Below, in pieces: positions 1-64,000 of a DNA stretch of 64,000 nt; the stretch's first letter is position 1; each line of letters begins with the position of its first letter. The notes beneath the pieces were generated by a model that saw only the letters and a list, made by a program, of their open reading frames with translations, had not been told where the DNA came from and ran no database searches. A program made the position numbers and the translations under genes. This DNA is from Alcaligenaceae bacterium (GTDB taxonomy: Bacteria > Pseudomonadota > Gammaproteobacteria > Burkholderiales > Burkholderiaceae_B), in the NCBI GenBank assembly GCA_013416435.1, contig JACCEN010000001.1:248001-312000 (forward strand), in the 5' to 3' direction.

Positions 1-1
1 C

Positions 2-1084
2 ACGATAGGCGTGCATATCGCCGCCCCCGGTCTGGCCGTTACGCGCGACAATGAGCTGGACAAGCTCGCCCGCAGCCGGATGTCCACCGTCTACATACCC
101 GGCCTGAAGATTCCCATGCTGCCCGCCGAACTGATCAGCGCGTTTTCGCTGGACGCGGGGCAGCCGCGCCCGGCCCTGTCGCTGTATGTGACCGCCAATC
201 TGGCGACGGGCGAACTGATCTCGCATGAAACCCGCATCGAACGCATACAGGTGCGCGAGAACCTCCGCCACAATACGCTGGATGCGCTGGTGACCGAAGA
301 GGCATTGAACGATCCGGACGCCGAGCTCCCCTATGGACATTGGCTGCGGCCGCTGTGGCGCATGGCGCAACATTTGTCCAAGCAGCGCGAATTGCTGCGG
401 GGCAAGCCCGAGAACAACAGCCGTGTGGAATATTCCTTTGCACTGCTCGGCCCCCACGACGATCCCGACACGCCGGTGCAATTGATTCCGCGCCATCGCA
501 ATGCGCCTCTGGACCGCATGATCGCGGAATACATGATTCTGACGAACAATCTGTGGGGCGGCGTGCTGGCCCAGTACGGCGTACCCGGCATCTACCGTTC
601 GCAGCAGGCCGGACGTGTGCGCATGTCGACCCACGCGTTGCCGCATGAGGCGATCGGCGTGCCGCAATATGCATGGTCGACCTCGCCGTTGCGGCGCTAT
701 GTGGATCTGGTCAATCAGTGGCAGATTCTCGCCGCCACGGAGCATGGCGTATCGGCCCGGCTGGTCGCCCCTTTCAAGCCGAAGGATGCGGACCTCTTCG
801 CCATCATCGGCGCCTTCGACTCGCAATACGCCGCCTGGGGCGATTACCAGTCATCCATGGAGCGGTACTGGTGCATGCGCTGGCTGCAGCAGCAAGGCCT
901 GACCACGGTACGGGGCACCGTCATCCGCGACGACCTGGTCCGGCTCGATTGCGCGCCGCTCGTGACTCGCGTCGCATCCATGCCGGAGCTGGAACGCGGG
1001 CAGGCCGTGCTGCTGGACATCCTGGGCTATGATGAGCTTGCGCTTGAACTGGACTGCCGGCTTCGGGAAGTGATCGCGGCCTGA
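2..1084 (+). CDS. RNase II/R family (RNB domain) exoribonuclease, 3' part
   Basis: This is the C-terminal part of a ribonuclease of the RNB family, which degrades RNA 3' to 5'. The frame is open through the left edge, and the first residues (IGVHIAAPGLAV) match the middle of the RNB domain, so the GTG at 11 is internal and the real start lies outside the window. The segment STSPLRRYVDLVNQWQ (about residues 226-241 of the visible part) is the typical RNB active-site region with the SPLRRY(V)D motif. A short S1-like tail follows. The next gene starts 26 bases downstream on the same strand. I cannot tell RNase II from RNase R without the missing N-terminus. Confidence 0.85.
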   Translation, partial: TIGVHIAAPGLAVTRDNELDKLARSRMSTVYIPGLKIPMLPAELISAFSLDAGQPRPALSLYVTANLATGELISHETRIERIQVRENLRHNTLDALVTEEALNDPDAELPYGHWLRPLWRMAQHLSKQRELLRGKPENNSRVEYSFALLGPHDDPDTPVQLIPRHRNAPLDRMIAEYMILTNNLWGGVLAQYGVPGIYRSQQAGRVRMSTHALPHEAIGVPQYAWSTSPLRRYVDLVNQWQILAATEHGVSARLVAPFKPKDADLFAIIGAFDSQYAAWGDYQSSMERYWCMRWLQQQGLTTVRGTVIRDDLVRLDCAPLVTRVASMPELERGQAVLLDILGYDELALELDCRLREVIAA

Positions 1085-1110
1085 CGCCGGCCAACCCCAC
1101 AGGCCCGTAC

Positions 1111-1992
1111 ATGACCACGCTTTTTGCCCTGCCCGAACTCCGCGCGCCGCGCAACGATTATCTGCGCATCGCACTCGTGCTTTCGCTGGCCATACATGCC
1201 GCGGTCCTGAGCCTGCATTTCGCCCGGCAGCCGGCTCCGCCGGCCCCGACGGAGCGCCCACTGGAAGTGACGCTGGTCAATGCCCGCAGCGAAGTCGCGC
1301 CTTTGCAAGCCCAAGCCCTGGCTCAGGACGACCTCATGGGCGGCGGGTACGCCCAGGAAAAACTCGCCTCCTCGCCTTTGCCGCGCACCAGCGTCGAGTC
1401 GGCCGACGAGATCGTGCTGGCCGCGCTGCGCAAGCGCCAGATGGAGCTCGAAGCAGAGCAGCTGCGGCTCTATACCGCCCTGTCATCGTCCGAACACATG
1501 CGTTCGCTGCATGATGCCGCAATATCTTCCGACACTGCGGGTAACGACGGCTCCGACGAGCACGAACAGGAAAGCCTGATACTGAACGCACAGATCAGCG
1601 CGCTGAAAGAACGCATAGAACGATACAACTCGCAGCCCCGCCTGCAGTTCACCGGCCCGACCACGCGCTCGGTCGACCACGCCGAGTACGTTGAAGCCTG
1701 GCGCAAGAAAATCGAACTCCTGGGCACGGAGCACTACCCGGACGAAGCGCGAGGCAAGGTGTACGGCAGCTTGCAACTGACGGTATACATACGCAAGGAC
1801 GGCTCCCTGGACCGCATCGAGATCGACCGGCCGTCCAATCATGCGATCCTGAACCTTGCCGCCTCGCGCATCGTGCAACTGGCGGCGCCCTTTCCCCCGC
1901 TGCCCCCGGCCATCGCCGAAGAAACCGATATCCTTGCCATTACCAGGACATGGAACTTCATCAACCAGACTCTTGAAACCGATATCCCGTGA
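1111..1992 (+). CDS. TonB-like energy transducer protein
   Basis: A 293-residue protein with one N-terminal membrane segment (about residues 19-35, IALVLSLAIHAAVLSLHF), a proline-rich stretch (PAPPAPTERP) just after it, a charged central region with coiled-coil character (about 95-180), and a TonB C-terminal fold ending in the alpha/beta domain (KVYGSLQLTVYIRKDGSLDRIEI region). TonB proteins carry proton-motive force from the inner membrane to outer-membrane receptors; the central region is longer and less proline-rich than in classical TonB. No exbB/exbD lies beside it, so its partner system is unknown. Its TGA stop overlaps the GTG start of aroE, implying translational coupling. Confidence 0.75.
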   Translation: MTTLFALPELRAPRNDYLRIALVLSLAIHAAVLSLHFARQPAPPAPTERPLEVTLVNARSEVAPLQAQALAQDDLMGGGYAQEKLASSPLPRTSVESADEIVLAALRKRQMELEAEQLRLYTALSSSEHMRSLHDAAISSDTAGNDGSDEHEQESLILNAQISALKERIERYNSQPRLQFTGPTTRSVDHAEYVEAWRKKIELLGTEHYPDEARGKVYGSLQLTVYIRKDGSLDRIEIDRPSNHAILNLAASRIVQLAAPFPPLPPAIAEETDILAITRTWNFINQTLETDIP

Positions 1993-2843
1993 CGCATTCC
2001 GATTCCCGCAGACACTACGCCGTCGTCGGCAACCCCATCGCGCACAGCCGATCGCCCTTCATACATGAAGCCTTCGCCCGCCAGACCGGCGTATCCCTCA
2101 GCTACGATCGCATCCTGGCGCCGCTGGACGGCTTTGCCGCCACGGTGCGCGAATTCTTCGATCTGGGCGGCGCCGGCCTGAACATCACCGTACCGTTCAA
2201 AGAGCAGGCCTATCTGCTCGCCGAGGACCACTTGAGCGCCAGGGCACGACTGGCGGGCGCCGTCAACACTTTGTGGATGCACGACGGCGTGCTGCATGGC
2301 TGCAATACGGACGGCGTCGGCCTGATGAACGACCTGATCCGGTTGGGCCATGCGCCCGCCGGCCGCAGGGTATTGCTGATCGGTGCGGGCGGCGCCGCCA
2401 AGGGCGCCGTGCTGCCCTTGCTCGAAGCGGGGTGCGCAGCGTTGCGCATCGTCAACCGGACCCCGTCCCGCGCCATGGACCTCAGGACGCGGCTGATTTC
2501 CCAACTGCCCGAAGCCGCCCCTCGAGTGACGGCGGGCGGACTGGACGACGCAGCGGGAGAATGGGACATCGTCATCAACGCAAGCTCAAGCAGCCTGGGC
2601 GATGATCCGCCTGCGCTGCCCTCCGGCATCTACGCCGGCGACGCGCTGGCCTACGACATGGTCTACGCCTCCGGCGAAACACCCTTCATGCGGCAGGCGC
2701 AAGCGCAAGGCGTCCGCAACCGTGCCGACGGCCTGGGCATGCTGGTCGGTCAAGCCGCCGCAAGCTTCGCCATCTGGAATGGCGTGACACCGCAGCTTGG
2801 TCCTGTCCTGGAGGACCTGCGACGCCTCCTGCAAGCGGCATAG
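1989..2843 (+). CDS. aroE: Shikimate dehydrogenase (NADP+)
   Basis: AroE reduces 3-dehydroshikimate to shikimate in the common aromatic amino acid pathway. The 284-residue length is normal. The N-terminal substrate domain shows VVGNPIAHSRSPFIHE (shikimate-binding serines) and the catalytic lysine in NITVPFKEQA; the NADP-binding domain shows the glycine-rich IGAGGAAKGA and the NRTPSR motif that recognises the 2'-phosphate of NADP. The start is a GTG that overlaps the stop of the TonB-like gene by four bases (GTGA). The next gene, mtgA, begins 22 bases after the stop. Confidence 0.95.
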   Translation: MTHSDSRRHYAVVGNPIAHSRSPFIHEAFARQTGVSLSYDRILAPLDGFAATVREFFDLGGAGLNITVPFKEQAYLLAEDHLSARARLAGAVNTLWMHDGVLHGCNTDGVGLMNDLIRLGHAPAGRRVLLIGAGGAAKGAVLPLLEAGCAALRIVNRTPSRAMDLRTRLISQLPEAAPRVTAGGLDDAAGEWDIVINASSSSLGDDPPALPSGIYAGDALAYDMVYASGETPFMRQAQAQGVRNRADGLGMLVGQAAASFAIWNGVTPQLGPVLEDLRRLLQAA

Positions 2844-2865
2844 CGCGCGTGGACGAGTGGACGGA

Positions 2866-3588
2866 ATGGCCAGGAAAAGCATGAGCATGGGCAAGATGGC
2901 GGGGGCGACGCTGCTGTTCGCCTTCGCCGCCCTGCTCCTGTATTTTTTCGGCCTGTTCGTCATGGTGCTGTGGCTGAGCGTGCGCGACCCCGGCAGCAGC
3001 GCCTTCATGAAAGCTACGCTGGCGGAGCTGCGTGCCAACGATCCGGAAGCGCAGCTGAAATACCAGTGGGTGCCCTACGACGACATCAGCCCGCACCTGA
3101 AGCGCGCCGTGGTGGCATCGGAGGACGCGAACTTCATCGACCATGACGGCGTCGAATGGGAAGCCATACGCAAAGCCTGGGAGTACAACCGCCGGCAAGC
3201 GGAGCGCGGCGCCAATCGCATGCGAGGGGGTTCGACCATCACCCAGCAGTTGGCCAAGAATCTTTTCCTGTCCGGTTCAAGATCCTATGTGCGCAAGGCG
3301 CAGGAACTCGTGCTCACCTATATGATCGAATCCGTCATGAGCAAGCGCCGCATTCTGGAGCTTTACCTGAACGTCGCGCAATGGGGAACCAACGTCTTCG
3401 GCGCGGAGGCGGCCGCTCGCCATTACTATAAAACCAGCGCCGGCCGGCTGGGCGCCCAACAGGCCGCCAGGCTGGCTTCCATGCTGCCCAGGCCCGCCTT
3501 TTACGACGAGCATGGCAGCACCGCGTATTTGAATTCACGCACCGGCACCATTCGCAAGCGCATGCATATGGTGGAAATTCCCGAGTGA
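2866..3588 (+). CDS. mtgA: Monofunctional peptidoglycan glycosyltransferase MtgA
   Basis: A 240-residue GT51 family enzyme that polymerises lipid II into glycan strands at the outer face of the inner membrane. There is one N-terminal membrane segment (about residues 12-34). GT51 motifs are present: AVVASEDANFIDHDG with the catalytic glutamate, RGGSTITQQLAKNLFL, and KRRILELYLNVAQWG. I chose the ATG at 2866 because it puts the basic residues MARKS directly before the membrane helix and avoids overlapping aroE; an in-frame start at 2797 would overlap aroE by 47 bases. The association with aroE and the preceding TonB-like gene is a common Burkholderiales order. Confidence 0.93.
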   Translation: MARKSMSMGKMAGATLLFAFAALLLYFFGLFVMVLWLSVRDPGSSAFMKATLAELRANDPEAQLKYQWVPYDDISPHLKRAVVASEDANFIDHDGVEWEAIRKAWEYNRRQAERGANRMRGGSTITQQLAKNLFLSGSRSYVRKAQELVLTYMIESVMSKRRILELYLNVAQWGTNVFGAEAAARHYYKTSAGRLGAQQAARLASMLPRPAFYDEHGSTAYLNSRTGTIRKRMHMVEIPE

Positions 3589-3657
3589 GCCCATACCCCT
3601 GCGGCGCATAATGTTAATCTTTTGTCTTTGATCACAGAAAGCACGCAGCTTTTTCCG

Positions 3658-4836
3658 ATGCGCACTGCACGCCGTTATCTCGCCCGCGAAATCTACCGAT
3701 CGAGCACCGTCGTCCTCGTGGCCCTGCTGGGACTGTTCACGTTTTTCGCCCTGATCGAAGAATTGGACAGCGTGGGTACGAAGTTCACCCTGCTCAATCT
3801 CTTCTATATACAGGCGCTGGCCCTTCCGACCAGGCTGTATGACCTCCTGCCCATCGGCCTCCTGATCGGGGCCATCCTGGCGCTGGCCGGGCTGGCCCAG
3901 CGCAACGAGCTCGTCATCCTGCGTGTGTCGGGCGTCAGCGGCATCAAGCTGTTGACCATGCTCTGGCTGGTGACCATTCCCTTGGTGGCGGGCGCCTTCC
4001 TGCTGTCGGAAGTGATCACGCCGGCCGCGGAAATGAAGACCAGCGAAGCCAATATGACGCTGCTGGGCCGATCCGACGGCAGCCGGCTGAGCAGCGGCTA
4101 CTGGTTCAAGGAAGCCGACGGCCAGGGCGGCACGCGCGTCATCAATATTTTGCAGCTGCGCAGCAGCGGCGAAGTCGCGGACGTGACCCTGTACGAGTTC
4201 AATGAAGGGCAGGAACTGCAATCCATGTCCCAGGCCAAAAGCGGCCGTTTCACGGCCGGCTCGCTTGTGCTGAGCGAACTGACGGAAACCGTCATCGACG
4301 CCAATGCGGTTTCCGCGCTGGCCGACGCCCAGACGCCGACGGCGCCGGTTACGCGGCTGGAGACACACGCATCGCGCACGCTGCGCACCAGCCTGACGCC
4401 GGAACGTCTCATCGCCCGCATCCTGACGCCGGAACGCATGGCCATACTCGATCTTGCCGACTACATCGATTACCTGCGCGACAATCAGTTGCAGACCGAT
4501 CGTCAGGTGGTGGCGCTGTGGCGCAAGATGGCCTACCCGTTCACGCTGCTGGTCATGATCACCATCGCGGCACCCATCGGCTTCATGCAGACGCGCCGTG
4601 GCGGGGTCGGCAGCAAGGTGTTCATCGGCATCCTGCTGGGCGTGGGCTTCTTCATGCTGAACCAGTTGGCGCTCAATCTCGGCATGCTGAGCAAGTGGCC
4701 GCCCTGGGTGACGGCCCTGGTGCCCAATCTCGGGGCGCTGGGGATAGCGCTGACCGCCCTCATACTCATGGAAAACCAACACAATGTACGGCGCTTCAAC
4801 CGGGCGCACTGGCCATGGAGCAAGTCCGCAGCATGA
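3658..4836 (+). CDS. lptG: LPS export ABC transporter permease LptG
   Basis: LptG is one of two related permeases (with LptF) that, powered by LptB, extract lipopolysaccharide from the inner membrane. The 392-residue protein has the expected plan: two clusters of membrane helices (about residues 12-105 and 290-385) flanking a periplasmic beta-jellyroll domain. The order of features (AREIY...ALIEELD near the N-terminus, [14 protein letters not shown] coupling helix) matches LptG rather than LptF. The start at 3658 is preferred over upstream in-frame codons because the protein begins with RRYLAREIY as in the family. Unusually, lptF is not adjacent. The stop overlaps the apaH start (ATGA). Confidence 0.88.
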
Positions 4837-5651
4837 CATCGACACCCAGCATCTGGATCATCGGCGACCTGCAAGGGTGCAGCAAGCCGCTCCACGCGCT
4901 GCTCGATCATCCCGATATCGCGAATGACACGGACCCGACTTTCTGGTTCGCGGGTGATCTGATCAATCGCGGGCCGGATTCCCTCGGCGCGCTCAGGACC
5001 GTCATCGAGCTGGGCGACAAGGCGGTCTCGGTGCTGGGCAACCACGACCTGCACCTGCTCGGCGTGGCGGCGGGCGCCCGCAAGCCCGGCAAGTCCGATA
5101 CCCTGCAGGCCATTCTCGACGCGCCCGATGCGCAAGAACTCATCGACTGGATCCGGCATTGTCCGCTTGCACACTACGAGCATGGGCATCTGATGGTCCA
5201 CGCCGGCGTCCTGCCCAAATGGGATGTGGCCAAGACGCTGTCCCTCGCCGCCGAGGTCGAGTCCACGCTGCGCGGACTCGACTGGAAAGAAAACCTGCGC
5301 GACATGTACGGCAATGAGCCGTCCCATTGGAAGGACGAGCTTCATGGCGCCAAGCGCATGCGGGTCATCATCAATGCCCTGACCCGCCTGCGGATGTGCA
5401 ATGCCCGCGGCCACATGGAGTTCTCGCACAAAGGAGCCCCCATCAATAATGGCGAACTCATGCCCTGGTTCGACATCCCGAACCGCATGACCAGCGGCGA
5501 CACCATCGTATTCGGACACTGGTCCACCCTGGGCCTCATGATGCGGCCCGACGTGGTGTGCCTGGATACCGGCTGCGTCTGGGGACGCCAGTTGACCGCC
5601 ATGCGGCTGCACGACAGGAAGCTGGTCCAGATCCAGTGCTCGGATTGTTGA
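4833..5651 (+). CDS. apaH: Symmetrical bis(5'-nucleosyl)-tetraphosphatase (diadenosine tetraphosphatase)
   Basis: ApaH hydrolyses Ap4A to two ADP and can also remove Np4 caps from bacterial RNA. The 272-residue protein shows the metallophosphoesterase signature: GDLQGC (about residue 12), [10 protein letters not shown] (about 44-53) and GNHDLHLLG (about 69-77), followed by HAGVLP and the FGHWS metal ligands near the C-terminus. The ATG at 4833 overlaps the lptG stop by four bases and places the first motif at the usual distance from the N-terminus; longer in-frame versions would run through lptG. A block of palindromic repeats begins eight bases after its stop. Confidence 0.95.
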
Positions 5652-5659
5652 AGTCTCAA

Positions 5660-5839
5660 GGGGTCTGACCCCATGCGGGGTCAGACCCCGACTATCCCGC
5701 TCCTTGGTGAGGGGTCAGACCCCATATGGGGTCTGACCCCAGCGCCGTCTCAGGTCTTGGGGTCAGACCCCGTACGGGGTCTGACCCCGACATCATGATC
5801 AAAAGCCGAGGGGGCGGGCCCCGCATGGGGTACGACCCC
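5660..5839. repeat. Palindromic repeat block (three full 30-bp copies and one degenerate copy)
   Basis: Copies lie at 5660-5689, 5711-5740 and 5759-5788; a degenerate 29-bp copy lies at 5811-5839. Each full copy is two 13-bp arms (GGGGTCAGACCCC and its complement) around a 4-bp spacer, here ATGC, ATAT and GTAC. The first copy has the arms in swapped order (T in the left arm, A in the right). The block sits between the convergent genes apaH and plsC, and the last two copies lie inside the plsC reading frame. There is no adjacent T-tract, so this is not a classical intrinsic terminator. Confidence 0.95.
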
Positions 5840-6586
5840 GACACAGTCGTCGGACACCATCTCGCCGATGGCCGTCCTGGCCTGCTCGGCCACCCGGACG
5901 CGCCCCTGCTCCTGGCAGTAGCTGTTCAGCATCTCCGGCAGAAACACAGCTTCCACCACGACGCCCGTCGTGCCAAGCAAATACCATAAGTTCTGGATCA
6001 GGTTCTGTTCGCCGACGAAGGCGACGTAGTCGCTGCGCCGCCCACGGTGGAAGAACCGCAGTGCGACGGGCTGGATGTCGACACCGGCCCGGATCGCCGC
6101 ATCGAACAGGCTGGAATGAAAGGATGCAACCCCGTACCCCGGCGAGGTCGTGCCTTCGGGAAACAGGCCCACGACTTCGCCTTGCCCGAAGCGCGCCTTC
6201 ATCTGGTGTCCCACCGCCCGGACGGCATGACGGTGCCCGCGCTCGATGAACACGGTGCCCGCCCCCGCGACCAGCCAGCCGATGATGGGCCAGCGCCTGA
6301 TGTCGCTCTTGGCGATGAAAGCGGTCGGCCGCACGGCATTGAGCACGAAGATGTCGATCCAGGAAACATGATTGGCGACCCACATGACGGGACCGGTCCG
6401 GCGCGCTTCCCCGCGCACCCGGATGCCGACTCCGCACAGGATCATCAGCACGCGCGACCAGTGCTTGGTCATACAGGAACGTATGCGCAGCGACGCGACG
6501 GGAAGAATGAGCGTGACGGATAACAGGCCCAGCAAGATCCATGTCGCGACAAAGACAGCGCGCAACAGAAAACGCAGTACGTTCAA
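5750..6586 (-). CDS. plsC: 1-acyl-sn-glycerol-3-phosphate acyltransferase
   Basis: PlsC acylates lysophosphatidic acid to phosphatidic acid at the inner membrane. The protein has an N-terminal hydrophobic segment (LRFLLRAVFVATWILLGLL), the acyltransferase HX4D motif in NHVSWIDIF, and the second motif FPEGTTSPG. No ATG fits: I chose the TTG at 6586, one base after the ruvX stop and preceded by AAAGAGAA, giving 278 residues; another TTG at 6631 would overlap ruvX. The last 25 or so residues (ending [13 protein letters not shown]) are encoded by the palindromic repeats at 5759-5788 and 5811-5839, so the native C-terminus has probably been extended by repeat insertion. Confidence 0.88.
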   Translation of the reverse strand: MNVLRFLLRAVFVATWILLGLLSVTLILPVASLRIRSCMTKHWSRVLMILCGVGIRVRGEARRTGPVMWVANHVSWIDIFVLNAVRPTAFIAKSDIRRWPIIGWLVAGAGTVFIERGHRHAVRAVGHQMKARFGQGEVVGLFPEGTTSPGYGVASFHSSLFDAAIRAGVDIQPVALRFFHRGRRSDYVAFVGEQNLIQNLWYLLGTTGVVVEAVFLPEMLNSYCQEQGRVRVAEQARTAIGEMVSDDCVGVVPHAGPAPSAFDHDVGVRPRTGSDPKT

Positions 6587-6587
6587 A

Positions 6588-7010
6588 TCATTCTCTTTGT
6601 GATGTCTCGTGGGGCATGGAGAGCCCGTCAAGATAGCGCTGCAGGATCACCGCGGCGGCCATGGCGTCGTCATCGGCATTGGTGCCCAGCATCTGCTGGG
6701 CCTCCATGCTGGATCCACGCTCATCGACGAGCTCGACGTCCAGCCCATAGCGTCCGCGCAATTGATTGGCGAAACGGCGGCATCGCAGACTGTGGTATTG
6801 CTCCTGGCCGTCGAGCGCCAGGGGCAGGCCGACGATGATCTTGTCGGGCCGCCACTCCGCCAGGATTTCCTCGATGCCCGCAAAGCGCTGCTCGCGTGTT
6901 GCGGAAAACAGGATGCGCAACGGCCGGGCCTGGCGCATCAGGGTATTGCCGATGGCCACCCCGATCTTCTTGACACCGTAATCAAAAGCCAGCAGCGTCT
7001 GGTCAGGCAT
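6588..7010 (-). CDS. ruvX: Holliday junction resolvase-like / 16S rRNA processing protein RuvX (YqgF)
   Basis: A 140-residue YqgF/RuvX protein of the RNase H-like fold, linked to pre-16S rRNA 5' end processing and proposed as a resolvase. The N-terminal LLAFDYGVKKIGVAIGN carries the first acidic catalytic residue; VGLPLALDG, DERGSSMEA and the C-terminal DDDAMAA motif carry the rest. The ATG at 7010 is chosen because the family begins a few residues before AFDYG; an upstream extension to 7121 would run through algH. Its start overlaps the algH stop by eight bases, as in the widespread yqgE-yqgF operon. Confidence 0.92.
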   Translation of the reverse strand: MPDQTLLAFDYGVKKIGVAIGNTLMRQARPLRILFSATREQRFAGIEEILAEWRPDKIIVGLPLALDGQEQYHSLRCRRFANQLRGRYGLDVELVDERGSSMEAQQMLGTNADDDAMAAAVILQRYLDGLSMPHETSQRE

Positions 7011-7596
7011 GGCCCGCGTCGCCCGCCAGCATGATGGAGTCGATGCCCAGCTGCGCGAGCGCCGCTTCATAGCGCTGAGTCGAAGGCGTCGTGAAAAGGA
7101 TGTCGCGTCGCGACGCGACATTGAGCCAGGCGTTCTGCGCCATTTCGCTTTCGAGCTGGCCTGCGCCCCAACCCGCGTAGCCCAGCGTGATGAGCATTTG
7201 CGCCGGCCCTTTGCCGTGCGCGACGTCCTGCAGGATGTCGCGCGAGGTCGTCAGGGTGACGTCGCCCATTTTGATGCTGGAGCTGTAGCCCCCGGAAGAC
7301 TCGTGCAGCACGAAGCCGCGATCCGTCTGGACCGGCCCGCCAAAAAATACCGGCGTGTCCTGTATGGGCCCTGTTTCAGAGGAAGGATCGAGATCGATGC
7401 GCTTGAGTAGGTCGCCCACGGTAATGTCGGTGGGACGATTGATGACCAGGCCCAGGGCGCCATGCTCGGTATGCTCGCAAACATAGATGACCGTATTGGC
7501 CAGGTTGCCGGACACCTTGCCGGGCATGGCCAGCAGCAATTGGCGCGACAGATCTATACCCTTGTCCGTATCGGGGCCTTTCGTAGCAGAGTTCAT
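7003..7596 (-). CDS. YqgE/AlgH family protein (DUF179)
   Basis: A 197-residue member of the YqgE/AlgH family, named for an alginate regulatory phenotype in Pseudomonas; its molecular function is unknown. Family features seen are LLLAMPGKVSGNLANTVIYVCEH near the N-terminus (split here only for description), GLVINRP, VFFGGPVQ and LGYAGWGAGQLE. The ATG at 7596 follows a strong GGAGGG ribosome binding site. It overlaps ruvX downstream and follows the rubredoxin gene by 40 bases, so rubredoxin, yqgE, ruvX and plsC probably form one operon. Confidence 0.9.
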   Translation of the reverse strand: MNSATKGPDTDKGIDLSRQLLLAMPGKVSGNLANTVIYVCEHTEHGALGLVINRPTDITVGDLLKRIDLDPSSETGPIQDTPVFFGGPVQTDRGFVLHESSGGYSSSIKMGDVTLTTSRDILQDVAHGKGPAQMLITLGYAGWGAGQLESEMAQNAWLNVASRRDILFTTPSTQRYEAALAQLGIDSIMLAGDAGHA

Positions 7597-7636
7597 GACT
7601 CACCCTCCGGGGCAAAAAAAAACGGTCTTCGGCAGC

Positions 7637-7801
7637 TTACACCTCGATCAGTTCAAAGTCCTCTTTGCGGGCGCCGCATTCCGGGCATACCCAGTTCGGA
7701 GGCACGTCTTCCCAGCGCGTTCCCGGGGCGATGCCCTCTTCGGGCAGCCCGGCCTCTTCATCATAGATCCAGCCACAAATCAAACACATCCACGTACGCA
7801 T
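7637..7801 (-). CDS. Rubredoxin
   Basis: A short gene coding for 54 residues, a normal rubredoxin length. It shows both CxxC-type iron-binding knuckles: MCLICGWIYDE near the N-terminus and VCPECGARKEDFE near the C-terminus, with the typical central GTRWEDVPPNW. Rubredoxins hold one iron bound by four cysteines and carry single electrons, for example to alkane hydroxylases or oxygen/superoxide reductases; the partner here is unknown. The ATG at 7801 leads the same-strand group with algH, ruvX and plsC and is divergent from thiD. Confidence 0.93.
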   Translation of the reverse strand: MRTWMCLICGWIYDEEAGLPEEGIAPGTRWEDVPPNWVCPECGARKEDFELIEV

Positions 7802-7888
7802 GTCCTGTTACTCACTGATAATTACAAATTCAAAACCCGGCGGATCCTGAGCGCTTCCATTAGAATGGGGCCAATATTACTAAACCCA

Positions 7889-8749
7889 ATGGCTTCGTCT
7901 AAGATATTAACCAAAGATTACGCCAAACTTTTATCGATCCGCCCCGCTGTGCACGCTTCAAACCCGCCTCTAGTCCTTATTTTCGGCCCGCTCGACCCCA
8001 GCGGGTCCAGTAGCCTGCCTGCCGACGCGGTTACCTGCTCGGCCCTGGGTTGCCATGCGCTCAGCACCCTCACGGCGCTGACCGTCCAGGACACTGCCCG
8101 CACCGAGGAAATACAACCCGTCGCGCCTGAACTCATCGACGATCAGGCGCGCTGCCTGCTCGAAGACATGACGGTGCAGGCCATCAAGGTAGGGCAGCTC
8201 TATTCCGCCGAATCGGCAAGTGTACTCGCTCAGATCGCCGCCGATTACAGCCACGTCCCCCTCGTGCTCCATTTGCAGCGCCTGCCCGACAGCGGGCTGA
8301 ACAGCGAACTCGATGAAGAAGACCTGCTCTTGGCGATATTCGAGCTCTTGTTGCCGCAAACAGACATCGTGATCGCAGATCATCATATGCTGGAACATTG
8401 GCAGTCCCAGGGCATATTCGGCGATGTCGACGCCGACCGGCCCGCCGACGCGCTGCTGCAGTATGGGGCCAAATGGGTATTGAGCACCGGCGCGCCCCTG
8501 CGCGCCGGCCAGAACAGCTACCTGCTGCAAGGCCCGGACCGGGAAACGGCCACCTGGCCATGGCAGGCCCCGCCAAACCGCCTGCTCGACGCCGACGGCC
8601 CCTTGTGCTGCGCCATCACAACCGAACTCGCACAAGGACGCACGATGCCTCAAGCCGTGGAATCCGCCATCAATGCGTCCGCCGCTTTCACCGCGCGCCA
8701 TTTCCAGCCGGGCATGGGCCAGCGCCTGATCAACCGGTCCGTGGCATGA
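7889..8749 (+). CDS. thiD: ThiD-like hydroxymethylpyrimidine/phosphomethylpyrimidine kinase
   Basis: A 286-residue ribokinase-fold protein of the ThiD family, which phosphorylates HMP and HMP-P for thiamine synthesis. Seen are FGPLDPSGSSSLPADAVT (family consensus has SGGAG here), STLTALTVQDT, VKVGQLYS-like AIKVGQLYS, and a C-terminal DGPLCCAI where most ThiD proteins have GTGC; the cysteine position is kept but the second glycine is not. These changes are unusual, so kinase activity should be treated as likely rather than certain. The ATG at 7889 is chosen because upstream in-frame codons lie in non-homologous sequence. It overlaps thiE by four bases, which supports a thiamine role. Confidence 0.82.
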   Translation: MASSKILTKDYAKLLSIRPAVHASNPPLVLIFGPLDPSGSSSLPADAVTCSALGCHALSTLTALTVQDTARTEEIQPVAPELIDDQARCLLEDMTVQAIKVGQLYSAESASVLAQIAADYSHVPLVLHLQRLPDSGLNSELDEEDLLLAIFELLLPQTDIVIADHHMLEHWQSQGIFGDVDADRPADALLQYGAKWVLSTGAPLRAGQNSYLLQGPDRETATWPWQAPPNRLLDADGPLCCAITTELAQGRTMPQAVESAINASAAFTARHFQPGMGQRLINRSVA

Positions 8750-9396
8750 ACAGCGGGCTGCGATTCCCCCGGGGACTCTACGGCGTCACGCCCGAATGGG
8801 ACGACACCGAGCGCCTGCTCGAAGGCATCGGCGCGGCGGCCCGAGGCGGCATGGTGGCCGTGCAATGGCGCCGCAAGACCATCGCCCCCAACGACCGCCT
8901 GTCCCAGGCCCGCCGGGTTGCGGAACTTTGCCGCGAACTGGGCCTGCTGTGCATCGTCAACGACGATTGGCGCCTGGCAGCCTTGATCGACGCCGACGGC
9001 GTCCATCTGGGCAAGGAAGACGGCAGCATCGCCCAAGCCAGGCTTGCTCTGGGCTCCGAGAAGATCATCGGCTGTTCCTGCTATGACGATCCGGAACTCG
9101 CTGCGAAAGTGCTCCAGGCCGATGTGGACTACATCGCTTTCGGCGCGGTCTATCCGTCCATGGTCAAACCCCAGGCGGTCAGGGCAACGTTGGAACACAT
9201 CCGCCAAGGCCGTCGTCTCGTGGAAAGCAGCCGGATTCAGCCAAGGTCCGCCGTCGTCGCAATCGGCGGGATCACCGCCGATAATGCGGCGCCCGTCGTG
9301 CAGGCCGGCGCCGACGGCATCGCGGTCATCAGCGGGCTTTTCGAAACGCCCGACATCCAGGCAACAGCGTCCCGCTTTGCTGCCCTGTTCGCCTAG
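8746..9396 (+). CDS. thiE: Thiamine-phosphate synthase
   Basis: ThiE joins HMP pyrophosphate and thiazole phosphate to make thiamine phosphate. The 216-residue TIM-barrel protein shows QWRRKTIAPNDR (the family's QYRxK position), CIVNDDWRLA, ADGVHLGKEDG, GCSCYDDPE, DYIAFGAVYPSMVK and the phosphate-binding VVAIGGITADNA and GIAVISGLF. The start overlaps the stop of the ThiD-like gene (ATGA), giving translational coupling. Its TAG stop lies in a sequence (9393-9412) that is nearly repeated after marR at 18968-18987. Confidence 0.94.
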   Translation: MNSGLRFPRGLYGVTPEWDDTERLLEGIGAAARGGMVAVQWRRKTIAPNDRLSQARRVAELCRELGLLCIVNDDWRLAALIDADGVHLGKEDGSIAQARLALGSEKIIGCSCYDDPELAAKVLQADVDYIAFGAVYPSMVKPQAVRATLEHIRQGRRLVESSRIQPRSAVVAIGGITADNAAPVVQAGADGIAVISGLFETPDIQATASRFAALFA

Positions 9397-9439
9397 GACC
9401 TGTTAACGCCGGAGGCCGGGTCAGACTCCAGTGTCGATC

Positions 9440-9469
9440 GGGGTCAGACCCCGTACGGGGTCTGACCCC
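9440..9469. repeat. 30-bp palindromic repeat (plus degenerate half upstream)
   Basis: A full copy with the GTAC spacer; the two arms are perfect complements. A degenerate half-arm (GGGTCAGACTCC) lies just upstream at 9418-9429. It stands between the tandem genes thiE and hemL. Confidence 0.95.
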
Positions 9470-9543
9470 CCTCCGATGACCAGCCCGAAGGGTGTACGCC
9501 CTGGGTTATCCTATAGGCCTTTCCGCTACGAGTGTTCTGAACC

Positions 9544-10821
9544 ATGTCCCGTAATACCGAACTTTTTGACCGCGCCTGCCAGACCATACCCGGCGGCGTC
9601 AATTCGCCCGTACGCGCATTCCGCTCCGTGGGCGGGTCGCCCCGCTTCATCAAACGGGCTCAGGGCCCCTATGTATGGGACGCCGACGGCCAGCGGTATA
9701 TAGACTATGTCGGCTCCTGGGGCCCCGCCATTCTGGGCCATGCGCATCCAGACGTCATCCGGGCCGTTCAGGAAGCGGCGGTCGACGGCTTGTCGTTCGG
9801 CGCCCCCACCGAAGCCGAGATCGAAATTGCGGAAGCCATCGCGGCACGCATTCCTTCCATCGAGAAAGTGCGTCTGGTCAGCTCCGGCACCGAAGCGACC
9901 ATGAGCGCCATCCGTCTGGCCCGCGGCTTCACGGGAAGATCCCGGATCGTCAAGTTCGAGGGCTGCTACCACGGGCATGCCGACAGCCTGCTGGTCAAGG
10001 CCGGCTCGGGCATGCTGACCTTCGGCAACCCGACGTCCTCTGGCGTGCCCGTCGAATTCATTCAGCACACGCTGGTGCTGGACTACAACCGGCTGGAAGC
10101 CGTCGAAGCCGCATTCAAGGAATACGGCTCCGAAATCGCCTGCGTGATCGTCGAGCCCGTCGCGGGCAACATGAACCTGGTCAAACCACTGCCCGGCTTC
10201 CTGGAAGGCTTGCGGGCATTGTGCACGCAATACGGCGCGCTGCTGATTTTCGATGAAGTCATGACGGGCTTTCGCGCGGGTCCGCAAGGCGTGCAGGGCC
10301 TCACGGGCATCACGCCGGACCTCACCACCCTGGCCAAGGTGATCGGCGGCGGCATGCCGGTAGGCGCCTTTGGCGGAAGGGCCGACATCATGGAGCATAT
10401 CGCTCCGCTGGGCGGGGTCTACCAGGCGGGGACGCTGTCGGGGAACCCGGTCGCCGTGGCCGCGGGCCTGACCACGCTGAAACTGCTGTCCGAGCCGGGG
10501 TTCTACGAGCGCCTCTCGGAGCAGACCCGCAAGCTTTCCGAAGGCGTGGCGGAACGCGGACGGGCCGCGGGCATCGCCATGAGCAGCGATTGCGTAGGCG
10601 GCATGTTCGGCCTGTATTTCCGCGATGCTGTCCCGACCACCTTCGACCAGATGTCGGAGTGCAATGTCGAGCTCTTCAAACGCTTCTTCCACGGCATGCT
10701 GATCCGCGGCGTCTACTTCGCTCCGTCGGCCTTCGAGGCCGGCTTCGTGTCGGCGGCCCACGACGATGCGGTCATCGCCGAGACGCTGGATATCGCCGAG
10801 GAAGTGTTCGCCAAGCTTTGA
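9544..10821 (+). CDS. hemL: Glutamate-1-semialdehyde 2,1-aminomutase
   Basis: HemL converts glutamate-1-semialdehyde to 5-aminolevulinate, the tetrapyrrole precursor made by the C5 route. The 425-residue class III aminotransferase-like protein is full length. It begins with the typical [20 protein letters not shown] region, has the [16 protein letters not shown] phosphate site, FDEVMTGFR (PLP-contacting aspartate) and [16 protein letters not shown] with the PLP lysine. It lies 147 bases after thiE, separated by palindromic repeats, so it is probably transcribed on its own. Confidence 0.97.
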
Positions 10822-10830
10822 GAGGCCAGA

Positions 10831-10955
10831 GGGGTCAGACCCCATGCGGGGTCTGACCCCGGCTTTATTGCTTCGACAGGGTCAGCCCCCCGTGGGGTCT
10901 GACCCTACTCGTTCCATTGCTTGATAGGGTCAGACCCCGTACGGGGTCTGACCCT
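10831..10955. repeat. Cluster of three palindromic repeats
   Basis: Copies lie at 10831-10860 (spacer ATGC), 10878-10906 (29 bp, imperfect) and 10926-10955 (spacer GTAC). In the second and third copies both outer ends changed together: the left arm begins AGGG and the right arm ends CCCT, which preserves pairing. The cluster fills the gap between the convergent genes hemL and the RidA gene. Confidence 0.95.
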
Positions 10956-10969
10956 TCCCTCTCGGTCCG

Positions 10970-11374
10970 TCATCCCGGAACGACGGCGGTGACTTCGATT
11001 TCGACACGGGCGCGGTCTTCGATGAGATCCGCGACTTCGACCGCGGTCATGGCCGGGAAATGCCGGCCGATGATCTCGCGATAATGGCGGCCGATCTCCC
11101 GCAATGCAGCCGCGTATTCCTTCTTGTCGCAGACATACCAGGTCATGCGCGTGATGTGCTCGGGGCCCGCGCCGCCCTCTTTCAGGATTTCGACGATGTT
11201 CCGCAGGGTCTGTCCCACCTGCTCGGCAAAGTCGTCCGTTTCGAATTGCTGCTGTGCATTCCAGCCCACCTGCCCACCGACGAAAATCAGACGGCTGCCG
11301 ACGGTCATTTCGGTCATGATCGCGTTCGAATAGCCGCGCGGCTCCAACCAGCTGGGGGGTTGCAAAATCTTCAT
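10970..11374 (-). CDS. RidA/YjgF family protein
   Basis: A 134-residue RidA-family protein. Canonical RidA hydrolyses reactive enamine/imine intermediates to ketones plus ammonia; the family includes aminoacrylate and aminomuconate deaminases. Seen are FVGGQVGWNA, the QTLRNIVEILKEGG helix and a C-terminal ARVEIEVTAVV with the family's conserved arginine and glutamate region. The ATG at 11374 is preceded by a purine-rich GAGGATTTAGGC. It is the last gene of the putative aminobenzoyl-CoA cluster, 23 bases after the ligase; an enamine or imine hydrolase fits a pathway whose intermediates carry an amino group on a non-aromatic ring. Confidence 0.88.
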   Translation of the reverse strand: MKILQPPSWLEPRGYSNAIMTEMTVGSRLIFVGGQVGWNAQQQFETDDFAEQVGQTLRNIVEILKEGGAGPEHITRMTWYVCDKKEYAAALREIGRHYREIIGRHFPAMTAVEVADLIEDRARVEIEVTAVVPG

Positions 11375-11397
11375 GCCTAAATCCTCATGCAAACAAA

Positions 11398-13044
11398 TCA
11401 AACACTCTTGGCCCGCAGCACGAAGCGCTGCAGCTTTCCGGTTTCCGTCCTGGGCAGGCTGTCCACGAACTCGACCTCGCGTGGATACTTGTAGGGTGCG
11501 ATCACGGATTTCACGTGATCCTGCAAGGCCTTGACCATGGCGGCGTCCTGTGCAAAGGCCGGCTTTAGCACCACGAAAGCCTTGACGACCATGCCGCGCT
11601 CTTCGTCCGGAATGCCCACTACTCCGCATTCCTGCACGGCCTCGTGCGTCAGCAAAGCGCCTTCCACCTCGGGGCCGGCGATGTTGTAGCCGGCCGAGAC
11701 GATCATGTCGTCGTTGCGCGCCTGGTAATAAAGATAGCCGTCCTCGTCCATTGCAAAGGTATCGCCGGGCAGGTTCCAGCCGTTCTGGACGAACCGCAGC
11801 TGCCTGTCGTCGCTGAGATAGCGGCATCCGGTCGGCCCCTTTACCGCAAGACGTCCCACCACGCCATGGTCGACAGGCTGGAAGTTCTCGTCCACCACCT
11901 GCGCCACATAGCCTGGCACGACTTTGCCGATCGCCCCGCGACGCACTTCGGCACCCGCGCTGGACACATAGACATGGATCATTTCCGTGCCGCCGATTCC
12001 ATCTATCATCTCGATGCCGGATGCCTGCTTCCAGAGCTGGCGAGTCGCATCGGGCAGGGCCTCGCCCGCCGAAACCGTATTGCGCAAGGACGACAAGTCG
12101 TATTTACCGACCAGGGCCGCCATCTGCCTGTAGAAGGTGGGCGCCGTGAACGTCATGGTGACGCCGAATTCCTGGACCGTTTCCAGCAGTTCGTCCGGCG
12201 TCATGCGCTCGACCAGCACGGACGAGGCTCCGACGCGCAAGGGAAAGCACAACAGGCCGCCCAGGCCGAAGGTGAAGGCCAGGGGCGGCGTCCCGCACAC
12301 GATTTCGTCTGCACCCATTTTCAGGACGTGGCGTGAAAACGTGTCGCACATTGCCAGGACATCGCGGTGAAAGTGCATGCAGCCCTTGGGCATGCCCGTG
12401 GTGCCGCTCGTGAAAGCGATCAGGCACACGTCATCGACTGCAGTATCGCAGGCGTCGAAGGTTCCGGACTTTGCCGCGGCGAGCGAGTCCAGGCTGTTGG
12501 GCGCTTCGTCGTGGAAATAAAGAACCTGACGAAGCTCATGGCAGTAGGAAGGATGCTTGTCGTCCAAGCAGTGCTCGACCTCGTCGGCCAAGCGCCGGTC
12601 GCACAGTACAGCGTGGATGCGGGCCTTTTCGATGGCCTTCTTGAGCTCGCCGGCCCGCAGCAGAGGCATGGTGGGCACGGTGACCAGGCCCGCCTTGACC
12701 GACGCCAGCCAGGACGCCGCCATCATCACGTTGTTAGGGCCACGCAATAGAACCCGATTGCCGGGCTGCAGGCCCATGTCCTCGACCAGCACCTGCGCAA
12801 TGCGGTTGGTCAGCGACATGAGTTCGGAATATGTCATGCTGCGCTTCCGGCCGCCTTCGCGCCAGCGCAGCGCAATCCGGTCGCCGCGCCCCTGCGCCAC
12901 GTGGTCGTCCACGAGAGCAACCGCGCAATTCAGCCTTGCGGGATACGCGACGTCGGGATTGCCATCGAGCAGCAATTCCGGCCACTCTTCAGGCGGCGGC
13001 AGATGGTCGCGTGCAAAAGTATCGACATGCCCTGATCTTTCCAT
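11398..13044 (-). CDS. Aromatic acid-CoA ligase, probably 2-aminobenzoate-CoA ligase
   Basis: A 548-residue adenylate-forming enzyme of the benzoate-CoA ligase branch. The AMP-binding P-loop is seen in FTSGTTGMPKGCMHFHRD (about residues 213-230), followed by IGGTEMIHVYVSS (A5 region), GDTFAMDEDGYLYYQ and the C-terminal catalytic lysine in PRTETGKLQRF. The product would be an aromatic acyl-CoA thioester. Substrate choice is inferred from neighbours: the adjacent fused monooxygenase/reductase is the hallmark of the 2-aminobenzoyl-CoA route described in Azoarcus evansii, where the ligase is AbmG. Salicylate or benzoate are the alternatives. Confidence 0.85.
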   Translation of the reverse strand: MERSGHVDTFARDHLPPPEEWPELLLDGNPDVAYPARLNCAVALVDDHVAQGRGDRIALRWREGGRKRSMTYSELMSLTNRIAQVLVEDMGLQPGNRVLLRGPNNVMMAASWLASVKAGLVTVPTMPLLRAGELKKAIEKARIHAVLCDRRLADEVEHCLDDKHPSYCHELRQVLYFHDEAPNSLDSLAAAKSGTFDACDTAVDDVCLIAFTSGTTGMPKGCMHFHRDVLAMCDTFSRHVLKMGADEIVCGTPPLAFTFGLGGLLCFPLRVGASSVLVERMTPDELLETVQEFGVTMTFTAPTFYRQMAALVGKYDLSSLRNTVSAGEALPDATRQLWKQASGIEMIDGIGGTEMIHVYVSSAGAEVRRGAIGKVVPGYVAQVVDENFQPVDHGVVGRLAVKGPTGCRYLSDDRQLRFVQNGWNLPGDTFAMDEDGYLYYQARNDDMIVSAGYNIAGPEVEGALLTHEAVQECGVVGIPDEERGMVVKAFVVLKPAFAQDAAMVKALQDHVKSVIAPYKYPREVEFVDSLPRTETGKLQRFVLRAKSV

Positions 13045-13062
13045 TCCTTTCCCCTGTCTCGT

Positions 13063-13137
13063 TCAGCGCACGCGGCCGGGCGGGTCGCGCCCTTCGAACA
13101 GTCGCTGCGGCCATTCCAGCCATTCGGCGGCGCTCAT
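13063..13137 (-). CDS. Possible 24-residue small ORF or gene remnant
   Basis: An ATG lies directly after the stop of the enoyl-CoA hydratase gene with no gap, and reads 24 residues (MSAAEWLEWPQRLFEGRDPP and four more) to a TGA, 18 bases before the ligase start. It has no recognised domain. It could be a real small gene coupled to the upstream gene, the stump of a lost enzyme such as a thioesterase, or chance. The reading frame is the only support. Confidence 0.3.
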   Translation of the reverse strand: MSAAEWLEWPQRLFEGRDPPGRVR

Positions 13138-13992
13138 TCAGTCTCCCTGGAATACGGGTTTCTGCTTGGCGACGAAAGCATCGTAGGCGCGCACGAAATC
13201 ACGTGTCTGCATGCAGATCGCTTGCGCCTCGGCTTCCGCTTCGATGGCCTCATCGACGCCCATGTTCCATTCCTGATGCAATAGCTTCTTGGTCATGCCA
13301 TGCGCGAAGGTCGGCCCATCGGCAAGCTGGCGCGCCAGCTTGTGCGCTTCAGCCAATACCTGACCGGGTTCTTTCAGGCTGTTGAAGAATCCCCAGGCCA
13401 GGCCCTCTTCGGCGCTCATGGAGCGCCCTGTGTACAACAGTTCGGAGGCCCTGCCCTGCCCGATCATGCGGGGCAGCAAGGTGCAGGCACCCATGTCCGC
13501 TCCCGCCAGGCCCACCCGCGTGAACAGAAAGGCGGTCTTGGCCTGCGCGGTACCCAGCCGCATATCGGAGGCAAGCGCAATCATGGCGCCGGCCCCCGCG
13601 CAGATGCCGTCGACGGCCGAGACAATGGGCTGCGGACACGCCCGCATGGCTTTGACCAGATCGCCGGTCATGCGCGTGAAGTCCAGCAGTTCGGGCATGG
13701 ACATGCGCGTCAGGGGACCGATGATTTCATGCACGTCGCCCCCGGAGCAAAAGTTTCCGCCCGCGCCCGTCACCACCACGCACTTGATGTCCGTTGCATA
13801 GACCAGCGAGCGGAACAGGTCGCGCAATTCGGCATAGGAGTCAAAAGTCAGCGGGTTCTTGCGTTCCGGGCGGTTCAGCGTAATGGTGGCCACCTTGCCG
13901 TCCTCGCTGGTTTCCCAAAGAAAGTTGCGCGCCTCGTAGGCGGCGTAGGGACGCTTGTGATGCGCCATGGTATGTACAGTCTGTTGTTCCAT
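13138..13992 (-). CDS. Enoyl-CoA hydratase/isomerase family protein
   Basis: A 284-residue crotonase-fold protein. It shows the oxyanion-hole segment [36 protein letters not shown] and the [16 protein letters not shown] region with the position of the catalytic acid. These enzymes hydrate or cleave CoA thioesters; here it is likely to act on the non-aromatic ring acyl-CoA formed by the monooxygenase/reductase, as AbmC-like proteins are thought to. It lies 22 bases after the SDR gene on the same strand. The first ATG is at 13992; a second in-frame ATG nine codons in (MAHHKRPY) is an alternative start. Confidence 0.88.
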
Positions 13993-14014
13993 GTGTTTTC
14001 CTTGTCTAGGACCG

Positions 14015-14803
14015 TCAGTGTCCGGTCACTTCCCCCCCGTCCACGGGAATGGCCTGCCCGTTGATCGACGACGACCCGGGCAGGCATAGCCATGCCACCG
14101 CGTCGGCAACCTCGTCCGGTTGCACCAGCTTTCCCTGGGGGTTGCGCTCCGCCAGCTTGGCGCGCGCCTGCTCCGGCGTCATGCCGGTCTTCTGGGTGAT
14201 GTTGGTGACCGCTTCCTGAACGATGTCGGTTTCGGTGTAACCGGGGCAGACCGCATTGACCGTGATCCCGCGGCGGGCCTGTTCCAGGGCCACCGAGCGC
14301 GTCAGCCCGATGACGCCGTGCTTGGCCGCGCAATAGGCGCTGACGTACGGGTAGCCGATCAGGCCGGCCGTGCTGACCACGTTGACGATACGGCCCCAGC
14401 CGGCCTCGAGCATGCCGGGCAGCACGGCCTGCATGCAATGGAATGTACCGCTCAGATTGACGGCGATCATCCGGTTCCAGTCGTCCTCGCCGATGCGATC
14501 GAAACGCTCGCTGACCGCCTGCCCCGCGTTATTGACCAGGATGTCGACCACGCCGCCCCACTGGCGGGCGCGCGCGAAGGCTTCATCCACCTGGCTGCGG
14601 CGTTCGATGTCGGCCGATACGTAACCGACCCGGTCGGGCCGGCCCAGGCGGTCCTGCGCTTCGCGCAAGGCGGATTCCCCGCGTCCCAGCAAGGTCACGC
14701 GCGCGCCCATGTCGAGCAAACGCCGTGCCACGGCATGGCCGATGCCGCGCGAGCCGCCGGTCACCAGCGCGTGCCTGCCTTCGAGTGTGATTCCGTTCAT
14801 CAT
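14015..14803 (-). CDS. Short-chain dehydrogenase/reductase (3-hydroxyacyl-CoA dehydrogenase-like)
   Basis: A 262-residue classical SDR. It shows the cofactor motif [13 protein letters not shown] (about residues 14-26), the NNAG motif (DILVNNAGQ, about 86-94), the catalytic serine and the YxxxK motif in [12 protein letters not shown], and the PG motif in [13 protein letters not shown]. Within the cluster it would oxidise a hydroxyacyl-CoA intermediate. Its ATG overlaps the stop of the monooxygenase/reductase gene by four bases, so the two are translationally coupled. Confidence 0.88.
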
Positions 14804-17139
14804 GCCCCTATCGATTGCGCATAGGCCGCTGCGCGCTCGAAGTTAGTTTCGAGCTGGCGCTTGGCCGGGAAGTACTGCCTGGGCCATGGAATGTCGGTAT
14901 AGCCGATGCGGGCCGCCTCGCGCAGCGTCCAGGCCGCATCGGCGAGATGGGGCCGGGCCAGCGCGCACAAGTCGGCACGGCCCGATGCGATGATGCTGTT
15001 CACGTGATCCGCTTCGAAGATCGCCCCGACGGCAATAGTGGGGATGCCCGCCTCGTTGCGTATCCGATCCGAGAACGGCGTCTGGAACATGCGTCCGAAC
15101 ACCGGCTGCTCGGCTTTGCTGACCTGTCCGGAAGAGCAGTCCACCAGGTCGACGCCGGCCTCCTTGAAGCGCCGCGCGATCTCGATGGCATCGTCGGGCG
15201 TGATGCCGCCTTCGACCCAGTCGTGCGCGGAAATCCGCACCGACATCGGCCGGTCTTGCGGCCATGCTTCGCGCAGCGCCTTGAATACCTCCAGGGGATA
15301 GCGCAGCCGGTTGTCGAGTGATCCGCCGTACTCGTCGGTACGATGATTGGTCAGCGGGCTGATGAAGCTGGACAGCAGGTAGCCGTGGGCGCAGTGCAAT
15401 TCCAGCCAGTCGAAACCCGCCTGCGCCGCGCGCCGGGCCGCTGCGCAGAATTGTTCGCGCACCGTGTCCATCTGTTCTTTGGTCATGGCTTGCGGCACCT
15501 GCGACACACCTTCGATGTAAGGAATGGCCGATGCCGAGACCAGGGGCCAATTGCCTTCCGGCAAGGGCATGTCGGTGCCCTCCCAACTGACCCGCGTCGA
15601 GCCCTTGCGTCCTGCGTGGCCAAGCTGTATGCCGATCCGTGCATCGGTATTCGCATGCACGAAGTCCACGATACGCTTGAATGCCAGCATTTGCGCGTCG
15701 TTCCACAATCCCGGGCACCCCGGGGTGATGCGTGCTTCGGGCGAGACGCAGGTCATTTCGACCATGACCATGCCGGCCCCGCCCATCGCGCGCCCGCCCA
15801 GGTGCACCAGATGAAAGTCCCCCGGCACGCCGTCGACGCTGGAATACATGGCCATAGGAGAAACGACGATGCGGTTCTTCAAGCTCAGGCCGCGCAGCCG
15901 ATAGGGCGTCAGCATGGGCGGCGCCGGCTGGCCATTCGAGCTTTCCACGCCCGCCTGATGCGCGAGCCAGCGCTCATAGCCTTCCAGCCAGCCTGCATCG
16001 CGCAAGCGCAGATTCTCGTGCGAAATCCGCTGCGAGCGCGTCAGCAGCGAATAGGCGAATTGCTCGGGTTGGAAATCCGCGTAGCGCGCTACGTTCTCGA
16101 ACCATTCCGTGGAGTTGCGGGCGGCATTCTGTATTTTCAGGACCTCGACGCTGCGGACGTCCTGGTAATGCGCCAGCGCGGCAGTCAAGTCATTGCCGTG
16201 CGCCTGGATGGAACGGTGCAATTCGATTGCGTCCTCCAGCGCCAGCTTGGTGCCCGAACCAATGGAGAAGTGGGCGGTATGGGCGGCGTCGCCCATCAGG
16301 ACCACGGGTACGCTGCGCCCATCGGGCAAGGCTTGCTCGTGCACCCAGGTATTGCAGATGACGCGCGGGAAACGGATCCAGATGGCCGAGCCGCGCAGAT
16401 GCGCCGCGTTCGAGATCAGCGGATGGCCGTCCAGCCAGGGCGCGAAGAGTTTTTCGCAGAAGGCGATGCCTTCCTCTTGGCTCATTTCATCGAGGCCCGC
16501 CGCCTTCCAGGTCTCGTCCCGCGTTTCGACGATGAAGGTCGACATACCCGGCTCGAATTGATAGATGTGGGCCTGGAACCAGCCATGCTCAGTGGGCACG
16601 AAGGCAAACGTGAATGCGTCGAAGGTCTTGGTCGTGCCCAGCCAGACGAAACGGCATTGACGCGTATCGATGTCGGGCTGATAGGTCTGCTGGTACCGGG
16701 TTCTTATCTTGCTGTTCAGTCCGTCGGATGCGATCACCAGGTCCGCCTTGTATTTCAGCGCCACGGCCTGGTCGTCGCTCACGTCGGTTTCGAACACCAG
16801 ACTCACACCGGTTTCCTCGCAGCGCGCCTGCAGGATGTTCAGCAGCTTCTTGCGCCCGATTCCGATGAAGCCATGCCCGCTGCTGCGCAGCGACCGGCCT
16901 TTGTAATGGATTTCGATATCGTCCCAGTGGTTGAACGCGGCGCTGATCTGCTCCGCCGAGACAGGGTCGGCGTGCTTGAGGTTTTCCAATGTGGCGTCGG
17001 AGAACACCACGCCCCATCCGAACGTATCGTACGGCCGGTTCCGCTCGATGACCGTGACCTCATTGGAGGGGTCGCTGAGCTTCATCAGCAGGCCGAAATA
17101 AAGCCCTGCCGGGCCGCCGCCTATGCATACGATATTCAT
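14800..17139 (-). CDS. 2-aminobenzoyl-CoA monooxygenase/reductase-type fusion (alternative: salicylyl-CoA 5-hydroxylase)
   Basis: A 779-residue two-domain flavoenzyme. Residues 1 to about 390 form an FAD aromatic-ring hydroxylase: [12 protein letters not shown] at 5-16, [13 protein letters not shown] at 137-149, and [21 protein letters not shown] at 283-303. From about 407 an Old Yellow Enzyme domain follows ([20 protein letters not shown]) with [14 protein letters not shown] and [16 protein letters not shown]. This fusion is the hallmark of the enzyme that hydroxylates and reduces 2-aminobenzoyl-CoA; relatives act on salicylyl-CoA. I prefer the start at 17139, which has GGAG five bases upstream, over the ATG at 17154. 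First gene of its operon. Confidence 0.87.
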
Positions 17140-17200
17140 GGGGTCTCCGTTCATCGAAGCGCGGCCCGTGGCGAGGGCGGCGCCAATGTTTTAAGCTTCA

Positions 17201-17229
17201 ACTATATAGCCAAAAAATAGGCGGTGCAA
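17201..17229 (-). promoter_or_regulatory. Sigma-70 type promoter of the aminobenzoyl-CoA cluster
   Basis: On the minus strand a -35 element TTGCAC (17229-17224) and a -10 element TATAGT (17206-17201) are separated by 17 bases. The near-palindrome TTAAGCTTCAA overlaps the expected transcription start just downstream and could be a MarR-type operator; that part is inference. Confidence 0.55.
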
Positions 17230-17262
17230 GAAGTTTCATGTTTGAACGAAGTAGGATTTTCC

Positions 17263-18345
17263 CTATCGGGCCAAGCCGCAAATCGCCTGCAGAATGCTCA
17301 CCCGCGACTGCCCCAGCACCGCGCCGCGCCAGTCATCGGCGTCGGGATAGAACGCCGCGCGATGGCCTGCCTTCAGGGCCCGACGCCGCGCTTCGTCCGC
17401 GTCGGGGTGGGCCGCCAGCCAGCGGTCGCCGCGCAGCGCGAGAAACACCCGGTCCATCGGCACCGTGCCATACTCCATTGCCATGAACGTGAGCTCGGGC
17501 ACCTGTCCGCATTCTTCGAGCAAGGCCTGCAAGGCGGTGCCGGTGATCTCGACCGTGCTCGATCCCGGCTCGTACACCGCGATCACGTCGGCGCCCCACC
17601 ATGACTTGGCCCGCTCGTAGGCTTCGGCGTCATTCTGAACGAAGATCTTCTCGGCGTGGCCGTAAGGCCCCAGCCCCGTGTGGTAGTCGATCCATCCGAT
17701 GCTGCGCCGCCCTTCCCCATAGCGGCGCAGCACCCGCCTGAGCGTCAGGTTGCTCCAGCTGGCTGCGGTTCCGCCGTAAAACAGGCCCTCGGGATGGCGG
17801 TGCTGTCCTTTCATCATGCCTTCCCGGTAGGCTTGCCGGCCTTCGCGATCGATGAATGCCTGGATGGCCGCCTCGTTCTCTGCCGAAGGAGGCCAGACAT
17901 CGGGCACCAGCAAGGGGTGCAGGGTCCGATAATGGGGATTGTCGGGCAAAGGCTTGCTGAAGTCGCAGAAGTTCCGGTTCAGATCGATGTTGTCTTCGTT
18001 GGTGCGATGCCCCCACGAAAACCCATACGCATTCACCGCATGCACCAGCAGGATGCCTACGCCGCCGGCCCTCGCGCGGGCCAGCAAGGCGTCGTCCTCC
18101 ATCAGCGCCACCTGGCATCCCGAGCCGCAATAGCCTTCCTCGCCATGCATGGCCGATGTCAGCACCAGCAACGCGCTCGCGCCGGGCTCGCCGAAGTACG
18201 CCGTATCCATGGCCAGCTCTTCGCCCTGCGCGCCCGGGCTCGCGGGATTCAAGTGCGACTCTACATCGCCGCCGTGCTTGCGGGCCGAGCCGAGAAAGCG
18301 CCGGCGTGCGTCGGCATAACTGTCACTGAATTGATTTTTATACAT
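17263..18345 (-). CDS. DUF2817 family protein, zinc carboxypeptidase/aspartoacylase-like (M14 fold)
   Basis: A 360-residue protein of the DUF2817 group. Seen are the likely zinc site SAMHGEEGYCGSG (about residues 64-76, an H-x-x-E pattern), NAYGFSWGHRTNEDNIDLNRNF (described in two parts: NAYGFSWGHRTNED and NIDLNRNF, typical of M14-like enzymes), and WIDYHTGLGPYGHAE with a third possible ligand. The substrate is unknown; the fold class removes acyl or aminoacyl groups. It ends 123 bases before the cluster promoter, has the same orientation as the catabolic operon, and is divergent from marR, so it could cleave an aminobenzoyl conjugate; this is inference. Confidence 0.75.
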   Translation of the reverse strand: MYKNQFSDSYADARRRFLGSARKHGGDVESHLNPASPGAQGEELAMDTAYFGEPGASALLVLTSAMHGEEGYCGSGCQVALMEDDALLARARAGGVGILLVHAVNAYGFSWGHRTNEDNIDLNRNFCDFSKPLPDNPHYRTLHPLLVPDVWPPSAENEAAIQAFIDREGRQAYREGMMKGQHRHPEGLFYGGTAASWSNLTLRRVLRRYGEGRRSIGWIDYHTGLGPYGHAEKIFVQNDAEAYERAKSWWGADVIAVYEPGSSTVEITGTALQALLEECGQVPELTFMAMEYGTVPMDRVFLALRGDRWLAAHPDADEARRRALKAGHRAAFYPDADDWRGAVLGQSRVSILQAICGLAR

Positions 18346-18452
18346 GTTTTGTCTTTCCTCAACACTCCGGTTCCAGGCAATTTACCACTAAGATGTGATT
18401 GAAGATTAAACTATCGGCGCAGCGGACACTGCCGCCAGCTCCGGAAACGACA

Positions 18453-18971
18453 ATGAACGACATCGCCGAAACCATACCCCCCCTGCATGGCAGGCCGGAT
18501 CTCGAAAGCCGGGCCATGCCTGAAGATCATCACGATCTGCGCCTGTGGCTGCGCCTGCTTACCTGCTGCAATCTGATCGAAGGCGAATTGCGCAGCCGGC
18601 TGCGCACCGAATTCGCCACCACGCTGCCTCGGTTCGACCTGATGGCACAATTGCTGCGCGCGCCCGCCGGCATGAAAATGAGCGAGCTCTCGCGTCACAT
18701 GATGGTGACCAACGGAAATATCACCGGCATCACGGATCAATTGGAAAAGGAAGGACTCGTCGAGCGCCTGAAAGTCGCCACGGATCGCCGCAGCTCGCTC
18801 ATCCGGCTGACCGGCAAGGGCAAGCGCAGCTTCAAGAAAATGGCAGAATCCCACGAGCAATGGGTGCAGGGGATTTTCGGCGGCCTGTCCGAGAAAAGCC
18901 GCCGCAGCCTGTTTGAAGCGCTGGGCGAGCTGAAGCTGCTGGTGCATACCCGCCTTCCGGAACGCGACTAG
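18453..18971 (+). CDS. MarR family transcriptional regulator
   Basis: A 172-residue winged-helix regulator. The MarR core is clear: LPRFDLMAQLLRAPAGMKMSELSRHM, the recognition helix in MMVTNGNITGITDQLE, and the wing VATDRRSSLIRLTGKGK. The ATG at 18453 follows GGAAACGA; an upstream TTG in frame at 18399 has no good ribosome binding site. It is divergent from the DUF2817 gene and next to the aromatic acyl-CoA cluster. MarR proteins in such clusters commonly respond to an aryl-CoA intermediate, so this is the likely local repressor. Confidence 0.9.
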   Translation: MNDIAETIPPLHGRPDLESRAMPEDHHDLRLWLRLLTCCNLIEGELRSRLRTEFATTLPRFDLMAQLLRAPAGMKMSELSRHMMVTNGNITGITDQLEKEGLVERLKVATDRRSSLIRLTGKGKRSFKKMAESHEQWVQGIFGGLSEKSRRSLFEALGELKLLVHTRLPERD

Positions 18972-18991
18972 GGCCTGTTAACGCCGCACCC

Positions 18992-19021
18992 GGGGTCAGA
19001 CCCCGTACGGGGTCTGACCCC
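18992..19021. repeat. 30-bp palindromic repeat
   Basis: A perfect copy with GTAC spacer between the tandem genes marR and argJ. It is preceded by CTAGGGCCTGTTAACGCCGC (18968-18987), which matches the sequence around the thiE stop at 18 of 20 positions. Confidence 0.95.
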
Positions 19022-19101
19022 ACCGTACCTGCCCCTGGGAACACGCCCGCTTCCACGATAGAATCCTAAGTTTCCCCCTACCTATTCGACGAGATTGCTC
19101 C

Positions 19102-20328
19102 ATGGCCGTCAACCTGTACATCCCACCGGAATCCCAAATCTTTCCCATTGAAGGCATCGAAATCGGCACGGCCGAAGCGGGCATACGCAAGGCCAACCGC
19201 CGTGACCTCACCGTGTTCCGCCTGGCCGAGGGCAGCAGCGTCGCCGGCGTATTCACGCGCAATCGTTTCCGCGCGGCGCCCGTGCAGGTATGCGAAAAGC
19301 ATCTGGCGGGCGGCCACGACATCCGCGCGCTCGTCGTCAATACGGGCAATGCCAACGCCGGTACCGGGGAAAGCGGCCTGAAGGCCGCTCACGACACCTG
19401 CGCCGCCCTGGGCGAAACACTGGGGCTGGCTCCCACGCAGATCCTTCCTTTCTCCACGGGCGTGATCCTGGAACCCCTGCCCGTCGACCGGCTCACCGCC
19501 GCCCTGCCCGCCGCGGTGGCGGACGCTTCGGCCAATCACTGGTTCGCGGCCGCGCACAGCATCATGACCACCGACACCCAGCCCAAGATCGTTTCCAAGC
19601 GGGTGGCGCTGGGCAAGCATACGATCACCATCACGGGTATCAGCAAGGGCGCGGGCATGATCAAGCCCAACATGGCGACGATGCTCGGATTCCTGGCAAC
19701 CGACGCCGGCATCGCGCCCGGCCTGCTGCGCGACATGACCGGCGCCATCGCGGACCGTTCCTTCAACCGCATCACGGTCGACGGAGACACTTCCACCAAC
19801 GACTCCTTCGTCATCGTGGCGACGGGCAAAGCATCGGTCCGCATCGATGCGGTATCCGATCCGCTTTACACGCCGCTCTACGAAGCGCTGGTCGACGCCG
19901 CGAAAGAACTTGCCCAGAAGATCGTGCGCGACGCCGAAGGCGCCACCAAGTTCATGACCGTGCAAGTCGAGGAAGCGGGTACTCAGGAAGAAGCCCTGAA
20001 GGTGGCCTACGCCGTTGCGCAATCCCCCCTGGTGAAGACGGCTTTCTTCGCATCCGACCCCAATCTGGGACGTATTCTGTGCGCCATCGGCTATGCCGGA
20101 ATCGATGACCTGGACGTCGGCAAGGTCCATCTGTGGTTGGGCGACGTCCAGGTGGCCAGCCGGGGCGAACGGCACCCCGGCTACCAGGAGGCCGACGGCC
20201 AGCGCGTCATGAAGGAAGCGGAAATCGTCGTGCGCATCGCGCTGGGGCGCGGCGACAAAACGGAAACCGTATATACCTGCGACTTCTCGCATGAATACGT
20301 GAGCATCAACGCGGATTATCGGTCGTAA
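19102..20328 (+). CDS. argJ: Bifunctional ornithine acetyltransferase/N-acetylglutamate synthase
   Basis: ArgJ moves the acetyl group from N-acetylornithine to glutamate (arginine biosynthesis) and, in the bifunctional form, also makes N-acetylglutamate from acetyl-CoA. The 408-residue precursor is self-cleaved; the cleavage motif MATMLGF lies at residues 191-197, making Thr193 the N-terminal nucleophile of the beta chain, preceded by [10 protein letters not shown]. Other family motifs are NTGNANAGTG (80-89) and the C-terminal DPNLGRI and ATG...[16 protein letters not shown] end. A likely -10 box (TAGAAT, about 19059) lies upstream. Confidence 0.96.
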
Positions 20329-20338
20329 CTGTGGTCAT

Positions 20339-20423
20339 GGGGTCAGACCCTGTTCAGGGTCTGACCCCCGCTTCATGAGTCGATGCCTGATCTGGGGTCA
20401 GACCCCGTACGGGGTCTGACCCC
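20339..20423. repeat. Two palindromic repeats
   Basis: Copies lie at 20339-20368 and 20394-20423, between the tandem genes argJ and rplU. The second is perfect with GTAC spacer. In the first the inner bases changed on both sides: the left arm ends ACCCT and the right arm begins AGGGT around a GTTC spacer, again keeping the two arms complementary. Confidence 0.94.
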
Positions 20424-20444
20424 TCTGGCCCCTAAGTCTTTGAC

Positions 20445-20474
20445 TTGACTAAACTAAATCACCCGCGCTAGAAT
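20445..20474 (+). promoter_or_regulatory. Sigma-70 promoter of rplU-rpmA
   Basis: A -35 element TTGACT (20445-20450) and a -10 element TAGAAT (20469-20474) are 18 bases apart, 56 bases before the rplU start. The spacing and match are good for a ribosomal protein operon. Confidence 0.7.
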
Positions 20475-20529
20475 CATGAGCTTGGCACTTTTTGGCCAAG
20501 GCTTTCCAACAAATATTAGGAATACCCAC

Positions 20530-20841
20530 ATGTACGCGGTCATAAAAACCGGCGGCAAACAGTATCGTGTTGCTGCAGGTCAAAAACTCAAGATAGAACA
20601 GATACCGGCAGACATTGGGCAAGAAATTTCGCTAGACCAGGTGTTATCGGTTGGCGAAGGCGACCAATTGAAAATTGGCACGCCTTTGGTCGCCGGTGCC
20701 GTGGTCAAGGCAACCGTTCTTGCGCAAGGCCGCCACGACAAGGTCAAAATTTTCAAGATGCGCCGTCGCAAGCACTACCAAAAGCGCCAAGGCCATCGTC
20801 AAAACTACACCGAAGTCCGCATCGAAGCCATCTCGGCCTAA
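20530..20841 (+). CDS. rplU: 50S ribosomal protein L21
   Basis: A 103-residue L21, which binds 23S rRNA. It starts [18 protein letters not shown], the standard N-terminus, and ends with the basic [18 protein letters not shown]-type tail. The ATG at 20530 is chosen to match this N-terminus; an in-frame GTG-type extension upstream is not conserved. rpmA follows after 37 bases in the universal rplU-rpmA-obgE order. Confidence 0.98.
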
Positions 20842-20878
20842 CGATGGACTCAACGGTTTTGTATAGCAGGAGCTAAAC

Positions 20879-21139
20879 ATGGCACAGAAAAAAGGCGGCG
20901 GCTCTACGCGTAACGGTCGCGACTCAGAATCGAAACGACTGGGTGTAAAAACCTACGGCGGCCAGCTGATCTCGGCTGGATCCATCATCGTTCGCCAGCG
21001 CGGCACGCAGTTCCACCCCGGCGTCAATGTCGGCATCGGCAAAGACCACACGCTGTATTCGCTGGTCGACGGCACGGTCAAGTTCGCCGTCAAGGGCGCG
21101 CTGAACAAGCGTACCGTTTCGGTCGTGGCGGCTGAATAA
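20879..21139 (+). CDS. rpmA: 50S ribosomal protein L27
   Basis: An 86-residue L27, whose N-terminal tail reaches the peptidyl transferase centre. It begins [20 protein letters not shown], the standard proteobacterial form without a cleavable leader. A strong AGGAG ribosome binding site precedes the ATG. It is followed by an intrinsic terminator before obgE. Confidence 0.98.
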
Positions 21140-22390
<1,251 letters not shown>

Positions 22391-22406
22391 TTGCCGCCCC
22401 CCCCAA

Positions 22407-23582
22407 ATGACCGCCACCCTTCGTTCGCCGTCCGCCGTTTCCCATGCAAAACGCCTCGTCGTCAAAGTCGGTTCGTCTCTCGTCACCAATGAAGGAAAGG
22501 GCATAGATGTCACCGCCGTCGAGCAGTGGGCCAGCCAGATCGCCCAGTTGCACGCCCAGGACAGGCAGATCGTACTGGTTTCCAGTGGGGCCATCGCTGA
22601 AGGCATGGCCCGCCTGGGGTGGCCACGGCGGCCCAACGCCATGCACGAACTCCAGGCCGCGGCGGCCGTAGGGCAAATGGGGCTGGTACAGGCCTACGAG
22701 GTCGCATTTGCGCGGCATGGGATACGCACAGCCCAGATCCTGCTTACCCATGAAGACCTGGCAGACCGGCGCCGCTACCTGAATGCGCGCAGTACCCTGT
22801 ATACCTTGCTGGGCCTTGGCGTCGTTCCCATCGTCAACGAAAACGACACCGTGGTCACCGACGAGATTCGACTGGGCGACAACGACACGCTGGGCGCCCT
22901 GGTCACCAATCTGATCGAAGCCGAAGCCCTGGTCATCCTTACCGACCAGGCCGGCCTGTACAGCGCCGATCCTCGCAAGCATCCCGATGCCGAATTCATC
23001 TCTCTGGCGCAGGCCGGCGATCCGGCGCTGGAGGCCATGGCGGGCGGATCGGGCAGCAGCATCGGCACGGGCGGCATGCTGACCAAGGTGCTCGCGGCCA
23101 AGAGGGCGGCGAACAGCGGCGGCCACACCGTCATCGCTTCGGGGCGCGAATCCAACGTACTGTTGCGCCTGTCCGAAGGGGAATCCATCGGCACCGAGCT
23201 GCGTGCAATTCTGCCCGTCCGATCGGCGCGACAACGCTGGCTGGCCAACCATCTTCGTCTCCGAGGACGCATTACGCTGGATCCGGGCGCAGTCCGGGCC
23301 CTGACCCAAGGCCACAAAAGCCTGCTTGCCATCGGCGTGACCGAAGTCGAGGGCGATTTCGAACGTGGCGACGTCGTGGCATGCGTCGACCAGCACGGCG
23401 TGGAATGCGGCCGTGGCCTCATCAATTATTCATCCTCCGACACCCGGCGCATTCTCCGGCAGCCCAGTTCCCGCATCGCCGGCATTCTGGGCAGCATGTC
23501 CGACCCCGAACTCATGCACCGCGACAACATGGTTTTTGCCCGCGACGCCCAAAGCCAGGCACCGACCGACGCCGGAAGCTAG
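22407..23582 (+). CDS. proB: Glutamate 5-kinase
   Basis: ProB phosphorylates glutamate in the first step of proline synthesis. The 391-residue protein has an amino acid kinase domain ([14 protein letters not shown] near the start, [35 protein letters not shown], and [15 protein letters not shown]) and a C-terminal PUA domain (about residues 285-380) implicated in feedback regulation. The ATG at 22407 is chosen because the kinase motif starts soon after it; an upstream in-frame start would overlap obgE by about 100 bases. Confidence 0.96.
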
Positions 23583-23672
23583 ACGGGGCGGGCCCGAATG
23601 TCGCTACCATAAGCATTCTGGGCTGCTTTGTGTTCACTGAGCATGGCCAGTTGGCGTATGCGCATGCTCGTA

Positions 23673-23702
23673 TGGGTCAGACCCCGTGCGGGGTCAGACC
23701 CC
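23673..23702. repeat. Palindromic-arm repeat with both arms in the same orientation
   Basis: Between the convergent genes proB and the Lrp-type regulator. Both 13-bp arms read GGTCAGACC around a GTGC spacer, so this copy is a direct repeat of two near-palindromes rather than one full inverted repeat. Each arm alone is still nearly self-complementary. The first base is T instead of G. Confidence 0.9.
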
Positions 23703-23742
23703 ATAAGCAACTGTGAGGCCTGCCATTGGGGGCCGGCACCTG

Positions 23743-24231
23743 CTACTTCTGGGCCGGAATGAACAGTGTTTCCTTGACCTCTTCCATGACGATGCAGCTC
23801 TTGGTCTGCGTAACGCCCGGCAGCCTGAGCAGGATGTCGCCCAGCAGGCTGCGGTACTGACTGATTTCCTTGATGCGCGCCTTGACCAGGTAATCGAAGT
23901 CGCCCGATACCAGATGGCACTCCTGCACATGCGGTATGCACAGGATTTCCCGGCGGAAATCGTCGAAACTGCGGTCCGATTTGCTGGACATGGAAATTTC
24001 CACGAAAACCAACAGGCCGGCATCGAGCGCCGCCGGTGCCACCCTGGCGTGATACCCGGTGATGACCCCATCGCGCTCCAGGCGCTTGACACGCTCGATG
24101 CATGGCGTAACGGTCAGCCCCACCTTGTCCGCAAGTTCGGTCATCGACATGCGGCCGTCGCGTTGCAAGAGATCAAGGATGTGACGGTCGAGCTTGTCCA
24201 GCGTAGCCACCGGAGTACGTTGAATTCTCAA
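23743..24231 (-). CDS. Lrp/AsnC family regulator, probable regulator of dadA
   Basis: A 162-residue Lrp/AsnC protein: an N-terminal helix-turn-helix (LDKLDRHILDLLQRDGRMSM, then ELADKVGLTVTPCIERVKRL) and a C-terminal ligand-binding RAM domain (HLVSGDFDYLVKARI). It is divergent from the D-amino acid dehydrogenase gene, the typical place of DadR, an alanine-sensing activator; Lrp itself is the alternative. No ATG fits; a TTG at 24231 with AAAGGA six bases upstream gives the family N-terminus MRIQRTPVATLDKLD. A longer in-frame reading to 24684 would run into dadA. Confidence 0.88.
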   Translation of the reverse strand: MRIQRTPVATLDKLDRHILDLLQRDGRMSMTELADKVGLTVTPCIERVKRLERDGVITGYHARVAPAALDAGLLVFVEISMSSKSDRSFDDFRREILCIPHVQECHLVSGDFDYLVKARIKEISQYRSLLGDILLRLPGVTQTKSCIVMEEVKETLFIPAQK

Positions 24232-24423
24232 GCGTTTTTCCTTTAAAAACAGATGCCTGCAAAGCGTCGTCGGCAGTGAATTTCCCTGAGCAGCAATTAT
24301 TGCTGAAAATCGGCCTTTACGCATTGAAAACAGGATAAACAGCTGTTTCCAAAGAATTTTCATAAAAAAAGTCTGGCGCTCGTCTCTTATCATCCTAAAA
24401 ATTGATTCACAAGTCGACTTATC
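24232..24423. promoter_or_regulatory. Divergent control region of the Lrp-type regulator and dadA
   Basis: A 192-base, clearly AT-richer interval holding both promoters. AT-tracts such as ATTTTCATAAAAAAAG and AATTATTGCTGAAAAT are the kind of sequence Lrp-family proteins bind. I could not pick reliable -35/-10 pairs. Confidence 0.5.
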
Positions 24424-25674
24424 ATGAAAATCATCATTTTGGGTGCGGGCGTCGTGGGCGTCAGCAGCGCCTATTTTCTTGCGAAGCAAGGCCATGACGT
24501 CACGGTGCTCGAGCGCCTGGAAGGCCCGGCGTTGGAAACCAGCTTTGCGAACGCCGGCCAGATCTCCTATGGTTATTCTTCGCCCTGGGCTGCGCCGGGC
24601 GTCCCGCTGAAAGCCATCAGATGGATGTTCGCGGAACACCCGCCACTGACCATACGCCCCGATGGCAGCCTGTTTCAACTGCAATGGATCTACCAGATGT
24701 GGCGCAACTGCAGCGCCGAGCGCTATGCGACCAACAAAGAACGCATGGTGCGCCTGTCGAATTACAGCAGCGACTGCCTGAAGTCATTGCGCGACGAGAT
24801 CGGCATCCAATACGAGGGGCGCAGCAACGGCACGCTGCAGGTCTTCAGGACACAGAAGCAGATGGACGCCGTTGATCAGGACATCAGAGTACTGCGCGAT
24901 GCGGGCATGTCGTTCGAACTGCTGACCCGCTCCGAACTCAGTAAGGCCGAGCCCGCCCTGGCCCGCTCCCAGGACAAGCTGGTGGGCGGCCTTCGCCTGC
25001 CCGACGACGAAACCGGCGATTGCAATCTGTTCACGACCCGCTTGGCAGAAGAGGCCGTCAAGCTGGGCGTCAAGTTCCGCTATGGCGTCGATGTGCGCCG
25101 CATCAACGTCAACGCTTCCGGCGTAAGCGGGATACAGTGCGACCAGGAGGTCCTGAAGGCCGACGCCTACGTGGTGGCGCTTGGATCGTGGTCGACGCAG
25201 ATGTTGCGCGGCGCGCTGAAGGTACCTGTGTATCCGCTTAAAGGCTATTCCATTACCGTGCCGATTGCCGACGAATCCTGTGCGCCGGTGTCTACCTTGC
25301 TGGACGAAACCTACAAGATCGCAGTCACCCGTTTTGACCAGCGCATACGCGTGGGCGGCATGGCGGAGATTCTGGGCTTCGACAAAACCCTGAACCCCAA
25401 GCGCCGTAAGACGCTGGAAATGGTGCTCAATGACTTGTTCCCTGGCAGCTATGCCGGCAGCGACGTGTCGTTCTGGACGGGCTTGCGCCCCAAGACTCCG
25501 GACAGCACCCCGATCGTGGGTGCAACGCCGATCCCGGGCCTGTACCTGAATACCGGCCACGGCACATTGGGCTGGACCATGGCATGCGGCAGCGGGCGCT
25601 TGATAGCGGATATCGTGTCGAGCAAACCCACCGACATTCGCAGCGACGACTTATCGGTGCACCGCTACTTATAG
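24424..25674 (+). CDS. dadA: D-amino acid dehydrogenase
   Basis: DadA is a membrane-associated FAD enzyme that oxidises D-alanine and other D-amino acids, feeding electrons to the respiratory chain. The 416-residue protein is full length, with the N-terminal FAD motif [20 protein letters not shown], the family's [21 protein letters not shown] segment, and the C-terminal [20 protein letters not shown] and [16 protein letters not shown]. It is divergent from an Lrp-type regulator. No racemase gene follows; the next gene is convergent and ends one base away. Confidence 0.93.
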
Positions 25675-25675
25675 T

Positions 25676-26419
25676 TCAGTTCACCACCTGGCCCGTAAAC
25701 ATATAGCCCCAATTGTGCACGGATTTCAGGGGCATTTCGATGTTGTGCTGAGTAAACTTGCGGCGCAGGCGGCTGACCAGGACGCCCAGCCGGCCGGGAC
25801 GCGCCGGAGGCTCGCCATGTGCATAGCTGTTGTTGACGGCCTCGAGCAGTTGTTCGTGGGTGGCGCACATGTCGGGCGCCGCCACCAGCGTCGTCAGGAA
25901 TGCGCGCTCGCCGGTGGTCAGGGGAATGCGTATGCCTTCGGGGCTGGACAGCACCCATCCTTGGTCCTGCAAGGACCAGCCTTTTGGCGCAACGGCCATC
26001 GGCAGCACATGAGAGATGTCTTGCCTGCTGACCCGGGCCAGCAGGCGGCATAGCATGGCGACCACCAGGGGAGTGGACGCCGAGCGCGGACACATGTTGT
26101 CCACCCCGCTTTGCAGCAACTGGATGGCAAGCGCTTCGTCGACGCGCTCGACCGCGGCAGCGATGCCGACGGACGGATGCATGGCATGCAGGTACGTGGC
26201 GGCGGCGCAGTTTTCCGTATGCCCGCCTGCCAGCATGGCGACGGTCGGGAAGCCTTGTTGAAATTTTTTCTGGACCTCGGCATAAAGCGCCGGCGCACTT
26301 TCGCATTGCAGGACATTTAGCCCGGAAGCCTGTAGTTCCGCCAACCGCTTTTTATGGTCTGGCGTCGTCAAGCCGTTTTCCGTCGGCGAGAACATCACGA
26401 TGTAGGGAGTCGGGCTCAT
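25676..26419 (-). CDS. Winged-helix regulator with degenerate receiver-like N-terminus
   Basis: A 247-residue protein. The C-terminal part (about residues 150-243) is an OmpR/PhoB-type winged helix: GIRIPLTTGERAFLTTLV, then VLVSRLRRKF recognition helix and SVHNWGYMF wing. The N-terminal 120 residues have the size and pattern of a receiver domain, but the phosphate-acceptor aspartate position reads VAMLAGG and the conserved lysine is not visible (SGVDNMCPRSAS). It is therefore probably not controlled by phosphorylation. No histidine kinase is adjacent. Its target is unknown; dadA is convergent and an XRE gene divergent. Confidence 0.75.
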   Translation of the reverse strand: MSPTPYIVMFSPTENGLTTPDHKKRLAELQASGLNVLQCESAPALYAEVQKKFQQGFPTVAMLAGGHTENCAAATYLHAMHPSVGIAAAVERVDEALAIQLLQSGVDNMCPRSASTPLVVAMLCRLLARVSRQDISHVLPMAVAPKGWSLQDQGWVLSSPEGIRIPLTTGERAFLTTLVAAPDMCATHEQLLEAVNNSYAHGEPPARPGRLGVLVSRLRRKFTQHNIEMPLKSVHNWGYMFTGQVVN

Positions 26420-26591
26420 GGTGCCGGGACCTCGGCCTTGAACACCATTTTGGATGCCTCCGAAAGACAGGGATTGAAAATGGAGCCACTGTGATATTTT
26501 GCGCTTATTTTGACTCTTTGTTAGATTTTGTGAGTGGGATTTTAGTAATTTACATCAATCCATCACGTTCGTAATTGGCATTATTACCAAT

Positions 26592-26617
26592 GTGATTGAA
26601 TTTAATCGTTCAATCAC
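26592..26617 (+). promoter_or_regulatory. 9-bp perfect inverted repeat, candidate operator of the XRE gene
   Basis: GTGATTGAA and TTCAATCAC are perfect complements separated by eight bases. A third related half-site (CAATCCATCAC) lies about 40 bases upstream. The repeat overlaps the first possible GTG start and ends five bases before the second, as expected for autoregulation. Confidence 0.5.
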
Positions 26618-26621
26618 AAAC

Positions 26622-27014
26622 GTGAACCATTTTTCCGATCGCCTACGTCGCACACGCCTTTTACGCGGAATGAGCCAATCCGCACTGGCGCAAGCCTGCG
26701 GTCTGTCGCAAGGCGCGATATCGAACTACGAGAATGGGACGCGACGGAGCGCGAAGGAAATATTCCGGATCGCCCAAGTACTGGAGGTGAACCCGGCGTG
26801 GCTCAGCAGCGGCGTCGGGACAATGGAGCCGAGCCCCACAGCGCCTTACCTGCTATCGGAACAGTCGCGGGAACCTGAACAGCCATCGGGATGGCCGTTC
26901 GACAGCATCGCCGCCTCGGCTTTCTGGTCATTGGATCCGGAACAGCGCTCCATCATCGAAACCGCCGTAGCGGGGATGATAGGCTCGTTTCAAAAGAAAT
27001 CACATGGCGGATAA
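26622..27014 (+). CDS. XRE family helix-turn-helix regulator
   Basis: A 130-residue protein with an N-terminal Cro/C1-type helix-turn-helix (FSDRLRRTRLLRGMSQSALA, then QACGLSQGAISNYENGTRR) and a C-terminal region of about 70 residues without a known domain. The start is uncertain: the GTG at 26622 gives the usual XRE N-terminus, while an in-frame GTG at 26592 adds ten residues but would lie within the inverted repeat. It sits in a short AT-richer patch and could be a domesticated phage-type repressor, though no phage genes are near. Confidence 0.78.
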   Translation: MNHFSDRLRRTRLLRGMSQSALAQACGLSQGAISNYENGTRRSAKEIFRIAQVLEVNPAWLSSGVGTMEPSPTAPYLLSEQSREPEQPSGWPFDSIAASAFWSLDPEQRSIIETAVAGMIGSFQKKSHGG

Positions 27015-27033
27015 GCCGCGGCAGTCCGTTTCC

Positions 27034-27143
27034 GGGGTCAGACCCCACACGACGAGGGGCCTGACTCCACACGATGAGGGGTCAGACCCCACGGGTCTGA
27101 CCCCATACAACGAGGGGTCGGACCCCATGCGTGGTCCGACCCC
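27034..27143. repeat. Array of single 13-bp arms with short spacers
   Basis: Six arm-like units lie at 27034, 27056, 27078, 27092, 27114 and 27131. Several are separated by similar 9-base spacers (ACACGACGA, ACACGATGA, ATACAACGA), giving a 22-base period for the first three. The last pair uses GGTCGGACC and GGTCCGACC with ATGC spacer, a matched substitution. The array lies between the convergent XRE and OmpA-like genes. Confidence 0.9.
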
Positions 27144-27149
27144 TGACGA

Positions 27150-27812
27150 CTATTGTTGCACTGCGTACAGGTACAGTTCGACGCGCCGGTTCATGGCGCG
27201 TCCTTCAGCGGTGGCGTTGTCGCCCACGGGATTGCTGGAACCTCGGCCTTCGGCCGTGAGGTGGGTCGTCGGGACGCCCTGCTGCGACAAATAGTTGGCG
27301 ACGGCGCGTGCACGATTGACGGACAGCGTCTGATTGGTTGCATCCGATCCTGTGCTGTCCGTATGGCCGATGGATTTAGCGCGGAGTTCAGGATGCTGCA
27401 CCAAGGCTCGGGCTACGCTGTCCAGCACGGGCAGCAAGGCAGGCTTCAGCGCATACTTGCCGGTATCGAACGAGACATTGCTTGGAATGTTGACGCGCAG
27501 TGTCCCATCGGGCATTTCGGTAACGTCAACGCCCAGGCTGCTTGCGCCCGACTTCTCGACATCGTTCTTCACGCCTGACCAGTTATAGCCGGCGATGCCG
27601 CCAGCGACCGCGCCTATGCCGGCGCCGATCGCCGCCGCCTTGCTGCTATCGCCGATCAGGGCGCCCAGACCGGCTCCCAGTGCTGCTCCGGCCCCAGCTC
27701 CAACCGCAGTCTTGCCGCCCTTGCCCATATTGTCTACCGTGGCGCATCCGGCCATCAAAGCGACCACGCTCACGCATGTCGCATAGCGTGCTGCACGCAT
27801 AGAAAGTTTCAT
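27150..27812 (-). CDS. OmpA family outer-membrane lipoprotein
   Basis: A 220-residue protein with a lipoprotein signal peptide and lipobox (VVALMAGC, cysteine about residue 23), a glycine/alanine-rich glycine-zipper region (about 35-75, AVGAGAGAALGAGLGALIGD) and a C-terminal OmpA-like peptidoglycan-binding domain (about 105-215) with SIGHTDSTGSDATNQTLS and NRRVELYL. It resembles YiaD-type lipoproteins that tie the outer membrane to peptidoglycan. A good AAGGAGAA ribosome binding site precedes the ATG. The repeat array begins right after its stop. Confidence 0.9.
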   Translation of the reverse strand: MKLSMRAARYATCVSVVALMAGCATVDNMGKGGKTAVGAGAGAALGAGLGALIGDSSKAAAIGAGIGAVAGGIAGYNWSGVKNDVEKSGASSLGVDVTEMPDGTLRVNIPSNVSFDTGKYALKPALLPVLDSVARALVQHPELRAKSIGHTDSTGSDATNQTLSVNRARAVANYLSQQGVPTTHLTAEGRGSSNPVGDNATAEGRAMNRRVELYLYAVQQ

Positions 27813-27937
27813 TTGGTTCTCCTTGTTTCTGGGATTGCGGCGTCAACTCCGCACGCGACAATGCTAGCAAGCTGTGGGCCACCGGGTTGTTACATTTTGG
27901 TTCCGGTCGCGAAATTTTGACCGTTCTTGACATTAGA

Positions 27938-27965
27938 AATAAAAAAAACGCGGAACACGTCCGCG
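27938..27965 (-). terminator. Intrinsic terminator after tctC
   Basis: Read on the minus strand, CGCGGA and TCCGCG form a perfect 6-bp stem around a 5-base loop, followed by a run of T. A further hairpin (GGCCCGC/GCGGGCC, 27983-28001) lies between it and the tctC stop. It would end the bztABCD-tctC transcript before the OmpA-like gene. Confidence 0.75.
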
Positions 27966-28017
27966 GTGGCAGGAGGGCCGGCGGCCCGCACTCGGCGGGC
28001 CGGATCGCAAGAAGCGC

Positions 28018-29019
28018 TTAGAACAGCTTTGCGCCCGATACCTCTACGATTTCCTTGTACTTCGCCAGATCCTTACGGACGATCTCGGCGAACTCTTCAG
28101 AGCTGGTGGGTTGCGCATCGGAGCCCATGGCCAGCAAGGTCTTGCGCACGGCTGGATCCTGCAGCGCTTTCACGTATGCGGCATTCAGCTTCTGGACGAC
28201 GTCCTTGGGTGTCCCGCCGGTTGTGAATACGCCAAACCAGGTGCCCAGGTCGAAGTCGGCCACACCGGCTTGCTGCATGGTGGGCAGATCGGGAAAAGCC
28301 GAAGACCGGTCCACCGTGGTGACTGCCAGGGCCTTGACCTTGCCCTCGGTGATGAGGCTGGCCGAAGACGCCAGATTGTCGAACATGAAATGGATCTGCC
28401 CGCCCAGCAGCGCCAGTTTGGCGGGCGCCGCGCCGGCATAGGGAACATGCACGGACTTGACATCGGCGCGCACATTCAAGAGTTCTCCTGCGAGATGGCC
28501 CGCGCTGCCGTTGCCGCCGGAGCCGAAATTCAGCTGATCGGCATTCTTCTTGGCGTAGTCGATCAGATCCTTGACCGAATTGATGCCATTCTTGTCAGCG
28601 AACTCTTTATTGACGATGAGCACATTCGGCACCGAGGCGACGAGCGTAACGGGCTCGAAACTCTTGACCGGGTCGAATGGCAGATTCTGATACAGCCAAG
28701 GATTGATCGCGTTGATCGCCACTGCGCCCATGACGAGCGTGTGGCCGTCCGGCTGCGCCTTGGCCGCAATGCTTGCGCCAATGTTGCCGCCCGCGCCCGG
28801 CTTGTTTTCCACAATGACGGTTCCAAGGTCCGGCTGGACTTTCTCGGCCAGCAGGCGGGCCATGCTGTCCAAAGGACCACCGGGCGCGTAAGGAACGACG
28901 AACTGCAGCGGCTTGGAAGGAAAGTCTTGCGCCGACGCGGCGCTAGCCGGCGTGATGAGCGCCAATCCAGCGGCAAGCATGGTGGCGGTCATGGAAAGCC
29001 GCGTCAAAAGTGAAAGCAT
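28018..29019 (-). CDS. Tripartite tricarboxylate transporter (Bug/TctC family) substrate-binding protein
   Basis: A 333-residue periplasmic protein of the Bug family that is greatly expanded in Burkholderiales. It has a signal peptide (cleavage near PASAASA-QDFP), then FVVPYAPGGPLDSMARLLAE, VENKPGAGGNIGA, FGSGGNGSAGHLAGEL and FDLGTWFGVFTTGGTP, all typical. The ligand is unknown; Bug proteins bind carboxylates, nicotinate or amino acids. No tctA/tctB membrane genes are near, so it is an orphan receptor. It lies 28 bases after an amino acid ABC transporter operon and may be co-transcribed with it. Confidence 0.92.
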   Translation of the reverse strand: MLSLLTRLSMTATMLAAGLALITPASAASAQDFPSKPLQFVVPYAPGGPLDSMARLLAEKVQPDLGTVIVENKPGAGGNIGASIAAKAQPDGHTLVMGAVAINAINPWLYQNLPFDPVKSFEPVTLVASVPNVLIVNKEFADKNGINSVKDLIDYAKKNADQLNFGSGGNGSAGHLAGELLNVRADVKSVHVPYAGAAPAKLALLGGQIHFMFDNLASSASLITEGKVKALAVTTVDRSSAFPDLPTMQQAGVADFDLGTWFGVFTTGGTPKDVVQKLNAAYVKALQDPAVRKTLLAMGSDAQPTSSEEFAEIVRKDLAKYKEIVEVSGAKLF

Positions 29020-29047
29020 GATATTCGCCTTGTAATGAAAAGAGAAG

Positions 29048-29788
29048 TTAGTGCAATATTTGGCTCAGGAATAGCTTGGTGCGTTCATTCTGCGGCGAGT
29101 CAAAGAAGGCATCGGGGGTATTTTGCTCGATGATCTCGCCCTGGTCCATGAAGATCACCCGATCGGCCACCTTCCGCGCAAAGCCCATTTCATGGGTTAC
29201 GCACAGCATGGTCATGCCGCTTTCCTCGGCCAGGCCCACCATGACGTCCAGCACCTCCTTGACCATTTCGGGGTCGAGCGCGGAAGTGGGCTCGTCGAAC
29301 AGCATGATCTTGGGATTCATGCACAGCGAACGCGCAATGGCCACCCGCTGCTGCTGGCCGCCCGACAACTGGCCGGGGTACTTGGATGCCTGGTCCGGGA
29401 TGCGCACGCGTTCCAGGTACTTCATGGCGGTGGCCTCGGCCTCGGCCTTGGACTTCTTCAGCACCCAGACCGGGCCCAGCGTCAGGTTCTCCAGAACCGT
29501 GAGGTGCGGAAAAAGATTGAAGTGCTGGAATACCATGCCGACGTCGCGCCGGATGGCTTCGATCTGCTTCAGGTCGTTGGTGAGCTCGATGCCGTCGACG
29601 ACGATGCTGCCCTGTTGGTGCTCTTCCAGCCGATTGATGCAGCGGATCATGGTCGACTTCCCCGAACCGGAAGGCCCGCAGATCACGATGCGCTCGCTGG
29701 GCGCGACGTCGATATTGATGTTGCGCAGCACATGAAACTGCCCATACCACTTGTTGACATCTTCCAGGCGTATGATGGCCTCAGACAT
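29048..29788 (-). CDS. bztD: General L-amino acid ABC transporter, ATP-binding protein
   Basis: A 246-residue ABC ATPase of the polar amino acid class. Motifs: Walker [13 protein letters not shown]-loop [12 protein letters not shown], signature [15 protein letters not shown], Walker [14 protein letters not shown] and the switch histidine in [10 protein letters not shown]. It powers the BztB/BztC (AapQ/AapM-type) permease pair encoded upstream in the same operon. There is a 49-base gap to the permease gene. Confidence 0.94.
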
Positions 29789-29837
29789 GTCCTACTCCTT
29801 TGTACCGCGCCGGCCCCAACGGGCGACGCAATGTTGA

Positions 29838-30935
29838 TCAGCGCTGATACCCGGCATCGAGCTGCCTCTCGAGCGAACGGCTGTAACGGGATATCGAATA
29901 ACAAAAAACAAAATAAATGGCGGCAATGAACAGATAGGCCTCGGTGCTGAAGCCGCGCCAGGCGGCATCGGCCACTGCCGTCTTGGCCGCCTGGGTCAGG
30001 TCGAAGATGCCGATGATGACGACCAGCGACGTGTCTTTGAACAATGAGATGAAGATACCCACCAAGGGGGGTATGACCACCTTCAACGCCTGAGGCAGGA
30101 CGATCTTGCGCATTTTCTGCCAATAGGTCAGGCCCAGTGATTCCGCGCCCTCGTACTGGCCCTTGGGGATAGCCTGCAGTCCGCCCCTTACCGTTTCGGC
30201 CACATACGCTGCGGCAAACAGAATGATAGCAATCTGCGCGCGCAAGAGCTTGTCGATGCTGATGCCCTCGGGAAGAAACAGGGGCAGCATCACGGATGAC
30301 ATGAACAGCAGGCTGATCAGGGGCACGCCGCGAATGAGCTCGATGTAGACCACGCACAGCGCCTTGACGGCAGGCATGTCGGAGCGGCGCCCCAGGGCCA
30401 GGAGCAGCCCGAGCGGGAAGGCGAAGGCGATGCCGAAGGTGGCCAGAATGAGCGTGAGCGGCAGCCCGCCCCAGCGTTCGTTCTCGACATGCGTCAGCCC
30501 GAACACGCCGCCCCACATGAGCACCGCCACCGCCACCAGCGCGACCACCCATAGCAGGCCCAGAAAGGGGCGCCAGAACCACCGTATGCAACTGCAGACG
30601 ATGACCGCGACGAGGATGATGCTGGCCAGCAAAGGCCGCCATTGTTCGTCGTACGGGTAGACGCCGAACAGAATCAGCCTGTGCTTTTCAGCGATGAACG
30701 CCCAGCATGCGCCGCCCGATGCGCGGCATTCCTGAGCGGTGGAGGCGTTGAAGTCGGCGCGTATGAACAGCCATTCTACGGCTGCCGGCACTGACATGAA
30801 AAGCAGCCAAGCGACCAGGACGGTCAGCAGGGTATTCAGCGGCGACGAAAAGAGACTGGCCCGCAGCCGTGCCGGCAAGCCGACGTGCTTTTGCGGCGGA
30901 GGCAGGCCGCGGGCGGGAATGGGCTGTACGGCCAT
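29838..30935 (-). CDS. bztC: General L-amino acid ABC transporter, permease (AapM/BztC type)
   Basis: A 365-residue inner-membrane permease with about eight hydrophobic segments and the long N-terminal half typical of this subfamily. The ABC-coupling EAA region reads YEGAESLGLTYWQKMRKIVLPQ near the C-terminal third (described here as ESLGLTYWQKMRKIVLPQA). Its start codon follows directly on the stop of bztB with no gap, so the two permeases are tightly coupled and form a heterodimer. Confidence 0.92.
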   Translation of the reverse strand: MAVQPIPARGLPPPQKHVGLPARLRASLFSSPLNTLLTVLVAWLLFMSVPAAVEWLFIRADFNASTAQECRASGGACWAFIAEKHRLILFGVYPYDEQWRPLLASIILVAVIVCSCIRWFWRPFLGLLWVVALVAVAVLMWGGVFGLTHVENERWGGLPLTLILATFGIAFAFPLGLLLALGRRSDMPAVKALCVVYIELIRGVPLISLLFMSSVMLPLFLPEGISIDKLLRAQIAIILFAAAYVAETVRGGLQAIPKGQYEGAESLGLTYWQKMRKIVLPQALKVVIPPLVGIFISLFKDTSLVVIIGIFDLTQAAKTAVADAAWRGFSTEAYLFIAAIYFVFCYSISRYSRSLERQLDAGYQR

Positions 30936-32102
30936 CTAGCGCTCCACCAAGGCAATCCGCCGGTTGTACCAGTTCATGAACACCGAAATGGATAGGCTGA
31001 CGGTAAGGTAGGCGGCCATGATGATGAGTATGCCCTCGATGGCCTGCCCCGTCTGATTCAGGGTCGTATTGACCACCGAAACAATGTCGGGATAGCCAAT
31101 GGCCACCGCAAGCGAACTGTTCTTGGTCAGGTTCAGATACTGGCTGGTCATGGGCGGGACGATGACGCGCAACGCCTGGGGCAGGATCACGAGCCTCAGC
31201 ATACGGGCGCGCGACAGGCCCAGCGAGCCGGCCGCTTCCCATTGGCCCGCGCCGACCGACTGTATGCCCGAGCGCACTACCTCGGCCACGAAGGCGGACG
31301 TATAGATGACCAGCCCCGCCAGCAGTGCAGCGAATTCAGGGGTGAGCGTGACGCCGCCGACGAAATTGAAACCTTTGAGTTCGGGCATGTCGAGGGACAG
31401 CGGTGCGCCACTGAGCAGCCACGCCGCCGCCGGACATGCCGCCAGCAAGCCGAGCACGACCCGCCCTAATGGGAAAACCCGGCCTGTGGCGTCCTGGCGT
31501 TTCTTGGCCCAGTGCGCGATCAGCACCGCCAGCACGATCGCCATGCCCAGCCCCGCGAGGACCCAATCCAGCGCATCGCCTTGCAATGACGGGAGCTTCA
31601 GGCCGCGATTGGAAATGAAGACACCGGTCACCGGATTGAGCGCCTGCCTGGGACCCGGCATGACCTCGGTAATGATGGCATACCAGAAAAACAGCTGAAG
31701 CAGCAGCGGTACATTGCGCATGACTTCTATGTAGGCGTTTGCCACGCGCGAGACCAGCCAGTTGCGCGAGAGACGCGCAATGCCGAGCACGGTGCCGAGC
31801 AGTGTCGCCAGAACGATGCCCAGCACCGATACCCTGAGGGTGTTCAATATGCCGACCCAGATGGCACGGCCATAGGTGTCGGCGGGGGTATAGTCGATGA
31901 CGCTTTCGCCGATGGCGAAGCCCGCCTCGCGATGCAGGAAGCTGAAGCCGGTGGAAATGTTGCGGACCGACAGATTATGCAGGGTGTTGGACACCAGATA
32001 CCACACGCCAAGCCCGACAAGCCCCAGCACCAGGGCCTGATAGACAAGCGATCTGGTGCCGGGATCGTTCCAGGACAGGCGACGCCGCTGCGTTTTACGC
32101 AT
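30936..32102 (-). CDS. bztB: General L-amino acid ABC transporter, permease (AapQ/BztB type)
   Basis: A 388-residue permease with the extended periplasmic/membrane insertion typical of AapQ/BztB. The coupling region reads EAAGSLGLSRARMLRLVILP. I chose the ATG at 32102 (MRKTQRRRLSWND), 17 bases after the bztA stop; the ATG at 32162 is also in frame but would overlap bztA by 43 bases. The transporter family takes up glutamate, glutamine, aspartate, asparagine and other L-amino acids. Confidence 0.9.
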   Translation of the reverse strand: MRKTQRRRLSWNDPGTRSLVYQALVLGLVGLGVWYLVSNTLHNLSVRNISTGFSFLHREAGFAIGESVIDYTPADTYGRAIWVGILNTLRVSVLGIVLATLLGTVLGIARLSRNWLVSRVANAYIEVMRNVPLLLQLFFWYAIITEVMPGPRQALNPVTGVFISNRGLKLPSLQGDALDWVLAGLGMAIVLAVLIAHWAKKRQDATGRVFPLGRVVLGLLAACPAAAWLLSGAPLSLDMPELKGFNFVGGVTLTPEFAALLAGLVIYTSAFVAEVVRSGIQSVGAGQWEAAGSLGLSRARMLRLVILPQALRVIVPPMTSQYLNLTKNSSLAVAIGYPDIVSVVNTTLNQTGQAIEGILIIMAAYLTVSLSISVFMNWYNRRIALVER

Positions 32103-32119
32103 AGGAGTCTTGACCGGCC

Positions 32120-33136
32120 CTAGCGGATCGGCCACCCGTACATCAACCCGCCGTTTTTCCATTGTGCGTTCAAACCACGTTCGAGTTTCATGGCAGAAGT
32201 CATGCCGATGTTGCGCTCGAAAGATTCACCATAATTGCCTACTTGCTTGATGATATTGTAGGCCCACTTGTTGTCGATACCGAGGCCCTTGCCCATTTCG
32301 CCCGTCACGCCCAGGATGCGCTGGATATTGGGGTTGGCGCTCTTGAGCATTTCATCGACATTTTTCGAGGTGATGCCGTATTCTTCGGCCTCGAGCATGG
32401 CATTGAGCGTCCAGCGAACGACCATGAACCATGGGTCGTCGCCCTGGCGCACCATGGGTCCAAGCGGTTCTTTGGAGAAGTCTTCGGGAAGGATCACGTG
32501 GTCGTCCGGATTGGCCAACGTGGAGCGGATGGTGGCCAGGCCGGACTTATCGGTGGTGTAGGCATCGCAGCGGCCGGCCACGTAGGAACGCATGGCTTCG
32601 TCGGGGCTGTTGATGACCACCGGCTTGAATTCCAGGCCATTGGCGCGGAACCAGTCTGCAAGGTTGAGCTCGGTGGTGGTGCCCGGCTGCACGCAAATCG
32701 CGGCGCCGCCAAGCTCCTTGGCGCTTTTTACACCCAGGCTCTTGGAAACCATGACGCCTTGGCTGTCGTAGTAATTGACGCCTGTGCTCATGAGGCCCAG
32801 CGTGGTGTCGCGCGTAAGCGTGGCGGTGGTGTTGCGGGTGAGCACGTCGACTTCCCCGGACTGCAGCGCCGTAAAGCGCTGCTGCGTCGTCACCGGCGTG
32901 GTCTTGAATTTGGTGGCGTCGCCGAACATCATGGCGGCGATACCACGACAGAGGTCGACGTCGATGCCGGCCCAGACGCCTTTGCTGTCGGCGATGGAAA
33001 ATCCCGGAAGACCCGTGTGCACCCCGCACTGGACAAAACCTTTTTTCTTGACGGCATCGAAGGTTTCACCGGCGTGCGATGCACTCGCCAGGAAAAACAA
33101 GGAAGCGCCAAGCGCTGCGGCTTTAATCAAATTCAT
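32120..33136 (-). CDS. bztA: General L-amino acid ABC transporter, substrate-binding protein
   Basis: A 338-residue periplasmic protein with a signal peptide (cleavage after ASASHA), then VQCGVHTGLPGFSIADSKGV, AGIDVDLCRGIAAMMFGD, LTRNTTATLTRDT, GRCDAYTTDKSGL and a C-terminal LNAQWKNGGLMYGWPIR, all characteristic of AapJ/BztA. The ATG at 33136 is chosen as the start of the signal peptide. It is the first gene of the bztABCD operon and is divergent from ftsE. Confidence 0.94.
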   Translation of the reverse strand: MNLIKAAALGASLFFLASASHAGETFDAVKKKGFVQCGVHTGLPGFSIADSKGVWAGIDVDLCRGIAAMMFGDATKFKTTPVTTQQRFTALQSGEVDVLTRNTTATLTRDTTLGLMSTGVNYYDSQGVMVSKSLGVKSAKELGGAAICVQPGTTTELNLADWFRANGLEFKPVVINSPDEAMRSYVAGRCDAYTTDKSGLATIRSTLANPDDHVILPEDFSKEPLGPMVRQGDDPWFMVVRWTLNAMLEAEEYGITSKNVDEMLKSANPNIQRILGVTGEMGKGLGIDNKWAYNIIKQVGNYGESFERNIGMTSAMKLERGLNAQWKNGGLMYGWPIR

Positions 33137-33312
33137 GTCTGGTTTCCTACGTGAGACGAGTCCGATTGGATGAAACACGGCATACAATTCGTACTGCGCA
33201 TTGGGCCGATGGGCTTCAAATCGTAGCGGTTGGACATTATTTAAAACATGGGGGATATCCCTTGCGATACGCTTTGCGCCGTTATCATGGAGCCCTGTAG
33301 CCATTTAACGCC

Positions 33313-33984
33313 ATGATCGAATTCCAGCACGTTTTCAAATCCTACGGCCGAGGCCGCAATATTCTGGCCGACATCAATTTCCGGGTCGAGCCCGGCGAGT
33401 TCGTCTTCGTATCCGGGCCTTCGGGCGCCGGCAAGTCGACCTTGCTGAAGCTCATCGGCGGCCTGGAGCCGCCAAGCCGCGGCTCCGTGCAGGTCCACGG
33501 CCACCGCATCGATAAAATGCCGTCGCGCGCGCAGCCCTATCTGCGGCGCGCGGTCGGCGTGATCCTGCAGGATACGCATTTGCTGTACGACCGCAGCGCC
33601 ATCAACAATGTCCTGCTGCCCTTGGCGGTAGCGGGCCTGGACACCCGCCAGGCCCTGACGCGCGCGCGGGCAGCCATGGAAAAGGTAGGTCTGTCGGGCA
33701 AGGAAGACCTGAATCCGGTCGAGATGTCCGGCGGCGAACAGCAAAGGCTTGCCATTGCGCGCGCCATCGTCAACCGCCCCGCCATCCTGATCGCCGACGA
33801 ACCCACGGCCAACCTCGACAAGGACAGCGCCCACCGCATCATGGAGGTCTTTCGCGACTTCAATCGCGTCGGCGTCACCACCCTCATCGCCTCGCACGAT
33901 CTGCCCCTCATGGCCGCCTATGCCAACCGCACGCTGCGCATCGACGCCGGCAAGTTCACCGACTCCCAGAAGGCCGTCCTATGA
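33313..33984 (+). CDS. ftsE: Cell division ATP-binding protein FtsE
   Basis: A 223-residue ABC ATPase that with FtsX controls septal peptidoglycan hydrolases. It starts MIEFQHVFKSYGRGRNIL and has GPSGAGKSTLLKL (Walker A), LQDTHLLYDRS, MSGGEQQRLAIARA (signature), ILIADEPTANLD (Walker B) and ASHDLPLM. The ftsX start overlaps its stop (ATGA). A possible promoter lies in the 176-base gap to bztA, which also contains the small palindrome GGGATATCCC at 33252-33261. Confidence 0.96.
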   Translation: MIEFQHVFKSYGRGRNILADINFRVEPGEFVFVSGPSGAGKSTLLKLIGGLEPPSRGSVQVHGHRIDKMPSRAQPYLRRAVGVILQDTHLLYDRSAINNVLLPLAVAGLDTRQALTRARAAMEKVGLSGKEDLNPVEMSGGEQQRLAIARAIVNRPAILIADEPTANLDKDSAHRIMEVFRDFNRVGVTTLIASHDLPLMAAYANRTLRIDAGKFTDSQKAVL

Positions 33985-34889
33985 AACGCTGGCTGCGCCA
34001 CCACCGCTATGCCTTTGTCGTCGCCCTGCGCCGGTTCCGGAAACAGCCCTTTTCGTCGCTGTCCAACATTCTGGTCATCAGCCTGACGCTGGCGATCCCC
34101 ATCGTCGCCGCATCCTTGCTCGTATCGGCGCAGCCGGTGCTGCGCCAGATACCCGTCTCGCCCGAGATCACCCTCTTCCTGACACCGGATGCCGAATCCG
34201 GCCAAGCCGACACGCTGGCCCGGCGGCTGGAAACCGAGCACAACGAAGAAGTGCTCGGCACCCGCGTCGTGACCCGCGAGCAGGCTCTGCGCAGCCTCAA
34301 GTCCGACCCGACCTGGAGCAATGCGCTGGCCGCCCTGCCCGGCAATCCGCTGCCGGACGCCGTGGTGATCACCTTGCGTGATTCAGCCGAACTCGCACAG
34401 ACGGCCGGCTCACTGGCCGCTGCCTGGCGCGAAATCGACATCGTCGATGCGGTGCAGCTGGACAGCGACTGGGTACGCAGGCTCGAAGCCCTGTTGCGCT
34501 TCGCGCGCATAGGCCTGGGACTGCTGGCGGCGGGCGTTGCGCTGGTGGTGCTGTCCACCGTGTTCAATACGGTGCGTCTGCAAGCGCTGACCCAGCGCGA
34601 AGAAATCGCGGTGGCACGCCTGGTGGGCGCGACCGAAGCTTTTGTGCGCAGGCCTTTTCTATACTTGGGCGCACTGACGGGCATCGCATCCAGCCTCATT
34701 GCCACCGGGCTTGCCGCGCTGGCGCTGCAGCCCCTGAATGCCGCGCTGAATCGTCTGGCCAGCACCTATGGCACGCAACTGGCGGTGCAGTTGCCCGACG
34801 CGCTGAGCCTGACCCTGTCGGCCGGCCTCGTTGCCATCCTGGCAGCCTTGTCCGCCCGCTGGTCCGTTACCCGCAACACCCGATTCTGA
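33981..34889 (+). CDS. ftsX: Cell division protein FtsX
   Basis: A 302-residue FtsX: one membrane helix near the N-terminus (LSNILVISLTLAIPIVAASL), a periplasmic domain (about residues 55-165), then three helices in the C-terminal permease region with LAVRREEIAVARLVGATEAF-like sequence (QREEIAVARLVGATEAFVRR). It recruits or activates the septal amidase activator in the periplasm. Four-base overlap with ftsE. mutY follows after three bases. Confidence 0.95.
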   Translation: MKRWLRHHRYAFVVALRRFRKQPFSSLSNILVISLTLAIPIVAASLLVSAQPVLRQIPVSPEITLFLTPDAESGQADTLARRLETEHNEEVLGTRVVTREQALRSLKSDPTWSNALAALPGNPLPDAVVITLRDSAELAQTAGSLAAAWREIDIVDAVQLDSDWVRRLEALLRFARIGLGLLAAGVALVVLSTVFNTVRLQALTQREEIAVARLVGATEAFVRRPFLYLGALTGIASSLIATGLAALALQPLNAALNRLASTYGTQLAVQLPDALSLTLSAGLVAILAALSARWSVTRNTRF

Positions 34890-34892
34890 TCA

Positions 34893-35984
34893 ATGCCCCA
34901 CGCCAGCAACACGCCTGTTTCCGATTTCGCCGGCGCGGTGACCGAGTGGCAGAAACGCGAAGGGCGTCACCACCTGCCTTGGCAGGGTACGCGCGACCCT
35001 TATCGCATCTGGTTGTCCGAAATCATGCTGCAGCAGACTCAAGTGACAACGGTCATCGGATACTACACGCGCTTCCTGGAACGTTTTCCGACGATACAGG
35101 CGCTTGCCCAGGCCGAGCAGGAAGAAGTGATGCCGTACTGGGCGGGCCTGGGCTATTACGCCCGCGCACGTAATCTGCATCGCTGCGCCCGGGAAATCTG
35201 CCAGGCCTGGTCAGGCCGCTTTCCCGGCACCTCGGCCGAGATCGCGACCCTGCCCGGCATCGGCCGTTCAACGGCGGCGGCCATCGCGGCCTTCGCCTAT
35301 GGCGAGCGCAGTCCCATCATGGACGGCAACGTGAAGCGGGTCTTCACCCGCCACTTCGGCATCTTCGGCGTCACGTCGGCGCGCGTCACGGAACAAGCCC
35401 TCTGGGACAAGGCGGATGCGGTATTGACCGACGCCCCCCCGTCCTTGGACATGGCGGCGTATACGCAGGGCTTGATGGACCTGGGCTCCACGGTTTGCAT
35501 GCGCGGCAAGCCGGCCTGTGGACGCTGCCCCTTGCAACACAGCTGCTACGCCTACGTAGAAGGCAGGCAGTCCGAGCTGCCCAGTCCCAAGCCTCGCAAG
35601 GAAAAGCCCGAACGCGATTGCGCGATGCTGGTCCTGGCGCGTCGGGGCTCCGTGCTGCTGGAACGAAGGCCCTCCACCGGGATCTGGGGCGGGCTGTGGA
35701 GCCTGCCTGAATTCCCCGATGCCGAAGCCTTGGCATCAGGATGCGCCGACATGGGCCTGGACGCTTCCCTGGCTCAGCGCATGGGCGGCCTGGCGCATGT
35801 CTTTACGCATTTCAAGCTCAATATAGAGCCATGGTATTTGGAGTGGAACGCTCCGGAAACGGAAGAGCCGGCTCGTGAAGAGCATATCTGGGTCCCGAAA
35901 CAGGACCTTGTGAACGCGGCGTTGCCGGCTCCTGTACGCAAGATCCTGGATGGGCTGGCTGGGTCGGAACCCATGCTTTTTTGA
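34893..35984 (+). CDS. mutY: A/G-specific adenine DNA glycosylase
   Basis: MutY removes adenine paired with 8-oxoguanine. The 363-residue protein has a helix-hairpin-helix glycosylase domain (LPWQGTRDPYRIWLSEIMLQ with the catalytic glutamate, LPGIGRSTAAAIAAFA, and the catalytic aspartate in IMDGNVKRV), a [4Fe-4S] site with the pattern C-x6-C-x2-C-x5-C (CMRGKPACGRCPLQHSC) and a C-terminal NUDIX-like recognition domain (about residues 230-355). The palindromic repeat block begins within a few bases of its stop. Confidence 0.96.
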   Translation: MPHASNTPVSDFAGAVTEWQKREGRHHLPWQGTRDPYRIWLSEIMLQQTQVTTVIGYYTRFLERFPTIQALAQAEQEEVMPYWAGLGYYARARNLHRCAREICQAWSGRFPGTSAEIATLPGIGRSTAAAIAAFAYGERSPIMDGNVKRVFTRHFGIFGVTSARVTEQALWDKADAVLTDAPPSLDMAAYTQGLMDLGSTVCMRGKPACGRCPLQHSCYAYVEGRQSELPSPKPRKEKPERDCAMLVLARRGSVLLERRPSTGIWGGLWSLPEFPDAEALASGCADMGLDASLAQRMGGLAHVFTHFKLNIEPWYLEWNAPETEEPAREEHIWVPKQDLVNAALPAPVRKILDGLAGSEPMLF

Positions 35985-35987
35985 GCC

Positions 35988-36105
35988 GGGGTCAAACCTT
36001 TTCGTTCTTCTGGTATGGGGTCAGACCCCGCGTTCTTCTGGTATGGGGTCAGACCCCGTACGGGGTCTGACCCCTCAAAATTCCTAACGGGGTCTGACCC
36101 CTCAA
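35988..36105. repeat. Palindromic repeat block with nested tandem duplications
   Basis: A full 30-bp copy lies at 36045-36074. Its left arm with 14 bases of left flank is perfectly duplicated (28-bp units 36003-36030 and 36031-36058), and its right arm with right flank is also repeated (36061-36078 and 36088-36105, 27-base period). A degenerate arm lies at 35988-36000. The block fills the gap between the convergent genes mutY and rodA. Confidence 0.95.
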
Positions 36106-36117
36106 GACCCTTAAGGC

Positions 36118-37254
36118 CTACGTCCTGACCGGCCGATACCGGCTGATGCTCATGAGGATCCCGCAGGCGGCGCCCAGCGTAAGCAGCGCCGTGCCGCCGT
36201 AGCTCATGAACGGCAAGGGCACGCCGACCACGGGCAGGACACCGGTGACCATGCCGACGTTCACGAACACATAGACGAAGAACATCATGGACATGGAACC
36301 GGCCAGCAGGCGCCCGAACTGCGTATGGGCGCGAGCGGCAATCGCCAGGCCCCGGGCAATGAGAACGGCATAGAGCACCAGCAGCATCACCCCTCCGTAC
36401 AGTCCGAACTCCTCGGCATACACTGCAAAAACGAAATCGGTCGTCCGCTCGGGTATGAAGTCGAGATGGGTCTGGGTGCCCATCATGTAGCCCTTTCCGT
36501 AGAGGCCGCCCGAACCCACCGCGATCATCGACTGGATGGTGTGAAAGCCCTTGCCCAGCGGATCGGAGCTGGGGTCCAGCAGCGTGCATACCCGGTATTT
36601 CTGGTATTCATGCAGCACCACCCAATCCACGTCGGGCTGGCAGATGTCCTTTTCGTAGTAGACCAGCGTACTCAGGCCGACCACCACCGCCAGGGCGATG
36701 GGCGTGAGCAGCCGGAACGACAGTCCGCCGAAATAGATCACGCAGAAGCCCGACGCGAACACCAGCAGCGCCGTGCCCAGATCGGGCTGCATGACGATGA
36801 GGGTGAAGGGAATGGCCAGCAGCACGCCCGCCACGAGGAAATCCAGTATGCGCAGCGTGCCCTGATGCCGGTGGAAATACCAAGCCAACATCATCGGCAC
36901 CGAAATCTTGAGCATCTCCGAAGGCTGGATCCGCACGAAGCCCAGGTCCAGCCAACGCGTGGCCCCCTTGCTGGTTTCCCCGAAGAATTCCACGCCCAGC
37001 AGCAGCACCACGCCCGCCACATAGACGTAAGGAGCCAGCTTCATCAGCAAGGGAGGCGGTATCATGGCGGCCACCCACATGAAAATGAAAGCAATGAGGA
37101 AGTTGCGCGACTGATCGGCGAAGCGCCAATCGGTGCCGCCCACGGCCGAATGCATGACGATCATGCCCAGCATCGTCATCAGGACCAGCAACAGCAGCAG
37201 CGGCCAGTCGAATGCCGTCACAGCCTTGACGACCCAATGCAATATCCGCTTCAT
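36118..37254 (-). CDS. rodA: Rod shape-determining protein RodA (SEDS glycosyltransferase)
   Basis: A 378-residue SEDS membrane protein with about ten helices. RodA polymerises peptidoglycan for side-wall elongation as partner of PBP2. Typical segments are KGATRWLDLGFVRIQPSEMLK, FTLIVMQPDLGTALLV, YQKYRVCTLLDP, GGLYGKGYMMGTQTHLDFIPE and GVPLPFMSYGGTALLTLG. Its ATG overlaps the stop of mrdA by four bases, so it is coupled to its partner enzyme. Confidence 0.96.
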   Translation of the reverse strand: MKRILHWVVKAVTAFDWPLLLLLVLMTMLGMIVMHSAVGGTDWRFADQSRNFLIAFIFMWVAAMIPPPLLMKLAPYVYVAGVVLLLGVEFFGETSKGATRWLDLGFVRIQPSEMLKISVPMMLAWYFHRHQGTLRILDFLVAGVLLAIPFTLIVMQPDLGTALLVFASGFCVIYFGGLSFRLLTPIALAVVVGLSTLVYYEKDICQPDVDWVVLHEYQKYRVCTLLDPSSDPLGKGFHTIQSMIAVGSGGLYGKGYMMGTQTHLDFIPERTTDFVFAVYAEEFGLYGGVMLLVLYAVLIARGLAIAARAHTQFGRLLAGSMSMMFFVYVFVNVGMVTGVLPVVGVPLPFMSYGGTALLTLGAACGILMSISRYRPVRT

Positions 37255-39302
37255 TGCCGACCTCGCACCGATACGCGCTGCGTGGACAGCGCCGCATGGA
37301 TTTCAGGAACCTGCTCTTCGGGCTCATCCTCTTGAACGGCCGGCAGATCCTCGAGCGGCACGACGGCGTCCGGGGACTCGCCGGACGCTCCCTCCTCCAC
37401 GATGTCGGATTCGTCGGACGCAAGCGGCGGTACCGGCTTTGCGTCGCGCGCGATACGCTCCGGCGCCAGCCAGTAATCGAATACCGTGCGCGCCACCGGT
37501 GCCGCCACCGTCGACCCCCAGCCGCCATTCTCCACAATGAGGGCAACCGCGATCTTGGGGTCCTCCATCGGCGCGTAGGCCATGAAGAGGGCGTGGTCGC
37601 GCAGGCGTTCGTCCACGGCGCTGGCCTTGTACTTGGCACCACGCAAGCTGTAGACCTGCGCCGTGCCCGTCTTGCCGGCGGCTTGGTAATGAGTGCCGGC
37701 GAATGCCCTGCGCGCCGTGCCGCTGCGCATCACGTCCACCATGGCCTTGCGGATGACGGCGAGGTTCTCGGCCTTGAGCGGAATCGTATAGGCGGGCTCG
37801 GTCACCGTCCGGGTGGCTTTCCCGGTCTGCGGGCTGCGCACCAGATTCACCAGATGCGGCTTCATGTAAGTGCCGGCGTTGGCCAGCACCGAGGTGGCCT
37901 GCGCCAACTGCAGCAATGTGAAGGAGTTGTATCCCTGGCCCACTGCGACCGAGACCGTCTCGCCCGCGTACCAGCGCTGCTGCGCCGGCTTCTTATAGGC
38001 CTGGCGTTTCCATTCCGTGGACGGCAGCACGCCCCGGCGCTCGCCTTCCAGGTCTATGCCGGTCAACTGGCCGAACCCGAATTGCTTGCTGAAGTCATGC
38101 AGGGCATTCACGCCGATCTCGGGACCCAATGAGAAAAAGTAGGTATCCGACGACACGACAATGGCGCGGTGCATGTCGGTCATGCCGTAGGCGGCGCCTC
38201 CGGCATTGCGGAATCGCTGGCCTCCGAACTCGAAGTAGCCTGGATCGGGAATGCGCTGGGTTGCGCTGCGCTTGCCCAATTCCAGTGCCGCGAGGCCCAC
38301 GAAGGGTTTGTAAGTGGATCCAATGGGATAAGTGCCGTACAGTGGCCGGTTGATCAGCGGATGATCAGGCGATTCGTTCAGCTTGCGCCAGTTCTCCACA
38401 TCGATGCCGTCGATGAAGAGGTTAGGATCGAACGAAGGCGCCGAGACGAAAGCCAGGATTTCCCCGGTCTTCGGCTCGATCGCCACCAGTGCACCGCGAC
38501 GGCCTTCGAACTGCTGCTCGGCCACCTTTTGCAGCCCGATGTCGATGGACAGGTGCAAGTCCGAGCCCGGCACCGGATCGATCCGGCTGAGGGTCCGGAC
38601 CGGCCGGCCGGTTGCCGTGACCTCGACCTCTTCCACGCCGGTGCGGCCGTGCAAGGCTTCCTCCCAGGTTTTCTCTATGCCCTTCTTGCCGATGATATTG
38701 CTGCCGCGGTAATTGCCGGCGCGGCCTTCCTCTTCGAGCTTCACCAGGTCCGCTTCGGAAATCCTTCCCACATAGCCGATCACGTGCGCCGCCGCCTCGC
38801 CTTCAGGATACTCGCGCACCCAGCGGGCGCTGAGCTCGACACCCGGAAACTTGAAGGCATGTGCGGCAAACCAGGATGCTTCGGTCTCGTTGAGATTGTT
38901 GCGCAACTGGACGGGGTTGTAGCGCCCGCTCTGGTTCAATTGCTGCAGAAACCTGCGCCGGTCGTTGGCGCTCAGGTAAACGAGCTCGCCGAGTTCGTCG
39001 AGCATGTCCTTGACGTCGCCCTTCACGTTGGCGGGTATCACCGACAACGTGTAGTCGCGGTAGTTGCGCGCCAGCACGACACCATTGCGATCCAGGATTT
39101 CTCCGCGGCGCGGAGGAATGGGCACGACGGCGATGCGGTTTCTGTCCGCGCGCGCCGCCAGTCCCTCGTAGCGCACCACCTGCAGATACCAGAGGCGGGT
39201 GGCCAGCCCCAAAAAGCAGATCAGGGCGAAGATTCCCGCCACGATGACGCGGATCAGAATACGCCGCTTCTGCAGGTGGGTCGTTTTCTTGAACTCGAAC
39301 AT
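37251..39302 (-). CDS. mrdA: Penicillin-binding protein 2 (elongasome transpeptidase)
   Basis: A 683-residue class B penicillin-binding protein. After a short cytoplasmic tail and one membrane helix (RVIVAGIFALICFLGLATRL) there is a PBP dimerisation domain (ending about residue 240) and the transpeptidase domain with YPIGSTYKPF (SxxK with the active serine), VVSSDTYFF (SxD) and AAGKTGTAQV (KTG). The last 70 residues are an acidic, proline-containing extension, longer than in E. coli. It crosslinks glycan made by RodA. Confidence 0.96.
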   Translation of the reverse strand: MFEFKKTTHLQKRRILIRVIVAGIFALICFLGLATRLWYLQVVRYEGLAARADRNRIAVVPIPPRRGEILDRNGVVLARNYRDYTLSVIPANVKGDVKDMLDELGELVYLSANDRRRFLQQLNQSGRYNPVQLRNNLNETEASWFAAHAFKFPGVELSARWVREYPEGEAAAHVIGYVGRISEADLVKLEEEGRAGNYRGSNIIGKKGIEKTWEEALHGRTGVEEVEVTATGRPVRTLSRIDPVPGSDLHLSIDIGLQKVAEQQFEGRRGALVAIEPKTGEILAFVSAPSFDPNLFIDGIDVENWRKLNESPDHPLINRPLYGTYPIGSTYKPFVGLAALELGKRSATQRIPDPGYFEFGGQRFRNAGGAAYGMTDMHRAIVVSSDTYFFSLGPEIGVNALHDFSKQFGFGQLTGIDLEGERRGVLPSTEWKRQAYKKPAQQRWYAGETVSVAVGQGYNSFTLLQLAQATSVLANAGTYMKPHLVNLVRSPQTGKATRTVTEPAYTIPLKAENLAVIRKAMVDVMRSGTARRAFAGTHYQAAGKTGTAQVYSLRGAKYKASAVDERLRDHALFMAYAPMEDPKIAVALIVENGGWGSTVAAPVARTVFDYWLAPERIARDAKPVPPLASDESDIVEEGASGESPDAVVPLEDLPAVQEDEPEEQVPEIHAALSTQRVSVRGRQ

Positions 39303-39319
39303 AGGCTATGCCGGCGCGG

Positions 39320-39895
39320 TCAGACAGAGCCGGCGTCGGCCTCGTCCAGCCGCCGCTGCGGCATATGCAACAAGAACTCGGCCAGCGGCCAGAGCGCGGC
39401 GGTCAGCAACGTGGACCAGAGCCAATGCCAGCCCGCCCATTCCCCTGACAGCCAGGCATACACCATGTTGCCCAGGGTCTCGGCCACCAGAAATACCGGT
39501 AGCATGTGCAGGGCCTGCACGACGGCATTGAAGCGCGTGAGCCGGCGGTGCAAAACCACCGCGCCATACGCCACCAGCGTGTAGGTCAGGGCGTGCCCGC
39601 CCAGCAAGCCGGCGTCGTGCACATCCATGAGCAGTCCGAAGACGAAGGCGGTGAACATGGTGACGCGCTGCGGCTCATGCACCGACCAGAAGGCGATGAC
39701 CAGCAGCAGCAAATCGGGCGCAGACTGCCAAAGCCGCCACGGCAGGAGCGACAGCAGCCACATCAGCAGGATGGTGAACCAGATGAACGCCAGATTCGAC
39801 GGACGCTTGAACGGAGCGGTGTCGATCGGCTGCAGCGCGCTCAGCGACGAGCGCGCCTTGCCCGTCACCGCCGGAAGACTATTCTTGCGAACCAT
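39320..39895 (-). CDS. mreD: Rod shape-determining protein MreD
   Basis: A 191-residue membrane protein with about five or six helices, containing PDLLLLVIAFWSVHEPQRV and FVFGLLMDVHDAGLLGGHAL, which match the MreD core. The first 40 residues are a charged cytoplasmic extension. I chose the ATG at 39895, which overlaps mreC by 17 bases; a longer in-frame reading lies inside mreC. It links MreB/MreC to the peptidoglycan elongation machinery. Confidence 0.9.
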   Translation of the reverse strand: MVRKNSLPAVTGKARSSLSALQPIDTAPFKRPSNLAFIWFTILLMWLLSLLPWRLWQSAPDLLLLVIAFWSVHEPQRVTMFTAFVFGLLMDVHDAGLLGGHALTYTLVAYGAVVLHRRLTRFNAVVQALHMLPVFLVAETLGNMVYAWLSGEWAGWHWLWSTLLTAALWPLAEFLLHMPQRRLDEADAGSV

Positions 39896-40763
39896 GGCGC
39901 ATGCTCTCTTGATTGAGGCCCGGCGTGGAGACATCGACACGCAGCACCAGGAAGTGGCGATGCCGCTCGGGGTGCGACAGCGGCGAGGCGATGGCCACGG
40001 CGAAGCCCGATGCCGCATCGCGGCGGACTTCCTCGACCGTGGCGACCGACAAGCCCGCGGGGAACAGCCCGCCGATTCCGCTGGTGACCAAGGTGTCGCC
40101 CGGGACCAGGTCGACGTTGGCATTAAGATAGCGCACTTCGACCTTGCCTGACACATGGCCGCCAAACGCAATGAGCCGCAGCCCGTTGCGCAGCGCCTGG
40201 ACCGGAATGGACACCTTGTCGTCCGTCAGCAGGGCCGCCTCGGAGGTAAAAGGCGTGACGCGGACGATCTGGCCGACCACGCCGCCTTCGTCGATGACGG
40301 GCATGCCCGGCCGGATGCCGCTGGAAGAGCCTTTGTTGAAAATGAGGTGATGCGAAAACGCATTGGGCGGTTCGTACAAGACCTCGACCGCGACCGACGG
40401 CTGGACCACTGCGTCGGCGACGTTCAGCAGGCGTCGCAATTGTTCGTTTTCAGTGGCCAGTTGCGCGGCGTGGGTGGATATCTGCGCCAGTTCGATGCGT
40501 TGGCGCTGCAGCGCTTCTTTTTCCTTGCTGGCGAGGGCGGCGGCATCGGTCCAGTTCTGCACGTGGGCGATGGCGTCGCGGGGTGCCAGCATGACGCGCT
40601 GGAAAGGATAGATGACGACCGAAATCGCCTGCCGCGCGGGATCCAGAACCGGCCAGCGCGAATCGACCACAAGCAGGGCCAGGGACATCAGGACGAACAC
40701 GAACAACCGCAATTCAGCGGCGGGTCCGCGTTTGAATAGCCTGATCGTGCCTGTTTCTTGCAT
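39879..40763 (-). CDS. mreC: Cell shape protein MreC
   Basis: A 294-residue bitopic membrane protein: cytoplasmic start MQETGTIRLFKRGPAAELRL, one membrane helix (FVFVLMSLALLVVDSRW), a coiled coil (about residues 65-105) and the beta-barrel MreC core (VEVLYEPPNAFSHHLIFNKG, GMPVIDEGGVVGQIV, DTLVTSGIGGLFPAGL). The ATG at 40763 fits the family start better than the upstream codon at 40814. MreC organises PBP2-RodA along the side wall. Confidence 0.93.
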   Translation of the reverse strand: MQETGTIRLFKRGPAAELRLFVFVLMSLALLVVDSRWPVLDPARQAISVVIYPFQRVMLAPRDAIAHVQNWTDAAALASKEKEALQRQRIELAQISTHAAQLATENEQLRRLLNVADAVVQPSVAVEVLYEPPNAFSHHLIFNKGSSSGIRPGMPVIDEGGVVGQIVRVTPFTSEAALLTDDKVSIPVQALRNGLRLIAFGGHVSGKVEVRYLNANVDLVPGDTLVTSGIGGLFPAGLSVATVEEVRRDAASGFAVAIASPLSHPERHRHFLVLRVDVSTPGLNQESMRHGSQE

Positions 40764-40835
40764 GTAATAGTCGTGCCTGCGCGCCAAGTATGCCTGGCGC
40801 ACATGAATGGGCACCTGACCCTAAGTGTCGTTGCT

Positions 40836-41885
<1,050 letters not shown>

Positions 41886-42000
41886 TCAGTAATATCAAAA
41901 TTGGAGAAATATTCGTCACCCGGGTACTGCCATCTAGCGCCGCTGAGCGCAGGAAATTGACTAACGAATTAAACCAGCAATGATAACTTATAATTGGCGG

Positions 42001-42028
42001 TTGATAAGATCGAATAGGGGCATGTTAT
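42001..42028 (+). promoter_or_regulatory. Candidate promoter of gatCAB
   Basis: A TTGATA box (42001-42006) and a TGTTAT box (42023-42028) are separated by 16 bases, 78 bases before gatC. A TATAAT sequence at 41989-41994 is an alternative -10 without a good -35 partner. Confidence 0.4.
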
Positions 42029-42105
42029 TTTCTGTAACCGCCGTTTCAACATGTCGGCCGCGCACGAATACATCCGCCCCAAACCTCTTCTGGCAAAGTA
42101 TATCC

Positions 42106-42414
42106 ATGGCAATCACCGAGCAGGACGTAGCCCGCATCGCGAGGCTTGCGCGCATTGAAATTTCGCCCGAGCAAACTCCCCGGACACAGGCCGAGCTCAA
42201 CGGCATGCTGGGCTTGATCGAAAAACTCCAGGCGGTCGACACCGCCGGCATCGAACCCATGGCTCACCCGCTGGCCGCCCACCAGGACATCAAGCTGCGT
42301 CTGCGCGAAGACAAGGCAGCCGCAACACAGACGGCGGCGGAACGCGAAGCGCTGATGCGCAACGCCCCCGCTCAGGATGGCGGACTGTTCCTGGTACCCA
42401 CGGTAATCGAGTAA
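42106..42414 (+). CDS. gatC: Aspartyl/glutamyl-tRNA amidotransferase subunit C
   Basis: A 102-residue GatC, which wraps between GatA and GatB and stabilises the complex. It starts MAITEQDVARIARLARIEIS, the family N-terminus, and contains DTAGIEPMAHPL. The ATG at 42106 is chosen on that basis. gatA follows after three bases. The GatCAB complex converts Glu-tRNA(Gln) and/or Asp-tRNA(Asn) to the amide form. Confidence 0.95.
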   Translation: MAITEQDVARIARLARIEISPEQTPRTQAELNGMLGLIEKLQAVDTAGIEPMAHPLAAHQDIKLRLREDKAAATQTAAEREALMRNAPAQDGGLFLVPTVIE

Positions 42415-42417
42415 ACG

Positions 42418-43952
42418 ATGTCAAACACCCCTCTCCATACAGAATTCGACAGCATCGCTGCGCTGCGCAATGCCCTGCGGGCACGCAAGCTGAGCGCCCG
42501 TGAAATTGCCGACAGCGCCCTGCAGGCCGCCGACAGGCATGCCGGCCTGAATGCCTTCCTGCATATCGATCGCGACCTGACCCTTGCACAGGCCGACGCG
42601 GCCGACAAGCTCCTGGCGTCCGGCGATGCCGCGCCTTCCCTGGCCGGCATTCCCATCGCCCATAAAGACGTCTTCGTGACCACCGGCTGGCGCACCACCG
42701 CCGCCAGCAAAATGCTGGACGGCTATCTCAGCCCCTTCAACGCCACCGTCGTCGAGCACCTTGCCGCGGCGGGCGCGGTATCTTTGGGCAAGCTCAATTG
42801 CGACGAGTTCGCCATGGGTTCGGGCAACGAAAACTCCGCCTTCGGGCCGGCGCGCAACCCGTGGGATACGCAGGCCGTGCCTGGCGGATCCTCTGGCGGC
42901 TCGGCGGTGGCTGTCGCCGCTGGCCTGGCCGTGGCGGCTACCGGCACCGACACCGGCGGCTCGGTGCGCCAGCCCGCCGCGTTGTGCGGCGTCAGCGGCA
43001 TCAAGCCCACCTATGGTACCGTTTCCCGTTACGGCATCATCGCCTATGGCTCCAGCCTGGACCAGGCCGGCCCGATCGCGCGCCACGCACGGGATCTGCT
43101 CGAAATCCTGGACCCCATCAGCGGCTTCGATCCCCGCGATGCCACCAGCCTGCAATTCTGCGACGATCAAGCCAACGCCCCCGGGCGGATCCGCGCCGCA
43201 TTCGATCAGGCCGCGCTGCACCAGGAAACGCTGGGCAGCCAGCCCCTGAAAGGCCTGCGCATCGGCGTTCCCGCCGAGTTCTTCAACGAAGGGCTGTCGC
43301 CCGACGTCGCGGCCGCCGTCGAAGCCGCGCTGCAGGCTTTTGAGTCCCTGGGCGCGGTACGCGTCGGCATTTCGCTGCCCCGCACTGAATTGTCCATTCC
43401 CACCTACTACGTCATCGCGCCGGCTGAAGCGTCCAGCAACCTGTCGCGCTACGACGGCGTCCGCTACGGCTACCGCGCAGCGCACTACCGCGACCTGGCC
43501 GAAATGACCAGCCGGTCCCGTTCCGAAGGCTTTGGCGCCGAAGTCCTGCGCCGCATCATGGTGGGCACCTATGTGTTGTCCCATGGCTATTACGACGCCT
43601 ACTACCTGCAGGCGCAACGCGTGCGCCGCATGATCGTCAACGACTTCCAGCAGGCATTCTCCAGCCAATGCGATGTCATCATGGGCCCCGTCACGCCCAA
43701 TCCGGCAAAACGCATCGGCGAAAACCGCGACGACCCGACCAGCGACTGGCTGGCCGATATCTACACGCTCGGCGTCAGCCTGGCCGGCCTGCCGGCCATG
43801 TCCATTCCCTGCGGATTCGGCCGCCCCGAACAGCCCTTGCCCATCGGCCTTCAAATCATTGGCAATTACTTCAGCGAAGGCCAGTTGCTCGCGGTCGCCG
43901 ACCGCTATCAACAGCTGACCGACTGGCATCAACGGAAACCGGAATTAGCATA

Positions 43953-43953
<1 letters not shown>
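42418..43953 (+). CDS. gatA: Aspartyl/glutamyl-tRNA amidotransferase subunit A
   Basis: A 511-residue amidase-signature enzyme that frees ammonia from glutamine. The Ser-cisSer-Lys triad is visible: lysine in [11 protein letters not shown], cis-serine and nucleophile in [17 protein letters not shown] and [14 protein letters not shown]. Length is slightly above the usual 485-500. Its TAA stop shares one base with the gatB ATG (TAATG), so translation is coupled. Confidence 0.97.
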
Positions 43954-45407
<1,454 letters not shown>

Positions 45408-45413
45408 CCCTTT

Positions 45414-45599
45414 GGGGTCGGACCCCGTACGGGGTCCGACCCCATCGCTCAAACAGTCCCGGCCTTGCCTCCCTGGATCGCAGCCCAAACCGGCGCCTCC
45501 GAAAACCGCCCTCAACCCCTATACGACAAGCTGACCTGCATCCGTCCTAGCTGGACCGCCCAGGATCCAGGGGTCAGACCCCGCAAGGAGTCTGACCCC
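45414..45599. repeat. Two palindromic repeats after gatB
   Basis: The copy at 45414-45443 has arms GGGGTCGGACCCC and GGGGTCCGACCCC with GTAC spacer: the central A-T pair of the family is replaced by G-C on both sides, so complementarity is kept. The copy at 45570-45599 has a perturbed right arm (AGGAGTCTGACCCC region). Nothing recognisable lies in the 126 bases between them. Confidence 0.93.
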
Positions 45600-45629
45600 G
45601 TCACATCGCCACAGTTCGAGCAGCGATGA

Positions 45630-45855
45630 GGCCCGCCGGCGGCTGATGGGGTGAGGAGGGCGACTTCGGGCACCGCCGGCCAAGGACTGGCTGGCGGGGA
45701 GGCAGGGCGCAGCTGTTTGAGCCCACGCCTTCGGGCCACTGGCCCGAGTGGGCGAGTTCTGCGCCCGCCCCGGCAGCCCGGCCTTGGACGGGAAGTCCTG
45801 CGCCAGCAGGACCGGTGCACGGGAGCCCGACTGCTCCAGCAGCCGCCGGCGGGCC
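45630..45855. other. 226-bp structured element bounded by 16-bp perfect inverted repeats
   Basis: The ends GGCCCGCCGGCGGCTG (45630-45645) and CAGCCGCCGGCGGGCC (45840-45855) are exact complements; pairing continues inward for a few bases after one mismatch. Inside are three hairpins: CCGCCGGCCA/TGGCTGGCGG at 45673-45697 (one G-T pair), a three-tier hairpin at 45705-45766 (GGGCGCAG/CTGCGCCC, GCCCAC/GTGGGC, CGGGCC/GGCCCG), and GTCCTGC/GCAGGAC at 45795-45812 with a 4-base loop. No convincing reading frame is present. It could be a structured RNA or a non-autonomous mobile element. It lies in the only gene-free stretch longer than 300 bases (45408-45926). Confidence 0.7.
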
Positions 45856-45926
45856 GCGTTAGATACTAAAAACCGCGATCTTTGATCGAGCAGGTGCAGG
45901 CTACGCCGGTTCTTAAAGCATTGGGT

Positions 45927-46598
45927 TCAGACCCCGTACCGATTCCGATACTCCGCAACGGCGGACCTATGCTCCGCCAGCGACGCATCGCCCTCCAGCA
46001 CGGCCATGATATCCGCCAGCGAGGCGATGCTCACCACCGGCATCCCGTAAGTGAGCGCCACGTCCTGCACCGCCGAATGCGCCGACAAGGCCTCGTCCGG
46101 GCCTGCGCGTTCCATGCGGTCCAGGGCGATCAGCACGGCGGCCGGCTCTGCGCCCGAGGCGCGGATGATGTCCACGGATTCGCGCACCGACGTGCCGGCC
46201 GTGATCACGTCATCGATGATGACGACCTTGCCCTGCAGCGGCGCGCCGACCAGCACCCCGCCTTCGCCATGATCTTTTGCCTCTTTGCGATTGAACGCGA
46301 AAGGAACGTCGCGCCCGCTCAGGGCTGGATGCCCCGCCAGCGCCGTGGCGGTCGCCGCCGCCAGCGGGATGCCTTTGTAGGCGGGACCGAAAAGCATATC
46401 GAACTGGACACCGGAGTCGATCAGCGCCTGGGCGTAGAACTGTGCCAGCCGCCCGACTGAACGCCCTGTGTTGAACAAGCCGGCGTTGAAGAAATACGGA
46501 CTCATGCGTCCGGACTTGACTTTGAACCGACCAAAGCGCAGCACACCTTGATCAAGGGAAAAACGAACGAATTCGGAACGGTTGGAAGAATCGGCCAT
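45927..46598 (-). CDS. pyrE: Orotate phosphoribosyltransferase
   Basis: PyrE makes orotidine monophosphate from orotate and PRPP in pyrimidine synthesis. The 223-residue protein has the family start ([20 protein letters not shown]), [13 protein letters not shown], the flexible loop [11 protein letters not shown], and the PRPP signature [13 protein letters not shown]. It ends YRNRYGV, close to the YREEFGV end I recall for E. coli. The codons for YGV and the stop (TACGGGGTCTGA) match the inner half of the palindromic repeat, which may be chance or a half copy. Confidence 0.96.
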
Positions 46599-46827
46599 GG
46601 CTAGGGAAAAATCGGGAAACCGATATTATCGAACAAAACAGGCGTGCATCCCGCGGATTGCGTCAGGAAACCAACGAAACGGTGCCACGCGCGCCGGATC
46701 GACAGGTATATGTGTATTTCCCCGGCTTTATTCATTACACTTCCTTGCAATCGACCGAACAGGATTTTCTTGGAGTACGTACAGCAGCAGTTTCGACCTT
46801 CAGCAACATTTCCTTCGGAGAATCACC

Positions 46828-47247
46828 ATGAGCACCTCAGCATCTTGCGCCGTCTGGACCCCTCGCGTTTTAAGCATTCTTCGTATCGTCAGCGGCTACA
46901 TGCTGCTATTGCACGGGACCGCCAAGCTGCTCGGCGCCCCTCATGTTGCGATGTTCGACAATCTGCAGATCGCTTCGCTTTACGGCATCGCGGGCATCAT
47001 CGAACTGGTATTCGGCGCCTTGCTGCTCGTCGGGCTGTTTACGCGCATCTCCGCCTTCATCGCGTCGGGCTTCACGGCGGCGGCCTATTTCATCGGCCAC
47101 GTCGCAACCAAGGGCAGCCTGCTATTTCCCTTGCTCAACGGCGGCGAAGCGGCGGCACTGTTCTGCTTCATCTTCCTGTACATCTGGATGGCGGGGCCCG
47201 GGCCGTGGAGCCTGGACGCCATGATGCGCAAAGACAAGGCCGGCTAG
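46828..47247 (+). CDS. DoxX family membrane protein
   Basis: A 139-residue protein with four hydrophobic segments, matching DoxX: VLSILRIVSGYMLLLHGTAK, GIAGIIELVFGALLLVGLFT, FTAAAYFIGHV and EAAALFCFIFLYIWMAGPGP. DoxX proteins are small membrane proteins linked to redox and sulfur or oxidative stress functions; the role here is unknown. The ATG at 46828 follows CGGAGAATC. In the 229-base interval to the divergent pyrE I see no clear operator. Confidence 0.9.
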   Translation: MSTSASCAVWTPRVLSILRIVSGYMLLLHGTAKLLGAPHVAMFDNLQIASLYGIAGIIELVFGALLLVGLFTRISAFIASGFTAAAYFIGHVATKGSLLFPLLNGGEAAALFCFIFLYIWMAGPGPWSLDAMMRKDKAG

Positions 47248-47250
47248 GAG

Positions 47251-47279
47251 CCTGTCGAAGCCAATAGGCAGGCGACAGG
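47251..47279. other. Stem-loop between doxX and xth
   Basis: CCTGTCG and CGACAGG are perfect complements with a small inner GCC-AATA-GGC hairpin, three bases after the doxX stop. A run of eight T lies about 30 bases further on, so it is at best a weak terminator. Confidence 0.45.
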
Positions 47280-47332
47280 AGATCCGGGTTAAAGTCAGGG
47301 GTTCCATTGGTTTTTTTTCAAGAAGGGCCCCC

Positions 47333-48118
47333 ATGCTCCGCGTAATCTCCGCCAACCTGAACGGCATCCGCTCCGCCGTCAACAAAGGCTTCCTGGAATG
47401 GCTGCCCAACCAGGAAGCCGATTTCATCTGCCTCCAGGAGCTCAAGGCGCAAGTCGACAACATGACGGCCGACATGTTGAATCCGCCCGGCTATTACGGC
47501 TATTTCCATTACGCGGAAAAGAAGGGCTACAGTGGCGTCGGGGTCTATGCCAGGAAGCAGCCCCAGCAAGTCATCGAGGGGCTGGGCGTGCCCGAGATCG
47601 ACGCCGAAGGCCGCTATCTGGAGCTCGTCTATGAGGGCCTGTCCGTCATATCGGTCTACTTGCCTTCCGGCTCTAGCGGCGACCACAGGCAGGCTGCAAA
47701 GTACGTGTTCATGGAACACTTTTTCAAGCACCTGATCCAGCTCGCCAAGTGCGGACGCCAGGTCATCCTGTGCGGCGACTGGAACATCGCCCACAAGGAA
47801 ATCGACCTCAAGAACTGGAAAGGCAACATGAAGAACAGCGGTTTCCTGCCAGAGGAACGCGCCTGGCTGACGCGGGTCTTCGATGAAATCGGCTGGGTCG
47901 ATGTCTACCGCAGCCTGTACCCGGAGACACTGGGCGAAGCCTACACCTGGTGGAGCAACCGCGGGCAGGCATGGGCCAAGAATGTAGGCTGGCGCATCGA
48001 TTACCAGATCGCCACGCCCCAGATCGCGGCAACCGCCAAAGCCGCCTCCATTTATAAGGATCAGCGCTTCAGCGACCATGCGCCCCTGACCATCGACTAC
48101 GACACGACCGTGGGCTAA
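47333..48118 (+). CDS. xth: Exodeoxyribonuclease III (AP endonuclease)
   Basis: A 261-residue exonuclease III/APE1-type enzyme acting in base-excision repair. It starts MLRVISANLNGIRSAVNKGF, with FICLQELKAQ (metal-binding glutamate), YSGVGVYARK, ILCGDWNIAHKEIDLKN (catalytic Asp/Asn) and the C-terminal SDHAPLTIDY with the catalytic Asp-His pair. The downstream aminotransferase gene starts 55 bases later. Confidence 0.94.
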   Translation: MLRVISANLNGIRSAVNKGFLEWLPNQEADFICLQELKAQVDNMTADMLNPPGYYGYFHYAEKKGYSGVGVYARKQPQQVIEGLGVPEIDAEGRYLELVYEGLSVISVYLPSGSSGDHRQAAKYVFMEHFFKHLIQLAKCGRQVILCGDWNIAHKEIDLKNWKGNMKNSGFLPEERAWLTRVFDEIGWVDVYRSLYPETLGEAYTWWSNRGQAWAKNVGWRIDYQIATPQIAATAKAASIYKDQRFSDHAPLTIDYDTTVG

Positions 48119-48173
48119 TATCGGTACACGGCTCCCCCTTTCCAACGCTGAATGAACCTATCCGGAGGCAAAC

Positions 48174-49325
48174 GTGCCAAGCCTACTTCCCAATACCGAT
48201 CCCGACGGGCTGCTGGAATACTCGGTCGTCTATACAGACAGGGCGCTGAACCACATGTCGCAGGCATTCCAGGGCGTCATGAAAGACATTTCCCGTACCC
48301 TCAAAAAGGTGTACAACGCTCACGCCGCCATCATCGTGCCCGGCAGCGGCACCTTCGGCATGGAAGCCGTCGCGCGCCAGTTCGCAACGAACAAACCTTG
48401 CCTGGTCATCCGCAACGGCTGGTTCAGCTTCCGCTGGAGCCAAATCTTCGATATGGGCGGCATACCCTCGTCCACCACGGTCCTCAAGGCCCGTACCATC
48501 GAAAGCGGATCCCAGGCCGCCTTTGCGCCGCCTCCGATCGACGAGGTCGTCGCTGCCATCAAAGCCGAAAAACCGGCTGTCGTCTTCGCCCCCCACGTTG
48601 AAACCGCATCCGGCATCATGCTGCCCAACGACTACCTGCGCCGCGTCGCAGACGCAGTGCATGCGGAAGGCGGTTTGTTCGTGCTGGACTGCATCGCATC
48701 GGGCACGATTTGGGTCGATATGCAGGCCACCGGCGTCGACGTGCTGATCAGCGCTCCGCAAAAAGGCTGGACCGCCTCCGCGTGCTGCGGGCTGGTCATG
48801 CTCAGCCCCCTGGCCCGCAAGGCAATCGACAATACCGTCAGCACCAGCTTCGCCTGCGACCTGCGCAAGTGGCTGCAGATCATGGAAGCCTACGAGCAAG
48901 GCGGCTTTGCCTATCACGCCACCATGCCTACCGACGCGCTGGCCATTTTGCGCGACGTCATGGCCGAAACCGAAACCTACGGCTTCGATAAAGTACGCGA
49001 CGAACAGCAACAACTAGGTGATCGGGTGCGCGCGCTCCTGCGCGAAAAAGGGTTCAAAAGCGTTGCAGCCCCGGGCTTTGAAGCGCCCGGCGTCGTCGTC
49101 AGCTACACTGACGACGACGAAATCCAGTCGGCCAAGAAGTTTGCGTCAGCCGGGCTGCAAGCCGCTGCCGGCGTGCCCCTGCAATGCGACGAACCCGCCG
49201 GATTCAAGACCTTCCGCATCGGGCTCTTCGGACTCGACAAGCTGCATCATCCCGATCGTACCGTCGGCTTGCTGGCCGACGCGCTGGACGACATCACGGC
49301 CCAAGCAGTTCCGCAAGCACACTGA
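48174..49325 (+). CDS. Class V aminotransferase (alanine-glyoxylate/serine-glyoxylate type)
   Basis: A 383-residue PLP enzyme. Class V features are GSGTFGMEAVARQF near the N-terminus, PHVETASGIMLP, LDCIASGTIWVDM and the PLP lysine in ISAPQKGWTASACCG. Relatives transfer the amino group of alanine, serine or aspartate to glyoxylate. The substrate cannot be set from sequence. The start is GTG at 48174 with a good CCGGAGG site. Its 3' end overlaps the convergent MocR-type gene by 32 bases. Confidence 0.88.
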   Translation: MPSLLPNTDPDGLLEYSVVYTDRALNHMSQAFQGVMKDISRTLKKVYNAHAAIIVPGSGTFGMEAVARQFATNKPCLVIRNGWFSFRWSQIFDMGGIPSSTTVLKARTIESGSQAAFAPPPIDEVVAAIKAEKPAVVFAPHVETASGIMLPNDYLRRVADAVHAEGGLFVLDCIASGTIWVDMQATGVDVLISAPQKGWTASACCGLVMLSPLARKAIDNTVSTSFACDLRKWLQIMEAYEQGGFAYHATMPTDALAILRDVMAETETYGFDKVRDEQQQLGDRVRALLREKGFKSVAAPGFEAPGVVVSYTDDDEIQSAKKFASAGLQAAAGVPLQCDEPAGFKTFRIGLFGLDKLHHPDRTVGLLADALDDITAQAVPQAH

Positions 49326-50673
49326 AAAGCCGCGGGTCGCCCGACTGCGCAATATTGAACCGCAGGAAGGCACCCGCCGATCCGGACAAGCTGAACACAT
49401 TGCCCGGCGCCAGCACGACGCCGCGTTCCAGCGCGCGCCGGCTCAGTTCGGCCGCATCGACGCCCTTGGGAAGACGGCACCACAAGAACATGCCGCCGCG
49501 CGGCAGCAGCCAGGGGTGTATGTCCAAAGCCGCCAGCTTGTCGACGACCGGGCCCATTGCGTGCGCCAGGCGCGTCCGCAAGCCGTCCACGTGCCGCCGA
49601 TAGCTGCCATCCTTGAGCATCCGGCAGACCAGTTCCGCCGACAGCCGGTTGCCGCCGAACGTGGTCGCGATCTTGAGATCCGCCAGGGCCTCTATCCAGT
49701 CCGGACGCGCTGCAATGTATCCGCAACGCGCAGCGGCCGACAAGGTTTTCGAGAAGCTGCCAACATGAACGACCCGCCCCAGCCCATCGAAGGCCGCCAG
49801 ACGCGGCGTGGGCTCGGTCTCGAAATCCGCAAAGATGTCGTCTTCGATGATGGTCACGTCGTACTGCTCGGCCAGCTTCAGGACCCGATGCGCCGCCAAG
49901 GGCGACAGCACGGCACCGGTGGGATTGTGCAAGGCGGAGTTGGTCAGGTACAGGCGCGGCCGGTGCTCGGCAAGCGCCCGCGAAAACTGTTCGATATCCG
50001 GCCCCGACGGCGTATAGGAAACCCCCACCACTTTGACGTGATGAGCCCTGAGCAATGCGTGGAAATTGAAGTAGCACGGGTCGTCCACCAGCACCGTGTC
50101 ACCCGGCTCGAGCAGGAATCTGCAAATGAGATCCAGGGCATGCGTGCCGCAGTCCGTAAGCAGGATCTGCTCGGGAGCCGCAGGGATTGCGTTTTCCTGC
50201 AGCCGCCGGGACAGCAGGGTTCGCAGGGGCGCAAAACCCAGGGGCGTATCGTAATCGGCTAGCGCGGCGGAGTCCGAGCGGGAAATGGCGCGCAAGGCGC
50301 GCCGCATGCTCTCGTGAGGCATCCAGGCCGGCGGCAGCCATCCGCAGCCCGGCTTGAGCAATGTGCCGTCGGAATCGAGCGCCTGGCGGGCCACCCATAA
50401 GGGGTCGAGCTCGCGATCCAGGCGCGGGCCAATACTGCCGAGCGCCAGCGGCGGCGCGGGTGCCGCGACGTAGAACCCCGCCCCCCTGCGAGAGGAAATG
50501 GTGCCTTCGGCGGCCAGACGATCATAGGCTTCGACGACGGTGGACTTGGAAACGCCCAGCGCCTGCGCGCACGCCCGGATCGAAGGCAGTTTCGCGCCGG
50601 TGGCCAATTGGCGCGCGGCGATGCGCTGATGGATTTCGCCCATTACCTTGGCGGTGAGCGTCTCGGCCTGCAT
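49294..50673 (-). CDS. MocR family regulator (GntR DNA-binding domain fused to class I aminotransferase domain)
   Basis: A 459-residue two-domain protein: an N-terminal GntR winged helix (IHQRIAARQLATGAKLPSIR, then LGVSKSTVVEAYDRLAAEG) and a C-terminal aminotransferase-like domain with LTDCGTHALDLICRFL, DDPCYFNFHALL, LTNSALHNPTGAVLSP and the PLP lysine in VGSFSKTLSAAARCGYIA. MocR proteins sense PLP-linked ligands. The ATG at 50673 with AGGAGG upstream is preferred to the TTG at 50709. It is divergent from an EamA transporter, its probable target. Confidence 0.92.
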   Translation of the reverse strand: MQAETLTAKVMGEIHQRIAARQLATGAKLPSIRACAQALGVSKSTVVEAYDRLAAEGTISSRRGAGFYVAAPAPPLALGSIGPRLDRELDPLWVARQALDSDGTLLKPGCGWLPPAWMPHESMRRALRAISRSDSAALADYDTPLGFAPLRTLLSRRLQENAIPAAPEQILLTDCGTHALDLICRFLLEPGDTVLVDDPCYFNFHALLRAHHVKVVGVSYTPSGPDIEQFSRALAEHRPRLYLTNSALHNPTGAVLSPLAAHRVLKLAEQYDVTIIEDDIFADFETEPTPRLAAFDGLGRVVHVGSFSKTLSAAARCGYIAARPDWIEALADLKIATTFGGNRLSAELVCRMLKDGSYRRHVDGLRTRLAHAMGPVVDKLAALDIHPWLLPRGGMFLWCRLPKGVDAAELSRRALERGVVLAPGNVFSLSGSAGAFLRFNIAQSGDPRLFSVLAELLGP

Positions 50674-50702
50674 CGATGCCTTGCCTCCTGGAACGACTGT
50701 AT

Positions 50703-50730
50703 TTGACAATGTACCCGTACAGTTTATATG
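50703..50730 (+). promoter_or_regulatory. Promoter of eamA with a palindromic MocR-type operator
   Basis: A TTGACA box (50703-50708) and a TATATG box (50725-50730) are 16 bases apart. The perfect inverted repeat TGTAC-CC-GTACA (50711-50722) lies between them, and another GTAC occurs at about 50735. An operator inside the spacer fits repression, or activation by twisting, by the divergent MocR protein. Confidence 0.6.
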
Positions 50731-50805
50731 AATTGTACTGATGCGTATCTGGTCAAGCGCGCGCGTTCCGGCGCATCATATGACCAGGGCAATCTGGAAT
50801 CAATC

Positions 50806-51717
50806 ATGAAAGACACATCGAAAGGCTGGCTCAACGGGCTTCTGGGCGTAATCATATTCAGCGGCTCGCTGCCGGCGACAAGGGTGGCCGTGGCCGACTT
50901 CGATCCAGTCTTCCTGACGGCGGCGCGCGCAACCATCGCCGGCATACTGGCATTGGCGCTGCTGCGCTTCGCCCGCGCCAAGCGACCGTCCGGCCGCGAC
51001 CTGGCCAGCCTGTGCCTGGTCGCGCTCGGCGTGGTACTGGGCTTTCCCCTCTTTACGGCGCTTGCGCTGGAGCACATCACCGCCGCGCGCTCGGTGGTGT
51101 TCATCGGCCTGCTGCCTCTGGCCACGGCTCTGTTCGGGGCACTGCTCGGTCAAGAGCGGCCGCATCCCGCGTTCTGGCTCTTCGCGGTCCTGGGCAGCGC
51201 CTGCGTGCTTGCATTCGCGCTCGCCCAGGATGCCGGCGGGTCATCCGTGGGCGACCTCTATATGTTCGCGGCCATCGTCGCCTGCGGTTATGGCTATGCT
51301 GAAGGCGGGCGCCTGTCGCGCCGCATCGGCGGGTGGGAAGTCGTTTCCTGGGCTCTCGCCTTGTCGCTGCCCATCATGGGTGCGCTCTGCCTGGCCACGC
51401 TGCCCGGCGAATGGGGATCCATCGGCCTGCCGGCCTGGACCGGGCTGGTATACGTGTCTTTGTTCAGCATGCTGATCGGCTTCTTCTTCTGGTACCGGGG
51501 CCTGGCGCAGGGCGGCATCGCCGCCGTCAGCCAGCTTCAACTGCTGCAGCCTTTCATGGGCTTGGCGCTTGCCGCCGCGCTGCTGGAGGAGCCCGTCAGC
51601 CGGGCCATGCTGGCGGCCACTATTGCAGTCGTAGGCTGCGTGGCCGGCGCACGCATTTTTGCGGCGCGGCCGCCTGCGTCCCCGCCGATGCGTCGCAAGG
51701 CCGAAGCGAATCGCTGA
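50806..51717 (+). CDS. EamA/DMT family transporter
   Basis: A 303-residue protein with ten hydrophobic segments in two EamA repeats (ALEHITAARSVVFIGLLPL in the first half, GGIAAVSQLQLLQPFMGLAL in the second). This family exports small metabolites, often amino acids. The ATG at 50806 is preferred because the in-frame ATG at 50728 overlaps the -10 box. The divergent MocR regulator suggests an amino-acid-related substrate. Confidence 0.9.
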   Translation: MKDTSKGWLNGLLGVIIFSGSLPATRVAVADFDPVFLTAARATIAGILALALLRFARAKRPSGRDLASLCLVALGVVLGFPLFTALALEHITAARSVVFIGLLPLATALFGALLGQERPHPAFWLFAVLGSACVLAFALAQDAGGSSVGDLYMFAAIVACGYGYAEGGRLSRRIGGWEVVSWALALSLPIMGALCLATLPGEWGSIGLPAWTGLVYVSLFSMLIGFFFWYRGLAQGGIAAVSQLQLLQPFMGLALAAALLEEPVSRAMLAATIAVVGCVAGARIFAARPPASPPMRRKAEANR

Positions 51718-51837
51718 CCAGGATGCCGACGCGCCAAGCCAAAGGGCTGCAGCCGCCTCGCCGCCAGCTTGGCGGAATCCGCCGGTTCGGTGTATCGTTT
51801 CCGGCACGGCATCGCGATGCGGAACAAAGACACCTCC

Positions 51838-53028
51838 ATGAGCCTAGACCCCCTTGTATCACTTCTGGCTGCCATCGGCATGCTTCTCATCGGCACGCTG
51901 GTCAATCGTAAGGTTTCCTGGCTGTCCCGCTACAACATTCCCGACCCGATCACCGGCGGACTCATCTTTGCGGTCCTGTCCTCACTGCTGCTCGCCACGG
52001 CCGACTTCCGGATCACCTTCGACCAGCCCATCAAGCCGCTTTTCCTGCTCATGTTCTTCAGCGGCGTGGGGCTTTGCGCCGACTTGCGCCTGCTCAAGCG
52101 CGGCGGCAAGGCGCTGATCATATTCCTGATCGTCCTGCTGCCCTTCATCGTGCTGCAGAACATCGTCGGAGTAAGCATTGCGATGCTGCAGGACCTGCAT
52201 CCCATTTTCGGGCTGGTCGCGGGGTCGATCACGCTGGTCGGCGGCCACGGCACCGGTGCCGCCTACGCCGGCCGCTTTGCCGAAGTCAACAATCTTCAAA
52301 TGGTCATGGACCTGACCATGACCGTCGCCACCATCGGACTCATCGTCGGCGGCATCATCGGCGGGCCGATCGCTCAGTTCCTGATCAATCGGTATAAATT
52401 GCGCTCAAACGCAGAGGCCTCCAACGAAGATCATCGATTCATCGAAGCGCCCGCGCCGCTCGGCACCGTTTCGACTCTGGGCGCCCTGGCCGGCATCTTC
52501 ACGGCGGTGATACTCGGGCAATGGCTGGCCGACTATTTCGCCGGCGGCACCATAACGATTCCCGGATTCCTGTGGTGCATGCTGATCGGCATCGCCATCC
52601 GCAACCTGCTTCCGTTCGCCGGTGTAAAGTTCGATGACCGGGCCGCCGACCTCATCTCCAACGTCAGCCTCTCGCTGTTCCTGGTCATGACGATGATGAC
52701 GCTCGACCTGGTCGAGGTCGCGCTTTCGGCCGGGCCCTTCCTTTTGATCATCCTGGCCCAGGTCGTCCTGATCTTCCTCTATGTCGTCTTCGTATGCTTT
52801 CGCTTCATGGGGCGCGACTACGAAGCCGCCGTCACTTCCGCCGCGTTCATCGGCTTCAATATGGGTTCCACCGCCACTGCCATGGCGAACATGCAGGCAA
52901 TCACGTCACGGCATGGTCCCGCGCCCACCAGCTATCTCATTGCGCCGCTGGCCGGCGCCTTCTTCGTCGACATCATCAACGCCTTCGTGCTTACGGGCAT
53001 GCTCGCGCTGCCTTTCATCGGAGGCTGA
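51838..53028 (+). CDS. gltS: Sodium/glutamate symporter GltS
   Basis: A 396-residue membrane protein of the glutamate:Na+ symporter family. Family features: GVGLCADLRLLKRGGKAL, a re-entrant-loop-like GLVAGSITLVGGHGTGAAYA with the glycine-rich motif, and the second copy GFNMGSTATAMANMQAITSR. The ATG at 51838 gives the usual N-terminus MSLDPLVSLL; an in-frame ATG at 51817 adds seven residues. The following lipoprotein gene begins two bases after its stop. Confidence 0.92.
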   Translation: MSLDPLVSLLAAIGMLLIGTLVNRKVSWLSRYNIPDPITGGLIFAVLSSLLLATADFRITFDQPIKPLFLLMFFSGVGLCADLRLLKRGGKALIIFLIVLLPFIVLQNIVGVSIAMLQDLHPIFGLVAGSITLVGGHGTGAAYAGRFAEVNNLQMVMDLTMTVATIGLIVGGIIGGPIAQFLINRYKLRSNAEASNEDHRFIEAPAPLGTVSTLGALAGIFTAVILGQWLADYFAGGTITIPGFLWCMLIGIAIRNLLPFAGVKFDDRAADLISNVSLSLFLVMTMMTLDLVEVALSAGPFLLIILAQVVLIFLYVVFVCFRFMGRDYEAAVTSAAFIGFNMGSTATAMANMQAITSRHGPAPTSYLIAPLAGAFFVDIINAFVLTGMLALPFIGG

Positions 53029-53030
53029 CG

Positions 53031-54500
53031 ATGCGCGCCTTCCTGACATCGCTGCTTCTTGTTTTCCTTGCCGCCTGCACGGCCGGGCCCGACACGGACG
53101 CCTTGAAAGCCGATGTGCACGAGCGGCTTGAACTGGCATTGCCGGCGGGCTTCGCCGAGGTGGAAAGCCTGCATCGCCGCGGTTCCCAAGTGGATACCAA
53201 ATCGCCTGATGGAGAAAGCCGCCGCATCGTTTATTTCGACGTGTCGCTCAAGCTCAATCGCGACATCGATTTCGGTGCCTGGAACGCGCCCGGTATCGCG
53301 GGCCTCATTTCGGCGCTGGGCGCCGGCCCCAAAGGCGTAGAAGGCATCATCACGGGCGGCAACAAGGCCGGCGATGTGATCACGGCGCACGGTACCGCAC
53401 GATACCGGCAGAACGGTGATGCGTGGGAGCTCGTGGTACCCGCCGGCTATCTGCCTCCCGTTGCTCCAGGCGTCGTCACCGGCCAGAACGAGGGAGCGGG
53501 CGCCATACTTTCAACGATACGCAAGGTCGTGGACGCTTTCCCGCGCAACACCTCCCCGGCGGAGTATGCGGCCATCGAAGAAGAATTGACCGCGGCGCAC
53601 GCAAGCATACGGGCACGGCTCGCCAGGGTCTCCGATGGCTATGCCATTGCCGCCGGCGCCGAACACGGGCAGTACCTGCGCGTGGCGCGCGCATTGTTCG
53701 GCGACCGCGACTCGCGGGTCGTCCCGCTGATCACCCGCGGGGGTGAAGAAAACCTGCGGCTTCTGCGCGCAGGCAAGGTTTCCCTGATCGTGGCGCAAGG
53801 TGACGCGGCGCTGGACGCTTATCAGGGCAGCGGCCCCTTCAGCAACGATGGGCCGCATGCATCGCTTCGAGCCATCGCCAGCCTGTACCCGGAACCCATG
53901 CATGTGCTGGTGCGCGCCGCCGACGGCCCGGAATCGGTTGCCGGTCTGCGCGGCAAGCGGGTTGCCGTGGGAGAAACCGGCGCGGCGTCGCGCACCACAG
54001 CGCTGCGCGTGCTCGAAGCCCATGGACTGCGGCCGGAGGACATCGACGCCAGGGCGCTGAGCATCAGCGCAGCCCTGCTGGCCTTGCAGAACAACGAGGT
54101 GGATGCGGTGCTGCAAGTCATCGGCACACCGGCTGACAGCGTGCGGGACGCGCAAAAAGACATGCGGCTCAGGCTGCTGCCCCTGTCGAACGAAGCAATC
54201 GCAAACCTGTCGGGCACCCGGGCCGGGTATTTTCCGTACACGATCGTGCGGGGTACGTATGCGGGCCAGGAACAAGACGTCAAGACCATTGCCACGGCCG
54301 CCCTGCTGCTGACGGGAACCACGCTTTCCGATGCTGAGATCGGTTCGCTGATCCAAAGGGTATTTGAACCCGGGCGCGACTACACCGCCCTGGGAAGCGC
54401 GCAGGGTGCGCAGATTTCCCTCGCAACCAGCAGTGTTGGGCTCCCCGTTCCCCAACACATTGCAGCAACCCGCGCACTGGAGCGCCTGAGCGCCAAATGA
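53031..54500 (+). CDS. TAXI family TRAP-type solute-binding lipoprotein
   Basis: A 489-residue protein with a lipoprotein signal (LLLVFLAAC, cysteine about residue 17). Residues about 20-200 have no domain I recognise; from about 205 the sequence matches TAXI/NMT1-like binding proteins: SDGYAIAAGAEHGQYLRVAR, EPMHVLVRAADGPESVAGLR, GKRVAVGETGAASRTTALRV and NNEVDAVLQVIGTPA. No TRAP membrane subunits are near; it lies two bases after gltS with a GGAGG site and overlaps the SMR gene by four bases. It may be an orphan receptor or a sensor. Confidence 0.82.
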   Translation: MRAFLTSLLLVFLAACTAGPDTDALKADVHERLELALPAGFAEVESLHRRGSQVDTKSPDGESRRIVYFDVSLKLNRDIDFGAWNAPGIAGLISALGAGPKGVEGIITGGNKAGDVITAHGTARYRQNGDAWELVVPAGYLPPVAPGVVTGQNEGAGAILSTIRKVVDAFPRNTSPAEYAAIEEELTAAHASIRARLARVSDGYAIAAGAEHGQYLRVARALFGDRDSRVVPLITRGGEENLRLLRAGKVSLIVAQGDAALDAYQGSGPFSNDGPHASLRAIASLYPEPMHVLVRAADGPESVAGLRGKRVAVGETGAASRTTALRVLEAHGLRPEDIDARALSISAALLALQNNEVDAVLQVIGTPADSVRDAQKDMRLRLLPLSNEAIANLSGTRAGYFPYTIVRGTYAGQEQDVKTIATAALLLTGTTLSDAEIGSLIQRVFEPGRDYTALGSAQGAQISLATSSVGLPVPQHIAATRALERLSAK

Positions 54501-54826
54501 GCTGGCTCTATCTATCCATCGCCATCATTGCCGAAGTCGTCGCCACCACCGCGCTCAAGGCATCCGAAGGCTTTACCCGACTGATTCCTTCGATCATCGT
54601 GGTCGCCGGCTACGGCCTGGCTTTTTTCATGCTGGCGCAGACGCTCCGCAGCATCCCCGTGGGAGTGGCCTATGCCATCTGGTCGGGGGTCGGCATCGTC
54701 CTGGTGTCCATCGTGGGCTTCTTTCTGTTCAAGCAGCGGCTGGACGCCCCGGCGCTGCTGGGCATCGCACTGATCATCGCCGGCGTGCTGGTCATGCAGG
54801 TGTTTTCCAAGACATCGGGTCATTGA
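54497..54826 (+). CDS. Small multidrug resistance (SMR/EmrE family) transporter
   Basis: A 109-residue protein with four membrane helices: SWLYLSIAIIAEVVATTALK (with the essential membrane glutamate), YGLAFFMLAQTLRSIPVGVA, YAIWSGVGIVLVSIVGFFLF and LLGIALIIAGVLVMQVFS. It would exchange quaternary cations or guanidinium-type compounds for protons. It overlaps the TAXI gene (ATGA) and ends eight bases before the convergent ampG. Confidence 0.95.
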   Translation: MSWLYLSIAIIAEVVATTALKASEGFTRLIPSIIVVAGYGLAFFMLAQTLRSIPVGVAYAIWSGVGIVLVSIVGFFLFKQRLDAPALLGIALIIAGVLVMQVFSKTSGH

Positions 54827-54834
54827 GGCCGTGA

Positions 54835-56073
54835 TCAGGCACCGTCGCGCGCATCCAGCGCATGGATTTCATCGCGCCGCAGGCGCAGCAGAACCAGGCC
54901 GGGCAAGGCGATGAGGACGGTGAGGACGAAGAACCCGGGCCATCCCATCGACTCCACCAGAGGCGGCGTGAAAGGCCCGGCCAGGTAGGTGCGCCCCACT
55001 GCCGACAGGGCCGACAGCAAGGCAAATTGCGTTGCGGAAAACTCCCGCCTGCACAAACCCATGAGCAGCGCCACGAAGGCAGCCGTGCCCAGACCCCCGC
55101 ACAGATTCTCGATGGCGACCACCAGGGCCATGAAATACAGATGGGGCGGCGCCACCGCCAGCACCCAGTAGCCAAAGTTGGAAACCGCCTGCAGCAGGCC
55201 GAACAGCATGAGGGAGCGATACAGGCCCAGCCTGGCCATGAGCGCGCCGCCGGCGAGCGCGCCGATGATGGTGGCCGCCAGGCCGAACACCTTGTTGATG
55301 GAGCCCACTTCGGAAACGCTGAACCCCGCGCCGCGTATCAGGAAGGTGGTCGACAATGCGCCCGCGAATGCGTCGCCCAGCTTGTACAGCACGATGAGCA
55401 GCAAAATGGTGATGGCGCCGCGGCGGCTGAAGAATTCGCGCAAGGGCTCGACGACGGCGACGGCCAGCGAACGCGGCGCGGCCACAATGATTTCCGGCTC
55501 GGGAGCCAGGACGGTGGCCACGGCGCACACGACCATGAAGGCACCCATGAGGAAATACATATTGTGCCAGCCCAACCATTGGTCAGCGAGAACCAGCGCC
55601 AGCCCGCCGGATACGATCATGGCGAGCCGATAGCCCAGCACTTTGACCGCGGCGCCGGCGGCGCGCTCCTCGCTGCGCAGGACATCGGTGCTGTAGGCGT
55701 CGAACGCAATGTCCTGGGTTGCCGAAAGAAACGCCACAAGCACCGCCAGCGCGGCCAGTATGCCCAGATTGCCGGACGGAGAAAACAGGCCCATGCCCGC
55801 AATGGCGGCAGCCAGCAAGAGCTGCGTCAGGAACATCCAGCCGCGGCGTCTGCCAAGCAGCGGCGGCGCATAACGGTCAACCAGCGGCGCCCACAGAAAC
55901 TTCAGCGTGTAGGCGGTACCGATCAGCGTCAGAAAGCCGATGCTCTGCAAAGATATATTGTCGACCGTGGCCCAGGCCTGCAGCGTGCCGCTCGTCAGCG
56001 CCAAAGGCAAGCCGCTCGCGAAACCCAATATCAGTAAAGGAAAAACGCGACGGCTGGCATAAACGCTGGACAT
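54835..56073 (-). CDS. ampG: AmpG-type muropeptide transporter (MFS)
   Basis: A 412-residue major facilitator protein with about 12 helices. The start (RRVFPLLILGFASGLPLALT) and TAYTLKFLWAPLVDRY, GRRRGWMFLTQ and SATQDIAFDAYSTDVL are characteristic of AmpG, which imports anhydromuropeptides for wall recycling and so affects beta-lactamase induction. Length is shorter than E. coli AmpG (about 490), as in many non-enteric forms. It follows metW by 18 bases and could be co-transcribed. Confidence 0.88.
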   Translation of the reverse strand: MSSVYASRRVFPLLILGFASGLPLALTSGTLQAWATVDNISLQSIGFLTLIGTAYTLKFLWAPLVDRYAPPLLGRRRGWMFLTQLLLAAAIAGMGLFSPSGNLGILAALAVLVAFLSATQDIAFDAYSTDVLRSEERAAGAAVKVLGYRLAMIVSGGLALVLADQWLGWHNMYFLMGAFMVVCAVATVLAPEPEIIVAAPRSLAVAVVEPLREFFSRRGAITILLLIVLYKLGDAFAGALSTTFLIRGAGFSVSEVGSINKVFGLAATIIGALAGGALMARLGLYRSLMLFGLLQAVSNFGYWVLAVAPPHLYFMALVVAIENLCGGLGTAAFVALLMGLCRREFSATQFALLSALSAVGRTYLAGPFTPPLVESMGWPGFFVLTVLIALPGLVLLRLRRDEIHALDARDGA

Positions 56074-56091
56074 GGTTGCGAAGACGGATAC

Positions 56092-56715
56092 CTAGGATTG
56101 CGGGGAAACGGGCGGGGACTCGAACCGGTATACGGCCAAGGTGCTGCGCCAGCCCGGGAAGAGTTTAACTTCTTTGTTTCCGTTGAAGGTCGCCAAATGC
56201 GTGATGCGCAATTGCAGCGCGGCGGCAAGGTCTTCGAAGTCCTTCAGCGTGCACAGATGGATATTGGGCGTATCGAACCATTGGTAGGGCATTTCGCCCG
56301 TTACGGGCATGCGGCCGCGCAGGATGGACCATCCGTGAGGCCAGTATCCGAAATTGGGAAAAGAGACGATGCCGTACCGCGCAACTCTGGCCATTTCACG
56401 CAGGATGTGCTCGGTATTGTGCATGGACTGCAGGGTACGCGACAGGACGACGGTGTCGAACTGCTTGTCGTCGAACATGGCCAGCCCTTCTTCCAGATTC
56501 TGCTGGATGACTTGCACGCCGCGCCGCACGGCCGCGATCACCTGCTCGTCGTTGAGCTCGACCCCTGCTCCGACGACGTTCTTGTTGTTTTGCAGATAGG
56601 CCAGCAAAGTGCCGTCAGCGCAACCGAGATCCAGCACCCTGCTTTCCGGATCTATCCAGCTCGCGATGCGTTTGAGGTCCGGGCGGACGTGCTTGGGTGC
56701 CACTGCTGTCTTCAC
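56092..56715 (-). CDS. metW: Methionine biosynthesis protein MetW
   Basis: A 207-residue class I methyltransferase-fold protein with [16 protein letters not shown] (SAM motif), [17 protein letters not shown] and [19 protein letters not shown]. MetW is the standard partner of MetX in proteobacteria and supports its activity; its own methyl acceptor is not firmly known. Its ATG overlaps the metX stop by four bases. Confidence 0.93.
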
Positions 56716-57962
56716 GCCAACACCCCGTTGATCTGCTTGCGTTCACCCAGGCCCAGCTTGGCGGCGATCCGGTCGTAATAGCCCTGCACCACCGCGTGGT
56801 ATCGGGCATCGTCCAGCAGGAAAGCATCATGGCCGTGCGGCGCATCGATTTCCGCATAAGTGACGGCCCGATTGTTCTTCAGCAGGGCACGGACGATTTC
56901 CCGGGAGCGCTCGGGCGGAAAACGCCAGTCGGTCGTGAACGATACCAGCAGGAAATCGGCCGTGGCGCTTTGCAGCGCGCGGGCCAGGTCGCCCCCATGA
57001 TTGCGCGACGGATCGAAATAATCCAGGGCGCGGGTAATCAGCAAATAGGTGTTGGCATCGAAATACGTCGAAAACTTCTCGCCCTGGTAGCGCAGATAGG
57101 ATTCGACCTCGAACTCCACGTCGTATCCGTAGTGGAATTCGCCGTTGTCGGCCGGTGCCCGCTGTGTCCGGCCGAACTTGGTGGCCATGTCGTCATCGGA
57201 CAGATAGGTGATGTGCCCGACCATGCGGGCCACGGACAGGCCATGGCGTGGCACGGTGCCGTGCGCGTAGTAATCGCCGCCATGGAAATCCGGGTCGCTG
57301 ATGATGGACCGGCGAGCCACTTCGTTGAAGCCGATGTTCTGTGCCGAGAGACGCGGTGTGCTGGCGATGACGATACAGTGCCCGACACGGTCCGGGCAGG
57401 TGATGGCCCAGCTCAGCGCCTGCATGCCGCCCAGCGACCCGCCCATGACGGCCGCAAAGCGCTCGATGCCGAAATGGTCGGCAAGGCGTGCCTGGGCGCG
57501 TACCCAGTCTTCGACGGTGAGGACGGGAAACGCCGCCCCCCAGGGCCGGCCGGTGTCGGGATTGACGCTTGCTGGGCCGGTGGAGCCGAAGCAAGACCCC
57601 AGGTTGTTCACGCCGATGACGAAATAACGGTCGGTATCGACTGCCTTGCCGGGCCCCACCATGTTGTCCCACCAACCGATGTCTTTCGGATTGTCGGCCG
57701 ATATGCCCGCCACATGATGCGACGCATTCAGCGCGTGGCAGATCAGCACCGCGTTGCTGCGTTCGGCATTGAGCGAGCCATAGGTTTCGACTGCAAGCTC
57801 GTAGCGCGGCAGGACCTGGCCGCTGGTCAGCGAAAGGGGTTCATTGAAGGCGATGCGCTGCGGTGACACGACACCCACGGAACCGCGCGGAATCGCGGGT
57901 TCTTCGGCAGTGGCAAGGGGAGATGCAGCAGAGGGTGTTTCAGGTAAGAATAGTTCGGCCAT
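56712..57962 (-). CDS. metX: Homoserine O-acyltransferase MetX
   Basis: A 416-residue alpha/beta hydrolase that acylates homoserine (acetyl or succinyl) in the first committed step of methionine synthesis. The nucleophile is in [13 protein letters not shown], the catalytic aspartate in FTTDWRFPP and the histidine in [11 protein letters not shown]. The first 30 residues are a non-conserved extension. A SAM-II type riboswitch lies directly upstream and includes its ribosome binding site. Confidence 0.94.
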
Positions 57963-57964
57963 GT

Positions 57965-58020
57965 GGACCTCTTTAGCTGGATTTATGAGGCGCCCGCAAG
58001 CAGATCAAGCAAATCGGCGC
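57965..58020 (-). ncRNA. SAM-II (SAM-alpha) riboswitch upstream of metX
   Basis: Read on the minus strand, GCGCC (58020-58016) pairs with GGCGC (57994-57990) to form P1. Around it are GATTT after the first strand, CTTGCG before the second, then ATAAAT and AGCTAAAGAGG. These match the SAM-II consensus in order and spacing, including the 3' AGCTAAA that forms the pseudoknot and the GAGG that is the metX ribosome binding site, three bases before the ATG. SAM binding should block translation initiation of metX. Confidence 0.85.
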
Positions 58021-58182
58021 TCTGACAGAATCGATATATTACCACCCCGCTCCACCGCCGCGGAAAGCGCCCCTTCCGCCGTCAAGGTTGCATTTATCCG
58101 TGGTGAGTTGGCGAGCACGTCAAAAGTTGATACATTCGATGAAAAAATGTAATCAATACAGACTCGCGACAGAGGGAAGCGC

Positions 58183-58455
58183 ATGAAGCCGTTGACCAAA
58201 AGGGAGCTGTCTTGCCTGCAGTGGGCTGCTCAAGGCAAGACGAGCTGGGAGGTGGGCATGATACTGGGGCTGACGGAGCGCACCGTCAATTTTCACATTC
58301 AAAATGCCTGCAAGAAACTCGGTGTCCATGGTCGGCAGGCCGCCATCACCGTCGCCCTGCAAGCCGGCATGCTGTGCCTTCCTAATGCGCCACTGCCACG
58401 CCTCGCAGGAATTCATCGGCTTCCGGCTCAGGGAACTCATCGGGAACAGCCGTGA
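58183..58455 (+). CDS. Stand-alone LuxR-type helix-turn-helix protein
   Basis: A 90-residue protein made almost only of a GerE/LuxR helix-turn-helix: LTKRELSCLQWAAQGKTSWE, then LGLTERTVNFHIQNACKKLG and ITVALQAGML. There is no sensory or receiver domain. The last 25 residues overlap the convergent lipoprotein gene by 74 bases and may be read-through tail. GAGGGAAG precedes the ATG; TTGATA and TAATCA boxes around 58127-58155 may be its promoter. Such lone domains can be truncated quorum-type regulators. Confidence 0.82.
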   Translation: MKPLTKRELSCLQWAAQGKTSWEVGMILGLTERTVNFHIQNACKKLGVHGRQAAITVALQAGMLCLPNAPLPRLAGIHRLPAQGTHREQP

Positions 58456-58897
58456 CCAGGCCTTCGACCAGCGCCTGTTCCGTCAACCATACCTTGCCCT
58501 TCAACCGGAGGGCACCCTTTGAGGACTTTCCATCGATGACGAAGGGTTCGCCAAAGGCCGGAAGCGGATCCGGCTCCGTGGCGCCAAGACTCCGGTAAAG
58601 AGACCGCATGACGGCCTGGGCAAAGTCCGCGCGCGCCGCCGCATCCGCCGCGACGCCCGCCGGCAGGCTTGCATACGCCACGGTGAACATTCCGCTGCCG
58701 ACCGACGCGCTGGTCATGCTGAATACCAGCCGATGGCCGTTGAATTCGAGATCGCGTTCCTGGGTCGTCGGCTTGTCCGGGAAAAAAGCCTTGACGGCGC
58801 CCTCCGCCACCGGCGTTTCGCGCCAGTTATAGCTCGGTGAGCACCCTGCCAGCACCACCGTCATCAAGCATATCAATAGGATACGTACCACGACCAC
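58382..58897 (-). CDS. Predicted lipoprotein of unknown function
   Basis: A 171-residue protein with a clear lipoprotein signal (ILLICLMTVVLAGC, lipobox VLAGC, cysteine about residue 19). The rest (WRETPVAEGAVKAFFPDKPT and a C-terminal LKGKVWLTEQALVEGL) is not a family I can name; it has the look of a small beta-rich periplasmic domain. It is divergent from gshA and convergent with the LuxR-type gene. Confidence 0.75.
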   Translation of the reverse strand: MVVVRILLICLMTVVLAGCSPSYNWRETPVAEGAVKAFFPDKPTTQERDLEFNGHRLVFSMTSASVGSGMFTVAYASLPAGVAADAAARADFAQAVMRSLYRSLGATEPDPLPAFGEPFVIDGKSSKGALRLKGKVWLTEQALVEGLVTAVPDEFPEPEADEFLRGVAVAH

Positions 58898-58948
58898 ACC
58901 TCAGGTAAAATCGCCAACGACAAGAACTTATTTAAAAGATGCGCCCCA

Positions 58949-60502
58949 ATGAATCCCAGTGAACCTCGCCATGCTTTGCTCGGCCGAAACCAGTCCATAC
59001 TCAAAGGCATACTGCGGGGTATCGAAAAAGAAGGGCTGCGTGTCGACCAGCGGGGCGTGCTGGCGGCAACACCGCATCCCCGGCCGCTGGGCTCGGCGCT
59101 GACACATCCGCGCATTACAACGGATTACTCCGAAGCTCTGCTGGAACTCATCACCGCCACGCACAATAGTACCGAAAGCCTGCTCGGCGAGCTCGAACTC
59201 ACGCATCGCTATGTGGCGCAGCACCTCGATGGCGAGCTGATCTGGAACCATTCCATGCCGGCTGAGCTGCCGGCCGAGGCCGATATCCCCATCGCATGGT
59301 ACGGCTCCTCGAACAGCGGCATGTTGAAGCATGTGTACCGGCGCGGGCTGGCGGAACGATATGGCAAAACCATGCAATGCATCGCCGGCGTCCACTATAA
59401 CTATTCCCTGCCGGCCGATGCCTGGGACCTTCTGGGCTTCGAGGGCACGACGCCGACGGATAAAGCATCCAAGGGCTACCTCGCGCTCATTCGCAACTTC
59501 ACCCGCTATTCCTGGCTGCTGATGTATTTATTCGGCGCCTCGCCCGCGGTATCCAAAAGCTTCTTGCGCGGCCGCCCCCATCCTTTGCAGGAATTCAGCC
59601 GCGACACGCTTTACCTTCCTCATGCAACCAGCTTGCGCATGAGCGATCTGGGCTACCAGAACAAGGCGCAGTCCGACCTGCAGCTTTGCTATAACGATCT
59701 GGAAACCTTCCTGAGCCGCATGCACACCGCCGTCACGACACCGTGGCCGGCCTACCAGGCCATCGGCACGCATCGCAACGGCGAATGGGTACAACTGAAC
59801 ACCAACATCCTGCAAATCGAGAACGAGTACTACTCGAACATCCGGCCCAAGCGGGCCACGGGACGCGGAGAGCGCCCGGCGACCGCCCTGCGCAATCGCG
59901 GCGTCCAGTACATCGAAGTCCGCTGCCTCGACATCGACCACGATTCACCCATCGGGATCTCTGCGGAAACCAGCCGGTTCATGGACGCCTTCCTGCTGTT
60001 TTGCGCAGTCGAAGAAAGCGCCATGTTTCCCAATAATGGTTTTTGCCGCGACAGCCACGACAATTTCGGCGACGTGGTCACGCAAGGCCGCAAGCCCGGC
60101 CTCACGCTGATACGCCGTAACAAGCCGGTCGGCATCGAAGAATGGAGCGCCGAACTGATGGAGGGCATCGCGCCCTACGCCCGGCTGCTCGATGAGGCCA
60201 ACGGCGGAACGCTGTACGCGGACGCCCTTGCGGCCCAGGTCCGCAAGACCAAGGATGCCAGCCTGACTCCGTCCGCACAGTTGCTGGAGCGACTGCGCGA
60301 CCAGGGTTCGAGCCTTCACGACTTCATGCTCGATCTGAGCCGGGCGCACCATGAAGCGTTGCGCGCCGCGCCGCTCGACGCCGGAGAAGCAGGCGAATAC
60401 CAGAAGATGGCTCTCGAATCGTTCGAAGCGCAAGAAGCGCTGGAAGCCGGCGACCGGGAAGACTTCTCGAGCTATGTAGCGCGCTATCACGCCGCGCTGT
60501 AG
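58949..60502 (+). CDS. gshA: Glutamate-cysteine ligase
   Basis: GshA makes gamma-glutamylcysteine, the first step of glutathione synthesis. The 517-residue protein is of the proteobacterial GshA type: GIEKEGLRVDQRG, DYSEALLELITATHNS, IAWYGSSNSGMLKHVYRRGL, SLRMSDLGYQNKAQ and YIEVRCLDIDHDSPIG are conserved. A TAAAAT box near 58913 may be its -10. gshB is not adjacent. Confidence 0.95.
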   Translation: MNPSEPRHALLGRNQSILKGILRGIEKEGLRVDQRGVLAATPHPRPLGSALTHPRITTDYSEALLELITATHNSTESLLGELELTHRYVAQHLDGELIWNHSMPAELPAEADIPIAWYGSSNSGMLKHVYRRGLAERYGKTMQCIAGVHYNYSLPADAWDLLGFEGTTPTDKASKGYLALIRNFTRYSWLLMYLFGASPAVSKSFLRGRPHPLQEFSRDTLYLPHATSLRMSDLGYQNKAQSDLQLCYNDLETFLSRMHTAVTTPWPAYQAIGTHRNGEWVQLNTNILQIENEYYSNIRPKRATGRGERPATALRNRGVQYIEVRCLDIDHDSPIGISAETSRFMDAFLLFCAVEESAMFPNNGFCRDSHDNFGDVVTQGRKPGLTLIRRNKPVGIEEWSAELMEGIAPYARLLDEANGGTLYADALAAQVRKTKDASLTPSAQLLERLRDQGSSLHDFMLDLSRAHHEALRAAPLDAGEAGEYQKMALESFEAQEALEAGDREDFSSYVARYHAAL

Positions 60503-60514
60503 CAGCGCTGCTCC

Positions 60515-60580
60515 CCGCGCTTCGGCGCGGCCACATTGTCCCAATATTGGGACAATGTGGCCTGATAAGGGAACTTATCA
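60515..60580. promoter_or_regulatory. Three consecutive hairpin/palindrome motifs, including a 34-bp perfect palindrome
   Basis: First, CCGCGC-TTCG-GCGCGG (60515-60530), a UUCG hairpin just after gshA. Second, a perfect 34-bp palindrome at 60529-60562, each half reading GGCCACATTGTCCCAAT toward the centre. Third, TGATAAG-GGAA-CTTATCA (60563-60580), whose right half overlaps the -35 box of the downstream promoter. No T-tract follows any of them, so operators are more likely than terminators for the second and third. Confidence 0.8.
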
Positions 60581-60603
60581 AGCAATTTCATAGTCAATAT
60601 AAT
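60575..60603 (+). promoter_or_regulatory. Promoter of the cytochrome b561-yceI-yceI operon
   Basis: A TTATCA box (60575-60580) and a perfect TATAAT box (60598-60603) are 17 bases apart, 56 bases before the cytochrome start. The -35 box lies in the right half of the TGATAAG inverted repeat, so a protein bound there would block RNA polymerase. Confidence 0.65.
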
Positions 60604-60658
60604 TTCGCCATCTCGCGGTGCCTGGCATGCCCAGGCGTTGACTATTCGAACTACCGGC

Positions 60659-61195
60659 ATGAAACATCGCTACAACCTCACGGCAATCTCCCTGCATTGG
60701 CTCATTGCATTGAGTCTCATCGGCACCTTCGCGCTCGGCGTATACATGAGCGACCTGGCCCTTTCCCCCAACAAGCTCAAGCTTTATTCCTGGCATAAAT
60801 GGGCCGGGGTGAGCATCTTTTTCCTGGTGCTGTGCCGCCTGGCCTGGCGCGTAACGCACTGCCCTCCGGCGCTGCCCGAAACCATGCCCGCAGGGATGCG
60901 GCAGCTTGCCCATGTCGCGCACTGGGCGCTTTATGCCTTGATGCTGGCCATTCCCATTTCGGGGTGGCTCATGAGTTCGGCCCAAGGCTTCCAGGTGGTC
61001 TGGTTCGGCGTCATGCCGCTGCCCGATCTCGTGACGCGGGACAAAGCGCTGGGTGTTCTGCTGCAAGACGTCCACATCGTATTGAACTACACACTGCTTT
61101 GCGCGGTCATAGCCCACGTGGCGGCCGCCCTGAAGCATCACTTCATCGACCGGGACGACGTGCTGTCCCGCATGCTGCCCTGGGCTGCCAAATAA
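60659..61195 (+). CDS. Cytochrome b561
   Basis: A 178-residue membrane protein with four helices and histidines in the expected places for two b hemes: ISLHWLIALSLIGTFALG, WHKWAGVSIFFLVLCRLAW, AHWALYALMLAIPISGW and VHIVLNYTLLCAVIAHVAAA. Bacterial b561 proteins move electrons between quinol and acceptors, and some reduce superoxide. It is followed by two yceI genes, an association seen in many proteobacteria. The ATG at 60659 directly precedes the family start KHRYNLTAISLHW. Confidence 0.93.
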   Translation: MKHRYNLTAISLHWLIALSLIGTFALGVYMSDLALSPNKLKLYSWHKWAGVSIFFLVLCRLAWRVTHCPPALPETMPAGMRQLAHVAHWALYALMLAIPISGWLMSSAQGFQVVWFGVMPLPDLVTRDKALGVLLQDVHIVLNYTLLCAVIAHVAAALKHHFIDRDDVLSRMLPWAAK

Positions 61196-61232
61196 GCCGC
61201 AATGGCCAGAACCTCAACGAACGGAGCCTCAA

Positions 61233-61805
61233 ATGACGATTCCTTACCTGCGCCATGGCGCTATTGCGGCCGCCATGGCGTTCGCAGCCGCCGGCAACGC
61301 GGGCGCCGCCCAGTATCAACAAGTGGATACCGCCGCCAGCAAGGTCACCTTCGCCTACAGCCAGATGAGCGTGGGCATGGAAGGCGGCTTCAATAAGCTC
61401 GAGATCCCCGAGTTCCAGTTTGACCCGGCGGCGCCCGAAGCGGCGCGCGTTGTTGCGCACATTCCGCTGTCAAGCATCGACGCCGGCTACGAAGAGGCCA
61501 ATGCCGAGCTGGGCAAGACCGAATGGCTGGACACCGGCGCGCACCCCATGGCGTCGTTCACTTCCAGCAAGGTCGAAGCGCTGGGCGACAACCGCTACCA
61601 GGTCAGCGGCACACTGACCATCAAGGGCAAATCCCAAGAAGTCAGCGCCCCCTTCACCTTCAAGGAAGAAGGCGGTAACGCCGTTTTCGACGGCGCCTTC
61701 GGCTTCAAGCGCGCCGACTTCAGCGTCGGAGAAGGCAGCTGGGGCGACTTCAGCATTGTCGCCAACGAAATCCAGATCAAGTTCCATGTAGTCGCCAAGC
61801 CTTAA
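61233..61805 (+). CDS. YceI family periplasmic protein (first of two)
   Basis: A 190-residue protein with a signal peptide (cleavage near GNAGAA) and the YceI lipocalin-like beta barrel: VDTAASKVTFAYSQM, WLDTGAHPMASFTSSKVEAL, SGTLTIKGKSQEVSAPF and RADFSVGEGSWGD. YceI proteins bind polyprenyl chains such as ubiquinone-like lipids. The gene lies 37 bases after the cytochrome gene. Confidence 0.92.
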   Translation: MTIPYLRHGAIAAAMAFAAAGNAGAAQYQQVDTAASKVTFAYSQMSVGMEGGFNKLEIPEFQFDPAAPEAARVVAHIPLSSIDAGYEEANAELGKTEWLDTGAHPMASFTSSKVEALGDNRYQVSGTLTIKGKSQEVSAPFTFKEEGGNAVFDGAFGFKRADFSVGEGSWGDFSIVANEIQIKFHVVAKP

Positions 61806-61825
61806 GGCCGGCGCAGTCCCTCGTC

Positions 61826-61845
61826 GTCGGGCCCGCCAAGGCCCG
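61826..61845. other. Hairpin between the two yceI genes
   Basis: TCGGGCC and GGCCCGA form a perfect 7-bp stem with a 6-base loop, 20 bases after the first yceI stop. It is followed only by TCGTTT, so it may stabilise the upstream message or weakly attenuate rather than terminate. Confidence 0.45.
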
Positions 61846-61878
61846 ATCGTTTCACTTATTCCATACAAGGACAAGGAT

Positions 61879-62448
61879 ATGAAAAAAACATTGCTCGCAG
61901 CCTCCTTCGCCACCCTGGTCGCCGGCACAGCCGTTGCCGCGCCACAAACCTATGTGATCGACTCCACGCATACTTTCCCACGTTTCTCATACGACCACAT
62001 GGGCATGTCCAAGCAGATCCTGCGGTTCAACAAAACGACGGGCGAAGTGGTTTTCGACAAGGAAGCCAAGACTGCGCAGGTTGACGTCACGATAGACATG
62101 AAATCCGTCGATACCGGCGTCGAGGCGTTCAACGGCCACATCCAGGGCGCGGACTTCCTGGATACCGGTGCCCATCCGACCGCCACCTTCAAGTCATCAA
62201 GCGTGAAGTTCGACGGCGACAAGCCCGTCAGCGTCGATGGCGAACTGACCATCAAGGGGATCACCAAGCCCGTGACGTTGACCATCACGTCGTTTGCCAA
62301 CAAGCCTCATCCCATGCTCAAGAAAGACGCCATCGGCGCCAACGCGACCGCCGTCATCAAGCGCAGCGAATTCAACGCCGGCAAGTTTGCTCCGGCAGTA
62401 GGCGACGAAGTCACGCTCGACATCGCGCTGGAAGCAGTGCTGAAGTAG
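61879..62448 (+). CDS. YceI family periplasmic protein (second of two)
   Basis: A 189-residue YceI protein with a signal peptide (cleavage near GTAVAA) and the full barrel: YVIDSTHTFPRFSYDHMGMS, DFLDTGAHPTATFKSSSVKF, GELTIKGITKPVTLTITSF and KRSEFNAGKFAPAVGDEV. It is closer to the canonical E. coli YceI pattern than its upstream neighbour, so the pair is not a recent duplication. Start ATG at 61879 with AAGGA upstream. Confidence 0.93.
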   Translation: MKKTLLAASFATLVAGTAVAAPQTYVIDSTHTFPRFSYDHMGMSKQILRFNKTTGEVVFDKEAKTAQVDVTIDMKSVDTGVEAFNGHIQGADFLDTGAHPTATFKSSSVKFDGDKPVSVDGELTIKGITKPVTLTITSFANKPHPMLKKDAIGANATAVIKRSEFNAGKFAPAVGDEVTLDIALEAVLK

Positions 62449-62467
62449 GGATCCGGAAAGCCGGAGG

Positions 62468-62598
62468 GAGGTCAGACCCCATGCGGGGTCTTACCCCGGC
62501 CTTGCGGACCCCGGCCCTGGACCAAGGGTCAGACCCCGTACGGGGCCTCACCCTCGCACCGTCGAAGAGGGGTCGGACCCCGAATGGGGTCCGACCCC
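62468..62598. repeat. Cluster of three palindromic repeats
   Basis: Copies lie at 62468-62497 (spacer ATGC, imperfect), 62525-62554 (spacer GTAC, imperfect right arm) and 62569-62598 (spacer GAAT, arms with GGTCGGACC and GGTCCGACC, a matched substitution). The cluster lies between the convergent genes yceI and the diguanylate cyclase. Confidence 0.94.
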
Positions 62599-62605
62599 CC
62601 GTTTT

Positions 62606-64000
62606 TCAGCCGTTGACGGCCATGGGCCCATGCGAGCCTTCAAGCAGCGTGCCGCCGCCATCGCCGGCGAAACAAATTCCGTTCTTGCCCGATTTTTTGA
62701 CTTGATACATGGCGCTGTCCGCCTGCATGATCAACTGCGCGCCGGATATGGGGCTGCCGCCGCCGTTATACAGCGCAATGCCGATGGATGCGTTCAGCGC
62801 CAGGTTCTTTTCACCTACCCTGCACGGATCCGAAATCCCCGCCAGACACGCCCGTGCCTGACGAAGCGCATCATCGCGAGGCTCGTGCAGATCCGTCAGC
62901 AGCACGACGAACTCATCGCCGCCCAGACGGGCCACGGTATCGTCCGGGCCGCGTCCCTGGGACAGCCGCTGGGCGACTTGGATCAGTACGGCGTCGCCCG
63001 CGCCGTGGCCGTGCACGTCATTGATCGTCTTGAGACAATCCAGATCGCAAAACAGCAGCGCGAAGCTGGATCGATCGCCATCCGCCTTTTTCATCGCCGC
63101 ATCCAACCGTTTTTCAAGCATCTGGCGATTGCAGACACCCGTGAGCGAATCGTGGTGGGCCAGAAACGACATGTGCGCCTCGCTCTTTCGAAGCGCTTCT
63201 TCCTGCTCCCGCAGCCGGTCCAGCAAGTGATTGAAGCCCAGTACCACATTGCCGACCTCATCGCTGCGCCTGACAGGCAAGGCGGCCAGTTCACGGCGGC
63301 CGTCCGCCATCTCGCGCATGGCGCGAGCGGTATCCGTCAATGGACGCAGTACCCGAGGAAGAAGAAAAAGAAGAGCGGCGATGACGATGAACAAAGTGAT
63401 CGCCGTGCCTTGTATCACGAATCCACCCAGTTTCCTGAATGTTCCGAATGCTTCGTCGGCGGCCATGCGGGCGACGACGAACCAGGCGCTGTCGGGCACT
63501 CCGACCATCGCCGCGAGTTCTTCCTGTCCCCGCTCATTGATCACGATATCCGCCCCGCGGAATCCGGGCGCGGCCCGATCGAACAGCGCATGGGCGCCTG
63601 GCGCCGGCAAGGCTTTCATGACGAGTCCGGGGTCGCTTGCACCAACATAGACGCCGTCTTCCGGAGAAATCACCAGCAAGCCGCCACTTTCACCCACACG
63701 GCGCTCTTGCAGGGGCTGCAGAAAAAATGGCGAGTCGAGCCTGGCCGCCCCGGAGACCGCAGCGATCAGCACGCCCTTCGCATCAAGTATGGGCGCCGTC
63801 ACAACCAGCATCGCTTCGCCTTTCGGGCCTGCGGAAAACGGTCGGCTGACGATCGCGCCGCCCGCCGACTGCAGCGCCTTGGACCATTCAGGGCCCGCGT
63901 CGGAACCAGGCGGCAGCACCGGCGTGGAGGACCCCGCAGCCAGCACGCGACCGGAGCCGTCAAGAACCGTAAGGCCGGCATCGAACAGCAAAGTCAGTTG
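62606..64000 (-). CDS. Membrane-bound diguanylate cyclase (GGDEF), 5' end outside the window
   Basis: The reading frame is open through the right edge; the visible part is about 464 residues. It holds the end of an extracytoplasmic sensor domain of CACHE type (VTAPILDAKGVLIAAVSGAA, LLVISPEDGVYVGAS), a membrane helix (ITLFIVIAALLFLLPRVL), a HAMP-like linker, a short coiled coil (LLDRLREQEEALRKSEAH) and a GGDEF domain with intact ARLGGDEFVVLL, so it should make cyclic di-GMP. The inhibitory-site motif RxxD is off: the expected position reads GPDD with the arginine one residue early. Confidence 0.9.
   Translation of the reverse strand, partial: QLTLLFDAGLTVLDGSGRVLAAGSSTPVLPPGSDAGPEWSKALQSAGGAIVSRPFSAGPKGEAMLVVTAPILDAKGVLIAAVSGAARLDSPFFLQPLQERRVGESGGLLVISPEDGVYVGASDPGLVMKALPAPGAHALFDRAAPGFRGADIVINERGQEELAAMVGVPDSAWFVVARMAADEAFGTFRKLGGFVIQGTAITLFIVIAALLFLLPRVLRPLTDTARAMREMADGRRELAALPVRRSDEVGNVVLGFNHLLDRLREQEEALRKSEAHMSFLAHHDSLTGVCNRQMLEKRLDAAMKKADGDRSSFALLFCDLDCLKTINDVHGHGAGDAVLIQVAQRLSQGRGPDDTVARLGGDEFVVLLTDLHEPRDDALRQARACLAGISDPCRVGEKNLALNASIGIALYNGGGSPISGAQLIMQADSAMYQVKKSGKNGICFAGDGGGTLLEGSHGPMAVNG

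Follow-up and report, generated by a model that had tools for sequence, protein, structure and literature searches.

The window, a 64,000-nucleotide stretch of the genome of an Alcaligenaceae bacterium, carries at positions 45630-45855 a 226-bp element belonging to a dispersed family of repeats that keep one fold while most of their stem letters change. The best reading, to which we give roughly even credence, takes the element for a mobile repeat that is non-coding and non-autonomous, with a + strand that folds into a conserved rod bearing a side hairpin; a structure-reading enzyme acting in trans would most likely move it, or recognise it, in the form of folded single-stranded DNA.

The element between gatB and pyrE folds into a rod with one side hairpin

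The gap between the converging genes gatB (+, ending at 45407) and pyrE (-, ending at 45927) is 519 bp long. It houses the complete element and the following features.

45414-45443, no strand assigned: REP of the RAYT-associated type, GGGGTCGGACCCC-GTAC-GGGGTCCGACCCC, belonging to a separate repeat system
45448-45640, - strand: remnant of a left partner element (opposite orientation, about one third of the core) with the pair spacer, starting just past the REP
45570-45599, no strand assigned: second REP of the same RAYT-associated type, within the pair spacer
45630-45855, + strand: whole 226-bp element, a family member; + is the strand with the conserved folding
45630-45645, + strand: P1 outer stem, 5' arm (terminal inverted repeat), with an interrupted continuation as far as 45675
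45676-45699, + strand: P2 long stem, 5' arm; family-wide, both sides have changed in 22 of 23 P2 pairs
45696-45706, + strand: conserved stretch GGGGAGGCAGG (family form GGGGATGCAAG), including the P2/P3 bulge
45705-45766, + strand: P3 and P4 hairpin with the conserved internal loop CTGTTTGA (45713-45720) / GAGTT (45754-45758)
45768-45791, + strand: P2 long stem, 3' arm
45787-45812, + strand: conserved stretch GGGAAGT and side hairpin P5
45840-45855, + strand: P1 outer stem, 3' arm, with an interrupted continuation starting at 45813
45856-45873, + strand: 3' tail GCGTTAGATACTAAAAAC, common, with variations, to most copies in the same genome

An earlier note on this DNA had described perfect 16-bp terminal inverted repeats, and these were recovered at 45630-45645/45840-45855; when one mismatch was allowed, the repeats extended to 20 nt (95%). 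The hairpin at 45705-45766 has exactly the three perfect tiers (45705-45712/45759-45766, 45721-45726/45748-45753 and 45731-45737/45741-45747) and the loops CTGTTTGA and GAGTT that the note had given it. The closed multi-branch fold with three internal hairpins that had also been proposed held in part: the fold is branched and enclosed by the 16-mers, but it contains one three-tier arm and one side hairpin (P5, arms 45795-45801/45806-45812). The architecture is that of one long rod (P1-P2-P3-P4) with P5 as its single side hairpin, forming a three-way junction. The fold exceeds chance expectation, since the MFE of the 226-bp element (-165.7 kcal/mol) lies far under that of 200 dinucleotide shuffles (-123.9 +/- 4.9; z -8.5). 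The minus strand of the element folds more weakly, with -149.4 against -165.7 kcal/mol.

The element belongs to a family spread over the order

The genome that contains the window (G000) gave 13 BLAST matches to the element, with six near-full copies, the window copy counted, at 84-100% identity. When 41 genomes were searched, matches were obtained in six, G000 included, and the congener G001 had three copies at 79-80%. The impression recorded in the earlier note that CTGTTTGAGC...GCGAGTT hairpins recur in Burkholderiales proved right: the pattern TGTTTGAGC-(0-28)-GCGAGTT gave 109 matches, distributed over 48 of the 200 genomes searched in the order, and some of them are due to chance because the reversed-pattern control gave 26. 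The hairpin letters of these matches are often different yet still paired. The exact pattern is not matched in G000 itself, where P4 exceeds the allowed length by one base.

Two covariance models were built, R1 from 12 sequences and the broader R2 from 78. Matches to R1 occurred in 39 of 81 genomes of the family and in 24 of 43 genera (37 candidates scored per genome), and matches to R2 in 38 of 120 genomes of the order and in 28 of 79 genera (25 candidates scored per genome); these counts take in genomes whose copies built the models, and they are lower bounds as few candidates were scored. At the level of the phylum, R2 was run on 299 genomes with just 10 candidates scored in each, and six had the element: G000, two further members of the order and three members of other orders in the class; this count, too, is a lower bound. 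When the number of scored candidates was raised to as many as 150 per genome, R1 gave at E 0.01 11 matches in G000 (two of them opposite-strand shadows of real copies), 24 in G003, 24 in G019 (one of them weak, with E above 0.001) and 37 in G235 (two weak). The R2 model is specific, since even at E 0.1 it gave no match in 441 kb around lexA from 80 named genomes. The LexA protein of G000 itself resembles those of Alcaligenaceae most, reaching 80% identity with Pusillimonas relatives, which agrees with a place in the Burkholderiales.

The fold is conserved while the letters change

In a free MAFFT alignment of 12 sequences, whose structure was taken from RNAalifold and extended by hand, change on both sides was seen in 39 of 56 model pairs. 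With 77 distinct sequences it was seen in 55 of the 56 pairs, and 93.0% of cells were paired, a percentage that leans towards structure as this alignment was fitted to the model. Sliding the partners by 1-3 columns left 32.5-40.5% of cells paired, and none of 500 shuffles reached the observed level. The conserved pairing among homologues that the earlier note had proposed to look for is very strong.

Fixed letters lie mostly in the loops (GGGGATGCAAG, CTGTTTGA/GAGTT and GGGAAGT) and in a few junction pairs. TGTTTGA and GAGTT are invariant in 31 elements that were themselves chosen by that motif, whereas loop variants occur among elements found by the model instead. The outermost repeats vary between lineages, and the elements have mainly their loops and their fold in common. 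A kink-turn reading of CTGTTTGA/GAGTT was rejected by inspection: the GA/GA is present, but the flanking bases lack the required pairing. Arm-copying, that is templated correction of the stems, was rejected as well. Comparison of G235 copies that were 90% alike or more gave 93 pair changes compensated on both sides and 108 one-sided ones (69 mismatches and 39 G.U), and since one-sided changes outnumber compensated ones, ordinary selection is enough.

The + strand is the folded strand and its loops favour single-stranded DNA

The best 67 of 77 aligned matches, read at register-safe pairs only, gave 71 G.U and 22 A.C mismatches. A set of 62 deduplicated sequences was obtained from 78 rows by leaving out four opposite-strand rows and then removing sequences more than 85% alike. 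G.U exceeded A.C in 31 of these sequences, A.C exceeded G.U in 9 and the two were equal in 22, while purine-purine mismatches outnumbered pyrimidine-pyrimidine mismatches in 46 and the reverse held in 3. Because the mismatch types differ between the strands, the + strand is the folded one. This asymmetry separates the strands, not RNA from single-stranded DNA, as G.U and G.A are favoured mismatches in RNA too. The low share of G.U was given no weight, because the loci contained just two tRNAs as a yardstick for it.

To extract loops, a finder was used that selects the longest Watson-Crick stem closing a loop of 3-8. Most loops are triloops, in P5 (42 of 52 unique hairpins) as well as in P4 (120 of 169 unique interiors); the P4 interiors were collected by a motif search and may include chance matches, and the loci examined are biased to Alcaligenaceae. 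GNA triloops closed by C-G account for 27 of the P5 and 24 of the P4 loops, and non-GNA triloops make up most P4 loops (94/169), C(GGG)G being the commonest (31/169). GNRA-type loops were found in 2 of 52 P5 hairpins and in none of the 169 P4 interiors, and TNCG loops in neither set. GNA loops with G-C pairs are known to give DNA mini-hairpins of extraordinary stability; GCGAAGC, for example, melts at 78 C (PMC4686876). Since triloops dominate and RNA-type tetraloops are rare, these loops favour folded single-stranded DNA over RNA.

The strongest competitor is nevertheless a structured non-coding RNA, or an RNA processing or termination signal, that was spread with a mobile element and whose RNA fold has a cellular function. 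The covariation is of the kind typical for structured RNAs, G.U is preferred to A.C on one strand, the asymmetric loops are conserved and the + strand is the more stable. We still consider such an RNA unlikely. Its copies would be many and different within one genome (24 matches in G003, 37 in G235) and would lie in gaps between different genes, and RNA-type tetraloops are almost lacking. Moreover, 9 of the 11 solo elements located between tandem genes run antisense, so most would not be read as mRNA 3' ends this way round. The Rfam scan suggested in the earlier note produced no fitting family: the window had no family at gathering score and only below-gathering matches, also under relaxed thresholds, and the sole match in 11 loci with relatives was an SRP RNA beside one element. 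The guide-like character that the note had considered found no counterpart either, as no guide-like feature was seen in the element. Its loops look more like those of DNA hairpins than of RNA hairpins.

Empty and occupied sites point to mobility

The gene pyrE was sought in 28 element-bearing genomes, and gatB adjoins it in 17 of them. The gap is about 20-105 bp long in 12 of these 17, and in the congener G001 it measures 55 bp and is empty. It is longer in the other five, two of which (G017 and G224, from two other genera) hold an element of their own there, in opposite orientations. Most simply, the window element would have arrived after the split from G001 and the gatB-pyrE gap would be a repeated target. 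No junction at the empty site was alignable enough to give the exact insertion point, and no target-site duplication was visible by eye in the flanks of 20 aligned G235 copies.

Dispersed copies and an empty orthologous site, by which mobile repeats are generally recognised, are thus both present. Where the earlier note had left the choice between a structured RNA and a non-autonomous mobile element, the second is well supported, because copies are dispersed, the orthologous site in the congener is empty and two other genera have elements in the same gap. Plasmids and phages gave little: blastn against plasmids with the window element as query gave no match, and with three relatives as single queries it gave one record with the element, a Variovorax 2.48-Mb replicon in which the element occurs as a pair with no annotated feature beneath it. 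Six further plasmid records (Caballeronia, Ilyobacter) match only a short downstream hairpin, and blastn against phages with one relative as query found no element. This near-absence from plasmids and absence from phages in single-sequence searches is odd for an actively moving element and counts against active movement.

Elements often occur as back-to-back pairs

Close neighbours, defined as lying within 1.5 kb of each other in the R1 match lists, were arranged as nine (-,+) and one (+,+) in G003 and as (-,+) in all three cases in G019, with the 3' sides outward. The pair is not obligatory, since G235 with its 37 matches has no close pair. Twelve of 16 spacers compared have a related spacer in the same genome, so the pair has often moved or been copied as a unit. 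The left remnant in the window is 81% identical over 193 bp to an intact pair of the same genome in locus L178 (1919-2073, -, and 2243-2396, +), from L178:2021 onward.

Some pairs enclose genes. In locus L133 of G003 (2039-2554), a PaaA2-type antitoxin and a ParE-type toxin lie in the spacer between inverted elements, and the ends of this spacer are common to other units; other pairs enclose two GNAT acetyltransferases (G021), an 8xMP membrane protein (G175) or orphan genes. Only for L133, through its shared spacer ends, is there support for a gene being part of the unit and not just enclosed by it. It is conceivable, if doubtful, that each back-to-back pair forms the two ends of a mobile unit and that these units make up an unnamed class in the Gammaproteobacteria in the wide sense. 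They would be able to carry toxin-antitoxin, acetyltransferase and membrane-protein cassettes, and a putative recombinase would recognise them purely from the shape into which their single-stranded DNA folds. At 2138-3343 of locus L342 (G091), a CAP12/Pycsar-type TIR-domain protein is encoded between nrdB and a close element pair. This wide gap, with nrdB and the TIR protein, was not counted as cargo because it has its own close pair at one side.

Perfect terminal inverted repeats, dispersed copies, the lack of a protein and inverted paired copies that look like a transposon with long ends could also be explained by a MITE of an ordinary DDE transposon, whose double-stranded terminal repeats are cut. 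This explanation is distinctly unlikely, as the outermost repeats depend on the lineage while mainly loops and fold are shared, the aligned G235 flanks show no target-site duplication, and a Pfam scan found no transposase in nine spacer ORFs.

Elements lie mostly at gene 3' ends and carry tails that differ between lineages

Among 40 loci from G003, G019 and G235, the elements lie in 19 convergent, 19 tandem and 2 divergent gaps, as classified with a simple, unvalidated gene caller. Elements of G235 typically end in ...GCG(C/T)CTTAAGAAC, facing the gene 3' end, and several G235 loci have extra tail copies in direct repeat. CTYRAGAAC occurs 19 times in 65 kb of G235 loci, 14 times at the element end, 4 times at 50-300 bp downstream and once elsewhere, and it does not occur there on the reverse strand; the exact motif stands at the element end in 14 of 20 loci and is missing from this position in 6. 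Most copies of G000 have GCGYTAGATACTAAAAAC-like tails without CTYAAGAAC, and one of them (L006) has CTCAAGAAACC at the position at which other lineages have ...CTYAAGAAC. Comamonadaceae-type elements and those of other orders have a different tail with an GGTTACTTTC hairpin.

Further repeats were noticed around the elements. In L061-L065 and L205-L217, a second hairpin GGTTACTTTC...GAAAGTAAC lies just 3' of the element, and alone it was matched repeatedly on Caballeronia replicons. Past the element 3' end in L009 and L014 (G001), a unit of about 43 bp with the tail GCGTCAAGAAACC was seen by eye in tandem. In G235 loci such as L157 and L170, the DNA upstream of the elements contains, by eye, degenerate direct repeats (about 25-28 bp) together with small palindromes and runs of AAAAAAC.

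The bias towards gene 3' ends and the strong hairpins would fit a terminator or insulator that is merely kept at gene ends without mobility. We regard this as improbable: the same gatB-pyrE gap is occupied or empty among relatives, several elements sit, as judged by eye, beyond an apparent terminator hairpin, and termination does not need conserved internal loops.

Neighbouring REPs belong to a separate system

The REP core GGGGTCNGACCCC was matched 18 times in 30 kb of G000 element loci and not at all in the element loci of G001, G003, G019 and G235 (28, 51, 25 and 65 kb, respectively). The nearby GGGGTCAGACCCC REPs are therefore a separate RAYT/REP system nested with the element. An apparent third REP copy at 45921-45948 was rejected, as it is largely the native pyrE end and the congener has the same TCAGACCCCGTACCG there. 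More RAYT-type cores GGGGTCNGACCCC, mostly complementary pairs and some of them clustered, were seen in the window at 5660-5788, 9440-9469, 10831-10860, 18992-19021 and 20394-20423, and further ones at 23690, 27034-27126, 36017-36101 and 62569-62598.

That the element is itself part of this RAYT/REP (BIME-like) system of its genome is very improbable and largely refuted: although REPs of the form GGGGTCAGACCCC-GTRC-GGGGTCTGACCCC flank and interrupt the element, and the only Y1_Tnp (RAYT) gene found in G000 (L131, ~1235-1990; G000:C7, ~166.6-166.9 kb) is bracketed by two such GGGGTC REPs, a Y1_Tnp gene was present in 4 of 7 element-bearing genomes tested and absent from G001, G019 and G235, and the REP core is confined to G000 loci among the five genomes compared.

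Comparison with known systems and proposed mechanism

The folded single strand is thought to be the substrate in REP, BIME and REPIN repeats, which are moved by RAYT transposases of the Y1 HUH type. Like the element, these repeats are extragenic, palindromic, dispersed, often arranged in back-to-back pairs and, according to the description in PMC3733652, mostly located downstream of coding regions. They differ in that REPs are 20-40 bp long, whereas the element family spans 150-230 bp, has a three-way fold and stems that are not conserved in sequence, and occurs in 3 of 7 genomes without RAYT. Against the definition of a REP as a palindrome of 20-40 bp with a GTAG/CGTC end tag, the element measures 226 bp and has no end tag; the element and its tail lack GTAG, CGTC and CTAC, and a single GACG, which reads CGTC on the opposite strand, lies in the interior.

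Integron attC sites are recombination sites at which, too, one folded DNA strand is read, its stem letters being free and its unpaired bases fixed, and small genes (a ParE-type toxin pair, acetyltransferases) also lie between some element pairs. The element units, however, are inverted pairs and not direct repeats. The R boxes of attC are GTTRRRY/RYYYAAC, and membership of the element was rejected by inspection, as the tail CTYAAGAAC (AAGAAC) misfits RYYYAAC. IS91 and ISCR elements have their ends beside GAAC/CAAG tetranucleotides, which recalls the ...CAAGAAC tail, with CTYRAGAAC in 14 of 20 G235 loci; most copies of G000 end otherwise, one with CTCAAGAAAC. An IS91-type Y2_Tnp, suggested by this tail, was found in only 1 of 15 element-bearing genomes and was rejected as mobiliser, and RAYT was rejected since it is lacking in 3 of 7. 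The mobilising enzyme was not found among these candidates, as neither RAYT (7 genomes) nor IS91-type Y2 (15 genomes) is consistently present.

Several repeats of related bacteria may touch or belong to the element family, which was set beside them by their descriptions only. The beta-proteobacterial repeat element BRE was published as 75-91 bp long, its copies often following one another in tandem, directly or after a few bases (Hot et al., 2011; PMC3110155). By the same description it resembles the element in being repeated, usually intergenic and present in Alcaligenaceae and Comamonadaceae, and differs from it in its shorter length and tandem arrangement; the description includes no fold (PMC3110155). 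R2 matched in none of the 80 lexA loci. Ten of these loci bear a Bordetella name, one of them coming from a metagenome assembly recorded as B. parapertussis (65% LexA identity). A script with unvalidated parsing reported no tandem repeats in these loci. The stem-loop families Bor-1 and Bor-2 of Bordetella bronchiseptica are described as intergenic and structured, Bor-2 as a 167-bp model with 17 sequences (PMC2267715), and the Burkholderiales-1 motif as structured (PMC2864571). As far as these descriptions of older repeats allow the comparison, the element family would be a kind of extragenic hairpin repeat read by structure rather than something categorically new.

For the reading as a non-autonomous mobile repeat, we propose that an enzyme supplied in trans would read the folded single-stranded + strand. 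It would recognise the shape and a few fixed loops (GGGGATGCAAG, CTGTTTGA/GAGTT, GGGAAGT), so that stem letters would be free to change in pairs. Joining of the 3' side would take place at a short tail or beside it, shortly past the 3' ends of genes; in several lineages this tail is CTYAAGAAC. The unit that moves would often be a back-to-back pair, with a spacer of roughly 160-1000 bp able to hold a small gene cassette, solo elements being common too. Of the pair in the window, only the right element is complete; its left partner is mostly deleted, and the remnant starts just past the REP. The analysis demonstrates the family, its conserved fold, the asymmetry between strands, the empty site, the location at gene 3' ends and the pairing of elements. 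We infer that the substrate is single-stranded DNA instead of RNA, that recognition takes place in trans and that mobility continues.

The covariance models are a ready means for masking or studying these repeats. A 56-pair fold that is kept in dozens of genera while most stem letters swap points to a reader of nucleic-acid shape and not of sequence. With this reader identified, RAYT/REP and integron attC would gain a counterpart, and a common class of unannotated intergenic repeats would be explained.
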